Assembly (NCBI RefSeq): GCF_018413645.1 | Contig: NZ_JAHCDA010000001.1 | Location: 1,488,001-1,552,000, forward strand | Direction: 5' to 3' | DNA length: 64,000 bases | From: Roseococcus pinisoli | Lineage (GTDB): Bacteria; Pseudomonadota; Alphaproteobacteria; Acetobacterales; Acetobacteraceae | Shown here: piece after piece, positions 1-64,000 of the stretch | How positions within the stretch are numbered: the first letter of the stretch is position 1 | Layout: every line of letters starts with the position of its first letter | Notes under the pieces: model-generated | What the model saw: the letters and a program-made list of their open reading frames with translations, nothing else | Told to the model about the DNA's origin: nothing | Databases searched by the model: none | Made by a program: the position numbers and the translations under genes

Positions 1-369
1 ATCCGAGGGCATGGCCCGAGGGTCTGAATCGGCCAGCGGCAGCGGATCGAACACCGGCAGCACGATCGTCAGGTCCGGCAGGTGGCTGCCGCCGTGATAG
101 GGATCGTTCAGCAGGAAGACGTCCCCGGGCTTCATGTCACTGCCGAAGGCCTCGACCACCGCCTTGGCGGCGAAGGGCATGGCGCCGACATGGACCGGGA
201 TGTGATCCGCCTGCGCCACCAGCCGGCAGGCGCCGTCCGTGACGGCGATGGAGAAATCGCGGCTGGAATTGAGGATCTGGCTATAGGCGGTGCGGAGCAG
301 GCCTTCGCCCATCTCCTCCACGATGGCGGTGAAACGCGCGGAGAGTACGGCGAGGGTCACGGGATCCAT
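1..369 (-). CDS. Hydantoinase B/oxoprolinase family protein (N-terminal part, cut by window edge)
   Basis: The first 123 residues of a hydantoinase B subunit read leftward from an ATG at 369 and continue past base 1 with no stop. The family carries out ATP-dependent hydrolysis of hydantoins, 5-oxoproline or related cyclic amides, normally with an HyuA partner. The visible part has the family's opening (MDPVTLAVLSARF), the early segment SSRDFSIAVTD, and the metal/active-site-like stretch NDPYHGGSHLPD near residues 90-101. HyuA is not in the window and may lie to the left. It is divergent from the SMP-30 gene at 447, so the 77 bases between them should hold both promoters. The family call is firm from the motifs; the substrate is unknown. 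Confidence 0.88.
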   Translation of the reverse strand, partial: MDPVTLAVLSARFTAIVEEMGEGLLRTAYSQILNSSRDFSIAVTDGACRLVAQADHIPVHVGAMPFAAKAVVEAFGSDMKPGDVFLLNDPYHGGSHLPDLTIVLPVFDPLPLADSDPRAMPSD

Positions 370-446
370 CGAGAGGCGTCTCCATCTAGGCGGCGGTGTG
401 AGCGTGGCGCATCCTTGCCCGAACAGAAAGGGGAGGGTGCTCGAAG

Positions 447-1364
447 ATGAGCCTCAAAGTTCTCGCCGAAGGGCTGCGTTTTCCGGAAGGGCCGGTGGCG
501 TTGCCGGACGGCTCCGTCGCATTGGTCGAAATCGAGAAGCAGGTCATCTCGCGGGTGGCACCCGATGGGAGCTACAGCGTCATCGCGAAGACGGGCGGCG
601 GCCCAAACGGCCTGGCGGCCGGGCCCGACAACACGCTGCTTCTCTGCAACAACGGCGGCTTCACCTGGCACGAGGAGCCGGATCTCCTGCGTCCGAGCGG
701 CCAGGCGGAAGACTATACCCATGGCCGGATCGAAGTCATCGATATCGCCACGGGGTCTGTCCGCACGCTTTACGACCGCTGCGGCGAGGTGATGCTGAAG
801 GGGCCGAACGACCTGCAGCTCGACGGCAAGGGCGGCTTCTGGTTCAGCGACCTGGGCAAGGTGCGCGCGCGCGACCGCGACCATGGCGGCGTCTACTGGG
901 CGGCGCTGGACGGCAGCCGCATCGTCGAGGCGGCCTTTCCGGTCTTCGGCGGGGCCAACGGCATCGGCATCAGCCCGGATGGCGAGAAGCTCTATGTCGC
1001 CGAGACGGAGACCGGGCGGCTCTGGGGCTTCGACATCATCGGACCGGGACAGCTTCGCAAATGCCCCTGGCCGAGCACCAATGGCGGCGAGCTGGTCTGC
1101 CAGTTCCCCGGCTTCCGACGGCTGGACAGCCTGGCGATCACCGATGCCGGGAACATCGTGGTGGCGACGCTCATCTCGGGTGAAATCACCACCGTGACGC
1201 CCGCGGGCAAGATCATCGACGTGGTGAAGATGCCCGAGCGGATGCCGACCAATATCTGTTTCGGTGGGCCGGACCGGCGGACGGCCTATATCACGCTGTC
1301 CAACACCGGGAAGCTTGTCAGCATGAAGTGGCGGGAGGCGGGGCTGCGACTGCCGCACTGCTGA
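447..1364 (+). CDS. SMP-30/gluconolactonase (LRE) family protein
   Basis: A 305-residue six-bladed beta-propeller lactonase-type protein. Family members hydrolyse sugar lactones or related esters using a divalent metal. Visible family features are the opening EGLRFPEGPV (metal-binding Glu), GGGPNGLAAGPDN near residue 50, GPNDLQLDGKGGFWFSD near 119-135, and GGANGIGISPDGEKLYVAET near 170, which match the metal-site Asn and Asp positions of SMP-30. No signal peptide is seen, so it is probably cytoplasmic. The start is supported by an AGGGGAGGG ribosome site about 10 bases upstream. It precedes a flavin monooxygenase and an Ldh-type dehydrogenase on the same strand, which suggests a short catabolic group; the substrate is not known. 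Confidence 0.88.
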   Translation: MSLKVLAEGLRFPEGPVALPDGSVALVEIEKQVISRVAPDGSYSVIAKTGGGPNGLAAGPDNTLLLCNNGGFTWHEEPDLLRPSGQAEDYTHGRIEVIDIATGSVRTLYDRCGEVMLKGPNDLQLDGKGGFWFSDLGKVRARDRDHGGVYWAALDGSRIVEAAFPVFGGANGIGISPDGEKLYVAETETGRLWGFDIIGPGQLRKCPWPSTNGGELVCQFPGFRRLDSLAITDAGNIVVATLISGEITTVTPAGKIIDVVKMPERMPTNICFGGPDRRTAYITLSNTGKLVSMKWREAGLRLPHC

Positions 1365-1452
1365 GACGCCCGCGGGCCGGGGCCTCGTGCCCCGGCTTGC
1401 GATTGCTGCGACACTGCAATGAAATGAGGCGAACAACCGGGAGGAAGCGCGA

Positions 1453-2817
1453 ATGGCGCCACGTCAGATGCATCTGGTCGGATTCCTGCAGGCCCAGAAC
1501 TGCACGATCTTCGCGAGCTCCTGGCGCCATCCGGACAGCCGCACCGACTTCCTGACTGCCGATTATTTCCAGGAGATCGCGCGTATCCTGGAGCGCGGGA
1601 AGTTCGACCTGGGCTTCTTCGACGACCGGCTTTCCATGCCGGACCGCTACGGGGCGGACCATGTCCATACCATCGAGCACGGCATCCGCTGCGTGAAGCT
1701 GGACCCGGTGGTGACGCTGACTATGATGGGCGCGGTCACGAAGCACCTCGGCCTCGGCTCCACCGCCTCCACCACCTACTACGAACCTTTCCACGTCGCG
1801 CGCGTCTTCCAGACGCTGGACCTGATGAGCAACGGCCGCGCGGCCTGGAACGTGGTCACCTCGCTGAATGACGGCGAGGCCGCGAATATGGGCCATGCCG
1901 AGACGATGGCGCATGACGCGCGCTACGACCGCGCCGATGAATTCGTGGAGGTGGTGCTCTCCCATTGGGACGCTTGGGAGGACGATGCGCTGATCGTCGA
2001 CAAGGCGAGCGGCCGCTTCGGCGACGGACACAAGGTCCACCGGCTGAACTTCCAGGGGAACTACCTGCAGAGCCACGGCACCTTCACGGTGCCGCGCAGC
2101 CCGCAGGGGCGGCCGGTGCTCATCCAGGCCGGCAGCAGCGGCCGCGGCAAGGCCTTTTCCGCCCGTTGGGCGGAGCTGGTCTTCGTCGCCTATCACGACC
2201 TGGCCGGCGGTCAGCGCGAGTACAGGGCCTTCAAGTCCGCCGTCGCCGCCGCCGGGCGCAATCCCGACCATGTGAAGGTGGCGACGCTCTGCAACCCGAT
2301 CTGCGCGGCCACCCGGGCCGAGGCGGAGGACAAGGCGGCGCTGATCGAGAAGCTGCCGCTGGAGATCGACGCGCTGTCGCTGCTCTCGGAGGCGCTGAAC
2401 TTCGACTTCGCCTCCAAGGGCATGGACGAGGCCTTCAGCGACGAGGAGATGGCCGGCATCCAGGGCATGCACGCCATCCGCGACCGCGTGGTGGAGCGGA
2501 CGGGCAAGAAGAACCCGACGGTGCGCGACTTCATCACGGGCAGCGGCCGCGGCCGGCCGCGCATGGACATGGTGGGCGGCCCCAAGGAGGTCGCCGACAA
2601 GATGGAGGAGTGGTTCACGGGCGGCGCCTGCGACGGCTTCGTCATCTCCGCGGCCGTGATCCCGGGCGGCTACACCGATTTCGTGGAGCACGTGGTGCCC
2701 GAGCTGCAGCGGCGCGGGCTGTTCCGGAAGGACTATACGGGCCCGACCCTGCGCGACCATCTCGGCCTGCCCCGCTCCACGCGCGGCGACTGGCAGGCCG
2801 CGGCGGCAGCGGAATAG
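1453..2817 (+). CDS. LLM-class flavin-dependent monooxygenase, NtaA/SnaA/DszA type
   Basis: A 454-residue luciferase-like TIM-barrel monooxygenase. NtaA/SnaA/DszA members use FMNH2 supplied by a separate flavin reductase to oxidise chelators, sulfones or similar compounds. Evidence is the N-terminal MHLVGFLQ strand, the family signature LGLGSTASTTYYEPFHVARVFQTLDLMSNGRAAWNVVTS (in short pieces: ASTTYYEPFH, then GRAAWNVVTS), and the FMN-site segment VLIQAGSSGRGKAFSARWAE around residue 225. Length fits the subfamily. A strong GGGAGGAAG site precedes the ATG. The reductase partner is not adjacent. The Ldh-like gene begins 41 bases downstream and is probably cotranscribed. Confidence 0.92.
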   Translation: MAPRQMHLVGFLQAQNCTIFASSWRHPDSRTDFLTADYFQEIARILERGKFDLGFFDDRLSMPDRYGADHVHTIEHGIRCVKLDPVVTLTMMGAVTKHLGLGSTASTTYYEPFHVARVFQTLDLMSNGRAAWNVVTSLNDGEAANMGHAETMAHDARYDRADEFVEVVLSHWDAWEDDALIVDKASGRFGDGHKVHRLNFQGNYLQSHGTFTVPRSPQGRPVLIQAGSSGRGKAFSARWAELVFVAYHDLAGGQREYRAFKSAVAAAGRNPDHVKVATLCNPICAATRAEAEDKAALIEKLPLEIDALSLLSEALNFDFASKGMDEAFSDEEMAGIQGMHAIRDRVVERTGKKNPTVRDFITGSGRGRPRMDMVGGPKEVADKMEEWFTGGACDGFVISAAVIPGGYTDFVEHVVPELQRRGLFRKDYTGPTLRDHLGLPRSTRGDWQAAAAAE

Positions 2818-2858
2818 GCGGTCGGGCCAGAAGGGCCAAACCAGAAGGGAGAAACATC

Positions 2859-3908
2859 ATGCCCAAGCTTCCCGCCGAACGCCTGCGCGAGATCGGCACG
2901 GCGCTTCTGATGGCGAACAAGGTGCCGGAGGAGGAGGCCGCGACCGTGGCGCGCCACGTCGTCAACGCCAACCTCGCCGGGCATGACAGCCACGGCGTGA
3001 TCATGCTGCCGAACTACATCGAGCGCGTGCGGGCCGGGCAGATCGTCCCCGGCGCGCCCTTCACCATCGTGCAGGAAAGCCCGACCACCACCGTCGTCGA
3101 TGGCAATTGGGGCTTCGGCTACGTCATCAACGAAAAGGCGATGCAGCTCACCATCGAGAAGGCGGAGAAGAGCAACATCGCCGCCTGCACCGTCTTCCGG
3201 CAGGGCCATGTCGGGCGCCTGGCGAGCTATCCGCTGATGGCGGCGCGCGCGGGCATGATCGGCATGGCCTGGGCGGATTCGGGGCGCTCGCCCAAGGGCG
3301 TGGCGCCTTTCGGCGGGCGTGCCGCGCGGCTCGGCACCAACCCCTGGGCCATGGCGGTGCCGTCGGACCTCGACGGGCCCTTCTGCATGGACATGGCCAC
3401 CTCGGCGGTCGCGATGGGGAAGATCAAGCTCGCCGAGGCGCGCGGGCAGGAGGTCCCGCGCGGCTGGATCGTGGACAGCGAGGGCGAGCTCACCACCGAC
3501 CCGAAGAAGATCCAGGGTGGCGCGCTGCTGCCGCTGGGCGGCCCGGGCGAGGGCTACAAGGGCACCGCGCTGGCGGCGATGGGCGAGGTGTTCTGCGGGC
3601 TTCTGACCGGCCTCGGCTTCGGCGTGGAGCCGACGGGCCGGCACAATGACGGCTGCTTCCTGATCGCCATCAAGGTCGACGCCTTCCGGCCGCTGCTGAC
3701 TTTCCAGAAGGAGGTCGCCGACTTCGCGCACTACCTGAAGGATACGCCGCCGGCCAAGGGCAGCAGCGGCGTGCTCTACCCCGGCGAGGTCGAGCACATG
3801 GCGGAGAAGAAGCGGGGGGCCGAGGGCATCGAAATCGAGGACGCCACCTGGAAAAAGCTCGGCGCCCTCGCCGAGGAAGGCGGCATCGCCGGAAAACTGG
3901 GCTTCTGA
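2859..3908 (+). CDS. Ldh family (malate/L-sulfolactate-type) NAD(P)-dependent dehydrogenase
   Basis: A 349-residue member of the MDH2/LDH2 family, which reduces or oxidises 2-hydroxyacids such as malate, ureidoglycolate or sulfolactate with NAD(P). Family marks are the N-terminal helix with ANLAGHDSHGVIMLPNYIERVRAG (catalytic His in the GHDSHG segment near residue 45), VDGNWGFGYVI, the region RLGTNPWAMAVP, and GYKGTALAAMGEVFCG near 230. The ATG follows an AAGGGAGAAAC ribosome site. The open frame extends much further upstream, but that part only overlaps the monooxygenase in another frame, so this start is preferred. The exact substrate cannot be told. Confidence 0.9.
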   Translation: MPKLPAERLREIGTALLMANKVPEEEAATVARHVVNANLAGHDSHGVIMLPNYIERVRAGQIVPGAPFTIVQESPTTTVVDGNWGFGYVINEKAMQLTIEKAEKSNIAACTVFRQGHVGRLASYPLMAARAGMIGMAWADSGRSPKGVAPFGGRAARLGTNPWAMAVPSDLDGPFCMDMATSAVAMGKIKLAEARGQEVPRGWIVDSEGELTTDPKKIQGGALLPLGGPGEGYKGTALAAMGEVFCGLLTGLGFGVEPTGRHNDGCFLIAIKVDAFRPLLTFQKEVADFAHYLKDTPPAKGSSGVLYPGEVEHMAEKKRGAEGIEIEDATWKKLGALAEEGGIAGKLGF

Positions 3909-3920
3909 GAGGCTCGGGGT

Positions 3921-3939
3921 CCAGGGCCAAAAGCCCTGG
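3921..3939. terminator. Hairpin between convergent genes
   Basis: A perfect 7-bp stem (CCAGGGC/GCCCTGG) with a CAAAA loop lies between the convergent ends of the Ldh-type gene (stop at 3908) and pgk (stop at 3960). There is no T run, so it could be a factor-assisted terminator or a transcript-end stabiliser serving both strands. Confidence 0.5.
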
Positions 3940-3959
3940 CAGGGGTCGAGGGGGCAGCC

Positions 3960-5153
3960 TTACTGCGCCAGCGCCGCCACGCCCGGCAGCGTCTTGCCCT
4001 CGAGCCATTCGAGGAAGGCGCCGCCGGCGGAGCTGACATAGCTCATGCGGTCCGCCACGCCGGCATGGCGCAGTGCGGACACCGTGTCGCCGCCGCCGCC
4101 GACCGAGCGAAGCTGCCCGGCCTCGGTCAGGCGCGCGACCTCCTTCGCCACGGCGACCGTCGCCGCGTCGAAGGGCGCGATCTCGAAGGCGCCGAAGGGG
4201 CCGTTCCAGACCAGCGTCTTCGCGGTGGCGAGGCGCTTGTTCACGTCGGCGATCGTGGCCGGGCCCACGTCCAGCGCCATCATATCGGCCGGCACGCCGT
4301 CGAGGCCGACGACCTTGTTGGGCGCGTTCGCGGCGAAGGCCCCGGCCACGACGAGGTCGAGCGGCAGGACGATCTCGCAGCCATTCTTCTTCGCGGTGGC
4401 GAGGATCTCGCGGGCCGTGTCGTGCATGTCGGCCTCCTGCAGCGACTTGCCGACCGAATGGCCCTGCGCGGCGAGGAAGGTGTTCGCCATGGCGCCGCCG
4501 ATGACCAGCACGTCGACCTTCGAGGAAAGGTTGCCCAGCAGGTCCAGCTTGGTGGAGACCTTGGCGCCGCCGACGATGGCGACGACGGGCCGCTGCGGGT
4601 TGCCCAGCGCCGCGTCCAGCGCCTCCAGCTCCTGCTGCATCAGGCGGCCGGCATAGGCGGGCCGCAGCCGGGCCACGCCCTCGGTCGAGGCATGGGCGCG
4701 GTGGGCGGCGGAGAAGGCGTCGTTGACGAAGACGTCGGCGAGCTTTGCCAGGCCCTGGGCCAGTGCCGGGTCGTTCTTCTCCTCGCCCGCGTGGTAGCGC
4801 GTGTTCTCGAGCAGCAGGACCTCGCCGTCCTTCAGCGCATTCGCGGCGGCCTCGGCCTCGGGGCCGATGCAGTCGTCGGCGAAGGCGACGGGCTTGCCGA
4901 GGGTCTTCGCGAGCGCCTCCTGCATGGGCTTCAGCGACATCTCGGGGACGCGCTTGCCCTTGGGGCGGTCGAAATGGGAGCAGACGATGACGCGCGCGCC
5001 CTTGCCGGCGAGCTCGGCGATGGTGGGGCAGAGGCGCTCGATGCGCGTCATGTCGGTGATCTTGCCGTCCTTCACCGGAAGGTTCAGGTCGGCGCGCAGG
5101 AGGACGCGCTTTCCGCGCGGATCGAGGTCATCGAGGGTGCGGAAAGCGGGCAT
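3960..5153 (-). CDS. pgk: Phosphoglycerate kinase
   Basis: A 397-residue phosphoglycerate kinase, the usual length. It transfers the phosphate of 1,3-bisphosphoglycerate to ADP in glycolysis, and runs in reverse in gluconeogenesis or the Calvin cycle. Visible motifs are the opening [16 protein letters not shown] with the substrate-binding [32 protein letters not shown], the [16 protein letters not shown] segment, [14 protein letters not shown], and the C-terminal nucleotide site [12 protein letters not shown]. The ATG at 5153 gives the canonical N terminus ([17 protein letters not shown]); the open frame upstream of it is not family-like. It follows gap on the same strand, separated by 83 bases that contain two hairpins. 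Confidence 0.97.
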
Positions 5154-5182
5154 ATTTCGTCCGTTTATGTGAAGGCAGGGGG

Positions 5183-5229
5183 CCGGGGAGACACCGTCTC
5201 CCCGGTGGGGGTCCGGGGCAGAGCCCCGG
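5183..5229. other. Two adjacent GC-rich hairpins between gap and pgk
   Basis: Two perfect inverted repeats sit in the gap-pgk spacer: CCGGGGAGAC/GTCTCCCCGG at 5183-5192 and 5196-5205 with a 3-base loop, and CCGGGGC/GCCCCGG at 5213-5219 and 5223-5229 with loop AGA. On the transcript they follow gap and precede pgk. Neither has a T run. They could act as a partial terminator or as an RNA-processing or stability element that sets the gap:pgk ratio. Confidence 0.6.
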
Positions 5230-5236
5230 CTCAGTC

Positions 5237-6255
5237 TCAGAGCTTGCCGTAGTAGGCGGCGGTGTCCGACATGCGGTTGGAGAAGCCCCACTCGTTGTCG
5301 TACCAGGACATCACGCGCACCAGGCCGCCGTCGACCACCTGCGTCTGCGTCGCGTCGAAGGTCGACGAGTGCGGATCGTGGTTGAAGTCGATGGAGACCA
5401 GCGGCGCCGTGTTGTAGCCGAGGATGCCCTTGAGCGGGCCGCTCTCGGCCGCCGCCTTCATCACGGCGTTCACGGCTTCCTTGGTCAGGCCCTCGGTCTT
5501 CGCGGGCACGAAGTCGAGCGAGACGAGGGAGACGTTCGGCGTGGGGATGCGGATGGCGGTGCCGTCCAGCTTGCCCTTCAGCTCCGGCATCACGAGGCCG
5601 ACGGCCTTGGCGGCGCCGGTCGAGGTCGGGATGGCGGAAACCGCCGCCGCGCGGGCGCGGTGGAGGTCCTTGTGCAGCGTGTCGACCGTGTTCTGGTCAC
5701 CCGTATAGGCATGGATGGTGACCATGTAGCCGCGCAGGATGCCGAAATTGTCGTGCAGCACCTTCGCGACCGGCGCCAGGCAGTTGGTGGTGCACGAGGC
5801 GTTCGAGACGATCTTGTCCTCGGCCGTCAGCGTCTCGTGGTTCACGCCGTAGACGATGGTCTTGTCCGCGCCCTCGCCGGGGGCGGAGATCAGCACCTTG
5901 CGGGCGCCGGTGCCGAGCAGCAGCGAGGCCTTGTCGCGCGCGGTGAAGATGCCCGTGCACTCGGCTGCGATGTCGACGCCATCCCACTTCAGCTTGGCGG
6001 GGTCGCGCTCTGCCGAGACCTTGATCGGGCCCCAGGTCTTGCCATGCGCCTTGATGGTGATGCTGTCGCCCTCGACGATCACCTCGCCGGGGAAGCGGCC
6101 GTGCACGCTGTCGTAGCGGAAGAGGTGCGCGTTCGCCTCGACGGAGCCGAGGTCGTTGATCGCGACGAACTCGACGTCGTCGCGGCCGCTCTCGCAGGCG
6201 GCGCGCAGAACCAGGCGGCCGATGCGCCCGAAGCCGTTGATCGCGACCTTAACCG

Positions 6256-6259
<4 letters not shown>
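5237..6259 (-). CDS. gap: Glyceraldehyde-3-phosphate dehydrogenase, type I
   Basis: A 340-residue GAPDH that interconverts glyceraldehyde-3-phosphate and 1,3-bisphosphoglycerate. It shows the Rossmann opening [18 protein letters not shown], the catalytic segment [17 protein letters not shown] with the nucleophilic Cys in ASCTTN near residue 155, and the C-terminal [13 protein letters not shown]. The ATG at 6259 shares an ATGA overlap with the stop of the transketolase gene, which both fixes the start and suggests translational coupling. Together with tkt and pgk it forms a gluconeogenic/pentose-phosphate operon. No phosphoribulokinase or RuBisCO is visible here, so the operon does not by itself imply CO2 fixation. 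Confidence 0.97.
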
Positions 6260-8313
<2,054 letters not shown>

Positions 8314-8454
8314 CGGGCTCTCAACTTTGGCGTCCGGCTATAAAGCGCGGGCTGGGGGCCGGCAAGTTTCGGGCGGCCATGCAAGGCAGGCATGGACTGA
8401 GCTTAGATGGGCGTTCGGCGCGGTTCTGACAGGGTTACGGCGCCTTCACGACGA

Positions 8455-8483
8455 TTGACCCTCGGCAATTTAATCGATTAAAT
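8455..8483 (+). promoter_or_regulatory. Predicted sigma-70-type promoter of the dioxygenase-Bug operon
   Basis: A TTGACC -35 box at 8455-8460, a 17-base spacer and a TTAAAT -10 box at 8478-8483 lie upstream of the dioxygenase gene. The predicted transcript would start near 8490, leaving a leader of about 48 bases. The -10 box lies inside the palindromic operator described next. The fit is to consensus only. Confidence 0.55.
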
Positions 8484-8484
8484 T
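8467..8484. promoter_or_regulatory. LacI-type operator (18-bp perfect palindrome)
   Basis: AATTTAATCGATTAAATT is a perfect 18-bp palindrome centred on CG, the hallmark of LacI-family sites, and is conspicuously AT-rich in this genome. It covers the predicted -10 box of the dioxygenase-Bug operon. A LacI-family gene lies at 10535-11548, facing this operon, and is the obvious candidate ligand-responsive repressor. That link is inference. Confidence 0.75.
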
Positions 8485-8537
8485 CCGTGACGGCGCGATA
8501 AACGCGCCGGACGCCAGACCACCCGGGAGGAACACAG

Positions 8538-9425
8538 ATGAGCGCGCGGCTGACCATTACCCCCATCACGCCCCATTTCGTTGCGGAGGTGAGCGGCATC
8601 GATCTGCGCGAACCGCTGCCGGCCGGCATGGCGGCGGAGATCGACGCGGCCATGGACGGCTATGCCGCGCTCGTCTTCCGCGACCAGGCGCTGAACGACG
8701 CCCAGCAGCGGGCCTTCGGCGAGGCCCTCGGCACCATCGAGGCCTCCCGCGCGACAGTCGACGTCGAGAAGGCGCGCCTGGCGGACAAGCAGATCAACGA
8801 CATCTCCAACCTCGCGGCCGACGGCTCCATCCTCGCGGCGGATGCGCGCAAGCGCATGTTCAATCTGGGCAACCAGCTCTGGCACAGCGACAGCAGCTTC
8901 AAGGCCGTGCCGGCCAAGTACTCGATGCTGCATGCCCGCGTGATTCCGCCGAGCGGCGGCGCCACCGAGGTGGCCGACATGCGCGGCGCCTGGGACGCGC
9001 TGGAGCCGGAGATGCAGGAGAAGCTGCGCGACCTCGTCTGCGAGCACAGCCTGCTCTTCTCCCGCGCCCTGCTGGGCTTCGGCGAGTTCACCGAGCAGGA
9101 GCGCGTGACCTTCGCGCCCGTGCAGCAGCGCCTGGTGCGCTTCTTCCCCTCGACCGGCCGGCGCAGCCTCTTCCTCTCCGCGCATATCGGCCGGATCCTG
9201 GGCTGGCAGGTGCCCGAGGCGCTCGCCCTCATCCGTGACCTGATGGAGCACGCGACCGATCGCCGCTTCGTCTACAGCCACCAGTGGCGCGTGAACGACC
9301 TGCTGATGTGGGACAACCGCACGACCATGCATCGCGGCCGTCCCTTCGACGACAAGAAGTTCCCGCGCGACATGCGCCGCGTCACGATCACGGACGTCGC
9401 CTCCACCATGCAACAGGCCGCCTGA
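8538..9425 (+). CDS. TauD/TfdA family Fe(II)/2-oxoglutarate dioxygenase
   Basis: A 295-residue alpha-ketoglutarate-dependent dioxygenase. The family oxidises taurine, 2,4-D, other sulfonates or aryloxy acids, using Fe(II) held by an HxD...H triad. The triad is visible: WHSDSSF near residue 116 and the distal His in NRTTMHRGRP near 262, followed by the 2-oxoglutarate Arg region RDMRRVTIT. The YSMLHARVIPPSGGATEVADMRGAWDAL segment resembles TfdA more than TauD. A GGGAGGAAC ribosome site precedes the ATG. It begins an operon with a Bug-type binding protein under a LacI-type operator, which suggests substrate-inducible use of one small organic acid. The substrate is unknown. Confidence 0.92.
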   Translation: MSARLTITPITPHFVAEVSGIDLREPLPAGMAAEIDAAMDGYAALVFRDQALNDAQQRAFGEALGTIEASRATVDVEKARLADKQINDISNLAADGSILAADARKRMFNLGNQLWHSDSSFKAVPAKYSMLHARVIPPSGGATEVADMRGAWDALEPEMQEKLRDLVCEHSLLFSRALLGFGEFTEQERVTFAPVQQRLVRFFPSTGRRSLFLSAHIGRILGWQVPEALALIRDLMEHATDRRFVYSHQWRVNDLLMWDNRTTMHRGRPFDDKKFPRDMRRVTITDVASTMQQAA

Positions 9426-9525
9426 CGGCCCAACAAGCCTATCGGCGAGACGCGCGCGACGGGCCCCGGGCCGGTCGCGCCGCTTGCCGTTGCGTGCCCA
9501 ACAACGACAAGAGGAAACATCGGAT

Positions 9526-10518
9526 ATGTTCGAGACCGCGCGGTCGAAACGTCTTCACGCGGCCATGGCCTTCGGCGCTGCCCTGCTGCTGGGCAGCGGG
9601 TCCGCCTTCGCCCAGGCCACCCTGCCCGACCGCCCCCTGCGGATCATGAGCGGCTTCGCGGCCGGGGGATCGAGCGACACGCTCTCCCGCCTCATCGCCG
9701 ATGCCATCGGCCCCATCCTCGGCCATCGCGTGCTGGTGGAGAATCGCACGGGCGTGAACGGCGTCCTGGCGGCCGCCTATGTGGCGCAGACGCCGCCGGA
9801 CGGCTCGACGATCTACCAGTGCTCGATGAGCACGCTGGCCATCACGCCGCAGCTCCAGGGCGCCAACCTGCCGATCGACCCCGGCACGGAGACGGCGCCG
9901 GTGGCGAATGTCGCGCTGTCCTCCTATGGCCTCTTCGTCAGCTCCGCCGGCCCCTATCGCAGCATCGCCGACGTGCTGGCCGCCGCCCGCGCCCGCCCCT
10001 CGCAGATCACCTTCGCGAGCCCGGGCACCGGCTCGGCGCAGCACCTTTCGGGCGAGCTGATGAAGAGCCTCGCGCGGGTGGACATGACGCATGTGCCCTA
10101 TCGCGGCGTGGCGCCGGCCCTGGTCGACCTCCTCGCCGGCCGCATCGACTTCATGATCGGCAATCTCGGCGACGCGACCCGCCAGGCCCAGACCGGCGAG
10201 CTGCGCCTGCTGGGGATCGGCGATCCGTCGCGCTCGCCGGTCTTCCCGGATGCGCCGCGCATCGCCGACACGGTGCCGGGCTTCGACGTGACGGGCTGGT
10301 TCGGCATGTGCGGCCACAAGGACATGCCCGAAGCGTTGCGGCAGATCTGGGCCGGCGCGATCGGCCGGGCCATGGAGAATGCCGAGCTGCGCCAGCGTCT
10401 GCAGGATCTGGGCTTCTCGCCGCATTTCGAGGGCACGGCCGACTTCACGCGTCGCCTGGCGGCGGATCGCAACACCTGGCGCGAGGTGATCCGCACCGGC
10501 GGCATATCGGCCGACTGA
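9526..10518 (+). CDS. Tripartite tricarboxylate transporter substrate-binding protein (Bug/TctC family)
   Basis: A 330-residue periplasmic binding protein of the Bug family, which captures carboxylates or other small organic solutes for TctAB-type carriers. An N-terminal signal peptide with hydrophobic core MAFGAALLLGSGSAFA ends near residue 28. The mature protein starts PDRPLRIMSGFAAGGSSDTLSRLIAD, with the conserved phosphate/carboxylate-binding loop and LVENRTGVNG. The YRGVAPALVDLLAGRIDFMIGNLG stretch near 190 is also typical. No tctA or tctB membrane gene is in the window, so it is an orphan binding protein. It probably delivers or senses the substrate of the adjacent dioxygenase. Confidence 0.93.
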   Translation: MFETARSKRLHAAMAFGAALLLGSGSAFAQATLPDRPLRIMSGFAAGGSSDTLSRLIADAIGPILGHRVLVENRTGVNGVLAAAYVAQTPPDGSTIYQCSMSTLAITPQLQGANLPIDPGTETAPVANVALSSYGLFVSSAGPYRSIADVLAAARARPSQITFASPGTGSAQHLSGELMKSLARVDMTHVPYRGVAPALVDLLAGRIDFMIGNLGDATRQAQTGELRLLGIGDPSRSPVFPDAPRIADTVPGFDVTGWFGMCGHKDMPEALRQIWAGAIGRAMENAELRQRLQDLGFSPHFEGTADFTRRLAADRNTWREVIRTGGISAD

Positions 10519-10534
10519 CGAAGCTTTCTCCGCG

Positions 10535-11548
10535 TCACCCCGCCTGGGGTGGCGCGGTCGAGCTGCGGATCCTGAAGCCCGGCTGCAGGACCACGTCGCG
10601 CACCGGCAGCGACGAATCGGCGATCCGCTCCAGCAGCAGCTCCGCGGCGTGGATGCCGAGCTCGCGCCGCGGCACCGAGACGGCCGTCAGCTGGATCTGG
10701 GGCAGGCCGGCGATGAAGGTGTCCTCGAACCCCACCACCGACATGTCGGCCGGCATGGCCAGGCCGCGTTCGGCCAGGGCCATCGTCACGCCCAGCGCCA
10801 TCAGGTCCGAGGTAGCGATGAGGGCGGTGGGCGGCGCCGGCAGGTCCAGCATCTGCAGCGTCGCGTCGCGGCTGCCCTCGATCGAGAGGTCGACGCCGGC
10901 CACCATGCCGGGCAGCGGCGGCGCGCCGCGCCCGGTGAGGTATTCGGTATAGGCGTTTTGCCGCGCCTCGCTCGGGCTCGAGGCCGCATGGGCGCGCAGC
11001 AGCCCGATCCGCCGGTGGCCGAGCGACCAGAGATGCTCCAGCGCCAGCCGCATCGCGACCGGATCGTCCATGCCGACGAAGGAAACCTCGCTGCCGCCGG
11101 GCCTGCGCCACAGCGCCACCAGCGGCACGCCGGCCGCCAAGGCCCGCGTCGTGGCCTTCGTCTCGGAGGAGTAGGAGAGCAGCACGATGCCGTCGACCAT
11201 GTGCCGCAGCAGGTGCGTGACGTGCCATTCCTGCAGCTCGGCCCGTGATTCCGTGTTGCAGATGATCGTCTGGTAGCCGAGCGGCGTGAGCACGCTGCTG
11301 ATGCCCAGCAGGATGTCCGCATAGAAGGGATTGGCGAGGTTGGAGACCACGATCCCGACCGTGCCGGTCTGGCCGGTCCTCAGCGCCCGGGCGATGGGCG
11401 AGATGTGATAGCCGAGCTCCTCCGCCGCCTGCCGCACGCGGGCCTTGGTTTCGGCGGTGACGATCGGCTTGTCGGCCAGCGCGTTCGAGACCGTGGCCTC
11501 GGAGACGCCGACGCGCTTCGCGACGTCGCGGATGGTGACGCGCGCCAT
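10535..11548 (-). CDS. LacI family transcriptional regulator
   Basis: A 337-residue repressor-type regulator. The N-terminal helix-turn-helix VTIRDVAKRVGVSEATVSNAL (residues 4-24) and the hinge region ending at RALRTGQTGTVGIVV are classic LacI/GalR; the rest is a periplasmic-binding-protein-like sensor (ANPFYADILLGI, VDGIVLLS, ALIATSDLMALGVTMAL). It is convergent with the dioxygenase-Bug operon, whose promoter carries an 18-bp CG-centred palindrome, so it probably represses that operon until its ligand appears. No matching palindrome was seen in its own upstream region, so there is no sign of autoregulation. Confidence 0.94.
   Translation of the reverse strand: MARVTIRDVAKRVGVSEATVSNALADKPIVTAETKARVRQAAEELGYHISPIARALRTGQTGTVGIVVSNLANPFYADILLGISSVLTPLGYQTIICNTESRAELQEWHVTHLLRHMVDGIVLLSYSSETKATTRALAAGVPLVALWRRPGGSEVSFVGMDDPVAMRLALEHLWSLGHRRIGLLRAHAASSPSEARQNAYTEYLTGRGAPPLPGMVAGVDLSIEGSRDATLQMLDLPAPPTALIATSDLMALGVTMALAERGLAMPADMSVVGFEDTFIAGLPQIQLTAVSVPRRELGIHAAELLLERIADSSLPVRDVVLQPGFRIRSSTAPPQAG
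10536..10551. terminator. Short hairpin at the convergent Bug/LacI gene ends
   Basis: CACCCC-GCCT-GGGGTG forms a 6-bp stem overlapping the last codons of the LacI gene, 17 bases after the Bug gene stop. It could terminate plus-strand transcripts. There is no T run. Confidence 0.35.
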
Positions 11549-11698
11549 GTCAGGCGGAGCCGCGGCAGGGGGAGGGGATTCGCACGCGCGGAGGTTAGCG
11601 GAGTGGGGCGAGCGCGGCGAATGCGATCAGGCTTGCCAGTCGCCGGCCTCGGCGCCTAGCTTGCCGGCATTCCGACACGAGCCACAGAGGAGGGCTGG

Positions 11699-11752
11699 AT
11701 GCACACCTACAACCAGCACCACCCCAGGGGTCCCGTTTCCGCCCTGCGATAG
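11699..11752 (+). CDS. Putative 17-residue leader peptide upstream of the ABC-F gene
   Basis: An ATG preceded by a very strong AGAGGAGGG ribosome site opens MHTYNQHHPRGPVSALR and stops at TAG. It is the main occupant of the 311-base stretch between the LacI gene and the ABC-F gene. Its last three codons (GCC CTG CGA) are exactly the 5' arm of a 9-bp hairpin, so its translation must affect that structure. The PRGP stretch recalls the Pro/Gly/Arg arrest motifs of SecM-like peptides. ABC-F genes are often controlled by such leaders. The role is inference; the frame, ribosome site and hairpin are seen directly. Confidence 0.5.
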   Translation: MHTYNQHHPRGPVSALR

Positions 11753-11813
11753 GTTTTTCTTTCGCAGGGCAGGCCGCCTGAAGCCGTCATGCTTCCGTTC
11801 CGGACTGCCCTTT
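11741..11813 (+). promoter_or_regulatory. Putative attenuator: two mutually exclusive hairpins
   Basis: Hairpin 1 pairs GCCCTGCGA (11741-11749) with TCGCAGGGC (11762-11770). Hairpin 2 pairs AGGGCAG (11766-11772) with CTGCCCT (11805-11811), followed by TTT, and holds a small inner hairpin (GAAGC/GCTTC at 11780-11784 and 11791-11795). The two share bases 11766-11770, so only one can form at a time. The leader peptide ends inside hairpin 1. This is the arrangement expected for ribosome-controlled attenuation of the ABC-F gene at 11860. The T run is short, so hairpin 2 might act on translation instead. Confidence 0.45.
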
Positions 11814-11859
11814 GTCGCATCCGCGTGCTCCTGCGCGTGTCCGCTCGGAATTCTTCATT

Positions 11860-13341
11860 ATGGCCCTCATTGCCCTGCGCGACCTCGGCGTCGCCACGCC
11901 GCGTCCGCTCTTCCAGAATCTCACCCTCAACATCGGTCCCGGCGACCGCCTCGGCCTCGTCGCGGCCAATGGCGCCGGTAAGTCCACCCTGCTGCGCTGC
12001 CTTGCCGGGCGGGCCGAGCCGGATGCGGGGAGCGTCGTGCTCTCCCGCGGCACACGGCTCGGCTTCGTCGAGCAGGACCTGCCGCCCGGCCTGCTCGGCC
12101 TGAGCCTGAGCGAGGCCCTGCGCCGTGCCCTGCCGCCCGCCGGGCGCGCGCAGGAGGAATGGCGCGTCGGCGCGGTGCTGGACGAGTTCGCCACGCCCGA
12201 GGAACTGCGGGAACGTCCCCTAGCGGCCCTCAGCGGCGGCTGGCAGCGGCTGGCCCTGCTGGCGCGCGCCTGGATCGCCGCGCCGGACGTGCTGCTGCTG
12301 GACGAACCCACCAACCACCTGGACCTTGAGAAGATCGCGCTGCTGGAAGGCTGGATCGCCGGCCCGGCTTCCCGCACCCCGATGGTGGTCGCCAGCCACG
12401 ACCGCGGCTTCCTCGACGCCTGCACCAACCGCACCCTGTTCCTCCGCCCCGGCACGAGCCGGCTCTACGCCCATCCCTACGGCGCGGCGCGCGGCCTGCT
12501 GGCGGAGGATGATGCGGCCGAGGAGCGGCGGCAGCTCCGGGACGCCAAGGAGATCCATCGCCTGCGTCGCAACGCAGGCGAGCTGCGCAATATCGGTGTG
12601 AACAGCGGCAGCGACCTTCTGCAGAAGAAGTCCATGCAGCTGCGCGACCGCGCCGACCGGCTGGAGGCCACGCTGCGTCCGCTCCATGCGGAAAGGCCCG
12701 GAAGCATCCGCCTCGCCAGCCGGGGCACCCATGCGAAGGTGCTGGTTGCGATCCGCGACCTGGTGGTGGCCACGCCGGAGGGGCAGCCCCTCTTCCGGAT
12801 CGCGCGGCTGGATATCCGCCAGGGCGACCGGCTCGTGCTGCTGGGCCGGAACGGTGCCGGCAAGTCGCAGTTCATCCAGCTTCTGCGCCGCGCGACGGCC
12901 GAGCCTGTGGCAGGGGTGCAGGTCAGCCCCAGCCTGATCCTCGGCCATGCGGCCCAGGGCATGGCGCATCTGCCGGAGGGCCGGACGCCGCACGAGGTCA
13001 TCGCGGCGCATGCGGGCATCGGCGATGGCCGCGCCATCGCCCTGCTAGCCGGCGCCGGCATCGACGCCGAGGCGCAGCGGCGCCCCATCGCCCGGCTCTC
13101 GCCGGGGCAGAAGGCGCGGCTCGGTCTGCTGGTCCTGCGCCTGGCGGCGCCGAATTTCTATCTGCTGGACGAGCCCACCAACCACGTCGACATCCCGGGC
13201 CAGGAGCAGCTGGAGGAGGAACTGCTGGCGCAGGGCGCCACCTGCGTCCTGGTCTCGCACGACCGCCGCTTCGTCGAGGCCGTGGGGACGCGCTTCCTGC
13301 TAATCGAGGACGGCCGCGTGCGGGAGAAGGAAGGCGGCTAA
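11860..13341 (+). CDS. ABC-F family ATPase
   Basis: A 493-residue protein with two ABC ATPase domains and no membrane part, the mark of ABC-F proteins that bind the ribosome. Domain 1 has Walker [12 protein letters not shown] (as AANGAGKST near residue 43), signature [15 protein letters not shown] and Walker [15 protein letters not shown]. Domain 2 has Walker [11 protein letters not shown] near 330, a degenerate signature [12 protein letters not shown] and [13 protein letters not shown] charged linker of about 80 residues ([21 protein letters not shown]) separates them. The subclass is not clear; it is more divergent than the YbiT-like protein at 52698. The chosen ATG drops 16 non-family residues. 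Upstream is the leader/attenuator. It converges on priA with a 4-base overlap. Confidence 0.9.
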
Positions 13342-15527
13342 ACGAAGCCCACAGGGTCCACGTCCACCTGCACGCGGACCTCGCGCCGGATCTGCGCGCG
13401 GGCGAGCCAATCCGCCAGGATGGGCTGCACCCGGATGCCGCGCTCGGCCTTGAGCAGCAGGCGGTGGCGATGCCGCCCGCGCAGCAGGGCCAGGGGCGCC
13501 GGGGCGGGGCCGAGCACCTGGATTCCCGCCCCCGTGGGCGCCGCGAGGCCGAGGTCGCGCGCCGCCCGCTCGGCCGCGCGCGCATCCTCGCTGCTGACGA
13601 TCAGCGCGGCGAGGCGACCGAAGGGCGGCCAGTGGCCGGGCGCGCGCTGCGCCGCTTCGGCCTTGAGGAAGCCCGGCATGTCGTCGGCGACGAGGGCCAT
13701 CATCACCGGATGCTCGGGCGAGAAGGTCTGCAGCAGCACCTTTCCAGGCGTGGAGCCCTCGCGCCCGGCGCGGCCGGCCACCTGGTGCAGCAGCTGCATG
13801 GTCCGCTCGCCGGCGCGCAGATCCCCGCCGGCGAGGCCGAGATCGGCATCCACCACGCCCACCAGCGTCAGATGCGGGAAATGCCAGCCCTTGGCGACGA
13901 TCTGCGTGCCGATGATGAGGTCGACCTCGCGGTCCTCGATCCTGCGCGCGGCCTCGGCGGCGGCGGCCGGGCCTGGGATGGTGTCGCTGGCCATAACGAG
14001 GCGCCGCGCCTCCGGGAAGAGCTCGGAGATCTCCTCCTGGATGCGCTCCACGCCGGGGCCGATGGGCACCAGCGAATGCTCGGTGCCGCATTCCACGCAG
14101 GCCAGCGGCGTGGGCTCCGTATGGCCGCAATGGTGGCATTGCAGCCGGCGCTGGGCGCGGTGCTCCACCAGCCAGGCCGTGCAGTTGGGGCATTGCAGGC
14201 GATGGCCGCAGGTCCGGCAGAGGGTGAGCGGCGCATAGCCTCGGCGGTTCAGGAACAGCATCGCCTGCTCGCCGCGCGCCAGCGTCTCGGTGATGGCCTG
14301 GATCAGCAGCGGCGCGAGGAAGCGGCCGCGCTCGGGCGGGTACTGGCGCAGGTCCAGCGCCTCGACCGTCGGCAGGGCGGCGCCGTGGTGGCGGTTGGGC
14401 AGCGTGACATGGGCGTAGCGCCCCGCCTGCGCATTGGTGACCGTTTCCAGGCTCGGCGTGGCGCTGACCAGCACGCAGGTGGCGGCTTCGAGGCGGGCGC
14501 GGACCACGGCCATGTCGCGCGCGTGGTAGATGACGCCGTCCTCCTGCTTGAAGGCGGTCTCGTGCTCCTCGTCCACGATGATGAGGCCGAGGTCGGGGAA
14601 GGGCAGGAACAGCGCCGAGCGCGCGCCCACCAGCACCGGCGCGTCGCCCTCCGCCACCGCGCGCCAGGTGACGCGGCGGGTGCGGGACGACAGTTCCGAA
14701 TGCCAAAGCGCCGGCGGCGCGCCGAAGCGCCGCTCGAAGCGGGACAGCCATTGGGTGGAAAGCGCGATCTCCGGCAGCAGCACCAGCGCCTGCCGGCCCT
14801 CGCGCAGGCATTGGGCGACGGCGTCGAGATAGACCTCCGTCTTGCCCGAACCGGTCACGCCCTCCAGCAGGGTGACGCCGAAGCGGCGGGTGATCACCGC
14901 CTCGCGCAGCGCATTGGCCGCGATCTGCTGCTCGTCGCGCAGGTCGGGCGGCGCGAAATCGGGGATGGGGCGCGGGAAGGCGGCGGCGCGGGGCATCAGC
15001 GCCGGCTCGATCAGGCCGACGGAGGCCATGCCGCGCACCACGCCCATCGAGACGCCGGCCGCGCGCGCGATCTCCGTACCCGGCAGGATATGGCCGCCCA
15101 GGGCCTCCAGCGCCTTGCCGCGATCCGGGGTGATGCGCGCCTCGGCGCCCTCCACCCGGCGCCAGCCCGAGGCCGCGGCCGGCTCCTCCAGTGCCGAGGG
15201 GGAGGACATGGCCATGCGCAGCACGGCGCCGGGCGGCGAGAGCGTATAGGCGGCCACCCAGTCCACCAGCCGCCGCAGATTGGCGTGCATGGCTGGCGCG
15301 GGCTTCACCGCGATCACCTCGCGCAGGCGCGACTCGGCGATGGGCTCGGGATTCTCCTCGTCGTCCCAGACGACGCCGAGCGAGACCCGCCCGCCCAGCG
15401 GCACTTCCACGAAGCTGCCCGGCCCCGCCGCCAGCTCCAGCGGCAGGCGGTAGTCGTAGGCGCCTTCGAGCGGCAAGGGGAGCAGGACACGGATGCGCCG
15501 CCCGGCCTTTCGGTTTGGTGTCGCCAT
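13338..15527 (-). CDS. priA: Primosomal replication restart helicase PriA
   Basis: A 729-residue PriA, which binds stalled forks and reloads DnaB. The 3' DNA-binding domain is N-terminal ([28 protein letters not shown]). The helicase has Walker [13 protein letters not shown] near residue 225, the DEEH box [11 protein letters not shown] near 318 and ATPSLETV. The zinc region near 430-475 has the paired Cys clusters [19 protein letters not shown] and CVECG. The C-terminal [22 protein letters not shown] and VAGRAGR motifs are intact. The ATG at 15527 is divergent from the aldolase gene at 15609. Confidence 0.96.
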
Positions 15528-15608
15528 GGGCTATCCACTTCGCGACGCAGCCGGCCCGGGTCAATCCCGCCCGCCCGGAATCGCCCTCCTTTGAAGGATG
15601 ATGCCCCC

Positions 15609-16262
15609 GTGAAGTTCTTCGTGGACACCGCCGACGTCACCGAGCTCCGTGCCCTCGCCGGCACCGGCCTGATGGACGGCGTGACGACCAATCCCAGCCT
15701 GATCGCCAAGTCCGGCCGGAAGATGAGCGAGGTGATCGCGGAGATCTGCTCCATCACCGACGGCCCCGTCTCCGCCGAGGTCACGGCCACCGACCACGAG
15801 ACCATGCTGAAGGAAGGCCGCTACCTGCGCGCTATCGCCGAGAACGTCGCTGTGAAGGTGCCGCTGACCGAGGCCGGCCTGCGGACCTGCAAGGTGCTGA
15901 GCGACGAGGGCACCCTGGTCAACGTCACGCTGTGCTTCTCGGCCAACCAGGCGCTGCTGGCCGCCAAGGCGGGCGCGGCCTTCATCTCGCCCTTCGTCGG
16001 CCGGCTGGACGATATCGGCTATGACGGCATGGATCTGATCGCCGACGTCGTGCAGATCTACGGCAATTACGACTTCCGGACCGAGGTGCTGGTCGCCTCC
16101 ATCCGGCACCCCGTCCATGTGCTGCAGGCCGCCAAGCTGGGCGCGCATGTCGGCACCATGCCGCCGGGCGTGATCAAGGCGCTCATCAAGCACCCGCTGA
16201 CGGATAAGGGCCTCGAGGCCTTCCTCGCCGACTGGGCGAAGACGGGGCAGAGCATTCTCTGA
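15609..16262 (+). CDS. fsa: Fructose-6-phosphate aldolase / small transaldolase
   Basis: A 217-residue transaldolase-fold protein, the length of FSA/TalC enzymes (class I aldolases that make a Schiff base). It opens [16 protein letters not shown], has the family's [13 protein letters not shown], the Schiff-base Lys in NVAVKVPLT near residue 83, and [14 protein letters not shown]. Whether it works as an aldolase or a transaldolase cannot be decided by eye. The start is a GTG at 15609 with a GAAGGA ribosome site; no in-frame ATG precedes it. It may complement the pentose phosphate role of tkt elsewhere in the window. A repeated intergenic element begins directly at its stop codon. Confidence 0.93.
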
Positions 16263-16369
16263 TGCCCTCAGGCGCCGGGCGGCCGCTCCGCGGCCTTGGC
16301 TTCGCCGCGCTGCGGTGGTGCCAGGCCGCGGAGGCCGTCCGGCGGCGCCGGCCGCAGTCGCGGCCGGAT
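16263..16369. repeat. Intergenic structured repeat, copy A
   Basis: A 107-base element between fsa and the DUF484 gene matches 36020-36125 along most of its length, sharing TGCCCTC, GGCGCCGGGCG, TTGGCTTCGCCGCG and GGCGGCGCCGGCCGC. It has two hairpins: GGCCGC/GCGGCC with loop TCC (16281-16286, 16290-16295) and CCGGCCGC/GCGGCCGG with loop AGTC (16348-16355, 16360-16367). The first stem differs from copy B at three pairs, all compensated, so the structure rather than the sequence is kept. It may be a REP-like element. Confidence 0.75.
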
Positions 16370-16386
16370 TTCCGGAGGGAGCGGCG

Positions 16387-16947
16387 ATGATCCTGTTCAA
16401 TCGCGATGGGGGTACCGAGAAGGACGAGGCCGCCGCCGTGGAGGCCTTCCTCCTGGACAATCCAGGCTTCCTCGCCGCGCGGCCGCAGCTCTACGCCGTG
16501 CTCACCCCGCCCCGGCGTGTCCATGGCGAGGTGCTGGCCGACCATATGACCGCGATGGTCGAGGCCGGGCGCGAGGTCTGGCGCGACCTTCTCCAGGCGG
16601 GCCGCACGCGGAAGAACTTTTCCGGCAAGGTGGCCGAGGCGGTGCTGGCGCTGATCGCCGCAGCCGATCCCTTCGATTGCGTGCGCGACGAATGGCCGGC
16701 CCGGCTCGGCGTCGAATCCTGCCGGCTGATCGCCGCCGTCCCCGGCAACGCCGCCATGGCGCGGGACGTGACCTCGGCCGACCCGGCCCTGCATGGCGAG
16801 GCCGCGCCGCTGGTCCGCCGCGAGGCTCTGCTGCGGGCCGGCGAGCACACGCTGGTGCTGGGCGCCCGCGACGCCGCGGACCTGCCCCATGAGCCGGAAG
16901 CCCTGGCCTTCCTGGCCCGCGCCCTGGCCGCCACGCTGGCGCGATGA
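16387..16947 (+). CDS. DUF484 family protein
   Basis: A 186-residue DUF484 protein, a GAF-like domain family almost always encoded just before xerC in proteobacteria. The opening VEAFLLDNPGFLAARPQLYAVL matches the family's ...FL..NP.FL...P.LL pattern, followed by a helical stretch (VLADHMTAMVEAGREVWRDLL) and a GAF-like C-terminal part ending FLARALAATLAR. The ATG follows a GGAGGGAGCGGCG ribosome site. Its last bases form an ATGA overlap with xerC, implying translational coupling. The biochemical role of the family is not known. Confidence 0.88.
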   Translation: MILFNRDGGTEKDEAAAVEAFLLDNPGFLAARPQLYAVLTPPRRVHGEVLADHMTAMVEAGREVWRDLLQAGRTRKNFSGKVAEAVLALIAAADPFDCVRDEWPARLGVESCRLIAAVPGNAAMARDVTSADPALHGEAAPLVRREALLRAGEHTLVLGARDAADLPHEPEALAFLARALAATLAR

Positions 16948-17876
16948 CCGGGCTCGAGGCCCGCGAACGCTTCCTCGCCTGGCTCGCCACCGAGCGCCGG
17001 GCGAGCCGGCATACCATCGAGGCCTATGGCCACGACGTGGCGGCCTTCCTGGGCTTCCTGACCGTGCATCTGGGGGCGGAACCGGACCTCGCCGCCATCG
17101 CGGCGCTGCGCCCGGCGGATCTGCGCGGCTTCCTCGCCCTGCGCGCGAAGGAGGGGGCGAACAACGCCACCCGCGCGCGCCAGCTCGCGGCCATCCGCAG
17201 CTTCCTGCGATTTCTCGCGCGGCGTCACGGCATCGCGCCGCTGGCCATCGCCGGCATGCGCGGGCCCAAGCGCGTCCAACCCGTGCCGCGCGCCCTGAGC
17301 AAGGCCGATGCCCGCGCGGTGGGCGCCGAGATCGGCATGGCCCACCAGTCCGACCGCGCCGAGCGGCCGGAATTCCAGTCCGCGCGCGACACGGCGCTCT
17401 TCACGCTGCTCTATGGCTGCGGGCTGCGCATCAGCGAGGCGCTGGGCCTCTCGATCGGCGAGGCGCCCCTGCCGGGCAGCGAGGCGGCGCTGCGCATCAC
17501 CGGCAAGGGCGGCAAGCAGCGCGTGGTGCCGGTGCTGCCCGTGGTGCGGCAGGCGATCGCCGACTGGCTGCGCCATCGCGGCGGCGCCGGGCCGGAGGAG
17601 CCGCTCTTCCTCGGCGCGCGCGGCAAGCGGCTGGATCCGGCGGTGGCCCAGAAATCGATGCGCGACTACCGGCGCCTGGCCGGCCTGCCGGAGCATGCGA
17701 CGCCGCATGCGCTACGCCATTCCTTCGCCACGCATCTGCTGGCCGGGGGCGCGGATCTGCGCGCCATCCAGGAGCTGCTGGGCCATTCAAGCCTCTCCAC
17801 CACGCAGCGCTACACCGCGGTGGACGCCGAGGGGCTGCTCGCCACCTGGCGCCTGGCCCATCCGCGCTCAGACTAG
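16944..17876 (+). CDS. xerC: Tyrosine recombinase XerC
   Basis: A 310-residue tyrosine recombinase that resolves chromosome dimers at dif with XerD. The N-terminal SAM-like core-binding domain has RRASRHTIEAYGHDVAAFL. All catalytic residues are seen: Arg in YGCGLRISEALGL, Lys in ITGKGGKQRVVPV, HxxR in HALRHSFATHLL, His in LLGHSSLSTTQ and the nucleophilic Tyr in QRYTAVD. Position after DUF484 identifies it as XerC rather than XerD. The overlap with DUF484 fixes the start. Confidence 0.95.
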   Translation: MTGLEARERFLAWLATERRASRHTIEAYGHDVAAFLGFLTVHLGAEPDLAAIAALRPADLRGFLALRAKEGANNATRARQLAAIRSFLRFLARRHGIAPLAIAGMRGPKRVQPVPRALSKADARAVGAEIGMAHQSDRAERPEFQSARDTALFTLLYGCGLRISEALGLSIGEAPLPGSEAALRITGKGGKQRVVPVLPVVRQAIADWLRHRGGAGPEEPLFLGARGKRLDPAVAQKSMRDYRRLAGLPEHATPHALRHSFATHLLAGGADLRAIQELLGHSSLSTTQRYTAVDAEGLLATWRLAHPRSD

Positions 17877-17878
17877 CC

Positions 17879-18352
17879 TCAACCGCGCCGCGCGGCCTCG
17901 ATCGCGGCGACGTCGATCTTCTTCATCCCCATCATCGCCTCGAAGGCGCGCCTGGCCTCCTCGCCGCCGGCGGCCATCGCCTCGGTCAGCACGCGGGGCG
18001 TGATCTGCCAGGAGAGGCCCCATTTGTCCTTGCACCAGCCGCAGGCGCTTTCCTGGCCCCCATTGCCGACGATGGCGTTCCAGTAGCGGTCGGTCTCGGC
18101 CTGGTCGTCGGTGGCGATCTGGAACGAGAAAGCTTCGGTCTGCCGGAAGGCGGGCCCGCCGTTGAGGCCGAGGCACGAGACGCCGGCCACCGTGAATTCG
18201 ACGGTCAGCACGTCGCCCTTCTTGCCGGAGGGATAGTCGCTGGGGGCGCGGTGGACGGCGCCCACCGCGCTATCGGGAAAGGTCTCGGCATAGAAGCGGG
18301 CGGCAGCCTCGGCGTCCTTGTCGTACCAGAGGCAGATCGTGTTCTTGGCCAC
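17879..18352 (-). CDS. VOC family protein (PhnB-like)
   Basis: A 157-residue protein of the vicinal-oxygen-chelate/PhnB fold (3-demethylubiquinone-9 3-methyltransferase-like domain). It reads NTICLWYDKDAEAAARFYAETFPDS, then LGLNGGPAFRQTEAFSFQIATDDQAETDRYWNAI and CGWCKDKWGLSWQI, which are family landmarks. The start is a GTG at 18352 with an AAAGGAAACGCC ribosome site; the longer open frame upstream adds 12 non-family residues. The function of these small proteins is generally unassigned. It converges with xerC, with 2 bases between the stops. Confidence 0.85.
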   Translation of the reverse strand: MAKNTICLWYDKDAEAAARFYAETFPDSAVGAVHRAPSDYPSGKKGDVLTVEFTVAGVSCLGLNGGPAFRQTEAFSFQIATDDQAETDRYWNAIVGNGGQESACGWCKDKWGLSWQITPRVLTEAMAAGGEEARRAFEAMMGMKKIDVAAIEAARRG

Positions 18353-18415
18353 GGCGTTTCCTTTCGTTGAAGGGTGCTTCGGCCTCAACCGCTGGCTTCC
18401 GGGTCGGTTGTCCCG

Positions 18416-19327
18416 TTACGAGGACGCCTCTCCAATTCCCGACAGCTCGCCGATCATCCGCCCCAGCGCCACCAGGTCTTCCTTCGCCGCGCCCTGGTTG
18501 CAGACGAGTTCCAGCAGCGGCGCGGCCATGGCCGTCGCAGGCGCGAAGATGCCGTGGTCGCGGACGGCCTGGGTGGCCAGGCGCATGTCCTTGCGCATGA
18601 GCTCGGCGCGGAAGCCGGGGGTGAACTTGCCCTCCAGCAGGCGCTTGGCGTGGTTGCGCAGGACGAAGCTGTCCGCCGAGCCGCCGCTGAGCGCGCCGCG
18701 CATCGTCTCGGGGTCCAGCCCCGCTTTCTTGCCGAGCGCCATCGCCTCGCTGACTGCGACGAGCGTGGCGCAGATGATCAGCTGGTTGGCCGACTTGCAC
18801 ACCTGGCCCGAGCCGGCCGGGCCGAGATGGGTGATGGTGCGGCCGACGGCGCCGAAATAGGCCTGGGCCGCGTCGAAGGCACCGCGGTCGCCGCCCACCA
18901 TGCAGGTGAGGGTTCCGTCGATGGCGCCCTGCGGCCCACCGGAGACCGGGCTGTCCAGCAGATGCGCGCCCCGCTCCGCCAGCAGCCGCGCGGCGAAGCG
19001 GGCCGTCTCCTGCGCGGAGATGGTGGAGAAGTCGATGACGACCGCGCCTTTGCCCACACCCTCGGCGATGCCGCCCGGGCCGAAGATCGCGGCCTCGACG
19101 TCAGGGGTGTCGGGCACGCAGAGGCCGATGATGGCGCTGCCCTTCGCGGCCTCCGCCCCGCTCGCGCACCAGGCGGCGCCGGCGGCTTCCAGCTCGGCCG
19201 CCTTGCCGCGGCTGCGGGAATGGATCGCGAGCTCGAAGCCGGCACGGCGCAGGTTGGCGGCCATGGCGGCCCCCATGACGCCGAGGCCGACGAAGGCGAC
19301 GCGGGCGGGTGGGTTGATGGCGGACAT
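18416..19327 (-). CDS. NAD(P)-dependent beta-hydroxyacid dehydrogenase family protein
   Basis: A 303-residue member of the 3-hydroxyisobutyrate / tartronate semialdehyde / glyoxylate reductase family. It shows the dinucleotide-binding loop VAFVGLGVMGAAMAANLRRAG, the substrate site DSPVSGGPQGAIDGTLTCMVGG near residue 125 and the catalytic Lys region GSGQVCKSANQLIICA near 170. The ATG at 19327 has a GAGGGAACACGCC ribosome site. The substrate is unknown. Downstream on the same strand is the VOC gene, 63 bases away. Confidence 0.92.
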   Translation of the reverse strand: MSAINPPARVAFVGLGVMGAAMAANLRRAGFELAIHSRSRGKAAELEAAGAAWCASGAEAAKGSAIIGLCVPDTPDVEAAIFGPGGIAEGVGKGAVVIDFSTISAQETARFAARLLAERGAHLLDSPVSGGPQGAIDGTLTCMVGGDRGAFDAAQAYFGAVGRTITHLGPAGSGQVCKSANQLIICATLVAVSEAMALGKKAGLDPETMRGALSGGSADSFVLRNHAKRLLEGKFTPGFRAELMRKDMRLATQAVRDHGIFAPATAMAAPLLELVCNQGAAKEDLVALGRMIGELSGIGEASS

Positions 19328-19397
19328 GGCGTGTTCCCTCGATTTCGGCGGCAGCATAGCGGGCGAGAACCCGCCGCCTAGAGAGCGGCGGGCAGGC

Positions 19398-19838
19398 TCA
19401 GTGGGGGCCGTCGTCGGTTTCGGGCGGCGCGTGGCGGTCGATCCAGGAGGAGACGAAGCGAAGCACCGAATGCGAGAAGAAGACGGCGGCGGCGAGCGCC
19501 AGCGCGAGGCGCGGATGCTGGGCGCCCGCTGCCGCGCCGATGGCCGCGACCGCCCAGAAGGTCGCGGCGGTGGAGAGGCCGCGCACCCCCGTGTCCCGAT
19601 GCAGGATCACGCCGGCGCCCAGGAAGCCCACGCCGGTCACCAGCGCGCCCAGCCCTGCCGAGAGGTTGTTGCCGCCCACCTCGATCATCAGCTGCATGTA
19701 GCCGGCCGAGGCCACCGCCACGATGGCGCAGGAGCGCAGCCCGCCCGGGTGGCGGCGCCATTCGCGCTCGGCGCCGATGATGGCGCCCAGGACGAAGGCG
19801 AGGAGGATGTCCAGGATTTCCGAGGTGATGCTGGGCAT
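19398..19838 (-). CDS. MgtC/SapB family membrane protein
   Basis: A 146-residue membrane protein with the MgtC signature: ILLAFVLGAIIGAEREWRRHPGGLRS near the N terminus, then ALVTGVGFLGAGVILH and VRGLSTAATFWAVAAIGAAAG. About four membrane segments are expected. It lacks the long C-terminal cytoplasmic domain of Salmonella MgtC, as is common for SapB-like members. Family members affect Mg2+ or membrane-energy homeostasis; the role here is unknown. It is divergent from the EAL gene, with a 125-base spacer. Confidence 0.88.
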   Translation of the reverse strand: MPSITSEILDILLAFVLGAIIGAEREWRRHPGGLRSCAIVAVASAGYMQLMIEVGGNNLSAGLGALVTGVGFLGAGVILHRDTGVRGLSTAATFWAVAAIGAAAGAQHPRLALALAAAVFFSHSVLRFVSSWIDRHAPPETDDGPH

Positions 19839-19963
19839 GGTGCGGCGCCAGCTTGGCAGACCCGGGCGCGGGACGCCACGCGCCTCCGGCTTTGGCTTCC
19901 CATCCCCGCTGCAAGGGTTGGTTAACCTTCTCCCTGCATGCTTCGCCGCGGAAGAGAGCCCCC

Positions 19964-21811
19964 ATGCCGTCACATCCGCGTCTGAGCCTGCCGATCGTGG
20001 CGGGAGCCGTCCTGGTGGCGCCGACGATGCTCCTGGCGGGATCGCTGGGGGCGCCGGCCTGGCACGGGCTGGCGACGCTTCCCCTGATGGCGACGGCCTG
20101 TTGGAGCCTCGACCGCTGGCGGGAATGGCGGATGCGCCGGGCCGTGGTCGCCTTCCTGATGGCACCGGCTTCCCCGGCTTCCGCCTTCGCCCCCGCGCAC
20201 GGCCTGCTGGAGGATGCGCCGGTCGGCCTCTGGGAGGTCGATGCCGAAGGGCGAACGCTCTTCGCGAACCGCCAGCTGGCGCGGCTTTTCGGCGGTGAGG
20301 CGCCCGTCTCCCTGGCGGCCTCCGGCGTCGCCTGGCCGGAAGAGGGCGCGCTAGCGGCAGTCGGCGAGGGGGGCGCGGTGCTTTCCTTGCCGGGAAAGCC
20401 GGACCGGCGGCTTCTGGTGACCGCCTCTCCCTGGTCAGGGGACGGCCTGGGTCGGCGCATGCTTTCGGTTCTCGATGTCACGCGGTTTCCCGCAGGCCGC
20501 CCGTCGCGGGAGGTGCCGCCGGGGCAGGATCCGCTCACGGGCCTCGCCAACCGCGCGGCGCTGCAGGCCGGGTTGGCGGAGATGGCGATCGATCCGGGGG
20601 GCGGGCTGCTGCTGCTGATCGACCTCGACCATTTCAAATCGGCGAATGAGCGTCACGGTCATGACGCGGGCGATGCCCTGCTGCGCGAGGCGGCGCGGCG
20701 GCTCCGGGAGGCGGTGCGGCCGTCGGACCTCGTCAGCCGGCTAAGCGGCGACAAATTCGCCATCCTCGTCTTCGGCGCGCAGGCCGAGGCGGCGGAGGAG
20801 ATTGCCGGGCGCGTGCGCGAGGCCCTGGCGCCGCGCGCGGCGATCGAGGGGGCGGAGCTTTCCCTGGCGGCGAGCATCGGCATAGCACGCGCGCCGGAAC
20901 ACGGTCTGGATGGCGAGGCGCTGCTGCGGGCCGCGCTCCTCGCGCTGCGCGAGGCGAAGGCGCAGGGGCGCAATACCGTCGTCCTGTTCGAAGCGCGCCT
21001 GCGCGACCGGAGCGAGCGGCGTGCCGCGCTGCGGGAGGCCCTGGCCGAGGCGTTGGAGGCCGGCGAACTCGTGCTGCACCTGCAGCCGCAGCAGGACCTC
21101 CAGGCGCAGAGGATGGTCGGCGCCGAGGCGCTGATCCGGTGGAACAGCCGGCGCCTGGGCCGCTGGATCCCGCCGGGGGAAATGCTGCCGGCCGCGAGCG
21201 AGGCCGGGCTAATGCCGGCGCTGGACCGCTTCGTGCTGCGCGAGGCCGTGCGGATGATCGCAGGCTGGGGCGACAGGCCGGACGCGCCGCGCGTCCTCGG
21301 CATCAATATTTCCGTCACGACCCTGCGTGATCCCGCCTTCGCGGAGGAGGTGGCCGCGGCGCTGATCCTGGCGGGCGTGGTGCCCTCGCGGCTGGAGATC
21401 GAGATCCCCGAGAACCTCGCCATCCGCGACCTGCCGGGTGTCGCCCGCACTCTCGCGGCGCTGCGCGAGCTGGGCGTGCCGCTCGCCCTGGATGATTTCG
21501 GCGGCGGTCATTCCGGCCTTCCGCATGTGGTGCGGCTACCGGTGCAACGGCTGAAGCTCGACCGTTCGATCGTGGCGGGCCTGCCCGATCCCAAGTCCTA
21601 TGCGGTGCTGCGTGCGACGGTGACGCTGGCGCGCGCCATGGGCATCGAGGTGGTGGGGGAGGGGGTGGAGACGCAGAGCCAGGCCTTCGCGTTGCGCCGC
21701 GCGGGCTGCAACATTATCCAGGGCTATCTCATCGCCAGGCCGATGCCGATGGTGGAGCTGGTGCCGCCGCTGCCGGAGCAGGGGGCAGTCTCGCGGCAGG
21801 CCAGGGCCTGA
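19964..21811 (+). CDS. EAL-domain phosphodiesterase with degenerate GGDEF domain
   Basis: A 615-residue c-di-GMP signalling protein. Residues about 8-50 hold two hydrophobic segments, then a PAS-like part (LLEDAPVGLWEVDAEGRTLFANRQLARLFGG, 75-105), a GGDEF domain (DPLTGLANRAAL to about 350) and an EAL domain (from 380). The GGDEF signature is SGDKF at 261-265, so the acidic residue needed for cyclase activity is a Lys. The EAL domain is complete: EAL at 388-390, NISVTTL, LEIEIPEN, DDFGGGHSGL from 510, LKLDRS and GEGVETQ. So it probably degrades c-di-GMP, with the GGDEF domain as a regulatory GTP sensor or a structural remnant. An AAGAGAG ribosome site precedes the ATG. Confidence 0.92.
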   Translation: MPSHPRLSLPIVAGAVLVAPTMLLAGSLGAPAWHGLATLPLMATACWSLDRWREWRMRRAVVAFLMAPASPASAFAPAHGLLEDAPVGLWEVDAEGRTLFANRQLARLFGGEAPVSLAASGVAWPEEGALAAVGEGGAVLSLPGKPDRRLLVTASPWSGDGLGRRMLSVLDVTRFPAGRPSREVPPGQDPLTGLANRAALQAGLAEMAIDPGGGLLLLIDLDHFKSANERHGHDAGDALLREAARRLREAVRPSDLVSRLSGDKFAILVFGAQAEAAEEIAGRVREALAPRAAIEGAELSLAASIGIARAPEHGLDGEALLRAALLALREAKAQGRNTVVLFEARLRDRSERRAALREALAEALEAGELVLHLQPQQDLQAQRMVGAEALIRWNSRRLGRWIPPGEMLPAASEAGLMPALDRFVLREAVRMIAGWGDRPDAPRVLGINISVTTLRDPAFAEEVAAALILAGVVPSRLEIEIPENLAIRDLPGVARTLAALRELGVPLALDDFGGGHSGLPHVVRLPVQRLKLDRSIVAGLPDPKSYAVLRATVTLARAMGIEVVGEGVETQSQAFALRRAGCNIIQGYLIARPMPMVELVPPLPEQGAVSRQARA

Positions 21812-21823
21812 AGGCGATCGGGC

Positions 21824-22009
21824 TCAGTCCGGCTTGGGTTCGAGCCTGGCGGCGTCGAGCAGGGCGCAGCGCCGGGCGTCCTCGGCCTCGTCCACCAGCT
21901 TCTGTCCCTTGGTCCGGCCGAAGCTGGCGCGGTTGGCGGCGGCCTGACCGGCCTCCTCGTCCTTCGCCTTCGCCCGGCGCCACTTCCGCAGGTTCACCAG
22001 ATCGCCCAT
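21824..22009 (-). CDS. DUF4169 family small protein
   Basis: A 61-residue, highly charged protein starting MGDLVNLRKWRRAKAKDEE with AANRASFGRTKGQK in the middle, matching the DUF4169 pattern (MA.IVNLR..RK..., NRA.FG..K). The start at 22009 removes 17 residues of non-family extension. It is divergent from the dienelactone hydrolase gene. The function is unknown. Confidence 0.8.
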   Translation of the reverse strand: MGDLVNLRKWRRAKAKDEEAGQAAANRASFGRTKGQKLVDEAEDARRCALLDAARLEPKPD

Positions 22010-22043
22010 CCTTCCAATGAAGCACCATGGGAAGTCGAAGCCA

Positions 22044-22706
22044 ATGGACACCATCATCACCGCCGCCGACGGTCACCGCCTCTCGACCTACATGGCGGGC
22101 TCCGAGGACGACGCGGACCGTGCCCTGGTCATCGTCCAGGAGATCTTCGGCGTGAACGACCACATGCGCTACGTCGCCGACACTTTTGCGCGCGAGGGCT
22201 ACTTCGTGGTGGTGCCCGCGCTGTTCGACCGCGCCGAGCGCGACGTCGAGCTCGGCTATGGGCCCGAGGATATCGAGCGCGGCCTCAAGCTCCGCAGCGG
22301 AATTCCCGAGGACAAGGTGATGCTCGACATCCTGGCCGCCGCGGGTGCCGCGCCCTCCGGCATTCCCCGCGGCATCATCGGCTATTGCTGGGGCGGCACG
22401 GTGGCCTGGCACGGCGCGACGCGCAGCACGGCCTTCAAGGCCGCGGTGGGCTGGTATGGCGGCGGCATCGCGGCGGCGAGGGACGAGGTGCCGACATGCC
22501 CGGTCCAGCTGCATTTCGGAGAGAAGGACGGCTCCATTCCGATGGCGAGCGTGGAGGCGATCCAGGCGGCGAGGCCGGAGGTCGAGGTCCTGGTCTACCC
22601 CGGGGCGGGCCATGGCTTCGGCTGCGAGGCACGCGGCAGCTACGTCCCGAAGGACGCGGCGCTGGCGCTGAGCCGATCGCTGGAGTTCTTCGGCAAGCAC
22701 CTCTGA
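22044..22706 (+). CDS. Dienelactone hydrolase family protein
   Basis: A 220-residue alpha/beta hydrolase of the dienelactone hydrolase family, which has a Cys-His-Asp triad. The nucleophile is in GIIGYCWGGTVAW (Cys near residue 116), the Asp in HFGEKDGSIPM and the His in YPGAGHGFGC. The early ALVIVQEIFGVNDHMRYVADTFAREGYFVVVPALFDR is highly typical. An in-frame ATG exists at 22017, but 22044 has the better GGGAAG site and gives the family N terminus. The substrate is not known. Confidence 0.9.
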   Translation: MDTIITAADGHRLSTYMAGSEDDADRALVIVQEIFGVNDHMRYVADTFAREGYFVVVPALFDRAERDVELGYGPEDIERGLKLRSGIPEDKVMLDILAAAGAAPSGIPRGIIGYCWGGTVAWHGATRSTAFKAAVGWYGGGIAAARDEVPTCPVQLHFGEKDGSIPMASVEAIQAARPEVEVLVYPGAGHGFGCEARGSYVPKDAALALSRSLEFFGKHL

Positions 22707-22708
22707 GC

Positions 22709-22945
22709 GTGCGGCGCCTCGCGCCCTGGATGGTCCTGGCGGCGGGTGGCGCGACGATGCTCATCGGCTTCGCGATGGACCCGCTCTGGCCCGCCCAGGA
22801 CATGCCGCCGGAGCTGGTGCGGCGCTACGCCGAGGAGGCCGCCGCTGCCGGCCGCGTGTACACGGTCGGCGGCATCCTGCTGCTCCTCGGGATTCTGTGG
22901 CTGGCCCTGCGCCTGGCCTTGGGCCTGGTCCGGCGCAGGGCCTGA
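22709..22945 (+). CDS. Small membrane protein of unknown function
   Basis: A 78-residue protein starting from a GTG two bases after the hydrolase stop. Two hydrophobic segments, about residues 8-22 (MVLAAGGATMLIGFAM) and 53-74 (VGGILLLLGILWLALRLALG), flank a soluble loop with Arg- and Glu-rich PPELVRRYAEEAAAAG. The later ATG at 22730 is an alternative start. No family is recognised. It is probably cotranscribed with the hydrolase. Confidence 0.6.
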   Translation: MRRLAPWMVLAAGGATMLIGFAMDPLWPAQDMPPELVRRYAEEAAAAGRVYTVGGILLLLGILWLALRLALGLVRRRA

Positions 22946-22948
22946 GCC

Positions 22949-24133
22949 TCAGTTGTCGGCCTTCTCCGCCGTCACGCGGGCCAGCTTCGCCTCGACCACG
23001 GCGGCGAGCACGCCGGCGCCGTAGGGGATCGCCTCGTCGTTGAAGTCGAAGCTCGGATTATGCACCTCGGCCGTGTCGCCGTTGCCGGTGACGATATAGG
23101 CGCCGGGGCACTTCTCCAGCATGTAGGCGAAGTCCTCGCCGCCCATGACGGCGGCGAATTCGCGCTTCACGCCGGCTTCGCCGACCAGCTCGGCCGCCGC
23201 ATCGCCGAGCGAGACGGCTTCGATCGCGTCATTGACCAGCGGCGTGGTGATCACCCGGAAGTCGAGCACCGCCTTGCCGCCGAGGCCGGCCGCGACGCCC
23301 TCGCTGATCGCGCGCATGCGGTCCTCCACGAGCTTCATGATCTCGTTGCTGAAGGCCCGCACCGTGCCGCCGAGGCGCACCTCGTTGGGGATCACGTTAT
23401 AGGCGTTGCCGGCATCGAAGCGCGTGATGCTCAGCACCGCGCGCTCGGCCGCGGGCACGTTGCGCGCGACGACGGATTGCAGCGCCTGGACGACGGCCGC
23501 GCCCATCACCACGGGATCGAAAGTCGCCTCGGGGCGCGCGCCATGGCCGCCCTTGCCGGTGATGACGATGTCGTAGAAGGCGACGCCTGCCATCATGGGC
23601 CCGGGCCGCAGCCCGTACTGGCCGACCGGCAGGCCCGGGCGGTTGTGCAGGCCGAAGACGGCGTCGCAGGGGAAGCGCTCGAACAGCCCGTCGTCGAGCA
23701 TGGCCAGCGCGCCGCCCGCGCCTTCCTCGCCCGGCTGGAAGATCAGGTGGACCGTGCCGTCGAAGTTCTTCGTCTCGGCCAGGTACTTCGCGGCGGCGAG
23801 CAGCATGGTCGTGTGCCCGTCATGGCCGCAGGCATGCATCTTGCCGGGGATGGTGCTGGCATGGCCGAAGGCATTGGCCTCGGTCATCGCCAGCGCGTCC
23901 ATGTCGGCGCGCAGGCCGATGCGGCCCTGGCCGTTGCCGTTGCGGATCACGCCGACGACGCCCGTCTTGCCTACGCCGGTATGCACCTCGATGCCCATCT
24001 CGGCGAGCTTCTTCGCGACGAGATCCGCGGTGCGGTGCTCCTCGAGGCCGAGCTCGGGATGGGCGTGGATGTCGCGGCGGATGGCGGTGAACTCGGCCTG
24101 CCACTGGCCGATCTTCTCGACGGGATTGCTCAC
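22949..24133 (-). CDS. M20 family amidohydrolase (hippurate hydrolase/aminoacylase type)
   Basis: A 394-residue M20D metallopeptidase that removes acyl groups from amino acids. Landmarks are the opening IRRDIHAHPELGLEEHRTADLVA, the metal-site KMHACGHDGHTTMLLAAA near 100, IFQPGEEGAGGALAMLDDG, GKGGHGARPEATFDPV, and MGGEDFAYMLEKCPGAYI near the C terminus. The start is a GTG at 24133 with a GAGGG ribosome site; upstream residues are not family-like. Its stop lies 4 bases from the convergent small membrane gene. Confidence 0.92.
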   Translation of the reverse strand: MSNPVEKIGQWQAEFTAIRRDIHAHPELGLEEHRTADLVAKKLAEMGIEVHTGVGKTGVVGVIRNGNGQGRIGLRADMDALAMTEANAFGHASTIPGKMHACGHDGHTTMLLAAAKYLAETKNFDGTVHLIFQPGEEGAGGALAMLDDGLFERFPCDAVFGLHNRPGLPVGQYGLRPGPMMAGVAFYDIVITGKGGHGARPEATFDPVVMGAAVVQALQSVVARNVPAAERAVLSITRFDAGNAYNVIPNEVRLGGTVRAFSNEIMKLVEDRMRAISEGVAAGLGGKAVLDFRVITTPLVNDAIEAVSLGDAAAELVGEAGVKREFAAVMGGEDFAYMLEKCPGAYIVTGNGDTAEVHNPSFDFNDEAIPYGAGVLAAVVEAKLARVTAEKADN

Positions 24134-24201
24134 GGGGACCCTCGGATGCGTTGCGCGGGGAGTGTGGCGCCGACCGGGGCGCGGGCGCAACGCCGACGGC
24201 C

Positions 24202-24432
24202 TCAGTCGAAGGCGCCGAACAGCCCCAGGCCGACGATGGTCACGAGAACGGCGAGCCCGAAGACGATGAAGAGGAGGTCGAAGGCCGACATGCGCCAATT
24301 GCCCATGGGCGCCCATCGCGGCGCGTAGGCATATTCGGGATTGGAGCCCTGCCGGCGCTCGGCCAGGTCGCGGAAGCGGCCGTTCTCGGTGCGGCTCCTG
24401 GCGTCGCCCAGATCGTCGGGATTGTCGGCCAT
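24202..24432 (-). CDS. Small single-pass membrane protein, unknown
   Basis: A 76-residue protein with a charged N-terminal half (MADNPDDLGDARSRTENGRF, then RDLAERRQGSNPEYAYAPR) and one hydrophobic segment at about residues 50-73 (LLFIVFGLAVLVTIVGLGLFG). An AGGGAGGCGC-like ribosome site precedes the ATG. No known family is recognised. It lies between the amidohydrolase and another unknown gene, all on the minus strand. Confidence 0.65.
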   Translation of the reverse strand: MADNPDDLGDARSRTENGRFRDLAERRQGSNPEYAYAPRWAPMGNWRMSAFDLLFIVFGLAVLVTIVGLGLFGAFD

Positions 24433-24517
24433 GTGCGCCTCCCTCGGGTGGCCTCGACCTTATCCCATGCCGGGGCCGGCTTGAGGGAGAATCGCGCGCG
24501 GGAGGGGCTGCTAGGCC

Positions 24518-24877
24518 TCAGGCCAGCCGGTACCGGGCCGCCGCCAGCTTGTCCTGTGCGAGCGCCTGCCGGGTTTCCTCCCCCAGCCCGTCGGCATCGA
24601 GGACGAGGACGCGGTCGAACCAGGGGACGATGCCCCGGACCCGGGCCTGGAAAAGCCGGTCCAGCGCCTGGGCGGCCTCGCCGCGCCCCTGGCAGCAGGC
24701 GCAGGCCACCGCATGGAGGGAGGTGCCGGGCATGAAGCTTTCGGAGGCCACGCCGCCGGCCGGCGCGTCCGGGCCGGCGACCACGGCGGCGGGCTTGCCG
24801 GCCGCCAGGGCCTCGGCCAGGGCCTTGGCGTCGGGCACCAGGGAAACAGGGATTCGGGCGTCCAGGGACCACGTCAT
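24518..24877 (-). CDS. Hypothetical protein with a His/Cys cluster
   Basis: A 119-residue protein of no recognised family. Its middle carries HAVACACCQGRGEAAQALDRLF (residues about 55-76): one His and three closely spaced Cys, a likely metal or redox site. It is followed by ARVRGIVPWFDRVLVLDADG. It is divergent from the ArsR-methyltransferase gene, with a 39-base spacer that contains an inverted repeat, so both may share a regulator. Metal binding is inference from the cluster alone. Confidence 0.65.
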   Translation of the reverse strand: MTWSLDARIPVSLVPDAKALAEALAAGKPAAVVAGPDAPAGGVASESFMPGTSLHAVACACCQGRGEAAQALDRLFQARVRGIVPWFDRVLVLDADGLGEETRQALAQDKLAAARYRLA

Positions 24878-24885
24878 TGCCTGGA

Positions 24886-24903
24886 CATAAGGATTTCTTT
24901 ATG
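24886..24903. promoter_or_regulatory. Candidate operator of the ArsR-family regulator
   Basis: CATAAGGA-TT-TCTTTATG is an 18-bp inverted repeat with one mismatch in each 8-base arm, AT-rich in a GC-rich genome. It lies in the 39-base spacer between the divergent His/Cys-cluster gene and the ArsR-methyltransferase gene, ending 13 bases before the latter's ATG. Its size and place suit autoregulation by the ArsR-type protein. Confidence 0.5.
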
Positions 24904-24916
24904 CCATTGGAAGGGG

Positions 24917-25855
24917 ATGGACCACCTTCTCTCCCAGCTCCGCGCGGCGGCCGAGCCCACGCGGCTTCGTCTCCTCGCGCTCTGCGCCCGCGGAGCCTTC
25001 TGCGTGACGGAGCTCTGCGCGGTCCTGGGCCAGTCGCAGCCGCGCCTGTCCCGGCATCTCAAGCTGCTGACCGAAGCCGGGCTGCTCGAGCGGATCCCCG
25101 AAGGTCCCAACGCCTATTTCCAGGTCCCGGCCTCGGCCGATCTGGTGCGCGTGGTGCTGGCAAGGCTACCCGAGGAGGAGCCGGTCCTGCAATCCGACCG
25201 TCGCCAGGCCGTGCGCATCGCCGCCGAGCGCGCCCGCGCCGCCTCGGACGCCTTCCGCCGCGACGGCATGGACTGGGACGAGCTGCGCGCGCTGGACCTC
25301 GACGCCTCGGCGATCGAGACCGCGCTGATGAGCGCGCTGCCGGCCCGGATCGGCGCGCTGCTGGACATTGGCACCGGCACGGGCAGCCTGCTCGAGCTTC
25401 TGGCTGACCGTACCGAGCGCGCACTCGGCGTGGATGCGAGCCGCGAGATGCTGGCGCTGGCCCGCGCGCGCCTTTCCGAGCGCGGCCTGACCGACCGCTG
25501 CACCGTCCGCCAGGCGGACATGTACCGGCTGCCCCTGGCCGATGAAGGCTTCGATGCGGTGACCCTGCAGATGGTGCTGCATTACGCCGAGGAGCCGGCG
25601 GCCGCCCTGGCCGAGGCGGCCCGCGTGCTGCGCCCCGGCGGCATCCTGCTGGTGGCCGACCTCGCCCCGCATGGCGAGGCCTCCGTGCTGACCCGCTTCG
25701 CGCATCGCTGGCCGGGCTTCGACGATGCGGCCCTGGCGGGCTGGCTCGGCGAGGCCGGCTGCGCCATCGCTTCCGTGCACGAGATCGGCGGCGCCATGAA
25801 GGTCCGCATCTGGCGTGCCGAGAAGCTTCCCGCCCACGCGCTGACCAACGCCTGA
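24917..25855 (+). CDS. ArsR-family regulator fused to a SAM-dependent methyltransferase domain
   Basis: A 312-residue two-domain protein. Residues 1-95 are an ArsR winged helix (LLSQLRAAAEPTRLRLLALCARGAFCVTELCAVLGQSQPRLSRHLKLL in short: EPTRLRLLAL, then SQPRLSRHLKLL). From about 140 there is a class I methyltransferase fold with SAM loop LLDIGTGTGSLLELL, ADMYRLPLADEGFDAVTLQMVLHY and LRPGGILLVADLAPHG. It is 16 bases upstream of metH. This pairing suggests that it senses SAM or S-adenosylhomocysteine and controls the methionine cycle, by analogy with ArsR-type SahR. The effector is inferred. The ATG has a GGAAGGGG site 4-5 bases upstream. Confidence 0.9.
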   Translation: MDHLLSQLRAAAEPTRLRLLALCARGAFCVTELCAVLGQSQPRLSRHLKLLTEAGLLERIPEGPNAYFQVPASADLVRVVLARLPEEEPVLQSDRRQAVRIAAERARAASDAFRRDGMDWDELRALDLDASAIETALMSALPARIGALLDIGTGTGSLLELLADRTERALGVDASREMLALARARLSERGLTDRCTVRQADMYRLPLADEGFDAVTLQMVLHYAEEPAAALAEAARVLRPGGILLVADLAPHGEASVLTRFAHRWPGFDDAALAGWLGEAGCAIASVHEIGGAMKVRIWRAEKLPAHALTNA

Positions 25856-25871
25856 GACAGAAGAGCACCTC

Positions 25872-28800
25872 ATGTCCTCTCGCCCGCATCTCCTCGACGC
25901 GCTCCGTGACCGCGTGCTCCTCTGCGACGGCGGCATGGGCAGCCGCGTGCAGGCCCTCACCCTCGATGTCGAGAAGGACTACTGGGACAAGGAGAACTGC
26001 ACCGAGGTGCTGAGCCTCTCCCGCCCCGACCTCGTGCGCGAGATCCATCGCGGCTACTACGAGGCCGGCGCCGACATGGTGCTGACCAATACCTTCGGTG
26101 GCAGCCCGATCACGCTGGAGGAGTTCGAGCTCGGCTCCCGCACCTTCGAGATCAACAAGGTGGGTGTGGAGCTGGCGCGCGAGGCGGCCGAGACCTTCGC
26201 CGATGGCCGCCACCGCTGGGTCGTCGGCGACATCGGGCCGGGCACGAAGCTGCCGAGCCTCGGCCATATCAAGTACGACGTGCTGGAGGCCGCGCTGGTC
26301 GAGCAGTGCCTCGGCCTCATCGCCGGCGGCGCCGACGCGCTGCTGACCGAGACGAACCAGGACACGCTCTTCATCAAGGCCGCGGTGAACGCCGCCAAGA
26401 TCGCCAAGGCGCAGACGAAGAGCGACATTCCCATCTTCGTGCAGGTGACGGTCGAGACCACGGGCACGCTGCTCGTCGGCCCCGACATCGCCGCCGCCGC
26501 CGCCGTGATCCATTCGCTGGACGTGCCGCTGGTCGGCCTCAACTGCGCGACCGGCCCGCAGGAGATGGCGGAGCATGTCCGCTGGCTCAGCCAGAACTGG
26601 CCCGGTCTGCTCAGCGTGCAGCCGAATGCCGGCCTGCCGGAGCTGGTGGACGGCAAGACGCACTACCCGCTCGGCGCCGAGGAGATGGCGAGCTGGATGG
26701 AGCGCTTCGTCGTCGAGGACGGCTTCAACCTGATCGGCGGCTGCTGCGGCACCTCCACGCCGCATATCGGCGCGCTGGACGCGATGCTGCGCAAGCTGGG
26801 CGGCGCCAGCCACCGCCCGGCGCCGATCGCGCGCAAGTTCCACTGGGTGCCCTCCGTGGCCTCGCTCTACTCGGCCGTCTCGCTGAGGCAGGAGAACGCC
26901 TACTTCTCGATCGGCGAGCGCTGCAACGCCAACGGCTCCAAGGCCTGGCGCGTGGCGCAGGAAGCGAACGACTGGGACAGCTGCCTCGCCATCGGCCGCG
27001 AGCAGGTGGGCGAGGGCTCCAACAGCCTCGACATCTGCACCGCCTTCGTCGGCCGCGACGAGATGTTCGAGATGAGCGAGGTGATCACCCGCTTCACCTC
27101 CAGCGTGAACGCGCCGCTCGTCATCGACAGCACCGAGACGCCGATCATCGAGGCCGCGCTGAAGCTGCATGGCGGCAAGCCCATCATCAACTCGATCAAC
27201 TTCGAGGAGGGTGAGGGCGCGGCGACCGACCGCATGATCCTCGCGAAGAAGTTCGGCGCCGGCGTCATCGCGCTGACCATCGACGAGGTGGGCATGGCGA
27301 AGACGGTGGAGGACAAGGTCCGCATCGCGCGGCGCCTCGTGGACTTCGCCTGCAACAAGCACGGCCTGCCGCAGTCGGATCTGATGATCGATCCGCTGAC
27401 CTTCACGATCGCGACCGGCAACGAGGACGACCGCAAGCTCGGCCTCTGGACGCTGGAGGGCATCCGCCAGATCCGGCAGGAGTTCCCGGACATCCAGATC
27501 ATGCTGGGCCTGTCCAACATCTCCTTTGGCCTGAACGCGGCCGCGCGCCACGTGCTGAACAGCGTGTTCCTGGATCATGCCGTGAAGGCGGGGATGACGG
27601 GCGCGATCGTGCACGTCTCCAAGATCAAGCCGCTGCACGCCATCCCGCCCGAGGAGGTGAAGGTCATGGAAGACCTCATCTTCGACCGGCGCGAGGAGGG
27701 CTACGACCCGCTGCAGAAGCTGCTGGAGATGTTCTCCGGCCGGAAGGCCGCGGATGCGGCGGCGAAGGTGAAGGCCGAGACGGTCGAGGGCCGCCTGAAG
27801 GACCGCATCGTCGACGGCGACCGCAAGGGCCTCGACGAGGAGCTGGCCGATGCGCTGGCCCAGGGCATCACGCCGCTCGCCATCATCAACGACGTGCTGC
27901 TGGACGGCATGAAGGTGGTGGGCGAGCTCTTCGGCGCGGGCAAGATGCAGCTGCCCTTCGTGCTTCAGAGCGCGGAGACGATGAAGGCCGCCGTCGCCTA
28001 TCTCGAACCGCACATGGAGCGCGTCGAGGGGCAGGAGAAGGGCATCATCGTGCTCGGCACGGTGAAGGGCGACGTGCACGATATCGGCAAGAACCTCGTC
28101 GACATCATCCTCACCAATAACGGCTACAAGGTCGTGAATCTCGGCATCAAGGTGCCGCTGAACCAGATCGTCGACGCCGCGCGCGAGCACAAGGCCAATG
28201 CCATCGGCATGAGCGGCCTGCTGGTGAAGTCCACCGTGGTGATGCGCGAGAACCTCGAGGAGATGAGCCGCCTCGGCGTCGACATCCCCGTGCTGCTCGG
28301 CGGCGCCGCGCTGACGCGCAACTACGTCGAGGACGATTGCGTGAAGGCCTATGCCTCGGGCCGCGTCGTCTATGCGCGCGATGCCTTCGATGGCCTGCAC
28401 CTGATGGACAAGGTGATGGGCAACGACTTCGAGGGCTATCTCGGCACCATCCAGTCCAAGCGCGCCGGCAAGTCGAGGAATGAGAAGCGGGTGCTCGGCC
28501 AGGCCGATCCGCGCGGCTTCGCGCCGGTGGACCTGGCCTATGCGCAGGGTCGTCGCCGCCGTGAGACCGCGAAGCTGCCGGTGCCGGTGCCGCCCTTCTG
28601 GGGCGCGAAGATCATCGAGACCGACCCGAAGGCGCTGGTGCCCTTCGTCAACGAGCGCAGCCTCTACCAGTTCCAGTGGGGATTCCGTAAGGCCGGCCGC
28701 TCGCTGGAGGACTTCCTCGGCTGGGCGAAGCAGGAGCTGCGCCCGGTCCTGAAGCGCATGCTGTCGATCGCGGAGGAACAAAAGATCCTCAAGCCGCAGG

Positions 28801-29369
28801 CTTCCTACGGCTACTGGAAATGCGCGGGCCAGGGCAACGACCTGATCCTCTTCGAGGAGGACGGCACGACCGAAGTCGCCCGCTTCAACCTGCCGCGTCA
28901 GCCCAAGGAGGATGGCGAGTGCATCGCCGATTTCGTGCGCGACATCGACGATGCCGAGCGGGACGTGATCGGCCTGCAGGTCGTCACCATGGGCCAGCGG
29001 ACCAGCGACGTCGCGCGCGAGTGGTTCGAGGGGAATCGCTACCAGGACTACCTCTACCTGCACGGCCTGGGCGTCGAGATGGCGGAGGCCCTGGCCGAGG
29101 TCACGCACAAGCGCATCCGCGCCGAGCTCGGCTTCGCCTCGGAGGATGAGCGCGACATCGAGAAGATGCTGAGCCAGGGCTATCGCGGCGGCCGCTACAG
29201 CTTCGGCTACCCGGCCTGTCCGAAGCTGGAAGACCAGGCGCCGCTGCTGAAGCTTCTCGGCGCCGAGCGCATCGGCGTGGAGATCTCCGACGAGTGGCAG
29301 CTCCATCCGGAGCAGAGCACCAGCGCCATCGTGCTGCACCACCCGCGGGCGAAGTACTTCTCCGTATGA
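25872..29369 (+). CDS. metH: Cobalamin-dependent methionine synthase
   Basis: A full-length 1165-residue MetH that methylates homocysteine from methyltetrahydrofolate through methylcobalamin. In order: the homocysteine/zinc domain (LLCDGGMGS; Cys225 in GLNCATGP and Cys291-Cys292 in GGCCGTS bind zinc); the pterin domain (ERCNANGSKAW, DICTAFVGRDEMFEM, LSNISFGLNAAARH); the cobalamin cap and Rossmann part with the cobalt-ligating motif DVHDIG at 734-739; and the C-terminal SAM-binding reactivation domain (GGRYSFGYPACPKL near 1110). Its last bases form an ATGA overlap with the lipoprotein gene. No SAM, SAH or cobalamin riboswitch was seen in the short upstream spacer. Confidence 0.97.
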   Translation: MSSRPHLLDALRDRVLLCDGGMGSRVQALTLDVEKDYWDKENCTEVLSLSRPDLVREIHRGYYEAGADMVLTNTFGGSPITLEEFELGSRTFEINKVGVELAREAAETFADGRHRWVVGDIGPGTKLPSLGHIKYDVLEAALVEQCLGLIAGGADALLTETNQDTLFIKAAVNAAKIAKAQTKSDIPIFVQVTVETTGTLLVGPDIAAAAAVIHSLDVPLVGLNCATGPQEMAEHVRWLSQNWPGLLSVQPNAGLPELVDGKTHYPLGAEEMASWMERFVVEDGFNLIGGCCGTSTPHIGALDAMLRKLGGASHRPAPIARKFHWVPSVASLYSAVSLRQENAYFSIGERCNANGSKAWRVAQEANDWDSCLAIGREQVGEGSNSLDICTAFVGRDEMFEMSEVITRFTSSVNAPLVIDSTETPIIEAALKLHGGKPIINSINFEEGEGAATDRMILAKKFGAGVIALTIDEVGMAKTVEDKVRIARRLVDFACNKHGLPQSDLMIDPLTFTIATGNEDDRKLGLWTLEGIRQIRQEFPDIQIMLGLSNISFGLNAAARHVLNSVFLDHAVKAGMTGAIVHVSKIKPLHAIPPEEVKVMEDLIFDRREEGYDPLQKLLEMFSGRKAADAAAKVKAETVEGRLKDRIVDGDRKGLDEELADALAQGITPLAIINDVLLDGMKVVGELFGAGKMQLPFVLQSAETMKAAVAYLEPHMERVEGQEKGIIVLGTVKGDVHDIGKNLVDIILTNNGYKVVNLGIKVPLNQIVDAAREHKANAIGMSGLLVKSTVVMRENLEEMSRLGVDIPVLLGGAALTRNYVEDDCVKAYASGRVVYARDAFDGLHLMDKVMGNDFEGYLGTIQSKRAGKSRNEKRVLGQADPRGFAPVDLAYAQGRRRRETAKLPVPVPPFWGAKIIETDPKALVPFVNERSLYQFQWGFRKAGRSLEDFLGWAKQELRPVLKRMLSIAEEQKILKPQASYGYWKCAGQGNDLILFEEDGTTEVARFNLPRQPKEDGECIADFVRDIDDAERDVIGLQVVTMGQRTSDVAREWFEGNRYQDYLYLHGLGVEMAEALAEVTHKRIRAELGFASEDERDIEKMLSQGYRGGRYSFGYPACPKLEDQAPLLKLLGAERIGVEISDEWQLHPEQSTSAIVLHHPRAKYFSV

Positions 29370-30310
29370 GGGCAGCGCGGGCCTGGATCGCCGCGGGCTT
29401 CGCGGCGGTCCTGCTGGCTGGCTGCGCCGCCGCGCCCACTCGCGACATCGGGACGAGCTTCTGCGCGGCGCGTGTCGAACGCCGCGCAGCGCCGCTGCCG
29501 CCGATGAATCCCGCGCTGACCCAATCGCTCGTCACCCAGGGGCTGAGCCGCGATGCCGCGCAGATGGCCGAGGTCATCGGCGCGCTGGACGGGCTGCAGG
29601 GCCTCCTCGCGGCGGAGCGCCGGCGCTCGGTCGACGTCCAGTTCCTGCTGGCCCGCCAGGCCGTGACGGATCGTGTCCTGCTGGCCACGCTCGACGTGAA
29701 CGCCTCGCTCGCCGCCATCGATTGCGAGGGCGAGCGCGGGGATTCGCTGCGCGGCCAGCTCCAGCGCATCGAGGCCCGGCGCGCACGCAACCTCGGCCTC
29801 GCCAGCATCCTGCTCGGTGCGACGACGGCGGCACTCTCGGGTGGGCTGGGGCTGGCGGGCATCGACCGGGCGGGCGACATCGTGGGCATCATCGGCGGTA
29901 CGGCCGAGGCCACCATCGGCGGCGCGCTGCTCTATGGTTCCGCCTCAGGGCGTCTCCGCACACGCAGCAACCTGCTCGGCGAGATCCTGCAGCATCCCGA
30001 GGAATCGAGGCTCTTCCCGCCGACGGTCTGGCGCTACCTCACGCGGCGGGAGGAGCCGGGGGCCCGCAGCATCGCCGAGGAGATCGTGGCAAACTGGCAG
30101 TCGGCCGGGCTCCTGCGCGAGAACGATCCGCTGATGGATCCCGAGGGCGAGTTCACCGTCTCGGACCTCGAGCGGCGGGACGGGATGCTCGACCTGCTGG
30201 AGGCGCGCATCGCGCTCATGAGCCGGGACCTGCGGGTCCTGCTCGAAGAGGTGATGGAGCGCATGCCCTCGCTGGCCATCCGCCCGGCCAGGAACGTGGC
30301 GCGGCCCTGA
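29366..30310 (+). CDS. Putative lipoprotein of unknown function
   Basis: A 314-residue protein with a lipoprotein signal peptide: hydrophobic AAGFAAVLLAGCAAAP with lipobox LAGC (Cys near residue 19). The mature part is mostly helical, with a Gly/Ala-rich stretch LGATTAALSGGLGLAGIDRAGDIVGIIGGTAEATIGGALLYG around residues 150-195 (a possible membrane-associating segment), and a long charged C-terminal half. No family is recognised. The ATG overlaps the metH stop, yet there is no clear functional tie to methionine synthesis. Confidence 0.75.
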   Translation: MRAARAWIAAGFAAVLLAGCAAAPTRDIGTSFCAARVERRAAPLPPMNPALTQSLVTQGLSRDAAQMAEVIGALDGLQGLLAAERRRSVDVQFLLARQAVTDRVLLATLDVNASLAAIDCEGERGDSLRGQLQRIEARRARNLGLASILLGATTAALSGGLGLAGIDRAGDIVGIIGGTAEATIGGALLYGSASGRLRTRSNLLGEILQHPEESRLFPPTVWRYLTRREEPGARSIAEEIVANWQSAGLLRENDPLMDPEGEFTVSDLERRDGMLDLLEARIALMSRDLRVLLEEVMERMPSLAIRPARNVARP

Positions 30311-30435
30311 GCCCGCCTCGCTGTCACCGCTTCGCGGTTGCGGCGATGCGTCCCTTCCGCGAAGCTTCCATGCCGCCGGAGAAGGTTCGCGACCCGGTGG
30401 GAATGGGGTAGAGGGGCGCCATCCGCGAACGCCTT

Positions 30436-31335
30436 TTGGAACGTGATTTGACCCGTGCCGTGAACCTCGCGGTGGGCAGCGTCGTCGTTGCCCTTGCCGT
30501 CCTGGCGCTGAAGCTCGCGGCCTGGTGGCTGACGGGCAGCGTGGCGCTGTTCGCCGACGCGCTGGAAAGCGTGGTCAACGTGGCTGCCGCCGGCGCGGCC
30601 CTGGTGGCGATCCGCCTCTCCGCCATGCCGGCCGATGCGAACCACCCCTACGGCCACGACAAGGCGGAGTATTTCTCCGCGGTTCTTGAGGGCGCGCTGA
30701 TCCTGGTCGCCGCCTTCGTGATCCTGCACGAGGTCTGGACGGCCTGGCTGCGCCCCCGTGAGCCGGATCTCGCGCCGTTGGGCCTCGTCATCTCCATGAT
30801 CGCGACGGCGCTGAACGCGGCCTGGTGCTCGGTCCTCTTCCGCCACGGGCGGCGTCTGCGCTCGCCCGCGCTGGTGGCCGATGCGCGCCATCTTCTGGCG
30901 GATGTCGTGACCTCGGCGGGCGTGCTGGCGGGCATCCTGCTGGCCCTCGTCACCGGCTATTACTGGCTCGATCCGCTGCTGGCGGCGCTGACCGCGGTGA
31001 ACATCCTCTTCAGCGGTGCGCGGTTGGTGCGCGAGAGCGTGGGCGGACTGATGGACGAGGCGGTGCCGCCCGACCAGCTCGCGCGCATCCGCCACACCGT
31101 CTCCTGCGCCGCCGAAGGCGCCATCGAGGCGCATGACATCCGCTCCCGCCAGTCCGGCCGCTGGACCTTCATAGAGTTCCATCTGGTCGTGCCGGGGGAC
31201 ATGCGCGTCGTGGAGGCGCATGAGATCTGCGACCGGATCGAAGCCGCGCTGAAGGCCGAGCTCGGCGACGCCGTCATCACCATCCATGTCGAGCCTGAGG
31301 GCAAGGCGAAGCACAGCGGGGTATTGGTGCTGTGA
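30436..31335 (+). CDS. Cation diffusion facilitator (CDF/FieF-type) transporter
   Basis: A protein of about 299 residues that exports divalent metals (Zn, Fe, Mn or Co) in exchange for protons. It has the N-terminal membrane domain (VALFADALESVVNVAAAGAAL with metal-site Asp, then HPYGHDKAEYFSAV and DARHLLADVVTSAG) and a C-terminal cytoplasmic ferredoxin-like domain (EAHDIRSRQSGRWTFIEFHLVVPGDM). The start is uncertain: a TTG at 30436 opens the longest plausible frame, and a TTG at 30448 has a GGAAC site 8 bases upstream. It overlaps the TonB gene by GTGA. Confidence 0.9.
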   Translation: MERDLTRAVNLAVGSVVVALAVLALKLAAWWLTGSVALFADALESVVNVAAAGAALVAIRLSAMPADANHPYGHDKAEYFSAVLEGALILVAAFVILHEVWTAWLRPREPDLAPLGLVISMIATALNAAWCSVLFRHGRRLRSPALVADARHLLADVVTSAGVLAGILLALVTGYYWLDPLLAALTAVNILFSGARLVRESVGGLMDEAVPPDQLARIRHTVSCAAEGAIEAHDIRSRQSGRWTFIEFHLVVPGDMRVVEAHEICDRIEAALKAELGDAVITIHVEPEGKAKHSGVLVL

Positions 31336-32234
31336 GCGGACGGCGCCGCCGGGCGCCTGATCGTTTCGCCCTGGCGGCGGTGGCCTCGGCGGCTGTCCAT
31401 GCCGCGGCGCTGGCGGCGGCCTTGCTGTGGTTCGGCCGCACGCCGCCCCGACCGCCCGCCGTGGAGCAGGGCGTCGAGATCGTCTGGGACGACACCTCCG
31501 GCGAGGCTGTGGGCGAAGATCCCGCCGAAGCAGCGGAACCGGGCGCCCCGCCCAGTGCTCCGGCGCCCGAGGCGGTGCAGGCCCCCGAAGCGCCGCGCAT
31601 GGCCGAGGTGCCGCCGACCCCGATTGCCGAGCCCACGGACGTGCCCGCGCCGCCCCAGCCGCCCGCGCCCCCCGCTCCTCCGGCTGCGCCCCGCCTGGCC
31701 GAAGCCCCGCCGGCCCCCGCCGCCGCGCCCGACTCGCCGCCCCTGGAGGCGCCGGAGCCGGATATCGCCGCATTGCCGCCGGTGCCCGAGGCTGCCCCTT
31801 CCAGCGTCACGGAGATTCCCGAGCCGCCTCCACCTCCGCCGCCCCCTCAACCCGCCGCGCCGCGCGCGGAGCCGCGGCCGCCCGCCCAGGCCACGCGGCA
31901 GGGAGAGGGGCAGGCCGTGCGCAGCGCCCCTGGCATCGGCCGCGCCACCGGCGCCGTGGTGCCGCCCGGCCTCGATTCGAGCTTCCGCAATGCCGCCCCC
32001 GCCTATCCCGAGACCTCCCGCCTGCGGGGCGAGCAGGGCGCCGTCGGGCTGGAGCTGTCGATCGATGCGCAGGGTCGCGTCGTCAGCGCGGTGGTGGCAC
32101 GATCCTCCGGCTCGCCCGCGCTGGACGCGGCGGCGCGGAGCGCGGTGCTGGCCTGGCGCTTCCGCCCGGCGCGGGTGGACGGCCAGCCGGTGCCCGGGGC
32201 CATCCGGACGACGGTGCATTTCCGGCTGAGCTGA
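31332..32234 (+). CDS. TonB-like energy transducer
   Basis: A 300-residue TonB protein, which couples the inner-membrane proton gradient to outer-membrane transporters. One N-terminal membrane segment (ALAAVASAAVHAAALAAALLW, about 13-33) is followed by a Pro/Ala/Glu-rich spacer of about 150 residues that spans the periplasm, and a C-terminal TonB domain from about 215 with AAPAYPETSRLRGEQGAVGLELSI and SPALDAAARSAVLAWRFRPAR. The start is a GTG that overlaps the CDF stop. No ExbBD genes are adjacent. Near metH and the cobalamin adenosyltransferase, a role in vitamin B12 or metal uptake is plausible but unproven. Confidence 0.9.
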   Translation: MSGRRRRAPDRFALAAVASAAVHAAALAAALLWFGRTPPRPPAVEQGVEIVWDDTSGEAVGEDPAEAAEPGAPPSAPAPEAVQAPEAPRMAEVPPTPIAEPTDVPAPPQPPAPPAPPAAPRLAEAPPAPAAAPDSPPLEAPEPDIAALPPVPEAAPSSVTEIPEPPPPPPPPQPAAPRAEPRPPAQATRQGEGQAVRSAPGIGRATGAVVPPGLDSSFRNAAPAYPETSRLRGEQGAVGLELSIDAQGRVVSAVVARSSGSPALDAAARSAVLAWRFRPARVDGQPVPGAIRTTVHFRLS

Positions 32235-32314
32235 CGCATTTCCCGGTCGGTCACCTCCGACGACTTGGAGATGCGCCGGAACAGAAGACCAACGCGGCAG
32301 AGGGAGTTTTCGGA

Positions 32315-32866
32315 ATGGTGAAGCTCGACGTCATCACCACGCGCGGCGGCGACGGCGGCCAGACCTCGCTCGGCGACGGCACGCGGCTGCGCAAGGATGC
32401 ACTGCGCATCCAGGCCATCGGCGAGGTGGACGAGCTCAATGCCACGATCGGGCTGCTGCGGCTGCAGGCCGATCCGGAGGCGGATGCCATGCTGGCGCGC
32501 CTGCAGAACGACCTCTTCGACCTGGGCGCGGATCTCTGCATGCCCGGGACCGGGGAGGGCCTGCGGATGACCGAGGCCCAGTGCCTGCGGCTGGAGCGCG
32601 AGGTGGCGGCGATGAACGAGGCGATCCCGCCCTTGCGCAGCTTCGTCCTGCCGGGGGGCACGCCCGCGGCGGCCTATGCGCATCTCGCGCGCACGGTGGC
32701 GCGGCGGGCGGAGCGGAGCGTGGTGGCGCTGGCGGCGGCGGAGCCGGTGAATCCCGAGGCGGTGCGCTGGCTCAACCGCGCCTCGGATCATCTTTTCGTG
32801 CTGTCGCGCCGCTTCAACGGGAACGGCGCGGGGGACGTGCTGTGGGTGCCCGGGGGCAACCGGTAG
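32315..32866 (+). CDS. Cob(I)yrinic acid a,c-diamide adenosyltransferase, PduO/MMAB type
   Basis: A 183-residue PduO-type ATP:corrinoid adenosyltransferase that makes adenosylcobalamin from cob(I)alamin. Family marks are the N-terminal ITTRGGDGGQTSLGDGTRLRKD (ATP loop), EVDELNATIGLLR, LPGGTPAAAYAHLARTVARRAER near 125 and the closing LNRASDHLFVLSRRFN. An AGAGGGAG ribosome site precedes the ATG. It closes the plus-strand block that contains B12-dependent metH, supporting a cobalamin theme. Confidence 0.95.
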   Translation: MVKLDVITTRGGDGGQTSLGDGTRLRKDALRIQAIGEVDELNATIGLLRLQADPEADAMLARLQNDLFDLGADLCMPGTGEGLRMTEAQCLRLEREVAAMNEAIPPLRSFVLPGGTPAAAYAHLARTVARRAERSVVALAAAEPVNPEAVRWLNRASDHLFVLSRRFNGNGAGDVLWVPGGNR

Positions 32867-32877
32867 GAAGGAAAAGG

Positions 32878-32897
32878 GAAGGGGCTTTCGCCCCTTC
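32878..32897. terminator. Bidirectional hairpin terminator
   Basis: GAAGGGGC-TTTC-GCCCCTTC is a perfect 8-bp stem between the convergent adenosyltransferase (stop 32866) and hydroxybutyryl-CoA dehydrogenase (stop 32901) genes. GTTT follows on the plus strand and CCTTTTCC on the minus strand, so it can serve both. Confidence 0.7.
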
Positions 32898-32900
32898 GTT

Positions 32901-33830
32901 TCACCGCGTCGGCGCGGGCGGGTCCTGGCTGTAGTCGTAGAAGCCCTTGCCGGTCTTCCGGCCGAGCCAGCCGGCCTCGACATACTTCACCAGCAGCGGG
33001 CAGGGACGGTACTTGCTGTCCGACAGCCCGTCATAGAGCACCTGCATGACCGAGAGGCAGGTATCGAGGCCGATGAAGTCCGCCAGCTCCAGCGGGCCCA
33101 TCGGGTGGTTGGCGCCGAGCTTCATGGCCGTGTCGATGCTGCGGATGTCGCCCACGCCCTCATAGAGCGCGTAGACGGCCTCGTTGATCATCGGCACCAG
33201 GATCCGGTTCACGATGAAGGCCGGGAAGTCCTGCGCCGTCGCCGTCATCTTGCCGAGCTTGCGCGCCAGCGCCTCGACGGCACGGTAGGTCGGCTCGTCG
33301 GTCGCGATGCCGCGGATGACCTCGACCAGCTTCATGACCGGAACCGGGTTCATGAAGTGCATGCCGATGAAGCGCTCGGGCCGGTCCGTCACGGCGGCGA
33401 GCCGCGTGATCGAGATCGAGCTCGTGTTGGAGGCGAGCATCGCCTCCGGCTTGAGGTGCGGGCAGAGCGCCTTGAACACCTCGCGCTTCACCTCCTCCTT
33501 CTCGGTCGCCGCTTCGATGACGAAGTCGGTCGTGCCGAAGCTGGCGAGGTCGGTGCTGGTGGTGATGCGCTCCAGCGCCTCGTCGCGCTGCTCGGGCGTG
33601 ATCAGCTTGCGGCCGATCTGGCGCTCCATGTTGCGCGCGATGGTGGCCAGCGCCTTGTCCAGCGCCGGCCGGCTGATGTCCACCATCGCCACAGGAAGGC
33701 CGGCCAGCGCGCTGACATGCGCGATGCCATTGCCCATCTGGCCCGCGCCGATGATGCCGATGGAACGGATTTCCGGAATCTCCACGGGGGAGTCCGGCAG
33801 GTCGGCGCGCGTGGCGAGGTGGATCGACAT
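32901..33830 (-). CDS. 3-hydroxybutyryl-CoA dehydrogenase
   Basis: A 309-residue NAD-dependent 3-hydroxyacyl-CoA dehydrogenase. The Rossmann loop IGIIGAGQMGNGIAHVSALAG (residues 23-43), the catalytic His region IGMHFMNPVPVMKLVEVI near 153 and the C-terminal GANHPMGPLELADFIGLDT with LGRKTGKGFYDY define the family. Its ATG overlaps the etfA stop by one base (TGATG). With etfA and etfB it forms a beta-oxidation or butanoate/PHB-linked operon: electrons from acyl-CoA dehydrogenases pass to EtfAB. Confidence 0.95.
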   Translation of the reverse strand: MSIHLATRADLPDSPVEIPEIRSIGIIGAGQMGNGIAHVSALAGLPVAMVDISRPALDKALATIARNMERQIGRKLITPEQRDEALERITTSTDLASFGTTDFVIEAATEKEEVKREVFKALCPHLKPEAMLASNTSSISITRLAAVTDRPERFIGMHFMNPVPVMKLVEVIRGIATDEPTYRAVEALARKLGKMTATAQDFPAFIVNRILVPMINEAVYALYEGVGDIRSIDTAMKLGANHPMGPLELADFIGLDTCLSVMQVLYDGLSDSKYRPCPLLVKYVEAGWLGRKTGKGFYDYSQDPPAPTR

Positions 33831-34768
33831 CAGGCGGGCTTGCCCAGCTCGGCTTCGAGCTCCGGCAGGACCTTGAACAGGTCACCCACGAGGCCGTAGT
33901 CGGCCACCTGGAAGATCGGCGCCTCCTCGTCCTTGTTGATGGCGACGATGACCTTGCTGTCCTTCATGCCGGCCAGGTGCTGGATGGCGCCCGAGATGCC
34001 GACCGCGATGTAGAGGTCGGGGGCGACGATCTTGCCGGTCTGGCCCACCTGGTGGTCATTGGGCGCGTAGCCCGCATCGACCGCCGCGCGCGAGGCGCCG
34101 ACCGCGGCGCCGAGCAGGTCGGCCACCTTCTCGATCAGGTGGAAGTTCTCGGCGGAGCCCATGGCGCGGCCGCCGGAGACGACGACCTTGGCCGCCGTCA
34201 GCTCCGGACGCTCGGACTTGCTCACCTCGGCGCCGATGAAGCTCGAGGTGCCGGGATCGGCCGCCGCGGCGACGTTCTCGATCGGCGCGGAGCCGCCGGT
34301 GGCGGGCGCGGGATCGAAGCTGGCGGCGCGGACGGTCAGCACCTTCTTGGCGTCGCTGCTCTTCACCGTCGCCATCGCGTTGCCCGCGTAGATCGGGCGC
34401 ACGAAGGTGTCGGCGTCGACCACGCCCGAGATGTCGCTGATCGGCTGCACGTCCAGCAGCGCGGCGACGCGCGGCATCACGTTCTTGCCGGCGGCCGAGG
34501 CCGGGGCCAGCAGGTGCGAGTAGTTCGGCGCCAGGCTCACCAGCAGGGCGGAGACCGGCTCGGCGAGGCGATGGGCCAGCGAGGCGTCGTCGGCCAGCAG
34601 GACCTTCGTCACGCCCGGCACGGCGGCGGCGGAAGCGGCGGCCGCCGCCGCGCCCTCGCCCAGGACGAGCACATGCACTTCGCCCAGCTTGGCGCCGGCG
34701 GCGACGGCGCTGCGCGTCGGCTGCGAGACGGCCTTACCGTCGTGATCCGCGAGGAGGAGAACGGCCAT
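33830..34768 (-). CDS. etfA: Electron transfer flavoprotein alpha subunit
   Basis: A 312-residue EtfA. The C-terminal FAD domain shows [51 protein letters not shown] (in pieces: [25 protein letters not shown]) and [20 protein letters not shown], the signature of the family. EtfAB takes electrons from several dehydrogenases to ETF:ubiquinone oxidoreductase. It starts 2 bases after etfB on the minus strand. Confidence 0.97.
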
Positions 34769-34770
34769 GT

Positions 34771-35520
34771 TCAGATCACCTTGGCTTCGTTGCGCAGCTT
34801 GGAGACCAGCTCCTGCACGGAACCGACCTTGGCGCCGGCCTGGCGCTTCGCCGGCTCCTCGACCTTCAGCACCGTCAGGCGCGGCGTGACGTCCACGCCG
34901 AGATCGGCGGGCTTCACGTTGTCGATGGGCTTCTTGCGTGCCTTCATGATGTTGGGCAGCGAGGCGTAGCGCGGCTCGTTGAGGCGCAGATCCGCGCTGA
35001 CCACGGCCGGCAGCTTCACCTTCACCGTCTCGAGGCCGCCATCGACCTCGCGCGTGACGGTGGCGGAGCCGTCGGCGATCTCGACCTTGCTGGCGAAGGT
35101 CGCCTGCGGCCAGCCGAGCAGGGCGGCGAGCATCTGGCCCGTCGCGCTCATGTCGTCGTCGATGGCCTGCTTGCCGAGGATCACCAGCTCGGGCGATTCC
35201 TTGTCGACCAGCGCCTTGAGCAGCTTGGCGACGGCGATCGGCTCGAGCGTGCCGTCATGCTCGATGAGGATGCCGCGGTCGGCGCCCATGGCGAGCGCGG
35301 TGCGGATCTGCTCGGCCGCGGCGGCGGGGCCGGCCGAGACCGCAACGATCTCGGTGGCGATGCCCTTCTCCTTGAGACGGACCGCTTCCTCGACGGCGAT
35401 CTCGTCGAAGGGGTTCATCGACATCTTGACGTTCGCCGTCTCAACGCCCGTGCCATCCGACTTCACGCGGACCTTGACGTTGTAATCGACCACCCGCTTG
35501 ACCGGGACGAGAAGCTTCAT
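34771..35520 (-). CDS. etfB: Electron transfer flavoprotein beta subunit
   Basis: A 249-residue EtfB, first gene of etfB-etfA-hbd. It opens [19 protein letters not shown], has [21 protein letters not shown] near residue 35 and the AMP-binding [28 protein letters not shown] near 115, then [10 protein letters not shown]. The ATG at 35520 gives the canonical start and has a GAAGG site upstream; a longer frame adds 25 non-family residues. Confidence 0.97.
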
Positions 35521-35652
35521 TGCCCGTTGCGCCTTCTTTTGCTGCACTGCCGTGAAAACGGACCGGAACCTACCTATCGGTCGGGTGAAGGGCAAGCCGC
35601 CACGCGGCTTTGCCCATTGATTCGATCCCGGGCCGGCCCTCGGCCAGGAGGT

Positions 35653-36012
35653 TTATTCCGAGTCCGTTTCGAGTAGCGCCAGCAGCTCCGCCACCCGGGC
35701 TTCGGGAAGGTCGCGGATGCGGCGGGCCAGCCGGTTCGCGAGCTCGGTGGCCTGGGGGCTGAGGCCGGCGGTATCCACCACCACCCGGGGGTGCGAGAGG
35801 CGGGCCAGGCGCACCAGCTCCTCCCCGTCGTCCCAGATCAGGCCGAAATGCTCGTTGACCTGGTGGATGAGCCCGGCCGAGGGGCGGCCGCGCTTGCCGT
35901 GCTCGAGCGCGGAGAGATAGGCGGGCGAGACGTGGAGGGCGTGGGCCAGCGAGGTCAGGGAAATGCCCCGGTCCTCGCGCAGCTCCCGCAGCCTCTGGCC
36001 GAAGGGGGTCAT
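35653..36012 (-). CDS. XRE-family helix-turn-helix protein
   Basis: A 119-residue protein with a complete Xre-type HTH at residues 4-60 (FGQRLRELREDRGISLTSLAHALHVSPAYLSALEHGKRG) followed by GLIHQVNEHFGLIWDDGEELVRLARLSHP and a short helical tail. It is a likely DNA-binding regulator with no ligand domain. Its target is unknown. Just upstream of its start codon lies copy B of the structured repeat. Confidence 0.85.
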   Translation of the reverse strand: MTPFGQRLRELREDRGISLTSLAHALHVSPAYLSALEHGKRGRPSAGLIHQVNEHFGLIWDDGEELVRLARLSHPRVVVDTAGLSPQATELANRLARRIRDLPEARVAELLALLETDSE

Positions 36013-36019
36013 GTGTTTT

Positions 36020-36125
36020 TGCCCTCGGGCGCCGGGCGCCGCCTCTGGCGGCTTGGCTTCGCCGCGTTGAGCGCGGTGCCGGAGGGTAGGGCGGTTGGGC
36101 GGCGCCGGCCGCGTTGCGGCCGGAT
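36020..36125. repeat. Intergenic structured repeat, copy B
   Basis: A 106-base match to 16263-16369 in the same orientation. Hairpin 1 here is GCCGCC/GGCGGC with loop TCT (36038-36043, 36047-36052); relative to copy A three stem pairs are changed on both sides, keeping pairing. Hairpin 2, CCGGCCGC/GCGGCCGG with loop GTT (36105-36112, 36116-36123), is identical in its arms. It occupies the 154-base spacer between the Smr gene and the HTH gene. Confidence 0.75.
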
Positions 36126-36166
36126 GCTGGTGGGAGGCCGCTCCTCGGGCGGGACCATCGCGCCCG

Positions 36167-36694
36167 TCATCGCGGGCGGCGGAGCAGCAAGTGCACGGCG
36201 CCCGCGTTGGAACGATGCGGGTGCGCGGCGCCGAGGATCAGCTGGCGCATCGCGGGCGCGTTCAGCCAATGCGGCAGCTCGCGCCGGAGCACGCCGCCCT
36301 CCTGGCTGCTGCCCTTGCCCGTTACGATGCAGACCACCCGCAGCCCCTCGATCTGGGCGGAGCGCAGAAAGCGCTCGACCTCCAGATGGGCCTTGGCGGC
36401 CGTCATGCCGTGCAGGTCCAGCTTGCGCTCGGGCCGCATCGTCCCGCGGCGCAGGTCGCGCCAGCGCCGGGCATCCAGGCCGGAGGGCTGGTTCCCCACC
36501 GCGATCTCGGGCGGCGGCGGCGGCCGGCGGGGGGCGGGCGGCGCGGCCGGTATGGCCTCGGCCGGGCGCGGCGGCGGCGTGACCGTGATGGAGGGCGGCG
36601 CCTCGGGCAGCTCGCGGCCGGGGAGGGGGCGGATGCTGCGCGCCACGGCCGCCCAGAGCGCCCGATCCTCCTCGGTGAGACCCCGGCGCCTCAC
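36167..36694 (-). CDS. Smr/MutS2 C-terminal domain protein
   Basis: A 175-residue Smr-domain protein (possible nicking endonuclease or RNA-acting domain). A Pro-rich linker (residues about 35-65) precedes the Smr core: RKLDLHGMTAAKAHLEVERFL near 90 with the LDLHG motif, and VVCIVTGKGSSQEGGVLRRELPHWL with the TGKG motif. The GTG start overlaps the lutC stop (GTGA), so it appears translationally coupled to the lut genes, although a functional link is not obvious. Confidence 0.9.
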   Translation of the reverse strand: MRRRGLTEEDRALWAAVARSIRPLPGRELPEAPPSITVTPPPRPAEAIPAAPPAPRRPPPPPEIAVGNQPSGLDARRWRDLRRGTMRPERKLDLHGMTAAKAHLEVERFLRSAQIEGLRVVCIVTGKGSSQEGGVLRRELPHWLNAPAMRQLILGAAHPHRSNAGAVHLLLRRPR

Positions 36695-37398
36695 GACCCG
36701 GCGAGGGCGGCGGGGTCGTCGTCCAGGAGGAGGACATGCAGCATCCGCGGCCCATGCGCGCCGAGCTCCAGCGTCTGCTCGATATCCGCGCTGCGCGAGG
36801 GGCCGGTCACCAGCATGACGTTGCGGGGCATGAAGCCGCCGGTGAGGGCATCCTTCTGCTCGGCCCGCAGCAGGTCCCAGGCCTCCTCATAGGCGCCGAC
36901 GATGCGCGAGGCGCGCACCAGCACCATCGCCACATCCGGCAGCAGGTTGAGCGTGGTGGGCCGGATGGGGGCGGAGGGGAGCATCAGCGTGCCCGTCTCG
37001 GCGATGGCGGCAAAGGCGCTCTGCAGGCTCACCACGTCGTCCGGCAGGCCCTTGCGCGCCTCGAACTGCAGCATCGGCCGCGAGGACCAGTCGATGCCCT
37101 GCAGCTCCGGGTTCGGCGCCATGGCGAAGCGCGGCGGCTGGTTCTGCGCGGCCAGGTAGTCGGCGATGGCGGCCGGCACGGCATCGAGGTCGGGGATGCG
37201 CTCGACGCTGCCGAACTCCTTCTCGATATTGGCGACGAAGAGCGCGATCTGCTCCGGCCGCGAGACGCGCGAGCGGGCGGGAATCAGGTGGCGCGGCGGC
37301 GCGGCCATGCGGGCGCGCAGCATGGCCTTCTGGTCTTCCGGCAATTCGCCGCGGCGCAGGCCGCGGCGGATCGCGCCGAGGATGGCGTCCTTGCTCAT
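36691..37398 (-). CDS. lutC: LutC/YkgG family lactate utilization protein C
   Basis: A 235-residue LutC. With LutA and LutB it forms an iron-sulfur lactate oxidase. It starts MSKDAILGAIRRGLRRGELP and contains the family segments AFAAIAETGTLMLPSAPIRPTTLNLLPDVAMVLV and [29 protein letters not shown]. The ATG overlaps the lutB stop (ATGA), fixing the start. lutA is absent from this cluster. Confidence 0.94.
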   Translation of the reverse strand: MSKDAILGAIRRGLRRGELPEDQKAMLRARMAAPPRHLIPARSRVSRPEQIALFVANIEKEFGSVERIPDLDAVPAAIADYLAAQNQPPRFAMAPNPELQGIDWSSRPMLQFEARKGLPDDVVSLQSAFAAIAETGTLMLPSAPIRPTTLNLLPDVAMVLVRASRIVGAYEEAWDLLRAEQKDALTGGFMPRNVMLVTGPSRSADIEQTLELGAHGPRMLHVLLLDDDPAALAGS

Positions 37399-38855
37399 CG
37401 CCGCAGGGCCTCCGCGCGCTGGCGCTTCTTGTACTGGGCCATGAAGGTGCCGCCCTGCGGGACCGGCAGGTCGCGCCCCTCGGTCCAGCCGCCGGCCAGC
37501 GGCAGCTTCCGGAACGCGCCCTTGTTGCGCCCGAAAAGGCCGAGCGTGCCGATCGCCAGGCGCGTCGCCGCCCGGTAGAGCCCCGGCCGCTTGGCGAACC
37601 AGGCCCAGATATCGAGGTTCGTGCGCAGCGCGCCCGGCCGCAGGTGCCGCTCGAACTCGCGCTCGCGCCAATGGCGCATGAGGTTGGGCAGCGGGATCTT
37701 CACCGGGCAGACGCTCTCGCAGCGGCCGCAGAAGGTGCTGGCATTAGGCAGGTGCCCGGACTTCTCCACGCCGATCAGCGAGGGCGTCAGCACCGCGCCC
37801 ATCGGGCCCGGATAGACCCAGCCATAGGCATGCCCGCCCGTGGCGCCATAGACCGGGCAATGGTTCATGCAGGCGGCGCAGCGGATGCAGCGCAGCATGT
37901 CCTGGAACTCGGTACCGATCATGTCGGAGCGGCCGCCGTCGATCAGCACGACGTGGTATTCCTGCGGCCCGTCCAGGTCGCCCTCGCGCCGAACGCCGGT
38001 GCTGAAGGTCGTGTAGACCGAGAAGTCCTGGCCGGTGGCCGAGCGCGCCAGCAGCCGCAGCAGCGAGGTCGCGTCCTCGAGCGTGGGGACGCATTTCTCG
38101 ATGCTCGCCAGCGCGATGTGCACGCGCGGCAGGGTCTGCGTCAGGTCGCCATTGCCCTCGTTGGTGACGATGACCGAGGAGCCCGTCTCGGCGATGAGGA
38201 AATTGGCGCCGGTGATGCCGACATCGGCCGCCAGGAATTTTCCCCGCAGACGCGAACGCGCCTCCGTCAGCAGGTCCCGCCGCTCATGAAAGACGCGATC
38301 TTTCGGCAGGTCCGTATGCATCTGGCGAAAACTCTCCTCCCAATCCTCACGGTTGAGGTGGAAGGCCGGCGCGATGATGTGGGACGGCGTCTCCTTGCGG
38401 AGCTGGATGATGTACTCGCCGAGGTCGGTCTCGATCGGCGCGATGCTGTGGCGCTCCAGGTGATCGTTGATCCCGAGCTCCTCGGAGATCATGGACTTGC
38501 CCTTGGTGACGGTCCTGGCGCCGGCATCCCGGCAGATCTTCAGGACCGCCGCCCGCGCCTCGTCCGGCGTGCTGCACCAATGGACCTTGCCGCCCGCGCG
38601 CTCGACATTCGTGGCATAGGTCTCGAGGTAGAAGTCGAGATTGGCGATCGCGTGGTTCTTGATGTCCCGCCCGATCTCCCGCAGCCGCTCGAACTCCGGC
38701 AGGCGGCCGACCGCCGCGGCGCGGCGCTGGAGGAAGGCGCCCTTGGCGGTCGTCAACGCCTTCTGCAGGCCGGGGTCGGCCATGGCGCGGCGGGCGTTTT
38801 CCTTGAATTGGGGCGAGGTGGCGAGCACCGGACTGTCCTGGCTGGGGCCGGCCAT
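37395..38855 (-). CDS. lutB: LutB/LldF family iron-sulfur lactate utilization protein B
   Basis: A 486-residue LutB. Two 4Fe-4S clusters are bound by CIRCAACMNHCPVYG and CGRCESVCPVKIPLPN around residues 310-375; upstream are TKGKSMISEELGIN and ITGANFLIAETGSSVIVTNEGNG, typical of LldF. The ATG at 38855 is preferred; another in-frame ATG at 38894 has no clear ribosome site. Divergent from the LivK-like gene at 38934, with a 12-bp palindrome in the spacer. lutA, usually first in lutABC, is missing here. Confidence 0.95.
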   Translation of the reverse strand: MAGPSQDSPVLATSPQFKENARRAMADPGLQKALTTAKGAFLQRRAAAVGRLPEFERLREIGRDIKNHAIANLDFYLETYATNVERAGGKVHWCSTPDEARAAVLKICRDAGARTVTKGKSMISEELGINDHLERHSIAPIETDLGEYIIQLRKETPSHIIAPAFHLNREDWEESFRQMHTDLPKDRVFHERRDLLTEARSRLRGKFLAADVGITGANFLIAETGSSVIVTNEGNGDLTQTLPRVHIALASIEKCVPTLEDATSLLRLLARSATGQDFSVYTTFSTGVRREGDLDGPQEYHVVLIDGGRSDMIGTEFQDMLRCIRCAACMNHCPVYGATGGHAYGWVYPGPMGAVLTPSLIGVEKSGHLPNASTFCGRCESVCPVKIPLPNLMRHWREREFERHLRPGALRTNLDIWAWFAKRPGLYRAATRLAIGTLGLFGRNKGAFRKLPLAGGWTEGRDLPVPQGGTFMAQYKKRQRAEALRR

Positions 38856-38894
38856 ACTACCCCGGCCGCGTCCTGGGCAAAGGGGTAAGCGCAT

Positions 38895-38906
38895 GCCAAG
38901 CTTGGC
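38895..38906. promoter_or_regulatory. 12-bp palindrome between divergent lutB and binding-protein genes
   Basis: GCCAAGCTTGGC is a perfect 12-bp palindrome 28 bases upstream of the binding-protein ATG and 40 bases upstream of lutB. It could be an operator for either gene. It is short enough to arise by chance. Confidence 0.3.
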
Positions 38907-38933
38907 CTAATAACGAGGAACGGGGGCAAACTC

Positions 38934-40160
38934 ATGTCTGGGACCGTCAGGCGCCGCGTCGCACTCTCCCTTCCACTCGTCGCCGCGCCGGCGCTGGTCA
39001 GGGCGCAGGGCGCCACGATCCGCCTCGGCGTCCTCACGGACATGGCCGGCCCCTATGCGGGCAATACCGGGCCGGGGAGCCTGACCGGCGCGCGCCTCGC
39101 CGCCGAGGATTTCATGAAGGCCAACCCCACGCTGCACGTCGAGATCCTCTCGGCCGACGCGCAGAACCGGGTGGATGTCGGCTCGCAGGCCGCCCGCTCC
39201 TGGTTCGATACCCAGGGCGTGGACGCCGTGCTGGACCTCCCGATGAGCGCCCTGGCGTTGAACGTCATCGACATCGTCAAGGAAAAGAACAAGGTCGCGC
39301 TCTTCACCGGCCCGGCCTCGAGCGACCTGACCGGGCGCGCCTGCAGTCCGAACCACGTGCACTGGGTCTATGACAGCTGGTCCCTGGCGCATGCGCTGGG
39401 CACGGCGACGGTGCAGGTGGGCGGCGATACCTGGTTCTTCCTGACCGCCGACTATGCCTTCGGCCATTCGCTGGAGCGCGACACCAGCGCCTTCGTGACG
39501 GCAGCCGGCGGGCGGATCGTCGGCACGGCGCGGCATCCCTTCCCGGGGACCACGGATTTCAGTTCCTTCCTGCTCCAGGCGCAGGCGAGCCGGGCGAAGG
39601 TGCTGGGCCTCGCCAATGCAGGCTCGGACGCGGTGAACAGCATCAAGCAGGCGGCCGAGTTCGGCCTGACGCGGCGCGGCATGCGGATCGCCGCCATGCT
39701 CACCCAGATCAACGACGTTCATGCCCTGGGGCTGGAGGCGGCGCAGGGCCTGCTAGTGACCGAGAGCTTCTACTGGGACATGAACGACGGGACCCGCGCC
39801 TTCACCGAGCGTTTCGTCCGCGAGCGCAATGGCCAGCGCCCGGGCATGATCCACGCCGGCGCTTATTCGGCGACGATGCACTACCTCAAGGCGGTGGCCT
39901 CGCTGGGCGCGGCGCAGGCCAAGGCGGACGGGGCCGCGGTGATCCGGCGGATGAAGGAGATGCCGACGGATGATCCGCTCTTCGGCCAGGGCACGGTCCG
40001 CGCCGATGGCCGGAAGATCCACTCCATGCATCTGTTCCAGGTGAAGACCCCGGCCGAGAGCCGCGGGGCTTGGGACTATTTCCAGCTCCTGCAATCCGTG
40101 CCGCCCGAGCAGTCTTTCCGCCCCATGGCGGAAGGCGGCTGTGCGCTGGTGCGTCCCTGA
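38934..40160 (+). CDS. ABC transporter substrate-binding protein (LivK/branched-chain amino-acid type)
   Basis: A 408-residue type I periplasmic binding protein. An Arg-rich signal peptide (RRRVALSLPLVAAPALVRA, to about residue 24) is followed by IRLGVLTDMAGPYAGNTGPGS, the family's opening strand and ligand loop, and later TWFFLTADYAFGHSLERD near 165 and GLEAAQGLLVTESFYWDMND near 270. A GAGGAACGGGGG ribosome site precedes the ATG. No permease or ATPase gene is next to it. It overlaps the following hydrolase by one base (TGATG), so the two are made together. Confidence 0.92.
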   Translation: MSGTVRRRVALSLPLVAAPALVRAQGATIRLGVLTDMAGPYAGNTGPGSLTGARLAAEDFMKANPTLHVEILSADAQNRVDVGSQAARSWFDTQGVDAVLDLPMSALALNVIDIVKEKNKVALFTGPASSDLTGRACSPNHVHWVYDSWSLAHALGTATVQVGGDTWFFLTADYAFGHSLERDTSAFVTAAGGRIVGTARHPFPGTTDFSSFLLQAQASRAKVLGLANAGSDAVNSIKQAAEFGLTRRGMRIAAMLTQINDVHALGLEAAQGLLVTESFYWDMNDGTRAFTERFVRERNGQRPGMIHAGAYSATMHYLKAVASLGAAQAKADGAAVIRRMKEMPTDDPLFGQGTVRADGRKIHSMHLFQVKTPAESRGAWDYFQLLQSVPPEQSFRPMAEGGCALVRP

Positions 40161-41356
40161 TGCCGCTCTCCGGCTTTGCGAATGCGCGCCTGGGGCGGGA
40201 CCTCGACGCCGTGGTGCTGCTCGATGCGGGCGGCGAGGTCACGCGCTTCACCGTCAGCGACGGCCGGGTGGTGGCCGCCGAGCCGGCCGGCGTGATGGCG
40301 CGCTACGACATCGCGCTGCGCTTCACGGCCGAGGGCTGGGAGAAGTTCCGCGCCGATCCGCCGCCGCCGCGCTGGGGGGACCTTCTGGCGCTGCGCCGGC
40401 ATGGCGCCGTGACGATCGAGGGCGATACGCGCCTCTTCTTCGCCTATCTGCCCTGGTTCAAGGCGGCCTTCGCCCGCCCTCGCCCATCCGAGCCGCAACC
40501 GACCTTCCAGCCCGGCTACGACGCCATCACCGGCCGCTACTTCCACATGGAGCTGGAGGGCCGCCCGCATCGCGTCTTCATCGAGGAGGCCGGCGCCGGC
40601 ATACCCCTCCTGCTGCTTCACACCGCGGGCTCCGATGCGCGGCAATGGCGGCACATCCTCAACGACCCCGCCGTCACCAGCCGCTTTCGCTGCATCGCGC
40701 CCGATATGCCCTGGCACGGCAAGTCCTCGCCGCCCGCCGGCTGGGAGCGGGAGGAATACCGCCTGACCACCGCCGCCTATACCGGCTTCGCCATGGCCCT
40801 CAGCGCGGCCCTGGGCGCGGACCGGCCGGTGGTGATGGGCTGCTCCATCGGCGGGCGCATCGTGCTGGATCTGGCCGCCCGCCATGCAGGGGAGCTGCGC
40901 GGCGTCATCGGCCTGCAGGGCAGCGCCTTCGTGCACCCGTATTACGACACCACGATGCTGCATCACCCCCAGGTGCATGGCGGCGAGGTCTGTGCGGCGG
41001 CCGTCTCCGGCCTCATCGCCCCGACCGCGCCCGAAGCGGACCGCCACGAGACCTTGTGGCACTACATGCAGGGCGGCCCCGGCGTCTTCCGGGGCGACCT
41101 GCATTTCTACAAGGAGGAGGGCGACCTCCGCCCCCTGCTGGCGCGGATCGAGACGGCAAATTGCCCGGTCTACCTGCTGACCGGCGAGCACGACTATTCC
41201 TGCCGGCCGGAGGACACCCTGGCCACCGCCGCGGCCATCCCCGGCGCGGTGGCGACCATCATGGAGGGCCTCGGGCATTTCCCGATGAGCGAGGACTACG
41301 CGGCGCTGCGGCCGCATCTCCTGCCGGTCCTGGAGGCTTTCGCGTCCAGGGGCTGA
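40160..41356 (+). CDS. SCP2-like domain fused to an alpha/beta hydrolase
   Basis: A 398-residue fusion. Residues 1-105 resemble an SCP2 sterol-carrier-like fold (VVLLDAGGEVTRFTVSDGRVV, ALRFTAEGWEKF, GDTRLFFAYLPWFKAAFARP). From about 125 there is an alpha/beta hydrolase: oxyanion region PLLLLHTAGSDARQWRHIL, nucleophile elbow VVMGCSIGGRIV (Ser in G-C-S-I-G) and the distal His in EGLGHFPMSED near 373. It is translationally coupled to the binding protein, so it may hydrolyse an ester or lipid-like ligand that the binding protein captures. The SCP2 assignment is by eye and less certain than the hydrolase. Confidence 0.82.
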   Translation: MPLSGFANARLGRDLDAVVLLDAGGEVTRFTVSDGRVVAAEPAGVMARYDIALRFTAEGWEKFRADPPPPRWGDLLALRRHGAVTIEGDTRLFFAYLPWFKAAFARPRPSEPQPTFQPGYDAITGRYFHMELEGRPHRVFIEEAGAGIPLLLLHTAGSDARQWRHILNDPAVTSRFRCIAPDMPWHGKSSPPAGWEREEYRLTTAAYTGFAMALSAALGADRPVVMGCSIGGRIVLDLAARHAGELRGVIGLQGSAFVHPYYDTTMLHHPQVHGGEVCAAAVSGLIAPTAPEADRHETLWHYMQGGPGVFRGDLHFYKEEGDLRPLLARIETANCPVYLLTGEHDYSCRPEDTLATAAAIPGAVATIMEGLGHFPMSEDYAALRPHLLPVLEAFASRG

Positions 41357-41369
41357 GGCGCGAAGTTTA

Positions 41370-41397
41370 CCGGCGGGGCTGACGACAATCCCGCCGG
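41370..41397. other. Hairpin between hydrolase and aminotransferase genes
   Basis: CCGGCGGG (41370-41377) pairs with CCCGCCGG (41390-41397) around a 12-base loop. It follows the hydrolase stop (41356) and precedes the aminotransferase ATG (41439) by 41 bases. It may end the first transcript. Confidence 0.45.
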
Positions 41398-41438
41398 ACC
41401 GGGCTATCCTCGCGCCGCCATCTTCCAGGGTCCAGCCG

Positions 41439-42767
41439 ATGAACGAGCTCTCCGTCCCGCGTCCGAACGATCTCGACGCCTATTTCATGCCCTTCTCGGA
41501 CAACAAGTACTTCAAGAGCCACCCGCGCCTGCTCGCGCGGGCCGAGGGCATGAGCTACTTCACGCCCGAGGGGAAGGAAGTGCTCGACGGCACGGCGGGC
41601 CTCTGGTGCAGCAATGCCGGCCATGGCCGCCGCGAGATCGTCGAGGCCATCCAGAAGCAGGCCGCGATCCTCGACTTCGCGCCGACCTTCCAGCTCGGCC
41701 ATCCGCTGGCCTTCGAGGCGGCGGCGCGCGTGGCGGATCTGACGCCCAAGGGCATGGACCGCGTCTTCTTCACCAATTCCGGCTCCGAGAGCGACGACAC
41801 CGCGCTCAAGATCGCCCTGGCCTACCAGAAGGCCCGCGGCCAGGCGCAGCGCGTCCGCCTCATCGGGCGTGAGCGCGGCTATCACGGCGTGGGCTTCGGC
41901 GGCATGTCGGTCGGCGGCATCGGCGGCAACCGCAAGCAGTTCGGCACGCAGCTCCCCTATGTCGACCACCTGCCCTCGACGCACCTGCCGGCGCAGAACG
42001 CCTTCGTGAAGGGCCAGCCGGCCCATGGCGCCCACCTGGCCGATGAGCTGGAGCGCCTGGTGAACCTGCATGGCGACACCATCGCCGCCGTGATGGTCGA
42101 GCCGGTGGCGGGCTCGACGGGCGTGCTGGTGCCGCCGGTCGGCTACCTGGAGCGCCTGCGGGAGCTGTGCACGAAGCACGGCATCCTGCTGATCTTCGAC
42201 GAGGTCATCACGGGCTTCGGCCGCATCGGCAACCATTTCGGCTCCGAGCGCCTGGGCGTGATCCCGGACATGATCACCATGGCCAAGGGCCTCACCAACG
42301 CGGCCGTGCCGATGGGCGCCGTCGCCGTCAGCGACGAGATCTACGACACCATCGTGAACGGCGTGGCCGGCGGGATCGAGTTCTTCCACGGCTACACCTA
42401 TTCGGGCCATCCGCTGGCGGCCGCGGCGGCGATCGCCACCATCGACATCCATGTGCGCGAGGACCTGCCCGGCCGCGCCAAGGCGATGGAGCCCTATTGG
42501 GAGGAAGCGACGCACTCCCTGAAGTCCTCGCCGAACGTGATCGACATCCGCAACTTCGGCCTCATCGCGGGTATCGAGCTGCAGCCGCGCGAGGGCAAGC
42601 CGGGCGACCGCGCCATGCAGGTCTTCCGCCGCTGCTTCGACGACGGGCTGCTGGTGCGCGTGACGGGCGACATCATCGCGCTGAGCCCGCCGCTCATCAT
42701 CGAGAAGTCGCATGTGGACCGCATCTTCAGCACGCTGGCCGACGCGATCCACAAGGAAGCCGCCTGA
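41439..42767 (+). CDS. Class III aminotransferase (omega-amino acid:pyruvate type)
   Basis: A 442-residue PLP enzyme that transfers terminal amino groups (beta-alanine, amines or similar) to pyruvate or another acceptor. It opens LDAYFMPFSDNKYFKSHPRL, typical of the beta-alanine/omega-amino acid branch. The PLP motifs are FFTNSGSESDDTALKIAL near residue 110, ILLIFDEVITGFGRIGNHFG near 250 and the Schiff-base Lys in MITMAKGLTNAAVPMGAV near 287, then FFHGYTYSGHPLAAAAA. The donor and acceptor are not identifiable. Confidence 0.94.
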   Translation: MNELSVPRPNDLDAYFMPFSDNKYFKSHPRLLARAEGMSYFTPEGKEVLDGTAGLWCSNAGHGRREIVEAIQKQAAILDFAPTFQLGHPLAFEAAARVADLTPKGMDRVFFTNSGSESDDTALKIALAYQKARGQAQRVRLIGRERGYHGVGFGGMSVGGIGGNRKQFGTQLPYVDHLPSTHLPAQNAFVKGQPAHGAHLADELERLVNLHGDTIAAVMVEPVAGSTGVLVPPVGYLERLRELCTKHGILLIFDEVITGFGRIGNHFGSERLGVIPDMITMAKGLTNAAVPMGAVAVSDEIYDTIVNGVAGGIEFFHGYTYSGHPLAAAAAIATIDIHVREDLPGRAKAMEPYWEEATHSLKSSPNVIDIRNFGLIAGIELQPREGKPGDRAMQVFRRCFDDGLLVRVTGDIIALSPPLIIEKSHVDRIFSTLADAIHKEAA

Positions 42768-42778
42768 GCTTTCCGATA

Positions 42779-42806
42779 CCGGCAGGGCCCTTCGGGGACC
42801 TGCCGG
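42779..42806. terminator. Hairpin with UUCG tetraloop between convergent genes
   Basis: CCGGCAGG/CCTGCCGG closes an inner CCC-TTCG-GGG, with one G/A mismatch between the two stem parts. The stable UUCG loop and the position between the aminotransferase (stop 42767) and the minus-strand GIY-YIG gene (stop 42828) suggest a bidirectional terminator. No T run follows. Confidence 0.6.
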
Positions 42807-42827
42807 AAGCTGCGGCCGGCCCCGGCC

Positions 42828-43163
42828 TCAGAGGGGCTCGGCGTGGAGCGCCTCGCACCAGTGCTCCACCCGGCTCCGCAGGGCGCGATCCCGCCCATAG
42901 CCGATCTTCTCGACATCCACCTGCTCGACCACGGCGAAGGTGAAGTCCTCGGCGCCGTGCTCCCGCCACGCCGCCTGGAGGGAGCGCTGGGGCGCATGGC
43001 CCTGGCGCAGCGTGAAGGACAGGCGATTCCAGATCGTGGCGAGGTCCGGCGCGCTCCCCACCCATTGCCGGCCGGTCGAGGCGCTGCGCACGGCATAGAC
43101 GCCGGTGGCGACCCTCCTTTCCTTATAGGCGGCGATGGCCGCCTTCCTGTCGTCTTGCTGCAT
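42828..43163 (-). CDS. Small GIY-YIG nuclease-like protein
   Basis: A 111-residue protein beginning MQQDDRKAAIAAYKERRVATGVYAVRSASTGRQWVGSAPD; GVYAVR...WVGSA corresponds to the GIY...YIG core, followed by a helix NRLSFTLRQG and a conserved Arg/Glu-bearing part ERHGAED-like (AWREHGAEDFTFAVVEQV). Whether it cleaves nucleic acid is not known. The ATG at 43163 is chosen over an upstream in-frame start because the family begins there. Divergent from the COG0523 GTPase. Confidence 0.75.
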   Translation of the reverse strand: MQQDDRKAAIAAYKERRVATGVYAVRSASTGRQWVGSAPDLATIWNRLSFTLRQGHAPQRSLQAAWREHGAEDFTFAVVEQVDVEKIGYGRDRALRSRVEHWCEALHAEPL

Positions 43164-43220
43164 GATCTCGCTCCGGGGCGCAGGGGATCTCCGCTGGTCG
43201 GATCCCATTAGGGGTATTTA

Positions 43221-43270
43221 TGCCCGGGTGATATTCACTGCGCAATGATTTTTGCCTGGGTAATATGAAC
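43221..43270. promoter_or_regulatory. Tandem direct repeats upstream of the COG0523 GTPase gene
   Basis: TGCCCGGGTGATATTCAC (43221-43238) and TGCCTGGGTAATATGAAC (43253-43270) match at 14 of 18 positions and are 32 bases apart, about three helical turns. They lie in the 235-base spacer between the divergent GIY-YIG and GTPase genes and are AT-rich compared with the surroundings. They look like tandem binding sites for one regulator. A Zur-type site would be expected for this gene family, but the spacing does not fit that palindrome well. Confidence 0.5.
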
Positions 43271-43398
43271 GGCGCGTGGCTTATCCTCCGCCAACGGAAG
43301 GCCATGCGTGCCCCGCGACCCTGGCCGGGCGCCCTTTGCCCTTTGGCGGGCCTGCACCATATTGCGCCCGAAGCATTTTTCCCTGGAGTTCCGCCCAG

Positions 43399-44382
43399 AT
43401 GAGCGACGCCGCCGCGCCCGTTCCCGTCACCGTCCTCACCGGCTACCTCGGCGCCGGCAAGACCACCCTGCTCAACCGCATCCTCACCGAGAACCACGGC
43501 AAGAAATTCGCCGTCGTGATCAACGAGTTCGGCGAGCTCGGCGTGGATAACGACCTCGTCGTCGATGCCGACGAGGAGGTCTTCGAGATGAATAACGGCT
43601 GCATCTGCTGCACCGTGCGCGGGGATCTCATCCGCATCCTCTCGGGCCTCATGAAGCGCCGCGAGACCTTCGACGGCATCATCGTCGAGACCACCGGCCT
43701 CGCCGATCCGGCCCCGGTGGCGCAGACCTTCTTCGTCGACGAGGACGTGAAGAAGGCCACCAAGCTCGACGCCATCGTGACCGTCGTGGACGCCAAGCAC
43801 CTTCTGGCCCGCCTCGCGGACAGCAAGGAGGCCGAGGAGCAGATCGCCTTTGCCGACCTCATCCTGCTCAACAAGATGGACCTGGTGAGCGAGGCGGAAG
43901 CGGTCGAGGTCGAGCGCCGCATCCGCGCCATCAACCCGACGGTCGAGCTGATCCGCAGCACCAATTCCGACGCGCCGATCGACAGCGTCATCGGCCGCGA
44001 CGCCTTCAACCTGGAGCGCATCCTGGCCCGCGAGCCCGATTTCCTTTCGGGCGAGGACGAGCATGAGCACGACAGCGAGATCAACTCGGTCTCCTTCGAG
44101 GTGTCGCGCCCCATCGACCCGGAGAAGTTCAACACCTGGATGACCGACCTGCTCGCCGCCAAGGGGCAGGATCTGCTGCGCACCAAGGGCATCCTGTCCT
44201 ACCCGGCCGAGGACCGCCGCTTCGCCTTCCAGGCCGTGCACATGATCGCCGACGGCGACTACATCGGCCCCTGGAAGGACGGCGATCCGCGCAAATCGAA
44301 GATTGTCTTCATCGGCCGTGACCTGAACCGCCCGCAGCTGCGCCGCGGCTTCGAGGCCTGCCAGGTGGACGCCGCTTCCTGA
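43399..44382 (+). CDS. CobW/COG0523 family GTPase (putative metallochaperone)
   Basis: A 327-residue G3E-family GTPase. It has Walker [18 protein letters not shown], the conserved metal-binding CxCC motif in [15 protein letters not shown] near residue 70, the switch [19 protein letters not shown] as the NKxD motif and a His/Glu/Asp-rich DEHEHDSE near 220. Members deliver zinc or other metals to client enzymes or assist cobalamin synthesis. The ATG at 43399 gives the usual start. It overlaps the WD40 gene by one base (TGATG). Confidence 0.93.
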
Positions 44383-45413
44383 TGTCGGACACGATCGACT
44401 ATCTGCTCGGCGAGCGCGGGATCTCGCGCCAGCTCGGCGCCTGGGTCATCGGCCTTGCCTTCGGGCGGGAGGGCCGCACGCTCCATGTGGGCCTGGGCGA
44501 CGGCACGGTGCGCGTGGTGAACCTGGCGGCCCGCTCGGACGAATGGGCCACCGTGGAGGCCCATAAGGGCGCCTGCCTCTCCATCTGCGCCGACGGCAAG
44601 GACGGCGCGCTGACCGGCGGCGACGACGGCCGCGTGATGCGCATCGCGCCCGACGGCACGGCGACGGAGCTGCAGAAGTTCGGCAGCAAATGGGTCGAGC
44701 ATGTCGCGGCCCATGAGAGCGGCGTGCGCGCGGCCGGCGTCTCCAAGGCGGTCCACGTCATCGACGCCAAGGGTGAGGTGGCGAAGTCGCTCGCGCATCC
44801 TTCGACGGTCGGCGGCATTGCCTTCGACGCCAAGGGCAAACGCATCGCGGCGAGCCATTACAACGGCGCCTCGCTCTGGTTCGTGGGCGCGAAGGAGGAC
44901 AAGCCGCGCGTCCTGGAATGGAAGGGCAGCCACGCGGCCATCGCCATCCATCCGGACGGCACGCATGTCGTGACCGCGATGCAGGAGATGGCGCTGCACG
45001 GCTGGCGGCTGGCCGATGGCCAGCACATGCGCATGTCCGGCTATCCCTCCAAGACGCATAGCCTTTCCTTCACCTCGAAGGGCAAGTGGCTGGCGACGAG
45101 CGGCGCGGAATCCGTGGTGCTCTGGCCCTTCTTCGGCGGAGGCCCCATGGGCAAGGCGCCCACGGAGCTCGCCGGCGGCGACGGCGTGATGTGCACCCGT
45201 GTCGCCTGCCATCCGCAGCACGAGATGGTGGCGGCAGGCTTCGAGGACGGCCTGGTGCTGCTCTCGGACATCAACAATGGCCGCGTGCTGCCGATCGCCC
45301 CGCCGGGCGAGGGCGGCATTTCTGCGTTGGCCTGGAATGCCAACGGCACGCTGCTGGCCTTCGGGACCGAGAAGGGCTTTTGCGGCATCCTGGACCTCGC
45401 GGCGCGGGGCTGA
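44382..45413 (+). CDS. WD40-repeat protein coupled to the COG0523 GTPase
   Basis: A 343-residue beta-propeller of about seven WD40-like blades, with repeats such as VIGLAFGREGRTLHVGLGDGTVRVVNL, GGIAFDAKGKRIAASHYNGASLWF, SLSFTSKGKWLATSGAESVVLW and ALAWNANGTLLAFGTEKG. No catalytic motif or signal peptide is present, so it is probably a cytoplasmic scaffold. The start codon overlaps the GTPase stop, suggesting that the two act as a pair, for example in metal delivery. A hairpin terminator follows. Confidence 0.88.
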   Translation: MSDTIDYLLGERGISRQLGAWVIGLAFGREGRTLHVGLGDGTVRVVNLAARSDEWATVEAHKGACLSICADGKDGALTGGDDGRVMRIAPDGTATELQKFGSKWVEHVAAHESGVRAAGVSKAVHVIDAKGEVAKSLAHPSTVGGIAFDAKGKRIAASHYNGASLWFVGAKEDKPRVLEWKGSHAAIAIHPDGTHVVTAMQEMALHGWRLADGQHMRMSGYPSKTHSLSFTSKGKWLATSGAESVVLWPFFGGGPMGKAPTELAGGDGVMCTRVACHPQHEMVAAGFEDGLVLLSDINNGRVLPIAPPGEGGISALAWNANGTLLAFGTEKGFCGILDLAARG

Positions 45414-45443
45414 CCCGCGGGAGGCCCTCGGGGCGGTGAATCC

Positions 45444-45465
45444 AGGGGCGGTTGACGCCGCCCCT
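45444..45465 (+). terminator. Terminator after the WD40 gene
   Basis: AGGGGCGG-TTGACG-CCGCCCCT forms an 8-bp stem followed by TT, 30 bases after the WD40 stop. It probably ends the GTPase-WD40 transcript before the aldo/keto reductase gene. Confidence 0.6.
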
Positions 45466-45509
45466 TTATCGGCCTGCTCTTCCCGTGCACAACGGAGAGC
45501 GGCCGACGG

Positions 45510-46337
45510 ATGAACGTTCCGATCCTCACCACCAAGCACATGGCCATGCCGGCGCTCGGTTTCGGTACCTGGCCGCTGAAGGGCGCCGACTGCGAAGAAG
45601 CGGTCGGCACCGCGCTCGCCATGGGCTACCGCCATATCGACACGGCCGAGATGTACGGCAACGAGGAGGCCGTGGGCGCCGCCCTGGCCCAAACCCCTAT
45701 CCCGCGCGGCGAGATCTTCCTCACCACCAAAGTCTGGTGGGACAAGCCGAACGGCCCGGCCTTCCGCGCCGCCTTCGAAGAGTCGCTGACGCGGCTGAAA
45801 CAGCCCTATGTGAACCTGCTGCTCATCCATTGGCCCTCGCCCGAGCTGGACCTGCCCTCGGTCCTGACGGCGATGGCGAAGATCAGGCAGGACGGGCTGG
45901 CCCATGCGGTAGGCGTGGCGAACTTCCCGTCTGCCCTGCTGAAGCAGGCCCTCGCCCTCGGCATCGCGCCCATCGCCTGCAACCAGGTGGAGCAGCATGT
46001 GATGCTGGGCCAGCAGAAGCTGCTCGACGTCACGCAGCCCGCGGGCATCGTGCTGACCAGCTACACGCCGCTCGGCCGGGGCGAGGTGCTGGAGCATCCG
46101 GTGATGAAGCGGATCGCCGAGGAGCACGACGCGACGCCGGGCCAGGTGGCCCTGGCCTGGCTGCTCTCGAAGGAGCTGGTGGCGGCGATTCCCAAGGCGC
46201 GCGGCACTGAGCGCCAGGCGGAGAATCTGGCCGCCGCGCAGCTGAAGCTCAGCGAGACGGACCTGGAGGCGATCTCCGCTTTGCCCAAGGACAAGCGCTT
46301 CGTGAATCCCGATTTCGCGCCTGCCTGGGACAGCTGA
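45510..46337 (+). CDS. Aldo/keto reductase
   Basis: A 275-residue NADPH-dependent aldo/keto reductase. The catalytic tetrad is seen: Asp and Tyr in YRHIDTAEMYGNEEAVG, Lys in LTTKVWWDK and His in LLIHWPSPE. The C-terminal NADPH site is IPKARGTERQAENL. Its size fits the 2,5-diketo-gluconate reductase-like branch. The substrate is unknown. Confidence 0.93.
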   Translation: MNVPILTTKHMAMPALGFGTWPLKGADCEEAVGTALAMGYRHIDTAEMYGNEEAVGAALAQTPIPRGEIFLTTKVWWDKPNGPAFRAAFEESLTRLKQPYVNLLLIHWPSPELDLPSVLTAMAKIRQDGLAHAVGVANFPSALLKQALALGIAPIACNQVEQHVMLGQQKLLDVTQPAGIVLTSYTPLGRGEVLEHPVMKRIAEEHDATPGQVALAWLLSKELVAAIPKARGTERQAENLAAAQLKLSETDLEAISALPKDKRFVNPDFAPAWDS

Positions 46338-46357
46338 TCGGGCTTGCAGCGGCGCAC

Positions 46358-46378
46358 GGCGGAGGTTCAGACTCCGCC
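46358..46378. other. Hairpin after the aldo/keto reductase gene
   Basis: GGCGGAG-GTTCAGA-CTCCGCC is a 7-bp stem 20 bases after the reductase stop. It may end the transcript or stabilise it. The rest of the 159-base spacer to the DUF3775 gene shows nothing else recognisable. Confidence 0.4.
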
Positions 46379-46496
46379 CGCCGGAACAGATCGCGGAAAT
46401 CCATGCGGGGCGGCTTGCGCCCTGCAACGCGTGCCGGCATTCCGCGTTTGCGCGACGTGCCGATGGGCCCGTGCCGAGACGAGAAAGGCGGAAGTG

Positions 46497-46910
46497 ATGG
46501 CAGAACCTGAAGATGACGGTGACGAGGTCGATCTCGGCATTAGCCTGGAGATCGTCGCCACCGTCGTGGACCTCGCCAATGCCGTTCAGGAGGCCGAGGA
46601 GGCCGCCCTCGGCGACGACGATGACGACGAGGATCTGGACGACGATGAGGACGAGGAGATCTCCGAGGAGATGCTCACCGACTACATCGACGAGCTGAAC
46701 GAGGAGCAGCAGGTCGCGCTCATCGCCCTCGCCTGGGTCGGCCGCGGCGACTACGAGCCCGAGGAGTGGGAGGAGGCGGTGAAGCTCGCCACCGAACGCA
46801 ACGTGAAGGGCGATGCCAGCACCTACCTGGCCGGGCTGGAAGGCCTGGGCGACCTGCTTTCCGAGGGCGCCGGCGCTTTCGGTCTCGTGATCGAGGAAGT
46901 GGATCGCTGA
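46497..46910 (+). CDS. DUF3775 domain protein
   Basis: A 137-residue acidic protein. An Asp/Glu-rich stretch (DDDDDEDLDDDEDEEISEEML, in two pieces DDDDDEDLDD and EDEEISEEML, residues 38-60) precedes the conserved LIALAWVGRGDYEPEEWEEAVKLA and STYLAGLEGLGDLLSEG of DUF3775. The function is unknown. The ATG at 46497 removes a long non-family leader; GAAAGGCGGAAG precedes it. Confidence 0.8.
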   Translation: MAEPEDDGDEVDLGISLEIVATVVDLANAVQEAEEAALGDDDDDEDLDDDEDEEISEEMLTDYIDELNEEQQVALIALAWVGRGDYEPEEWEEAVKLATERNVKGDASTYLAGLEGLGDLLSEGAGAFGLVIEEVDR

Positions 46911-46918
46911 GACGGCAG

Positions 46919-46957
46919 GATCGCGGGCGGCGGCCATCGGCCGGCCGCCCCGCGATC
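46919..46957. terminator. Long GC-rich hairpin between convergent genes
   Basis: GATCGCGGG (46919-46927) pairs with CCCGCGATC (46949-46957) around an inner GC-rich hairpin. It lies between DUF3775 (stop 46910) and the dehydratase gene, just touching the latter's stop. Probable bidirectional terminator. Confidence 0.6.
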
Positions 46958-48209
46958 AGGCCAGGCTCAGCAGCAGCGAGGTGGCGCTCCGGGCCTCGTT
47001 GTTGAACACCCCTCGGGGCATCAGCGCGTGCACCTCGGCGAGGGTGAGCCAGAGCATTCCCTCTTCCGGTTCGGCCGTGCCGAGATCCAGCACGCGGTAG
47101 GTTGCGATGTCGCGATGGAAGCGGCCGCCTTCGTCCGATTGCCGCACCTCGAGCCTGACCGTGCCATCCAGCGTGCCTGCAGACCCGGGCGCCAGCTCGG
47201 CGCCGGCCAGCAGGCCGGGCTCCCAGCAGGGACGATAGCCGAAGAGCAACAGCCCCTCCTGGCGGCGGCAGGGCAGATCGAGAAGCTGCGGCGCGGCCAG
47301 GTCCAGGATGGGTTGGTCCCATTCGGCGACCTCCCGCGTGCGGGAGCGAACCCTGATCTGCCGGACGGCAACGGCGCCGTCACTCATCACTGGCTGGCTT
47401 TCGAGGTCGAAGCCGAAGCCGGCCATGGCGTCGACGGGGACGGGACGCGGTGCGGGGCTCGCCGCGCGTGCCCGCTCCAGCGCCGAGAAGACCTCCTCCA
47501 GCACGCCGGAGCGGACCGGGGCATGGAAGGAAGCACATAGCTCGCGCGAGAAGCGGTCCTCGCCGGGAAAGGGCGCTCGTCCCGCCAGCGTCGGCCAGTC
47601 GCTGGTGCACAGCACCGAGCGGGCATCCGTGTTGACCAGGAAGTCCTGCGCCAGCAGGTCACGCAGCACCGCGAAAGAAATCCAGCGGTGGAGCGGGCCG
47701 GGATCGTCCTCCCAATCGGGCGCGAGAAGCAGGACGTTGCGATTGCGTTTTCCTAGGAAGCGCGAGCCCTGCTCGCTCTGGAGGGAATCGGCAAGGATAC
47801 CCTCCTTCGCGCCCAGGAATTCCCGCGAGAAGGGCGGCGGGGTGCCGCCATGCACGCGATCGGCGTTGCTGGCCGTGGCCTGGCACGTCGGTGCGAGCTG
47901 CACGCCGCCGACATTTCCGGGTTCGGCCTTGGCATGCATCAGGAAGTCCAGGCCTGACCTGCCGGGACGGGCGATGAGGCCGAGCGTGCCGACCTCGCGC
48001 TGCTCGATGAAGGGGGCCTGCCGGATCTCGCCGGCTTTCACCCATTCGAGGCCGACCACGTTGAAGTAGCGCCCCGTCTCGTGGCGAAGGGCGCCTTCGC
48101 GCAGCGACCAGGCGCTGGACTGGGAGAGGGCGATCTCCTCGACCTGGCCGGCGTCGCGCTCCACGACCTCCGCGATCCAGGCGAGAAGGGAGTGCTGCAG
48201 GTCAGGCAT
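46956..48209 (-). CDS. NDP-hexose 2,3-dehydratase (EvaA family)
   Basis: A 417-residue EvaA-type enzyme that removes water at C2/C3 of an NDP-4-keto-6-deoxyhexose on the way to 2,6-dideoxysugars. The family has two repeats. Repeat 1 shows RHETGRYFNVVGLEW, PFIEQREVGTLGLI, FLMHAKAEPGNVGGVQLAPT, RVHGG, DSLQSEQGSRFLGKRNRN and LVNTDARSVL. Repeat 2 shows TREVAEWDQPILD, a GGRFHRDIATYRVLDLG stretch and the closing LTLAEVHALMPRGVFNNEARS. The ATG lies within the end of the GT2 gene (8-base overlap). No other deoxysugar enzymes (4,6-dehydratase RfbB, 3-ketoreductase) are adjacent. It implies an unusual deoxysugar on the surface polysaccharide. Confidence 0.9.
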   Translation of the reverse strand: MPDLQHSLLAWIAEVVERDAGQVEEIALSQSSAWSLREGALRHETGRYFNVVGLEWVKAGEIRQAPFIEQREVGTLGLIARPGRSGLDFLMHAKAEPGNVGGVQLAPTCQATASNADRVHGGTPPPFSREFLGAKEGILADSLQSEQGSRFLGKRNRNVLLLAPDWEDDPGPLHRWISFAVLRDLLAQDFLVNTDARSVLCTSDWPTLAGRAPFPGEDRFSRELCASFHAPVRSGVLEEVFSALERARAASPAPRPVPVDAMAGFGFDLESQPVMSDGAVAVRQIRVRSRTREVAEWDQPILDLAAPQLLDLPCRRQEGLLLFGYRPCWEPGLLAGAELAPGSAGTLDGTVRLEVRQSDEGGRFHRDIATYRVLDLGTAEPEEGMLWLTLAEVHALMPRGVFNNEARSATSLLLSLA

Positions 48210-49227
48210 GGGGATGGATCCGGAACTCGCTCCGCCCCCGGCGGGCGATGAAGTCATGGAGGAAGCCCGTCCCATGATGCGCCACGGCTTCGGCACGCTC
48301 CTGCGCGCTGTCGAGGACCGCGGCGATCGTGCGATCGGCGAAGAGGGCATGGCCGCTGCCCTGAGAGGCGATGGCGCGCAGGGCCAGGGCAATCTTGCGC
48401 GCCCCGGGCGCCGTATCGGCGGGAATGTCGGGAAAGATGTTCGGCAGGCGTTCCAGGATCGGCGAGGCGATGTAGCGCTCCAGGATCTGCGCGAGCTCCA
48501 TCTGCCCCCGCAGGGCTGCCGCCGTGGAGGGCGCGCTGAGGTTGCTATCCAGGATCCGGTACTGGGTCAGGGCCTCGGGCAGGGTACGGAAATGGCCGAG
48601 GGCGGCCATGCGGATCCAGAGGTCGAAATCGCCGAGCTGGATGAGGCTGGCGCGAAAGCCGCAGAGAGCGAGCAGATCCGTGCGCCGGACCATGGCCGAG
48701 GTGATGGCGAGGCAGTTGCCGACATCGAAGAAGCGCCGGAGCCACTCCTCCGCAGAGCGTTCCGCGCTCTGGAAGATGTTGTCGGCCCAGCTCCCCGTCA
48801 GCGGCCGGCTGTCGGCGCCGATGAGGGCGGTTTCCGTGAAGCAGACCGATGGGGCATCCCCGGCCTCCATCGCCTCGACCTGCTTTTCGATCTTGTCCGG
48901 TTGCCAGACGTCGTCGGAATTCTGGAAGGCGATGTAGCGCCCCTGCGCCAGGGAAAGGGCGAGGTTGCGCGGATGGACGGCACGATTGGCCTCGAGGCGC
49001 AGGAGCCGCAGCCGAGGGTCCTTCAGCGAGGCCACGATGTCGGGCGTCGCATCCGTCGAGGCATCGTCCACCACGATGAGCTCAAGCTCCCGCAGGCTCT
49101 GACCGAGGACGCTGCCGACCGCCTCGGCGACGAAGGGGGCGTGGTTGAAGGAGGGGAGGATGACCGAGACGAGAGGGCGCCGCGTGAAGAGGCGCCCCAC
49201 CCATCCGGATGCCTTCCGGCGCGTCAT
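48202..49227 (-). CDS. Glycosyltransferase family 2
   Basis: A 341-residue GT-A glycosyltransferase. It has the nucleotide-sugar site VSVILPSFNHAPFVAEAVGSVLGQ, ELIVVDDASTDATPDIV, and the metal-binding DXD-like FQNSDDVWQPDKIEKQ near residue 105, then GDFDLWIRMA as the acceptor-site motif. The start at 49227 makes an ATGA overlap with the nucleotidyltransferase stop. It probably adds the sugar prepared by this operon to a lipopolysaccharide or capsule. Confidence 0.93.
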   Translation of the reverse strand: MTRRKASGWVGRLFTRRPLVSVILPSFNHAPFVAEAVGSVLGQSLRELELIVVDDASTDATPDIVASLKDPRLRLLRLEANRAVHPRNLALSLAQGRYIAFQNSDDVWQPDKIEKQVEAMEAGDAPSVCFTETALIGADSRPLTGSWADNIFQSAERSAEEWLRRFFDVGNCLAITSAMVRRTDLLALCGFRASLIQLGDFDLWIRMAALGHFRTLPEALTQYRILDSNLSAPSTAAALRGQMELAQILERYIASPILERLPNIFPDIPADTAPGARKIALALRAIASQGSGHALFADRTIAAVLDSAQERAEAVAHHGTGFLHDFIARRGRSEFRIHPHA

Positions 49228-49937
49228 GCCCGGGCGGACCACTCCGGCAGCGCGGTCTGCGCGCGGGAAAAATCCTCGGGCGTGCCGATATCGATGAAGC
49301 GCCCATCCACCTCGAAGCCACGGATATCGAGCCCTTCGGGCCTCTCCAGGATCTCCTTCTCGAAGGAGAATGCGCCCTCGAGGGGGCGCTTCGCCAGGAG
49401 TTCCCGCCGGATCAGGTAGATGCCGGAATTCACCAGCCCGGGCCCGTGCTCACCCTTCTCGCGCAGGCCCACCAGCCGGCCTTCCTCAAGCAACACGCTT
49501 CCGTAGCGCGCGCGGTCCTCGACGGGGCGCACCGCGAAGACCAGGTCGGCCTCCGGCGCCGAGCGCGCCATCGCCGCGTAATTCGCGCCCTGCCAGGTAT
49601 CGCCGTTCAGCGCGAAGACGCGATCGCCGCTGGTCGCGGCCATTGCCGCCCAGAGCGAGCCGCCGGTGCCGAGCGGCTGCTCCTCCCGCACATAGGCGAT
49701 GTCGAGCGTGCCGTGGCGCGAACCGATGGCGGCCTCCACCATCTCGCCGAGATAGCCCGTCGCCAGCACCACGCGGCGCAGCCCGCCGCGCTGCAGCGCG
49801 TCGAGCAGCCAGGCGAGGAAGGGCCGGCCGGCCACGGGCGCGAGCGGCTTGGGGACGTCGCTGACCACGCTGCGCAGCCGGGTGCCGAAGCCCCCTGCCA
49901 GGACGATGGCTTCCGTGGGGGCCTCCTGGGGCAGCAT
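49224..49937 (-). CDS. Nucleotidyltransferase, HddC-like (heptose 1-phosphate guanylyltransferase type)
   Basis: A 237-residue sugar-nucleotide transferase: EAIVLAGGFGTRLRSVVSDVPKPLAPVAGRPFLAWLLDAL (in pieces VLAGGFGTRLR and KPLAPVAGRPF), then LGTGGSLWAA, FALNGDTW and YIDIGTPEDFSRAQ-like DIGTPEDF. The SVVSDVPKP segment is typical of HddC, which makes GDP-D-glycero-D-manno-heptose. Its stop codon overlaps GT2 and its start overlaps gmhA (TGATG). Pairing with GmhA supports the heptose call; the exact nucleotide is inferred. Confidence 0.88.
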   Translation of the reverse strand: MLPQEAPTEAIVLAGGFGTRLRSVVSDVPKPLAPVAGRPFLAWLLDALQRGGLRRVVLATGYLGEMVEAAIGSRHGTLDIAYVREEQPLGTGGSLWAAMAATSGDRVFALNGDTWQGANYAAMARSAPEADLVFAVRPVEDRARYGSVLLEEGRLVGLREKGEHGPGLVNSGIYLIRRELLAKRPLEGAFSFEKEILERPEGLDIRGFEVDGRFIDIGTPEDFSRAQTALPEWSARA

Positions 49938-50533
49938 CAGGCTTCCTTCGGGAAGATCGCTTCCTCGATCATCGCGCAGATCGCGTGGCCCAGCACTTCG
50001 TGGCCCTCCTGGATCGAGGGGGTGGAGGGGCTCGGGACCATCACGGTCACGTCGCAATGCTCCGCGAGCACCGCGGCGCGCGGGCCGTTCCCGGTGAAGC
50101 CCACGCAGGTGATGCCGCGCTCCTTGGCCGCCTTCATCGCCGCCAGGATATTGGGCGAGGCGCCGGAGGTGGTGAGGCCGAAGAGCACGTCGCCCTCCAC
50201 GCCCAGCGCCTCCACCTGGCGGGAGAAGACGCGCTCATAGCCATAGTCGTTGCCGATGGCGGTGAGGATGGAGCTGTCCGTGGTCAGGGCGATCGCCGGC
50301 AGGCCGGGGCGGTCATAGTAGAAGCGGCTGACCAGCTCGCCGGCCCAATGCTGGGCGTCAGCGGCGCTGCCGCCATTGCCGCAGATCATCACCTTCCGGC
50401 CGGCGCGCAGCGCGGCGATGCAGAGCTCGGCCGCGCGGGTGGCTGCCTCGATCATGGCCTGGTCCTCGGCCATGCGCGCCATCAGCGCCGCCGTCGCCTG
50501 CACCGCGCCCAGGATCGTCCGCTTCTCGGCCAT
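49937..50533 (-). CDS. gmhA: Sedoheptulose 7-phosphate isomerase (SIS-domain, GmhA)
   Basis: A 198-residue SIS isomerase converting sedoheptulose 7-phosphate to heptose 7-phosphate, the first step of heptose synthesis. It shows MICGNGGSAADAQHWAGELVSRF near residue 50 (substrate loop GNGGSAADAQH), LTTSGASPNILAAMKAAKERG, and IQEGHEVLGHAICAMIEE with the catalytic Glu/His region. It heads the overlapping gmhA-hddC-GT2-evaA operon on the minus strand. The kinase HddA and phosphatase GmhB are not in the window. Confidence 0.94.
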   Translation of the reverse strand: MAEKRTILGAVQATAALMARMAEDQAMIEAATRAAELCIAALRAGRKVMICGNGGSAADAQHWAGELVSRFYYDRPGLPAIALTTDSSILTAIGNDYGYERVFSRQVEALGVEGDVLFGLTTSGASPNILAAMKAAKERGITCVGFTGNGPRAAVLAEHCDVTVMVPSPSTPSIQEGHEVLGHAICAMIEEAIFPKEA

Positions 50534-50637
50534 GCCGTTCCATTCCCGCCAGATCTGAGCAGGTTCTATCGCGCCGATTTCCCTGGAATGCCAGGGGGCA
50601 GGGCCAGGGGGCAGGGCCAGGGGCCGGGAAGCGGCGG

Positions 50638-51339
50638 TCAGGCGATCTCGCGGATCAGCTTGCGGCGGACGGCCGTGCCGAAGGCCTCGAAATCCTCGGC
50701 GACGATCATGAAGGCGCCTTCGCCGCCGATGACGTTCTGCTGGAAGTACTCGTCCAGCGGGATGGAGGGCACGCGGCCGAAGGTCGGGCGGTCGTTCACG
50801 ATGGGCAGGCCATTGATGACGATGCCCTCGGCCACCGCCTCGTCGCGCGCCGCGCTGGCCGGGCGGCCGGAATTGTTCACGCCGTCGCCCGAGACGTCGA
50901 TGATGCGGCGCCCGCCTTCGAAGGGCGCCTCGGCCATCACGCGACGCGAGAAGTCGATCCCGCCGGAGAGGGAGGTCCAGGACAGCGAGGCGCGCGGCGC
51001 CTCGGCCAGGGCGGAGGCCCAGGCCTCGGCCTCCCGCTGGCCGGCGATGCGCGTCCAGGGCAGGATCAGCCGCTGATATTCGAAGCCGGCCCATTCGACA
51101 TAGGCGAGGCCGATGGCGCCGATCATGCCGCGGCGGATCACCTCCACCACGCGCGGGTCGCTCACGGCATTGCGGTAGCCCTCGCGCTGCAGCCGGGCCT
51201 CGTCCTCGTCGATCGAGCGGCTGACATCGACGGCGAGGACCAGCAGCACATCCACCGGTTCGGCTTCGGCATGGGCTGGCCGCGCGGTCCAGAGGGCGGG
51301 CGCGGCGGCGGAGGCGGCGAGGAGGGATCGACGGCGCAT
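50638..51339 (-). CDS. DUF1194 domain protein (VWA-like, exported)
   Basis: A 233-residue protein with a signal peptide (MRRRSLLAASAAAPALWTARPAHA, cleaved near 24). The mature part reads DVLLVLAVDVSRSIDEDEARLQREGY, a von Willebrand A-like metal-site motif (DVSRS), then TSLSGGIDFSRRVM and RRIIDVSGDGVNNSGR, typical of DUF1194. The function is unknown. The ATG at 51339 has a GGAG ribosome site. Confidence 0.85.
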   Translation of the reverse strand: MRRRSLLAASAAAPALWTARPAHAEAEPVDVLLVLAVDVSRSIDEDEARLQREGYRNAVSDPRVVEVIRRGMIGAIGLAYVEWAGFEYQRLILPWTRIAGQREAEAWASALAEAPRASLSWTSLSGGIDFSRRVMAEAPFEGGRRIIDVSGDGVNNSGRPASAARDEAVAEGIVINGLPIVNDRPTFGRVPSIPLDEYFQQNVIGGEGAFMIVAEDFEAFGTAVRRKLIREIA

Positions 51340-51464
51340 GTGGCGGAACTCCACGAGGGCGGTCCCATGGAACCGCTCCCCCGCCCCGCAGGCAATGGTT
51401 AGTTGCGCCGCCGCTGGCGCTTTTTCCGGGCGCCCTTACCCGGCCTCAGCCGACCGGAGGCGCC

Positions 51465-52619
51465 TTAAAGGGCGCCGAGGACCGCCGCGCAGACCCGCTC
51501 CACCTCCGCCTCGGTGAGGTAGGGGTGCATCGGCAGAGACATCACCTGGTGGCAGAGCGCCTCGCTGACCGTCAGGGCCGGAGCGGCCGAGAGGCCCGCC
51601 GCATGGGCGCCCTGATAGGCCGGCTGATGATGCAGGGGCTTGGGGTAGTAGACGCCGAAGGGGATGCTTTCCGCCTTCAGCGCGGCCTGCACGCGGGCGC
51701 GCTGGTCGGCATCGGTGCAGCGGATGGTGTAGAGGCCCCAGGCGCTCTGCGCCTCGTTGGGGACGCGCTGCAGCGCGACCTTGCCGGTCAGCCGCGCGCC
51801 GTACCAGGCGGCGACCTTGGCGCGGTCCTTCAGCTCCTGCGCGAAGAGGTCCATCTTGCACAGCAGGATGGCGGCCTGGAGCGTGTCGAGCCGGCCGTTC
51901 ATGCCGGTGCGCAGCACCTCGTAGCGGCCGCCGCCCTCGCCATGGGTGCGGAGCGAGCGGTAGAGCTCGGCCTTCTCCGCGCTCTCGGTCAGCATGGCGC
52001 CGCCGTCGCCGTAGCAGCCCAGCGTCTTGGTCGGGTAGAAGCTCAGCGTCGTCACATCGGCGTGGCAGCCGAGCGACTTGCCATGCAGAAAAGCGCCGAA
52101 GGCCTGGGCCGCGTCGTCCACCGTGACCATGCCGTGCTTCTTCGCGATGGCGTTGAGCGCGGGCCAGTCTGCCGGCAGGCCGAAGAGGTCCACGCCGACG
52201 ATGGCGCGGGGCTTCAGCTTGCCCTCCTTGATGACGAGCTCGATCCGGCGCTCGAGGTCGGCGAGGTCGATGTTGAAGGTCTCGGGATCCACGTCGACGA
52301 AGACGGGGGTGGCGCCCAGCACCAGCGGCACCTCGGCGGTGGCGGTGTAGGTGAAGGCGGGCAGGAAGACCGCGTCGCCGCGGCCGATGCCCTCGGCCAT
52401 CATGGCGATCTGCAGCGCATCCGTGCCGGAGGAGACGCCGACGGCATGGGCGCAGCCGGCGAATTCGGCCAGGCGCTGTTCCAGCTCGGCGACCTCGGGG
52501 CCGTTGATGAAGCGGCCGGAGGAGAGGACATGCGCGATCCGGCGATCCAGCTCGGGCCGGATCAGCGCCTGCTGGGCCTGCATGTCGAAGAGCGCGATGG
52601 GGCGGGTCTGATCGGTCAT
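51465..52619 (-). CDS. DegT/DnrJ/EryC1/StrS family aminotransferase
   Basis: A 384-residue PLP enzyme that aminates keto-sugars on nucleotide carriers. It opens IALFDMQAQQALIRPELDRRIAHVLSSGRFINGPEVAELE with the substrate loop, then SSGTDALQIAM, the PLP region VDDAAQAFGAFLHG, and the Schiff-base Lys in SFYPTKTLGCYGDGGAML near 185. Sequence style resembles WbpE-type UDP-3-keto-sugar aminotransferases. It lies near the heptose/deoxysugar operon and may contribute an amino sugar, but the two are separated by the DUF1194 gene. Confidence 0.93.
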   Translation of the reverse strand: MTDQTRPIALFDMQAQQALIRPELDRRIAHVLSSGRFINGPEVAELEQRLAEFAGCAHAVGVSSGTDALQIAMMAEGIGRGDAVFLPAFTYTATAEVPLVLGATPVFVDVDPETFNIDLADLERRIELVIKEGKLKPRAIVGVDLFGLPADWPALNAIAKKHGMVTVDDAAQAFGAFLHGKSLGCHADVTTLSFYPTKTLGCYGDGGAMLTESAEKAELYRSLRTHGEGGGRYEVLRTGMNGRLDTLQAAILLCKMDLFAQELKDRAKVAAWYGARLTGKVALQRVPNEAQSAWGLYTIRCTDADQRARVQAALKAESIPFGVYYPKPLHHQPAYQGAHAAGLSAAPALTVSEALCHQVMSLPMHPYLTEAEVERVCAAVLGAL

Positions 52620-52697
52620 GGATGTTGAGTGAGCCAGGGCGCGGACGGGATCAAGCCCCGCCCGTTTCAACCTGTGTGACGAATCGCTACGAAGGGC

Positions 52698-54320
52698 TCA
52701 GCTCCGCAGGCCGGGGGCCTCCTGGCCCGTGCGCGCGACATATTCCGTGTAACCGCCGCCATACTGATGGATGCCCTCGGGCGTCAGCTCCAGCACCCGG
52801 TTGGACAGGGCGGCCAGGAAGTGACGATCGTGCGACACGAAGAGCATGGTGCCCTCGTACTGCGCCAGGGCCGCGATGAGCATTTCCTTGGTGGCCATGT
52901 CCAGGTGGTTGGTCGGCTCGTCGAGCACGAGGAAGTTCGGTGGGTCGTAGAGCATCTTCGCCATGACCAGCCGCGCCTTCTCGCCGCCCGAGAGCACGCG
53001 GCAGCGCTTCTCCACCTCGTCGCCGGAGAAGCCGAAGCAGCCGGCGAGCGAGCGCAGCGAGCCCTGATTGGCCCGCGGGAAGGAGGATTCCAGCGCCTCG
53101 AAGACGGTCTGGTTGCCCTCCAGCAGCTCCATGGCGTGCTGGGCGAAATAGCCCATCCGCACGCTGCCGCCGAGGGTGACGCTGCCCTCGTCGGGCTCGG
53201 TCGAGCCCGTCACCAGCTTCAGCAGGGTGGACTTGCCGGCACCGTTCACGCCCAGCACGGCGCAGCGCTCCCGCCGGCGGACCAGCAGGTCCAGTCCTTC
53301 ATAGATCACGCGCTGGCCGTAGCGCTTGTGGACGCCCTTCAGGTTCACGACGTCCTCGCCCGAGCGCGGGGCAGGGGCAAATTCGAAGGAGACCGCCTGG
53401 CGGCGCTTCGGCGGCTCCACGCGCTCGATCTTGTCGAGCTTCTTCACCCGGCTCTGCACCTGGGCGGCGTGCGAGGCGCGCGCCTTGAAGCGCTCGATGA
53501 ACTTGATCTCCTTCGCCAGCATCGCCTGCTGGCGCTCGAACTGCGCCTGCTGCTGCGCCTCATTCATGGCGCGCTGCTGCTCGTAGAACTCATAGTCGCC
53601 GGAGAAGGAGGTCAGCCCGCCGCCGTCGATCTCGATCACCTTGTTGATGATGCGGTTCATGAACTCGCGGTCGTGCGAGGTGAGCATGAGCGCGCCCTCG
53701 TAGCCGGTCAGGAACTGCTCCAGCCAGATCAGGCTTTCAAGGTCGAGGTGGTTGGAGGGTTCGTCGAGCAGCATGACGTCAGGGCGCATCAGCAGGATGC
53801 GGGCCAGGGCCACGCGCATCTTCCAGCCTCCCGAGAGGTTGCTGACGTCGCCGTCCATCATCTCCTGGCTGAAGCTCAGGCCGGCGAGGACCTCCCGCGC
53901 CTTGCCCTCCAGCGCATAGCCGCCGAGATCCTCGAAGCGGCCCTGCACCTCGCCGAAGCGCTCGATGAGGCTCTCCATCTCGTCCATGCGGTCCGGATCG
54001 GCCAGCGCGGCCTCGAGCTCGGCCAGCTCGGCCGCCACGGTGCTGACGTCGCCGGCGCCGTCCATGACCTCGGCCACGGCGCTGCGGCCCGACATCTCGC
54101 CCACATCCTGGCTGAAGAAGCCGACGCTGATGCCGCGATCGACCAGGACCTGGCCCTCATCGGGCACCTCCTGCGCCGTGATCATCCGGAAGAGCGTGGA
54201 TTTGCCGGCGCCGTTCGGCCCGACCAGGCCGATCTTCTCGCCCTTCTGGAGGCTTGCCGAGGCCTCGATGAAGAGGAGCTGCTGGCCGTTCTGCTTGCTG
54301 ATGTTGTCGAGGCGGATCAT
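52698..54320 (-). CDS. ABC-F family ATPase (YbiT-like)
   Basis: A 540-residue soluble twin-ATPase of the ABC-F family. Domain 1 has Walker [16 protein letters not shown] and LSGGWKMRVALARILLMRPDVMLLDEPSNHLDLESL; domain 2 has [27 protein letters not shown] and [18 protein letters not shown]. The linker (QQAQFERQQAMLAKEIKFIERFKARAS) is the P-site tRNA-interaction helix pair typical of ABC-F. Ribosome-associated translation factors of this kind rescue stalled or non-optimal translation states. A second, different ABC-F lies at 11860. Confidence 0.94.
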   Translation of the reverse strand: MIRLDNISKQNGQQLLFIEASASLQKGEKIGLVGPNGAGKSTLFRMITAQEVPDEGQVLVDRGISVGFFSQDVGEMSGRSAVAEVMDGAGDVSTVAAELAELEAALADPDRMDEMESLIERFGEVQGRFEDLGGYALEGKAREVLAGLSFSQEMMDGDVSNLSGGWKMRVALARILLMRPDVMLLDEPSNHLDLESLIWLEQFLTGYEGALMLTSHDREFMNRIINKVIEIDGGGLTSFSGDYEFYEQQRAMNEAQQQAQFERQQAMLAKEIKFIERFKARASHAAQVQSRVKKLDKIERVEPPKRRQAVSFEFAPAPRSGEDVVNLKGVHKRYGQRVIYEGLDLLVRRRERCAVLGVNGAGKSTLLKLVTGSTEPDEGSVTLGGSVRMGYFAQHAMELLEGNQTVFEALESSFPRANQGSLRSLAGCFGFSGDEVEKRCRVLSGGEKARLVMAKMLYDPPNFLVLDEPTNHLDMATKEMLIAALAQYEGTMLFVSHDRHFLAALSNRVLELTPEGIHQYGGGYTEYVARTGQEAPGLRS

Positions 54321-54433
54321 GGGAAGTCGAGGGCCGGGAACAGTTGCGGCGCGCTTATGCCATGGGCGCCGCGAAAGGGCAGGCCCCGCCGGACCCGCCC
54401 CATCATGGCAAGGTCAGGTTTCCGCCGGCCCGC

Positions 54434-56014
54434 TCAGTGGGCGCCGCCCCCGCCGCCGGGCTTGGGCTTGCGCAGCAGCATCGCCAGCGGGATCGCCGCG
54501 GCGAAGAGCCCGCACATCACCAGCAGCACGTCGTTATAGGCCAGCACCAGGGCCTGCTGCTCCACCATCAGCGACAGGCGCCGCAACGCCGCGAGCTGGG
54601 CCTGCGCCTCGCCCAGCCGCGGCGTCAGCGCGGTGACGAGGTTGTCGTACCATTGTGTCGCGGCGATGCGGCCCGAGCTCACCTGCTCGGCCATGTGCAG
54701 GCGGTGGGCGGCGCCGCGATCCGTCACCAGCGTGTTGATCATGGCGAGCCCCACCGCGCCGCCGAGGTTGCGCATGAGGTTGTAGAGGCCGGAAGCGTTC
54801 TTCAGCCGCGCCGGCGGCAGGGTACCGAGCGCGATCTGGTTCACCGGCACCATCACCATCATCGTGCCCACGCCGCGCAGGCCGAGCGCGAACCACATCT
54901 CCGGGAAGCCCGAGAGCACGGTGAGCTCCGCCGTCAGCCACAGCGCGTAGCTCATGACGGCGAGGCCCGCGGCCAGCACGATGCGGATGTCCATCCGCTG
55001 CGCCATCTGCCCCACGACCGGCGCGGCGATGAACATGGCGAGCCCGGTGACGAACATCGTCTCGCCGATCTGCAGGCTGTTGAAGCCGCGCACCCGGGCG
55101 AGGAAGAGCGGGATCAGATAGACCGAGCCGTAGAGGCCGATGCCGAGCAGGAAGGCGAGGAGGCTGCCGACGGCGAAGTTCCGGTCGGTATAGGCGCGCA
55201 GGTCGACGATCGGTTCCGGCCGCGTGAAGGCGCGCCAGAAGAACAGCACCGCCGATACCGTGCCGATCAGGGCGAAGAGGGCGATGGTCTCGTCCTCCAG
55301 CCATTCCCAGCGCGGGCCTTCCTCCATCACGTATTCGAGGCTGCCCAGGAAGATCGCCATGAAGGCAAGGCCCCACCAGTCGAAATGGGCCAGCAGCCGG
55401 CGGTCGCCCTTGTCGATGTCCATCGTGGCCCAGACCACCGTGGCGACAAGGATGCCCACCGGCACGTTGATCAGGAACAGCCAATGCCAGGAGAAGGTCT
55501 CGGTCAGCACGCCGCCCAGCGTCGGCCCGATGGTGGGCGCCATTGTCGCCGTCAGGCCGATCAGCACCGAGATGCGCACGCGCTGCTTGCCGGGGAAGAG
55601 GCTGAAGGCCGTCGCGAAGACGGTCGGGATCATCGCGCCGCCCAGGAAGCCCTGTGCCGCACGGAAGGCGATCATCAGCTCCAGCGAGGTCGCCGTGGCG
55701 CAGGCGAAGGAGAAGATGGTGAAGCCCACGGCCGAGAGGGTGAAGAGCACCCGCGTCGACAGCAGCCGGGACAGGAAGCCCGACAGCGGGATCATGACGA
55801 TCTCCGCGATCAGGTAGGAGGTCTGGATCCAGGAGGCCTCGTCCGGGCTGGCGGCCAGGCCGGCCTGGATCTCGGAGATGCTGGCGGAGACGATCTGGAT
55901 GTCCAGGATCGCCATGAACATCCCTAGCACCATCACCATGAAGCCGAGGAACTGCTTCCGCGAGACCGCGGGGACGTCGGGCGCCGAAGAGGCGCCCATG
56001 GTGGTGGCGGACAT
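54434..56014 (-). CDS. DHA2 family MFS efflux transporter (EmrB type)
   Basis: A 526-residue 14-TM drug:proton antiporter. Landmarks are the N-terminal GFMVMVLGMFMAILDIQIV (motif D1, LDxxIV), FLSRLLSTRVLFTLSAVGFT (motif A-like GxLaDrxG region), RAAQGFLGGAMIPTV and GPTLGGVLTETFSWHWLFLINVP (motif C). It pairs with the EmrA-like adaptor at 56091 and is under a divergent TetR regulator. A GGAAGGAGGG ribosome site precedes the ATG. No outer-membrane channel is adjacent. The substrates are unknown. Confidence 0.95.
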   Translation of the reverse strand: MSATTMGASSAPDVPAVSRKQFLGFMVMVLGMFMAILDIQIVSASISEIQAGLAASPDEASWIQTSYLIAEIVMIPLSGFLSRLLSTRVLFTLSAVGFTIFSFACATATSLELMIAFRAAQGFLGGAMIPTVFATAFSLFPGKQRVRISVLIGLTATMAPTIGPTLGGVLTETFSWHWLFLINVPVGILVATVVWATMDIDKGDRRLLAHFDWWGLAFMAIFLGSLEYVMEEGPRWEWLEDETIALFALIGTVSAVLFFWRAFTRPEPIVDLRAYTDRNFAVGSLLAFLLGIGLYGSVYLIPLFLARVRGFNSLQIGETMFVTGLAMFIAAPVVGQMAQRMDIRIVLAAGLAVMSYALWLTAELTVLSGFPEMWFALGLRGVGTMMVMVPVNQIALGTLPPARLKNASGLYNLMRNLGGAVGLAMINTLVTDRGAAHRLHMAEQVSSGRIAATQWYDNLVTALTPRLGEAQAQLAALRRLSLMVEQQALVLAYNDVLLVMCGLFAAAIPLAMLLRKPKPGGGGGAH

Positions 56015-56090
56015 GAGCCGCCCTCCTTCCGGTGGGTTCAGACGCTGAAGGGACGCTTCCCGGCTTCAGTCATTCGGCGGCCGGTCGCGT

Positions 56091-57236
56091 CTAACGAAGG
56101 CCGATGGTCGCGGCGGCGGCACCCAGGAGGCTGCTCGGTGCCGAGGGGTCGGCCCGCATGTCCACCCGCGCCTCGACCGAGAGGCCAGGGCGCAGCAGCG
56201 CGGGGTCCTGGCCCGGGTTGAGGGCGATGCGCACCGGCACGCGCTGCACGATCTTCGTGAAGTTGCCGGTGGCGTTCTCGGGCGGCAGCAGGCTGAACAG
56301 CGCGCCGGTCGCGGGCGCCAGGCTCTCCACATGGCCATGCAGCTCGCCGCCCACATCCAGGGACAGGGTCACGGGCTGGCCGGGACGCATGCGGTGGAGC
56401 TGCGTCTCCTTGAAGTTGGCCACCACCCATTGCCGTTCCGGCGGGGGCGCCACGGCGATCAGGTTCTGGCCCGGCCGCACATGGGCGCCGACCTGGGCGG
56501 AGCGGTTGCCGACGATGCCGGAGAAGGGCGCGCGGATGACCGTGTAGGCGAGGTTGCTCTCCGCGAGGGCGAGCTGCGCCGTGGCTTCCGCCCGGCGCCC
56601 CTCGGCGGTGGCGAGCTGGCCTTCCAGCACGGGCAGCGCTGCCTGGGCCGCGGCGGCCGAGGCCTGGGCGGAGGCGACATTGGCCTCGGCCTTGCGGCGG
56701 TCGGCAAGCGTACGCTCGGCATTCTCGCGGCTGCCGAAGCCCGACTGGGCCAGGGAGCCGTAGCGGGTGGAATCGGCGGTGGCGCGGACGCGCTCGGCAT
56801 CGGCCTGGGCGATCTGGGCCTCGGCGGAGGTGATCTGCGCGCGCTGCTGCTCGATCTGCGCGCGGCCGGTGGTGATGCCGGCCTCGGCCTGGGCGAGGGC
56901 GGCCGCGGCCGCGTCGCGGCGGGCGCGCCAGTCGCGGTCCTCCAGCTGGATCAGGGGCTGGCCTTCCTCCACGCGCTGGTTGTCGGCGACGAGGATGGCG
57001 GCGACATCGCCCTCGATGCGGGCGCCCAGCTGCACGATGTCGCCCTGCACATAGGCGTTGTCGGTGGATTCCATGTGGCGCCCCACGCGGAACCACCAGT
57101 TGCCGCCGAGCGCGGCCCCCAGGAGGACGACAAGGATCAGGAGGGGGCGGAGCCGGCGGAAGAGGGAAGGCTTCTTGCCTTCGTCCGCCTTGGACTGCCG
57201 CGCCTCGTCCGTGGTGACAGAAGTTTCCGCGTTCAT
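56091..57236 (-). CDS. HlyD/EmrA family membrane-fusion protein
   Basis: A 381-residue periplasmic adaptor. One N-terminal membrane segment (LLILVVLLGAALGGNWWF, about 32-50) is followed by the lipoyl domain DNAYVQGDIVQLGARIEGDVAAILV, a long helical hairpin (Ala/Glu/Arg-rich, about 90-230) and the second barrel half YTVIRAPFSGIVGNRSAQVGAHVRPGQNLI. It links the MFS pump to an outer-membrane channel. It leads the emrA-emrB-like operon; the operator at 57240 lies 3 bases before its ATG. Confidence 0.95.
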   Translation of the reverse strand: MNAETSVTTDEARQSKADEGKKPSLFRRLRPLLILVVLLGAALGGNWWFRVGRHMESTDNAYVQGDIVQLGARIEGDVAAILVADNQRVEEGQPLIQLEDRDWRARRDAAAAALAQAEAGITTGRAQIEQQRAQITSAEAQIAQADAERVRATADSTRYGSLAQSGFGSRENAERTLADRRKAEANVASAQASAAAAQAALPVLEGQLATAEGRRAEATAQLALAESNLAYTVIRAPFSGIVGNRSAQVGAHVRPGQNLIAVAPPPERQWVVANFKETQLHRMRPGQPVTLSLDVGGELHGHVESLAPATGALFSLLPPENATGNFTKIVQRVPVRIALNPGQDPALLRPGLSVEARVDMRADPSAPSSLLGAAAATIGLR

Positions 57237-57239
57237 CGG

Positions 57240-57254
57240 ACTAAACCGTTCAGT
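57240..57254. promoter_or_regulatory. TetR operator 1
   Basis: ACTAAACCGTTCAGT, one mismatch from the dyad ACTGnACnGTnCAGT of operator 2. It lies just upstream of the EmrA-like start codon, so a bound regulator would block transcription or initiation. Confidence 0.75.
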
Positions 57255-57265
57255 TCGTGTCCAGG

Positions 57266-57294
57266 GAGATGGCGAAATCCAGGGCTGGCGTCAA
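57266..57294 (-). promoter_or_regulatory. Predicted promoter of the EmrAB-like operon
   Basis: On the minus strand, TTGACG (57294-57289), a 17-base spacer and CATCTC (57271-57266) make a weak sigma-70-like promoter lying between the two TetR operators. The -10 box fit is poor. Confidence 0.4.
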
Positions 57295-57300
57295 GGGTAA

Positions 57301-57315
57301 ACTGTACGGTTCAGT
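57301..57315. promoter_or_regulatory. TetR operator 2
   Basis: ACTGTACGGTTCAGT follows the dyad ACTGnACnGTnCAGT exactly. It lies 43 bases upstream of the TetR ATG and next to the -35 box of the EmrAB-like promoter. With operator 1 (61 bases apart) it allows the TetR protein to control both divergent transcripts. Confidence 0.8.
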
Positions 57316-57357
57316 ATGGTCTTGAAATTAGGTCTACGCCATGTCCATAAAGGTGCC

Positions 57358-58008
57358 ATGAGCGCCCAGATGGACATCACCCCCGAGATCTCACCGAAAC
57401 GCCGTCAGGTCCTGGACGCCGCCGGCCGGCTTTTCCTGAGTGAGGGCTTCGCCGCCGTCTCCATGGATACCGTCGCGCGGGAGGCGGGCGTCTCGAAGGC
57501 GACGCTCTACGCCTATTTCTCGGGGAAGGACGCGCTCTTCGGCGCCGTGGTGTCCGAGCGCTGCGCCTCCATGGTGGGGCATAGCCGCATCGTGAGCGAC
57601 CATGACGCGCCGCTGGCCGAATGCCTCCGCCGGCAGATCGACTTCTGGCTGCGCTTCCTCATCAGCCCGCAGGCCCTCGGCACCTATCGCACCGTCCTGG
57701 CCGAGGGCACCCGCTTCCCCGACCTGGCCCGGGCCTTCTTCCGGTCCGGCCCTGCGCTCGGCCTCTCGCTGATCGCCCAGTGGATCGCCGAGGAGCAGCG
57801 CCGCGGGCGGCTGCGGCAGAATTTCGACCCCGCCAAGGTGGCCCCGCAATTCATCGCCCTGCTGCGCGGGGACCTCTACATCAAGGTCGCGCTCGGGCTG
57901 GTGCCGGCGCCCTCGGAGGAAGCGATCGCCGCCGAGGTGGATGGCGCGACCGACCTGCTGCTGCGCGCCTTCGCGGCCCCCTCCGCCTGGACGCCCGACA
58001 CGCCTTGA
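57358..58008 (+). CDS. TetR/AcrR family regulator
   Basis: A 216-residue regulator. The N-terminal HTH is RRQVLDAAGRLFLSEGFAAVSMDTVAREAGVSKATLYAYFSGKDALFGAVV (pieces: AREAGVSKATLYAYF is the recognition region). The rest is a helical ligand domain with an AcrR/AefR-like C-terminal half. The start at 57358 is preferred because the longer frame starts inside the operator. It is divergent from the EmrAB-like operon and almost certainly its repressor, acting at the two ACTG...CAGT dyads. Confidence 0.92.
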   Translation: MSAQMDITPEISPKRRQVLDAAGRLFLSEGFAAVSMDTVAREAGVSKATLYAYFSGKDALFGAVVSERCASMVGHSRIVSDHDAPLAECLRRQIDFWLRFLISPQALGTYRTVLAEGTRFPDLARAFFRSGPALGLSLIAQWIAEEQRRGRLRQNFDPAKVAPQFIALLRGDLYIKVALGLVPAPSEEAIAAEVDGATDLLLRAFAAPSAWTPDTP

Positions 58009-58062
58009 CCCCCTGACCCCCGGGCCTAGGCTTCGCCCAGGGACGGACAGAGGGGCTCGGAA

Positions 58063-59535
58063 ATGAACCTGGCGATGAGTTGGGACGAATGGGCGCGGCA
58101 TGATGCCACCGCCCTCGCGGAACGTGTCCGCAAGGGGGAGGTCACCCCGGCCGAACTGGCCGCCCAGGCCGCGGCCGGCGCCGCGAAGGTCGACCCGGCG
58201 TTGAGCGCGGTGGTCGAGGTCTTCCAGGACGTCGTCGCCGATCCGCTGAAGGATGGGATGGACCCCGCGGGCGTCTTCGCCGGCGTTCCCTATTTCATGA
58301 AGGACCTGGGCCCCACGCTGAAGGGGCGCCTGCAGGAGATGGGCTCCAAGCTCATGCGCGGGAACCGCGCGACGGCGGACAGCTTTCTGGCCGGGCGTAT
58401 CCGCAAGGCCGGGCTCAACATCATCGGCCGCAGCACGACGCCGGAATTCGGCACCTGCTCGTCGGCCGACAATCCCGAGGTCTATGTCACGCGCAACCCG
58501 TGGAACACGGGCTACACCACGGGTGGCTCCTCGGCCGGATCGGGCGCGCTGGTGGCCGCGGGCGTGACGCCGATCTCGCATGCCACCGATGGCGGCGGCT
58601 CCATCCGCATCCCCGCCGGCTGGAACGGCAATATCGGGCTGAAGCCCTCGCGCGGCGTCTTCTCCGTCGCGCCCTACGGGTCGGACCTCACCGGCGTGGT
58701 CTCCATCCAGGGCTGCCACACGCGCACGGTGCGCGACACGGCCGCCTTCGTGGATGCCTGCCGCGGCGGCGCGCCGGGCGAATTCATGCCCTATTGGACG
58801 ACGCCTGAGCCCTACACCCAGCTGATCAAGCGCGATCCGGGGAAGCTGCGCATCGCGCTCTCCCACGAATGGGGCGACTACCGCGCCGCGCCGGAGCTCG
58901 TCGCCGAGCTGGAGAAGGCGGGGCGGCTGCTGGAGCGCCTCGGCCATCACGTCGAATGGGCGGTGCCGCGGGTCGATTTCCGTGCGGCCTTCGCGGCGCA
59001 GACCGCCTGCTACATCACCAATTTCGCGCAGACCATCGCCGCGCTGATGCGCCAGAAGGGGTTGGAGAAGCCGCCGGCCGAGCTGGTGGAGCGCATGAAC
59101 CGGCGCATCTGGGAGTTCGGGATCGGCGCCTCCTATTCCGAGCGCACGGCGATGCAGCTGGGCTTCAACACCGCCTCGCGCGAGTTCGGCGCCTTCTTCG
59201 AGGAATGGGACGTCATCCTGACGCCCATCACCGCGAAGCCCACGCCCACCGTCGGCACGACGGAATACCTGACCATCGCCGACAACCCTTCCGTGCTGGA
59301 CTGGTTCGCCAACCTCTGGGGCATCTTCGCCTATACGCCGCTGTGCAACCTGGCCGGCATCCCGGGCCTCTCGATGCCGATGGGCGAGCAGGCGCATGGG
59401 TTGCCCTTCGGCATCCAGGCGATCGGCGCGCAGGGGCAGGACGGGCTGCTGCTGCAGCTGGCCGCGCAGATCGAGCGCGCGCTGGACGGCAAGTGGAACC
59501 ACGGGCGGCGGCCAGGGGTGCACGTGGCGGCCTGA
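58063..59535 (+). CDS. Amidase signature family protein
   Basis: A 490-residue amidase. The Ser-cisSer-Lys triad is visible: Lys in GVPYFMKDLGPTLKG near residue 80, and the Gly/Ser-rich signature TGGSSAGSGALVAAGVTPISHATDGGGSIRIPAGWNG (pieces TGGSSAGSG and DGGGSIRIPA) near 155-190. Length fits the family. It lies upstream of the glycine riboswitch and oxidase gene, but the 66-base gap before the aptamer suggests separate control. The substrate is unknown. Confidence 0.94.
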   Translation: MNLAMSWDEWARHDATALAERVRKGEVTPAELAAQAAAGAAKVDPALSAVVEVFQDVVADPLKDGMDPAGVFAGVPYFMKDLGPTLKGRLQEMGSKLMRGNRATADSFLAGRIRKAGLNIIGRSTTPEFGTCSSADNPEVYVTRNPWNTGYTTGGSSAGSGALVAAGVTPISHATDGGGSIRIPAGWNGNIGLKPSRGVFSVAPYGSDLTGVVSIQGCHTRTVRDTAAFVDACRGGAPGEFMPYWTTPEPYTQLIKRDPGKLRIALSHEWGDYRAAPELVAELEKAGRLLERLGHHVEWAVPRVDFRAAFAAQTACYITNFAQTIAALMRQKGLEKPPAELVERMNRRIWEFGIGASYSERTAMQLGFNTASREFGAFFEEWDVILTPITAKPTPTVGTTEYLTIADNPSVLDWFANLWGIFAYTPLCNLAGIPGLSMPMGEQAHGLPFGIQAIGAQGQDGLLLQLAAQIERALDGKWNHGRRPGVHVAA

Positions 59536-59601
59536 GCCAGCTCTTTTTTCGCCGGTTGTGCGGCCGGCGAATCGATGCTCTGCTCGGTCCGTCCGCTAAT
59601 G

Positions 59602-59790
59602 GTTTGTGGGAGAGTGTGCGGGGCCGGACGGGCCGCGCACCGCCGACGGAGCAACCCCCAGGAAACTCTCAGGCTTCAGGGACCACAAACTCAGGACGAT
59701 CTGGAGAGAGGCACCGCGTGGTGCCCACCGAAGGGGACGCCCGGCCTTCTCCGCGAAGGCAGGGCTACGCTCTCAGGTACCGGGACAGAT
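59602..59790 (+). promoter_or_regulatory. Tandem glycine riboswitch (two aptamers)
   Basis: Two consecutive glycine aptamers. Aptamer 1 (59602-59690) is closed by P1 GTTTGTGG/CCACAAAC and contains GGGAGAG, GCCGACGGAGCAACC and GGAAACTCTCAGGC. Aptamer 2 (59699-59790) is closed by ATCTG/CAGAT and contains GGAGAGAGGCACC, CACCGAAGGGG and GCTCTCAGGTACCGGGACAGAT, the standard ending. The cores match the known class well. The 67 bases to the DadA-like GTG form the expression platform; its switching mode could not be resolved. The 322-base region 59536-59857 is otherwise non-coding. Confidence 0.92.
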
Positions 59791-59857
59791 GGGGGCAGGA
59801 CGGATTGGCGCACTCGCGTGCGGGCCGTGCTGTCTCACCCCAGCCTGGAGCTCGCCT

Positions 59858-61093
59858 GTGAGCAAGATCGCCATCATCGGGTCCGGTATCACCGGCACGA
59901 CCACCGCCTATGCCCTGCTGGAGCGGGGCCATTCCGTCACGGTCCTCGACCGGCATCGCTACGCCGCGATGGAGACCAGCTTCGCCAATGGCGGCCAGCT
60001 CTCGGCGAGCAATGCGGAGGTGTGGAACAGCCTCGGCACCATCCGGAAGGGGCTGAGCTGGATGACGCGCCGCGATGCGCCGCTGCTCCTGAATCCCAGC
60101 CCGAGCCTGCACAAATACTCCTGGCTCGGCGAGTTCGCGGCGCAGATCCCGCATTATCGCGACAACACCGTCGCCACGACGCGCCTGGCCATCGCCTCCC
60201 GCGAGCACATGTTCGAGATCGTGCGCAAGGAGGGCATCGAGTTCGACCTCGAGCGCCGCGGCATCCTTCACATCTACCGCGACCGGGAAAGCTTCGAGGC
60301 CGCCGCGCGGGTGAACGAGCTGCTGCGCGAAGGCGGGCTCGACCGGCGGGCCGTGACGCCGCAGGAGATGCGGGAGATCGAGCCCGCGCTGCAGGGCGAA
60401 TATTTCGGCGGCTTCTACACGCCTTCCGATTCCACGGGCGACATCCATCGCTTCACGCGCGGCCTGGCCGAAGCCTGCGCCCGGCGCGGCGCGCGCTTCC
60501 TCTTCGAGGCGGAAGTCGACGCCATCGACCATGGGAGCGACGGCATCTCGGTGGCCTACCGGACGGCGGGGCTTCACGACGAGAAGCTGCAGGTCGATGC
60601 GGTGGTGATCTGCGCGGGCGTGGCCAGCCGCCGCTTCGCCTCCCTGCTCGGCGACCGCATCAACATCTATCCGGTCAAGGGATACTCCATCACCGTTCAC
60701 CTCGACGACGAGGCGAGCAGGGCGGCGGCACCCCAGGTGAGTCTGCTGGACGATGCGACCAAGATCGTCACCAGCCGCCTGGGCGCCGACCGGTTCCGCG
60801 TGGCCGGCACCGCGGAGTTCAACGGCGAGAACCGCGACATCCGCGCCGATCGGATCAGGCCGCTCACCCGATGGGTGGAGCAGCTCTTCCCGGAGGTCAG
60901 CACGGCGCGCGTCGTGTCCTGGGCGGGCCTGCGGCCCATGACGCCCAACCTCATGCCCAAGGTGGAAGCGGGCCGGCGCCCCGGCGTGTTCTACAATACG
61001 GGGCATGGCCATCTGGGCTGGACGCTATCCGCCGCGACGGCGCAGATCGTCGCGGACAAGGTCGATCGTCAGATGAAGGTGAACCACCACTGA
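59858..61093 (+). CDS. FAD-dependent D-amino acid dehydrogenase (DadA/glycine oxidase-like)
   Basis: A 411-residue FAD oxidoreductase of the DadA family, which oxidatively deaminates amino acids. The dinucleotide loop is IAIIGSGITGTTTAYALLERGHSVTVLDR (residues 4-32), followed by SFANGGQLSASNAEVWN near 48, the middle PVKGYSITVHL, and the C-terminal GLRPMTPNLMPKVE with FYNTGHGHLGWTLSAATA (FAD site). The start is a GTG with a GGAG site 9 bases upstream; the open frame extends upstream only through the riboswitch. Control by a glycine riboswitch argues that glycine is the true substrate or product. Confidence 0.9.
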   Translation: MSKIAIIGSGITGTTTAYALLERGHSVTVLDRHRYAAMETSFANGGQLSASNAEVWNSLGTIRKGLSWMTRRDAPLLLNPSPSLHKYSWLGEFAAQIPHYRDNTVATTRLAIASREHMFEIVRKEGIEFDLERRGILHIYRDRESFEAAARVNELLREGGLDRRAVTPQEMREIEPALQGEYFGGFYTPSDSTGDIHRFTRGLAEACARRGARFLFEAEVDAIDHGSDGISVAYRTAGLHDEKLQVDAVVICAGVASRRFASLLGDRINIYPVKGYSITVHLDDEASRAAAPQVSLLDDATKIVTSRLGADRFRVAGTAEFNGENRDIRADRIRPLTRWVEQLFPEVSTARVVSWAGLRPMTPNLMPKVEAGRRPGVFYNTGHGHLGWTLSAATAQIVADKVDRQMKVNHH

Positions 61094-61141
61094 CGGGAGC
61101 TTCCCGTGCAGGGCGTGGGCCTGGTGGCGGAACTGCCGCCG

Positions 61142-63070
61142 TCAGGCCCCGCTCTTTTGCGCGACGGTGGCCGCGTCCTGGTGGTCGAATTCCGGCACGA
61201 GGCGGGAAAGCTGCGCCAGGGCCAGCCGGCCATGCCCGCCGCGGGCCGCACCGGCGATCTCGTCCAGCGCCCGCGCCACCAGCGCGGCGTCGGCCGTGCG
61301 GGGCGTCGCGACCAGCAGGCCGGGGAACTGCGTCGGGCGCGGGGGCTCCTGCCCGTGGAACATCTCCTCGAACAGCTTCTCGCCGGGGCGAAGGCCCGTG
61401 AAGCGGATCTCCACATCCTCGTCCGGCCGCAGGCCCGCCAGGCGGATCATGCGGCGCGCCAGATCCACGATCTTCACCGGGCTGCCCATGTCGAGCACGA
61501 AGATGCCGCCCTCGCGCAGCTCGGGCGGCGCGTCGGCACGGTCCACGGCGCCGACCACGGCGGCCTGCAGCACCAGCCCCACCGCCTCGCGCACCGTCAT
61601 GAAGTAGCGGCGCATGTCGGGATGGGTGACGGTCAGCGGCCCGCCGCGCTCCAGCTGCCGGCGGAACAGCGGCACCACGGAGCCGGTCGAGCCCAGCACA
61701 TTGCCGAAACGCACGGTGATGCAGCGCATGCCCTGGCCGGAGGAGCGCGCCTCGCGGTCCAGCGCCTGGCAGTACATCTCCGCCATGCGCTTGGAGGCGC
61801 CCATGACGCTGGTCGGATTCACCGCCTTGTCGGTCGAGATGAAGACCATCAGCCCGCAGCCGGCGGCGCGCGCCGTGTCGGCCACGATGCGGGTGCCGTG
61901 CGCATTGGTGAGCAGGCCCTCCAGCGGGTCGTTCTCCACCATCGGTACGTGCTTCAGCGCGGCGGCGTGGAAGACGAGCTCCGGCCGGAACTCCTCCATC
62001 AGGCGGCGCATGCGTGCCTCGTCGCGCACATCGGCCAGGACGGCGCGGCGCTGGACGGCCGGGTGTCGCTCCGACAGCTCGAGGTCGATCTCGTAGAGCA
62101 CGTATTCGCCGTGATCGAGCAGCGTCAGCACCGAGGGGCCGAGTGCGGCCACCTGCCGCGCCAGCTCGCCGCCGATGGTGCCGCCGGCGCCGGTCACCAG
62201 CACGCGGCGGCCCTGCACCAGCCGCGCCATGCCCTCGCGGTCGAGCGGCACCTGCGGGCGGTCCAGCAGCTCCTCGATGGAGACGGGGCGGAGGTCGATC
62301 TTGGCCGTGTCCTGCGGCCGGCCGGCCTGGCCGAGCACGGTCGGCTGGGGCGCGCGCCGGATGGGCACGCCGTGATGGTCGCCGGCATCCAGCAGCGCCT
62401 CCAGCACGGGGCCGTTGAGATCGGCCGAGGCCAGCACCAGCAGCGCGGGCAGGCGGCCCTCGTTGCGCAGGGTCTCCAGCACGGCATCCGCCTCCTCGAT
62501 CGTGCCGAGGATGGGATGGCCCTGGATGCGCCGGGCCACCTGGCGCGAGCGGCGGGACAGGATGCCCTGCACGCGATAGGCGGGCTTCCGCTCCTGCTCA
62601 AGCGCGCGGATGAAGAGGTCGGCCTGGTCGACGCCGCCCACCACGAGGACCGGCTGGGCGCCCGTCTCCTCCGCGATGCGGCGGATGGTGCGCAGGCGGC
62701 CGTTCAGCCGCGGGATGCCGAGCAGGCCCGTCAGCGCCATGGCATGCAGGATGGGAAAGGCGAGGTTGGGCGAATGCCAGCTGTCCAGCGCCCAGAGCAC
62801 CGCCGTGAAGACCACCGCCGCGCCGATCGACGCGCCGAGGACGGCCATCAGGTCGCGCACGCCGGTATAGCGCCAGTATTGCTGCGGCAGGCCCAGCGCC
62901 CAGGCCGGGCCCAGCATGGACAGGGCGGAGAGGGGGATGGCGAGGCTCCACCAGGCGCCATGCGGCCAGTTCCCTGGCCCAGCCAGGAGAAGGGCCACCG
63001 GAAGCGCGATGACGGCGAGCGCCGCGTCGAGCGAGAGGTTCAGCAGGATTCGGGACGGGGCCTTGGCCAT
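61142..63070 (-). CDS. Polysaccharide biosynthesis NDP-sugar 4,6-dehydratase (FlaA1/CapD/WbpM type)
   Basis: A 642-residue membrane enzyme. The N-terminal third has about four membrane segments (LSLDAALAVIALPVALLLA, then residues about 41-60, 78-97, 108-120). A first Rossmann-like domain (PVLVVGGVDQADLFIRAL) follows, then the SDR domain with VTGAGGTIGGELARQ (293-305), HAAALKHVPMVENDP, STDKAVNPTSVMGASKRM and TVRFGNVLGSTGSVVPLF. At the catalytic site Met423 replaces the usual Tyr and Lys427 is kept, as known for WbpM. It dehydrates UDP-GlcNAc to a 4-keto-6-deoxy sugar for O-antigen or glycan synthesis. A glycosyltransferase follows upstream on the same strand. Confidence 0.95.
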   Translation of the reverse strand: MAKAPSRILLNLSLDAALAVIALPVALLLAGPGNWPHGAWWSLAIPLSALSMLGPAWALGLPQQYWRYTGVRDLMAVLGASIGAAVVFTAVLWALDSWHSPNLAFPILHAMALTGLLGIPRLNGRLRTIRRIAEETGAQPVLVVGGVDQADLFIRALEQERKPAYRVQGILSRRSRQVARRIQGHPILGTIEEADAVLETLRNEGRLPALLVLASADLNGPVLEALLDAGDHHGVPIRRAPQPTVLGQAGRPQDTAKIDLRPVSIEELLDRPQVPLDREGMARLVQGRRVLVTGAGGTIGGELARQVAALGPSVLTLLDHGEYVLYEIDLELSERHPAVQRRAVLADVRDEARMRRLMEEFRPELVFHAAALKHVPMVENDPLEGLLTNAHGTRIVADTARAAGCGLMVFISTDKAVNPTSVMGASKRMAEMYCQALDREARSSGQGMRCITVRFGNVLGSTGSVVPLFRRQLERGGPLTVTHPDMRRYFMTVREAVGLVLQAAVVGAVDRADAPPELREGGIFVLDMGSPVKIVDLARRMIRLAGLRPDEDVEIRFTGLRPGEKLFEEMFHGQEPPRPTQFPGLLVATPRTADAALVARALDEIAGAARGGHGRLALAQLSRLVPEFDHQDAATVAQKSGA

Positions 63071-63077
63071 CCTCCGC

Positions 63078-64000
63078 TTATAAACGCTCTGCCGCCGCGC
63101 TGAAATGCCGGGTGGGAGACGGTGCCCTTTCCCCGGGGCGCAGCAGGTCGCGGTACAGCCCGACCAGCCGCGCCGCCTCGGCCTCCCAGCCCCATTCCGC
63201 CCGCGCCGCCCGCCAGCCGGCCTCCCCGAGACGCGCCCGCGTTGCCCGGTCGGCGAGGGTGGCGATGGCGGCCGCGATGGAGGCGGGCTCCGTCACCTCC
63301 ACCAACAGGCCGCAGCCGGCGGTTTGCACGATCCGCGCCACCCCGGTCGCGAAGGCGGGCGCGATGGCGGAAAGACCGATCGCCATCCCGTCGAAGAGCT
63401 TGTGGGGGAGGGCGAGGCGATGATTCTCCTCGCCGGGCTGGAAAAGGACGAGGTTCACGTCGGCCTCTGCCGCCGCGCGGGCAAGCGCCGCCTCGGCGGG
63501 CATCCAGCCGGCGATCTCGAGGCGGGCGGTCAGCCCCGCCCGCTCCGCCGCGGCGCGGAAGGCCGGCTCGCTGCCATCCGTGAAGCGGCCGATGATCAGC
63601 AGTCGCGTCTGCGGCGGCGCCAGGGTCAGGGCCGCCAGCAGCTGCGGCCAGCCCCGCTTCACGCCGATCGCGCCGAGATGCAGCAGGGTGAGGGGCCCTT
63701 CCCGATGCTCGCGGCGGGGAAGACCGGGCGGGACCAGGGCGTGGTTGCGCACGGCGATGCGCGGCCGGCGCGGGGAAAAATCCTCCGCCAGCCCTTCCTT
63801 GGCCAGGACCACCGCATCGGCCGCCCGGCCCATGAGGCGGAGGGCGAGGCGCAGGGCGCCGCGGGCCAGGCCGCGCAGCGGCCGTGCCAGCCGGGCGTCG
63901 AGGCGCGAGGGATAGTGCTCATGGACGTCCAGCACCACGCGGGCGCCGCAACGCCAGCCGGCCAGCAGCGCGACGGCCCAGGAATCCGGCTCGGAGGCAT
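63078..64000 (-). CDS. Glycosyltransferase (GT4-like), truncated at window edge
   Basis: At least 307 residues, continuing past base 64000. The visible part reads DSWAVALLAGWRCGARVVLDVHEHYPSRL (donor-domain opening), then APPQTRLLIIGRFTDGSEP, AGWMPAEAALARAAAEADVNLVLFQPGEENHRLALPHKLFDGMAIGLSAIAP (pieces: ADVNLVLFQPG and LPHKLFDGMA), with the GT-B nucleotide-sugar site. The apparent internal start at 63938 is not the true start, because coding continues upstream. The gene is 7 bases before the dehydratase start and likely in the same surface-polysaccharide operon. Confidence 0.85.
   Translation of the reverse strand, partial: ASEPDSWAVALLAGWRCGARVVLDVHEHYPSRLDARLARPLRGLARGALRLALRLMGRAADAVVLAKEGLAEDFSPRRPRIAVRNHALVPPGLPRREHREGPLTLLHLGAIGVKRGWPQLLAALTLAPPQTRLLIIGRFTDGSEPAFRAAAERAGLTARLEIAGWMPAEAALARAAAEADVNLVLFQPGEENHRLALPHKLFDGMAIGLSAIAPAFATGVARIVQTAGCGLLVEVTEPASIAAAIATLADRATRARLGEAGWRAARAEWGWEAEAARLVGLYRDLLRPGERAPSPTRHFSAAAERL

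Follow-up and report, generated by a model that had tools for sequence, protein, structure and literature searches.

Comparative sequence analysis points to a conserved leader frame with a Gly-Pro core and a fixed-distance hairpin, a probable translation attenuator, upstream of an alphaproteobacterial ABC-F gene

Introduction

Does a very short reading frame control the ABC-F gene that follows it in Roseococcus pinisoli? The frame lies in a window (the whole stretch of DNA analysed, 64,000 nt; GCF_018413645.1, NZ_JAHCDA010000001.1, 1,488,001-1,552,000) of a 4.79-Mb genome. An earlier note on this DNA described a 17-codon frame with a strong Shine-Dalgarno (SD) sequence, whose last three codons are the 5' arm of a hairpin (hairpin 1). 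It suggested that this hairpin and a second one are mutually exclusive, and likened the arrangement to ribosome-controlled attenuation. The frame (11699-11752), the SD (11687-11694) and the arm are present, the arm belonging to a 9-bp stem (Table 1). The note also proposed looking in relatives for conservation of the frame and of the base pairing. Both proved to be conserved, so its claim survives, and the comparison of sequences indicates that the leader is real and conserved, its hairpin following a Gly-Pro core at a fixed distance.

Table 1. Features of the leader region and of the ABC-F gene, in window positions
Feature	Position	Strand	Remarks
Candidate promoter-like element	11633-11662	+	TTGCCA (11633-11638), 18 nt, TAGCTT (11657-11662)
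Leader Shine-Dalgarno, GAGGAGGG	11687-11694	+	GGAGG lies 5' of 67/79 leaders
Leader frame, 17 codons, MHTYNQHHPRGPVSALR + TAG	11699-11752	+	ATG at 11699, TAG at 11750-11752; conserved; core changes mostly synonymous
Core codons 10-12, Arg-Gly-Pro	11726-11734	+	Putative stall site (P site occupied by the Gly or the Pro codon)
Segment 1, 5' arm of hairpin 1, codons 15-17, GCC CTG CGA	11741-11749	+	Covariation; Ala codon is GCC in 79/79 leaders
Segment 2, 3' arm of hairpin 1, TCGCAGGGC	11762-11770	+	With the bases 3' of it, alternative partner of segment 3
Segment 3, TTCCGTTCCGGACTGCCC	11793-11810	+	Pairs with segment 2 (through CTGCCC, 11805-11810) or with segment 4; pairing with segment 2 weak in the window
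Segment 4, GTCCGCTCGGAAT	11839-11851	+	5' of the ABC-F start; partner of segment 3 when the RNA is free
ABC-F ATPase gene, 493 codons + stop	11860-13341	+	Pfam ABC_tran in two stretches

The locus and its ABC-F protein

Judged by their translations, the frames flanking the ABC-F gene are of LacI regulator type (divergent) and of PriA type (downstream, on the opposite strand), so the ABC-F gene seems to stand alone. A consensus scan found no promoter at the window leader, and we therefore infer the transcription start; over the family, promoter-like elements lie 5' of the leader at 23 of 78 loci, where mononucleotide shuffles would give 1.3.

The protein resembles ABC-F models of both the resistance and the housekeeping type. 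Its best NCBIfam match, NF000355 (ribo_prot_ABC_F), scores 267 bits, below the cutoff of 380, as do the proteins of the related loci L129 (293 bits), L133 (281 bits) and L078 (291 bits), and no curated resistance family exceeded its cutoff among the best 25 of 188 NCBIfam matches. Foldseek and PDB profile searches returned EttA, PoxtA, VmlR2, YbiT, VgaA, Uup and YheS, matches that do not tell the kinds of ABC-F apart. Matches from PADLOC look like generic ATPase matches and were set aside. In the predicted model (mean pLDDT 84.2, pTM 0.55), two ABC domains are joined by a long helical hairpin (207-249/252-270), at whose tip N244, G246, N248, S251, D252, L253 and L254 are invariant in alignments of 16 and 12 rows. 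By analogy with other ABC-F proteins, this tip would act at the tRNA and the peptidyl-transferase centre.

Passages of Murina et al. (PMC6723617) predict that some ABC-F subfamilies, including the proteobacterial PAF1, are resistance factors, the sign being patchiness within genera. The pattern expected of ARE ABC-F genes, patchiness within genera together with mobile replicons, is found here. The gene occurs in 2 of 20 genomes of the same genus and in 42 of 347 of the family, and on 12 plasmid records, 6 of them typed as conjugative; the large plasmids that carry it include pSymA of S. meliloti and a Ketogulonicigenium plasmid of conjugative type. The leader is kept at all nine plasmid loci fetched out of these 12 records.

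The leader accompanies one clade of ABC-F genes

The leader frame and its hairpin precede the ABC-F gene at 63 of 74 loci (73 distinct fetched loci and the window). This count came from a detector that required a listed core variant, the Ala codon and no more than one mismatch in the arm; the counts of core and pairing are therefore partly a product of selection. With a detector that accepted any residue before Gly-Pro, the leader was also found at every one of 16 additional full-length loci (identity of 47% or more) drawn from a phylum sample of 349 genomes; all 21 gene carriers of that sample are of the same class, the share of genomes from outside the class not being given. Of the 42 ABC-F loci in the family sample (347 genomes), 39 carry the leader; of the 21 in the class sample (385 genomes) 13 do, and the eight that lack it comprise L073 and seven more distantly related genes. 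Among the 74 loci, those without a leader are L092, L095 and L106 (57-64% identical), L073 (51%) and seven at 45% or below; L187 (39% identical) also has none. An alternative core was looked for by pattern and, at the leaderless loci L073, L081, L092, L095 and L106, by inspection, and none was seen.

The peptide pattern alone found 56 of the 73 fetched loci; every one of these satisfied the hairpin test as well, the 7-bp arm being perfect in 46. The relaxed detector (that of the 74-locus count), run over 566 overlapping stretches of 450 nt from the window, matched 20, a number that includes the leader itself. The strict one (RGP and a perfect 7-bp arm) matched the window once, at the leader, and gave no match in 256,980 bases of other loci on both strands. 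From the 53 loci of the first search, the set took in the 8 that are 63-83% identical along nearly all of the protein; the remaining 45 served as background or were scanned only for the peptide pattern, with two chance-looking matches (L041 and L043). The duplicates L014, L015 and L016 were dropped before counting, and in the further set L172 (the same as L076), L188 (a fragment), L077 (already in the set) and L178 (the window) were not recounted.

A covariance model, built like the hairpin alignment from 42 of the 63 leaders, gave 14 matches of at least 35 bits in 385 alphaproteobacterial genomes. Thirteen precede an ABC-F gene of the leader clade and the remaining one lies inside a PBP1A-type frame; since most of the 13 are members of the model, the telling point is the lack of strong matches elsewhere. 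The host genome has one strong match, the next scoring 21 bits. No Rfam match up to E=1 was found in 11500-11960. In a FastTree tree (92 rows, midpoint root; L134, L080 and L084 left out), where Roseococcus sp. SYP-B2431 and a Rubritepida MAG are the rows nearest to the window, the leader loci fall into one clade of 80 with a support of 95. As 76 members of this clade have the leader and four do not, a single origin followed by four losses would be the simplest account of the sequences.

Selection on the leader peptide peaks at the Gly-Pro core

The leaders encode 14-44 residues and start with ATG (50), GTG (27), TTG (1) or, in L093, ATC. Up to the core Pro there are 10-17 residues (median 12). 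The first core position is R in 65 of the 79 leaders, H in 8, S and C in 2 each, and L and Y in 1 each, followed by Gly in 77 and Pro in 77, both encoded by all four of their codons; RQP, HRP and RGS occur as exceptions. Directly after the core Pro, 66 of the 79 leaders have V, C or I. Ahead of the core, the residues vary among H, Y, R, N and Q. The earlier note had likened HHPRGP in the window peptide to Pro/Gly arrest motifs: Arg/His-Gly-Pro (codons 10-12) is indeed conserved, but the whole of HHPRGP is not.

We counted pairwise codon differences among 32 cluster representatives (496 pairs). At the Pro codon, 240 were synonymous and none non-synonymous; at the Gly codon the counts were 290 and 31, at the first core codon 235 and 117, and at the codon two past Pro 30 and 444. 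The Ala codon that opens hairpin 1 is invariant among the representatives. In reading these counts, the Ser exceptions L018 and L070 and the HRP exception L107 sit in clusters represented by other members, while the RQP leader L071 represents its own cluster. Selection at the residue level peaks at the core. The synonymous bias at Pro and Gly, next to an unchanging Ala codon, points to selection on the peptide beside an RNA stem. From this codon signature the frame is almost certainly translated, and on the sequence evidence the two signals, a Gly-Pro core under peptide-level selection and an adjoining RNA stem, separate cleanly.

Hairpin 1 lies at a fixed distance from the core

Hairpin 1 is far beyond chance. 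In the window, 11738-11773 folds at -21.9 kcal/mol (z -5.68), and none of 200 shuffles was as good. Across 42 leaders, 98.9% of 378 cells were paired, falling to at most 49.2% when the partner was slid by 1-3 columns, and cells changed on both sides numbered 52 versus 17.4 in shuffles, with none of 500 shuffles as high. Two out of five covariation measures were not clearly above shuffles in the same 42 leaders, namely pairs with a double change (4 versus 2.8) and further pair types (9 versus 8.5). The residues that follow Ala (L or P, then mostly Q or R) covary with the opposite arm.

The hairpin begins two codons past Gly-Pro. At 49 of the 52 loci with an inverted repeat of at least 7 bp, the longest perfect repeat begins 15 nt from the first base of the core, a count to be read with the preselection of loci for an arm near that place, and with 11 of the 63 having no such repeat. 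A ribosome covers about 16 nt counted from the first base of the P site; with the Gly or the Pro codon there, it would overlap the arm by its first 4 or 7 bases. Because a ribosome stalled at the core would in this way reach into arm 1, the spacing fits what a stall-operated hairpin would need.

Pairing downstream of hairpin 1 and opening of the ABC-F start

Segment 3 can pair either with segment 2 (2:3) or with segment 4 (3:4). Hairpin 2, put forward by the earlier note, joins GGGCAG (11767-11772) to CTGCCC (11805-11810) and is followed by TTT; its complementarity excludes hairpin 1, so the mutual exclusion and the TTT end stand. Equilibrium folding of the window leader does not favour it: the pair probability of hairpin 2 is 0.000 in free window RNA, and a stalled ribosome brings it to 0.020 or 0.003. 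A consensus scan of the window leader (11500-11960) showed neither a terminator-like site nor a terminator hairpin with a U-tract of the vmlR/msrD type. Translation from the ABC-F start is a more likely output of the leader than a terminator, given the scan and the retention of 3:4 pairing.

In the minimum free energy fold of the free window RNA, 11797-11802 pairs with 11846-11851, and 11783-11787 pairs with 11860-11864, at the ABC-F start codon. On stalling, the cost of opening the ABC-F start falls by only 1.7 kcal/mol. There is also counter-evidence in the window: at equilibrium its stalled RNA does not go over to 2:3, and 3:4 is almost unaltered, the probability of the pair 11800-11848 going from 0.515 in free RNA to 0.467 or 0.475. 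L011, a relative of the window, gains 2:3 when stalled and has little 3:4 in free RNA. During transcription, the 2:3 pairing could form ahead of the synthesis of segment 4.

Many relatives have a third segment with two possible partners, the tail of hairpin 1 and the bases immediately 5' of the ABC-F start. As read from the sequences, TCTGGTCT pairs with AGACCAGA in the rhizobial leaders, GTCTCATC with GATGAGAC in L079, L124 and L132, and CGGTCT with AGACCG in L076. We compared native with swapped partners in three versions of a swap test, of which the third is relied on here for 3:4. In this version, native 3:4 partners had a mean of -15.3 kcal/mol versus -13.65 kcal/mol for swapped ones (p 0.0028, 32 clusters), and 8 of 32 clusters fell into the best tenth (uniform-rank test, p 0.07). 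The first version, which used long segments, leaned only slightly towards native partners, with 22% rather than 10% ranking in the best tenth for 2:3 and 3:4 alike (median ranks 0.35 and 0.27). The second (KS p 1.8e-4) was set aside, since segment 3 was misplaced in several rows (W, L126, L072).

Folding over the family gave shifts in both pairings. With Gly in the P site, the leaders with at least four expected 3:4 pairs went from 55 of 79 in free RNA to 37 of 79, and those with at least four expected 2:3 pairs from 12 of 79 to 41 of 79; counted by cluster (n=32), 3:4 went from 21 free to 13 stalled and 2:3 from 6 to 15. A ribosome at the core lowered the mean cost of opening the ABC-F start from 8.47 to 6.85 kcal/mol (63 leaders). 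The drop exceeded 1 kcal/mol in 22 of 38 clusters versus 31% of shuffled-middle controls, and opening became costlier by more than 1 kcal/mol in 6 of 38 clusters versus 24% of these controls. With Pro in the P site, the corresponding clusters were 14 and 3 of 32. When the P site was slid along the frame, the mean opening drop was 0.94-1.16 kcal/mol at core codons 1 to 6 and 0.25 at codon 0, with none at -7 to -1 or at 8 to 10.

The switch energies and the effects on start opening are thus modest to moderate. The helix over the ABC-F start is better supported than hairpin 2. For 3:4 and 2:3 pairing across the family and for the release of the start, the support is computational.

Discussion

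Ribosome-controlled attenuation, as the earlier note proposed, remains the best reading, with the frame conserved at most loci and hairpin 1 covarying. We consider the leader to be probably a translation attenuator of the erm/CplR type, in which a stalled ribosome turns the ABC-F gene on. The mRNA would start shortly 5' of the strong SD, and ribosomes would translate as far as the Arg/His-Gly-Pro core at residues 10-17. Once the core is passed, hairpin 1 (1:2) would re-form and segments 3 and 4 would pair over the ABC-F start, giving the off state. If instead the ribosome stalled while Gly or Pro occupied its P site, segment 1 would lie under its leading edge, segments 2 and 3 would pair, and segment 4 and the start codon would be freed, giving the on state. 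The ABC-F protein made would then act on stalled ribosomes.

The exit tunnel is longer than a nascent chain of 10-17 residues. The chain would therefore still be inside the tunnel when the core is reached and could not sense export, so a drug, the tunnel or the ABC-F protein must decide. The candidate triggers can be ranked loosely. An inhibitor of the peptidyl transferase or of the tunnel has perhaps a little under an even chance, and passages of several reports describe known ABC-F leaders as responding to ribosome inhibitors (PMC10201436, PMC12421871, PMC10314930). Drug-free stalling relieved by the ABC-F protein is a weaker candidate, and other stress takes what is left. Tentatively, the core might arrest inside the tunnel in the absence of any drug and be released by the tip of the cognate ABC-F protein, which would make the leader a self-contained meter of ABC-F activity and a homeostat for Gly-Pro events that are hard to translate; we consider this rather less likely than not.

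Several published systems, compared here from parts of their descriptions, resemble individual traits of the leader. The CplR leader of Clostridioides (PMC10201436) likewise has a short uORF before an ABC-F gene and a start site hidden in RNA structure, and translation attenuation is said there to be enough for repression. It differs in its 3-residue uORF, MR[I/M], and its intrinsic terminator, whereas the present leader has a 14-44-residue peptide, its Gly-Pro core 10-17 residues in, and no terminator seen in the window. The streptococcal MsrDL-msrD leader (MYLIFM) shares a nascent-chain stall before an ABC-F gene, which for our leader is a proposal; according to passages of its description (PMC10314930), it depends on erythromycin, stalls at the stop codon and uses an intrinsic terminator, and it has no sequence likeness to our leader. 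MsrD is also described there as feeding back on its own leader, so the idea of ABC-F feedback alone is not new. An antibiotic-stalled uORF is likewise proposed to free a hidden start site at toiL, upstream of topAI in E. coli, in the excerpts of PMC12121999, but the gene is another one and the stall positions are said to depend on the drug, in contrast to the one conserved core here.

The four-segment layout that we propose resembles an erm(C)-type attenuator. In the latter, 1:2 and 3:4 pairing alternates with 2:3, the start site lies in segment 4, the controlled gene encodes an rRNA methyltransferase in Gram-positives, and the peptide is another.

With the arrest peptides ApdA, ApdP, ApcA, SecM, YwcI and CruR, as partly described in the literature, the core shares an Arg two residues before the P-site Pro or a Gly-Pro at the P and A sites. 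Passages of the arrest-peptide papers report RGPP in some homologs, where it supports arrest, and HGPP from screens (PMC12992588, PMC10987492, PMC9426467). Two of these papers add that RAGP of YwcI stalls when Gly occupies the P site, and that a RAPP-like motif by itself is not enough (PMC12992588, PMC10987492). The RAPP-like peptides have R-A/G-P-P/G or R-A-G-P, while the leader core has R/H-G-P followed in 66 of 79 leaders by V, C or I, and thus mostly departs from the RAPP-like consensus; it also differs in that just 10-17 residues precede the proposed stall. The leader was not described in the literature searched, a search for which subscription journals were mostly outside the scope.

Among other explanations, control of transcription deserves most weight, and we regard it as unlikely. 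An unstalled leader would let an intrinsic or Rho-dependent terminator stop RNA polymerase, and a stall would prevent this. ABC-F leaders often act on transcription, according to passages of PMC12421871 and PMC10314930, and the excerpts on E. coli toiL couple start-site hiding to Rho termination (PMC12121999); the 107 nt between the leader stop and the ABC-F start in the window would also suit such control. Against it stand the lack of a terminator-like site in the scanned part of the window, a hairpin 2 followed by merely TTT, and pairing over the ABC-F start that is kept across clusters. An amino-acid starvation attenuator, at which the ribosome would wait at His, Arg, Gly or Pro codons when charged tRNA is short, is improbable. 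It would account for the many His, Arg and aromatic codons before the core, but these residues vary among the leaders, just one Gly and one Pro codon are kept and these in all four synonymous forms, and an ABC-F gene is not a biosynthesis gene.

The remaining two alternatives concern the peptide itself. That it is released and acts in trans as a small protein is more doubtful still: parts of PMC7298713 describe peTrpL of S. meliloti as needed to regulate a resistance operon, but here the residues past the core track the bases of the hairpin, the length varies widely, and residue selection has its peak at the core. Hardly credible is a chance frame within a conserved RNA that is not translated. 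Very short frames are frequent and the motif was originally chosen by eye; the codon differences at Pro and Gly speak against chance, as does an SD-like stretch before 73 of the 79 leaders. The translation attenuator thus stays our preferred reading.

If it is right, leader-peptide control of ABC-F genes would extend to the alphaproteobacteria, with carriers in Roseococcus, Acidisphaera, rhizobia including S. meliloti pSymA plasmids, Gemmobacter and Ketogulonicigenium, and with a peptide motif that differs from those in the known ABC-F leaders compared above. The Gly-Pro core, being fixed, offers a ready assay of what stalls the ribosome and of whether the cognate ABC-F protein relieves the stall, and the outcome would indicate what this ABC-F clade, which has no assigned function, naturally acts on. 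Should the stall depend on a drug, the leader would mark a hidden, inducible resistance-like gene; should it be drug-free, the leader would be a feedback meter.

Leader model matches and other features in the window

We searched 385 alphaproteobacterial genomes and the R. pinisoli genome itself with a covariance model built from the leader alignment. Apart from the studied leader, no strong match was found in the R. pinisoli genome, including at the second ABC-F-like gene of the window. The top match not beside an ABC-F gene, L148, lies within a PBP1A-type coding frame (YDRRHGWRGPVSRL) and is probably a chance match. The window also carries tandem glycine riboswitch aptamers, followed downstream by a frame resembling a DadA-type FAD-dependent amino-acid dehydrogenase, a name that is our reading of the frame.

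Coordinates of the features
Feature	Position	Strand	Basis
Tandem glycine riboswitch aptamers	window 59597-59790	+	Rfam RF00504, 59.2 and 39.9 bits
Second ABC-F-like gene	window 52770-53906 (G000:C1:1540770-1541906)	-	31% identity to studied ABC-F
L148	G333:C4:46112-46193		leader model match

Natural variation of the leader

Comparison of the 63 loci with the leader revealed that the position of its stop codon differs among them. The stop falls in the loop or the 3' arm of the hairpin in the window group, directly after the 3' arm in other leaders (...LQG*), and about 5-17 nt past it in further ones, reaching 65 nt at locus L114.

At locus L093, ATC replaces the start codon, while the usual SD and all else are intact; this may be either a rare start codon or a recent loss. 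The ABC-F genes of L092 and L090 are close in the tree (end branches 0.0097 and 0.025), yet only L090 has the leader, which L092 probably lost recently through replacement of its upstream DNA.

The R/H-G-P core, the proposed stall site, also varies in otherwise intact leaders, reading RQP in L071, HRP in L107 and RGS in L018 and L070. These four leaders are natural test cases of core tolerance.
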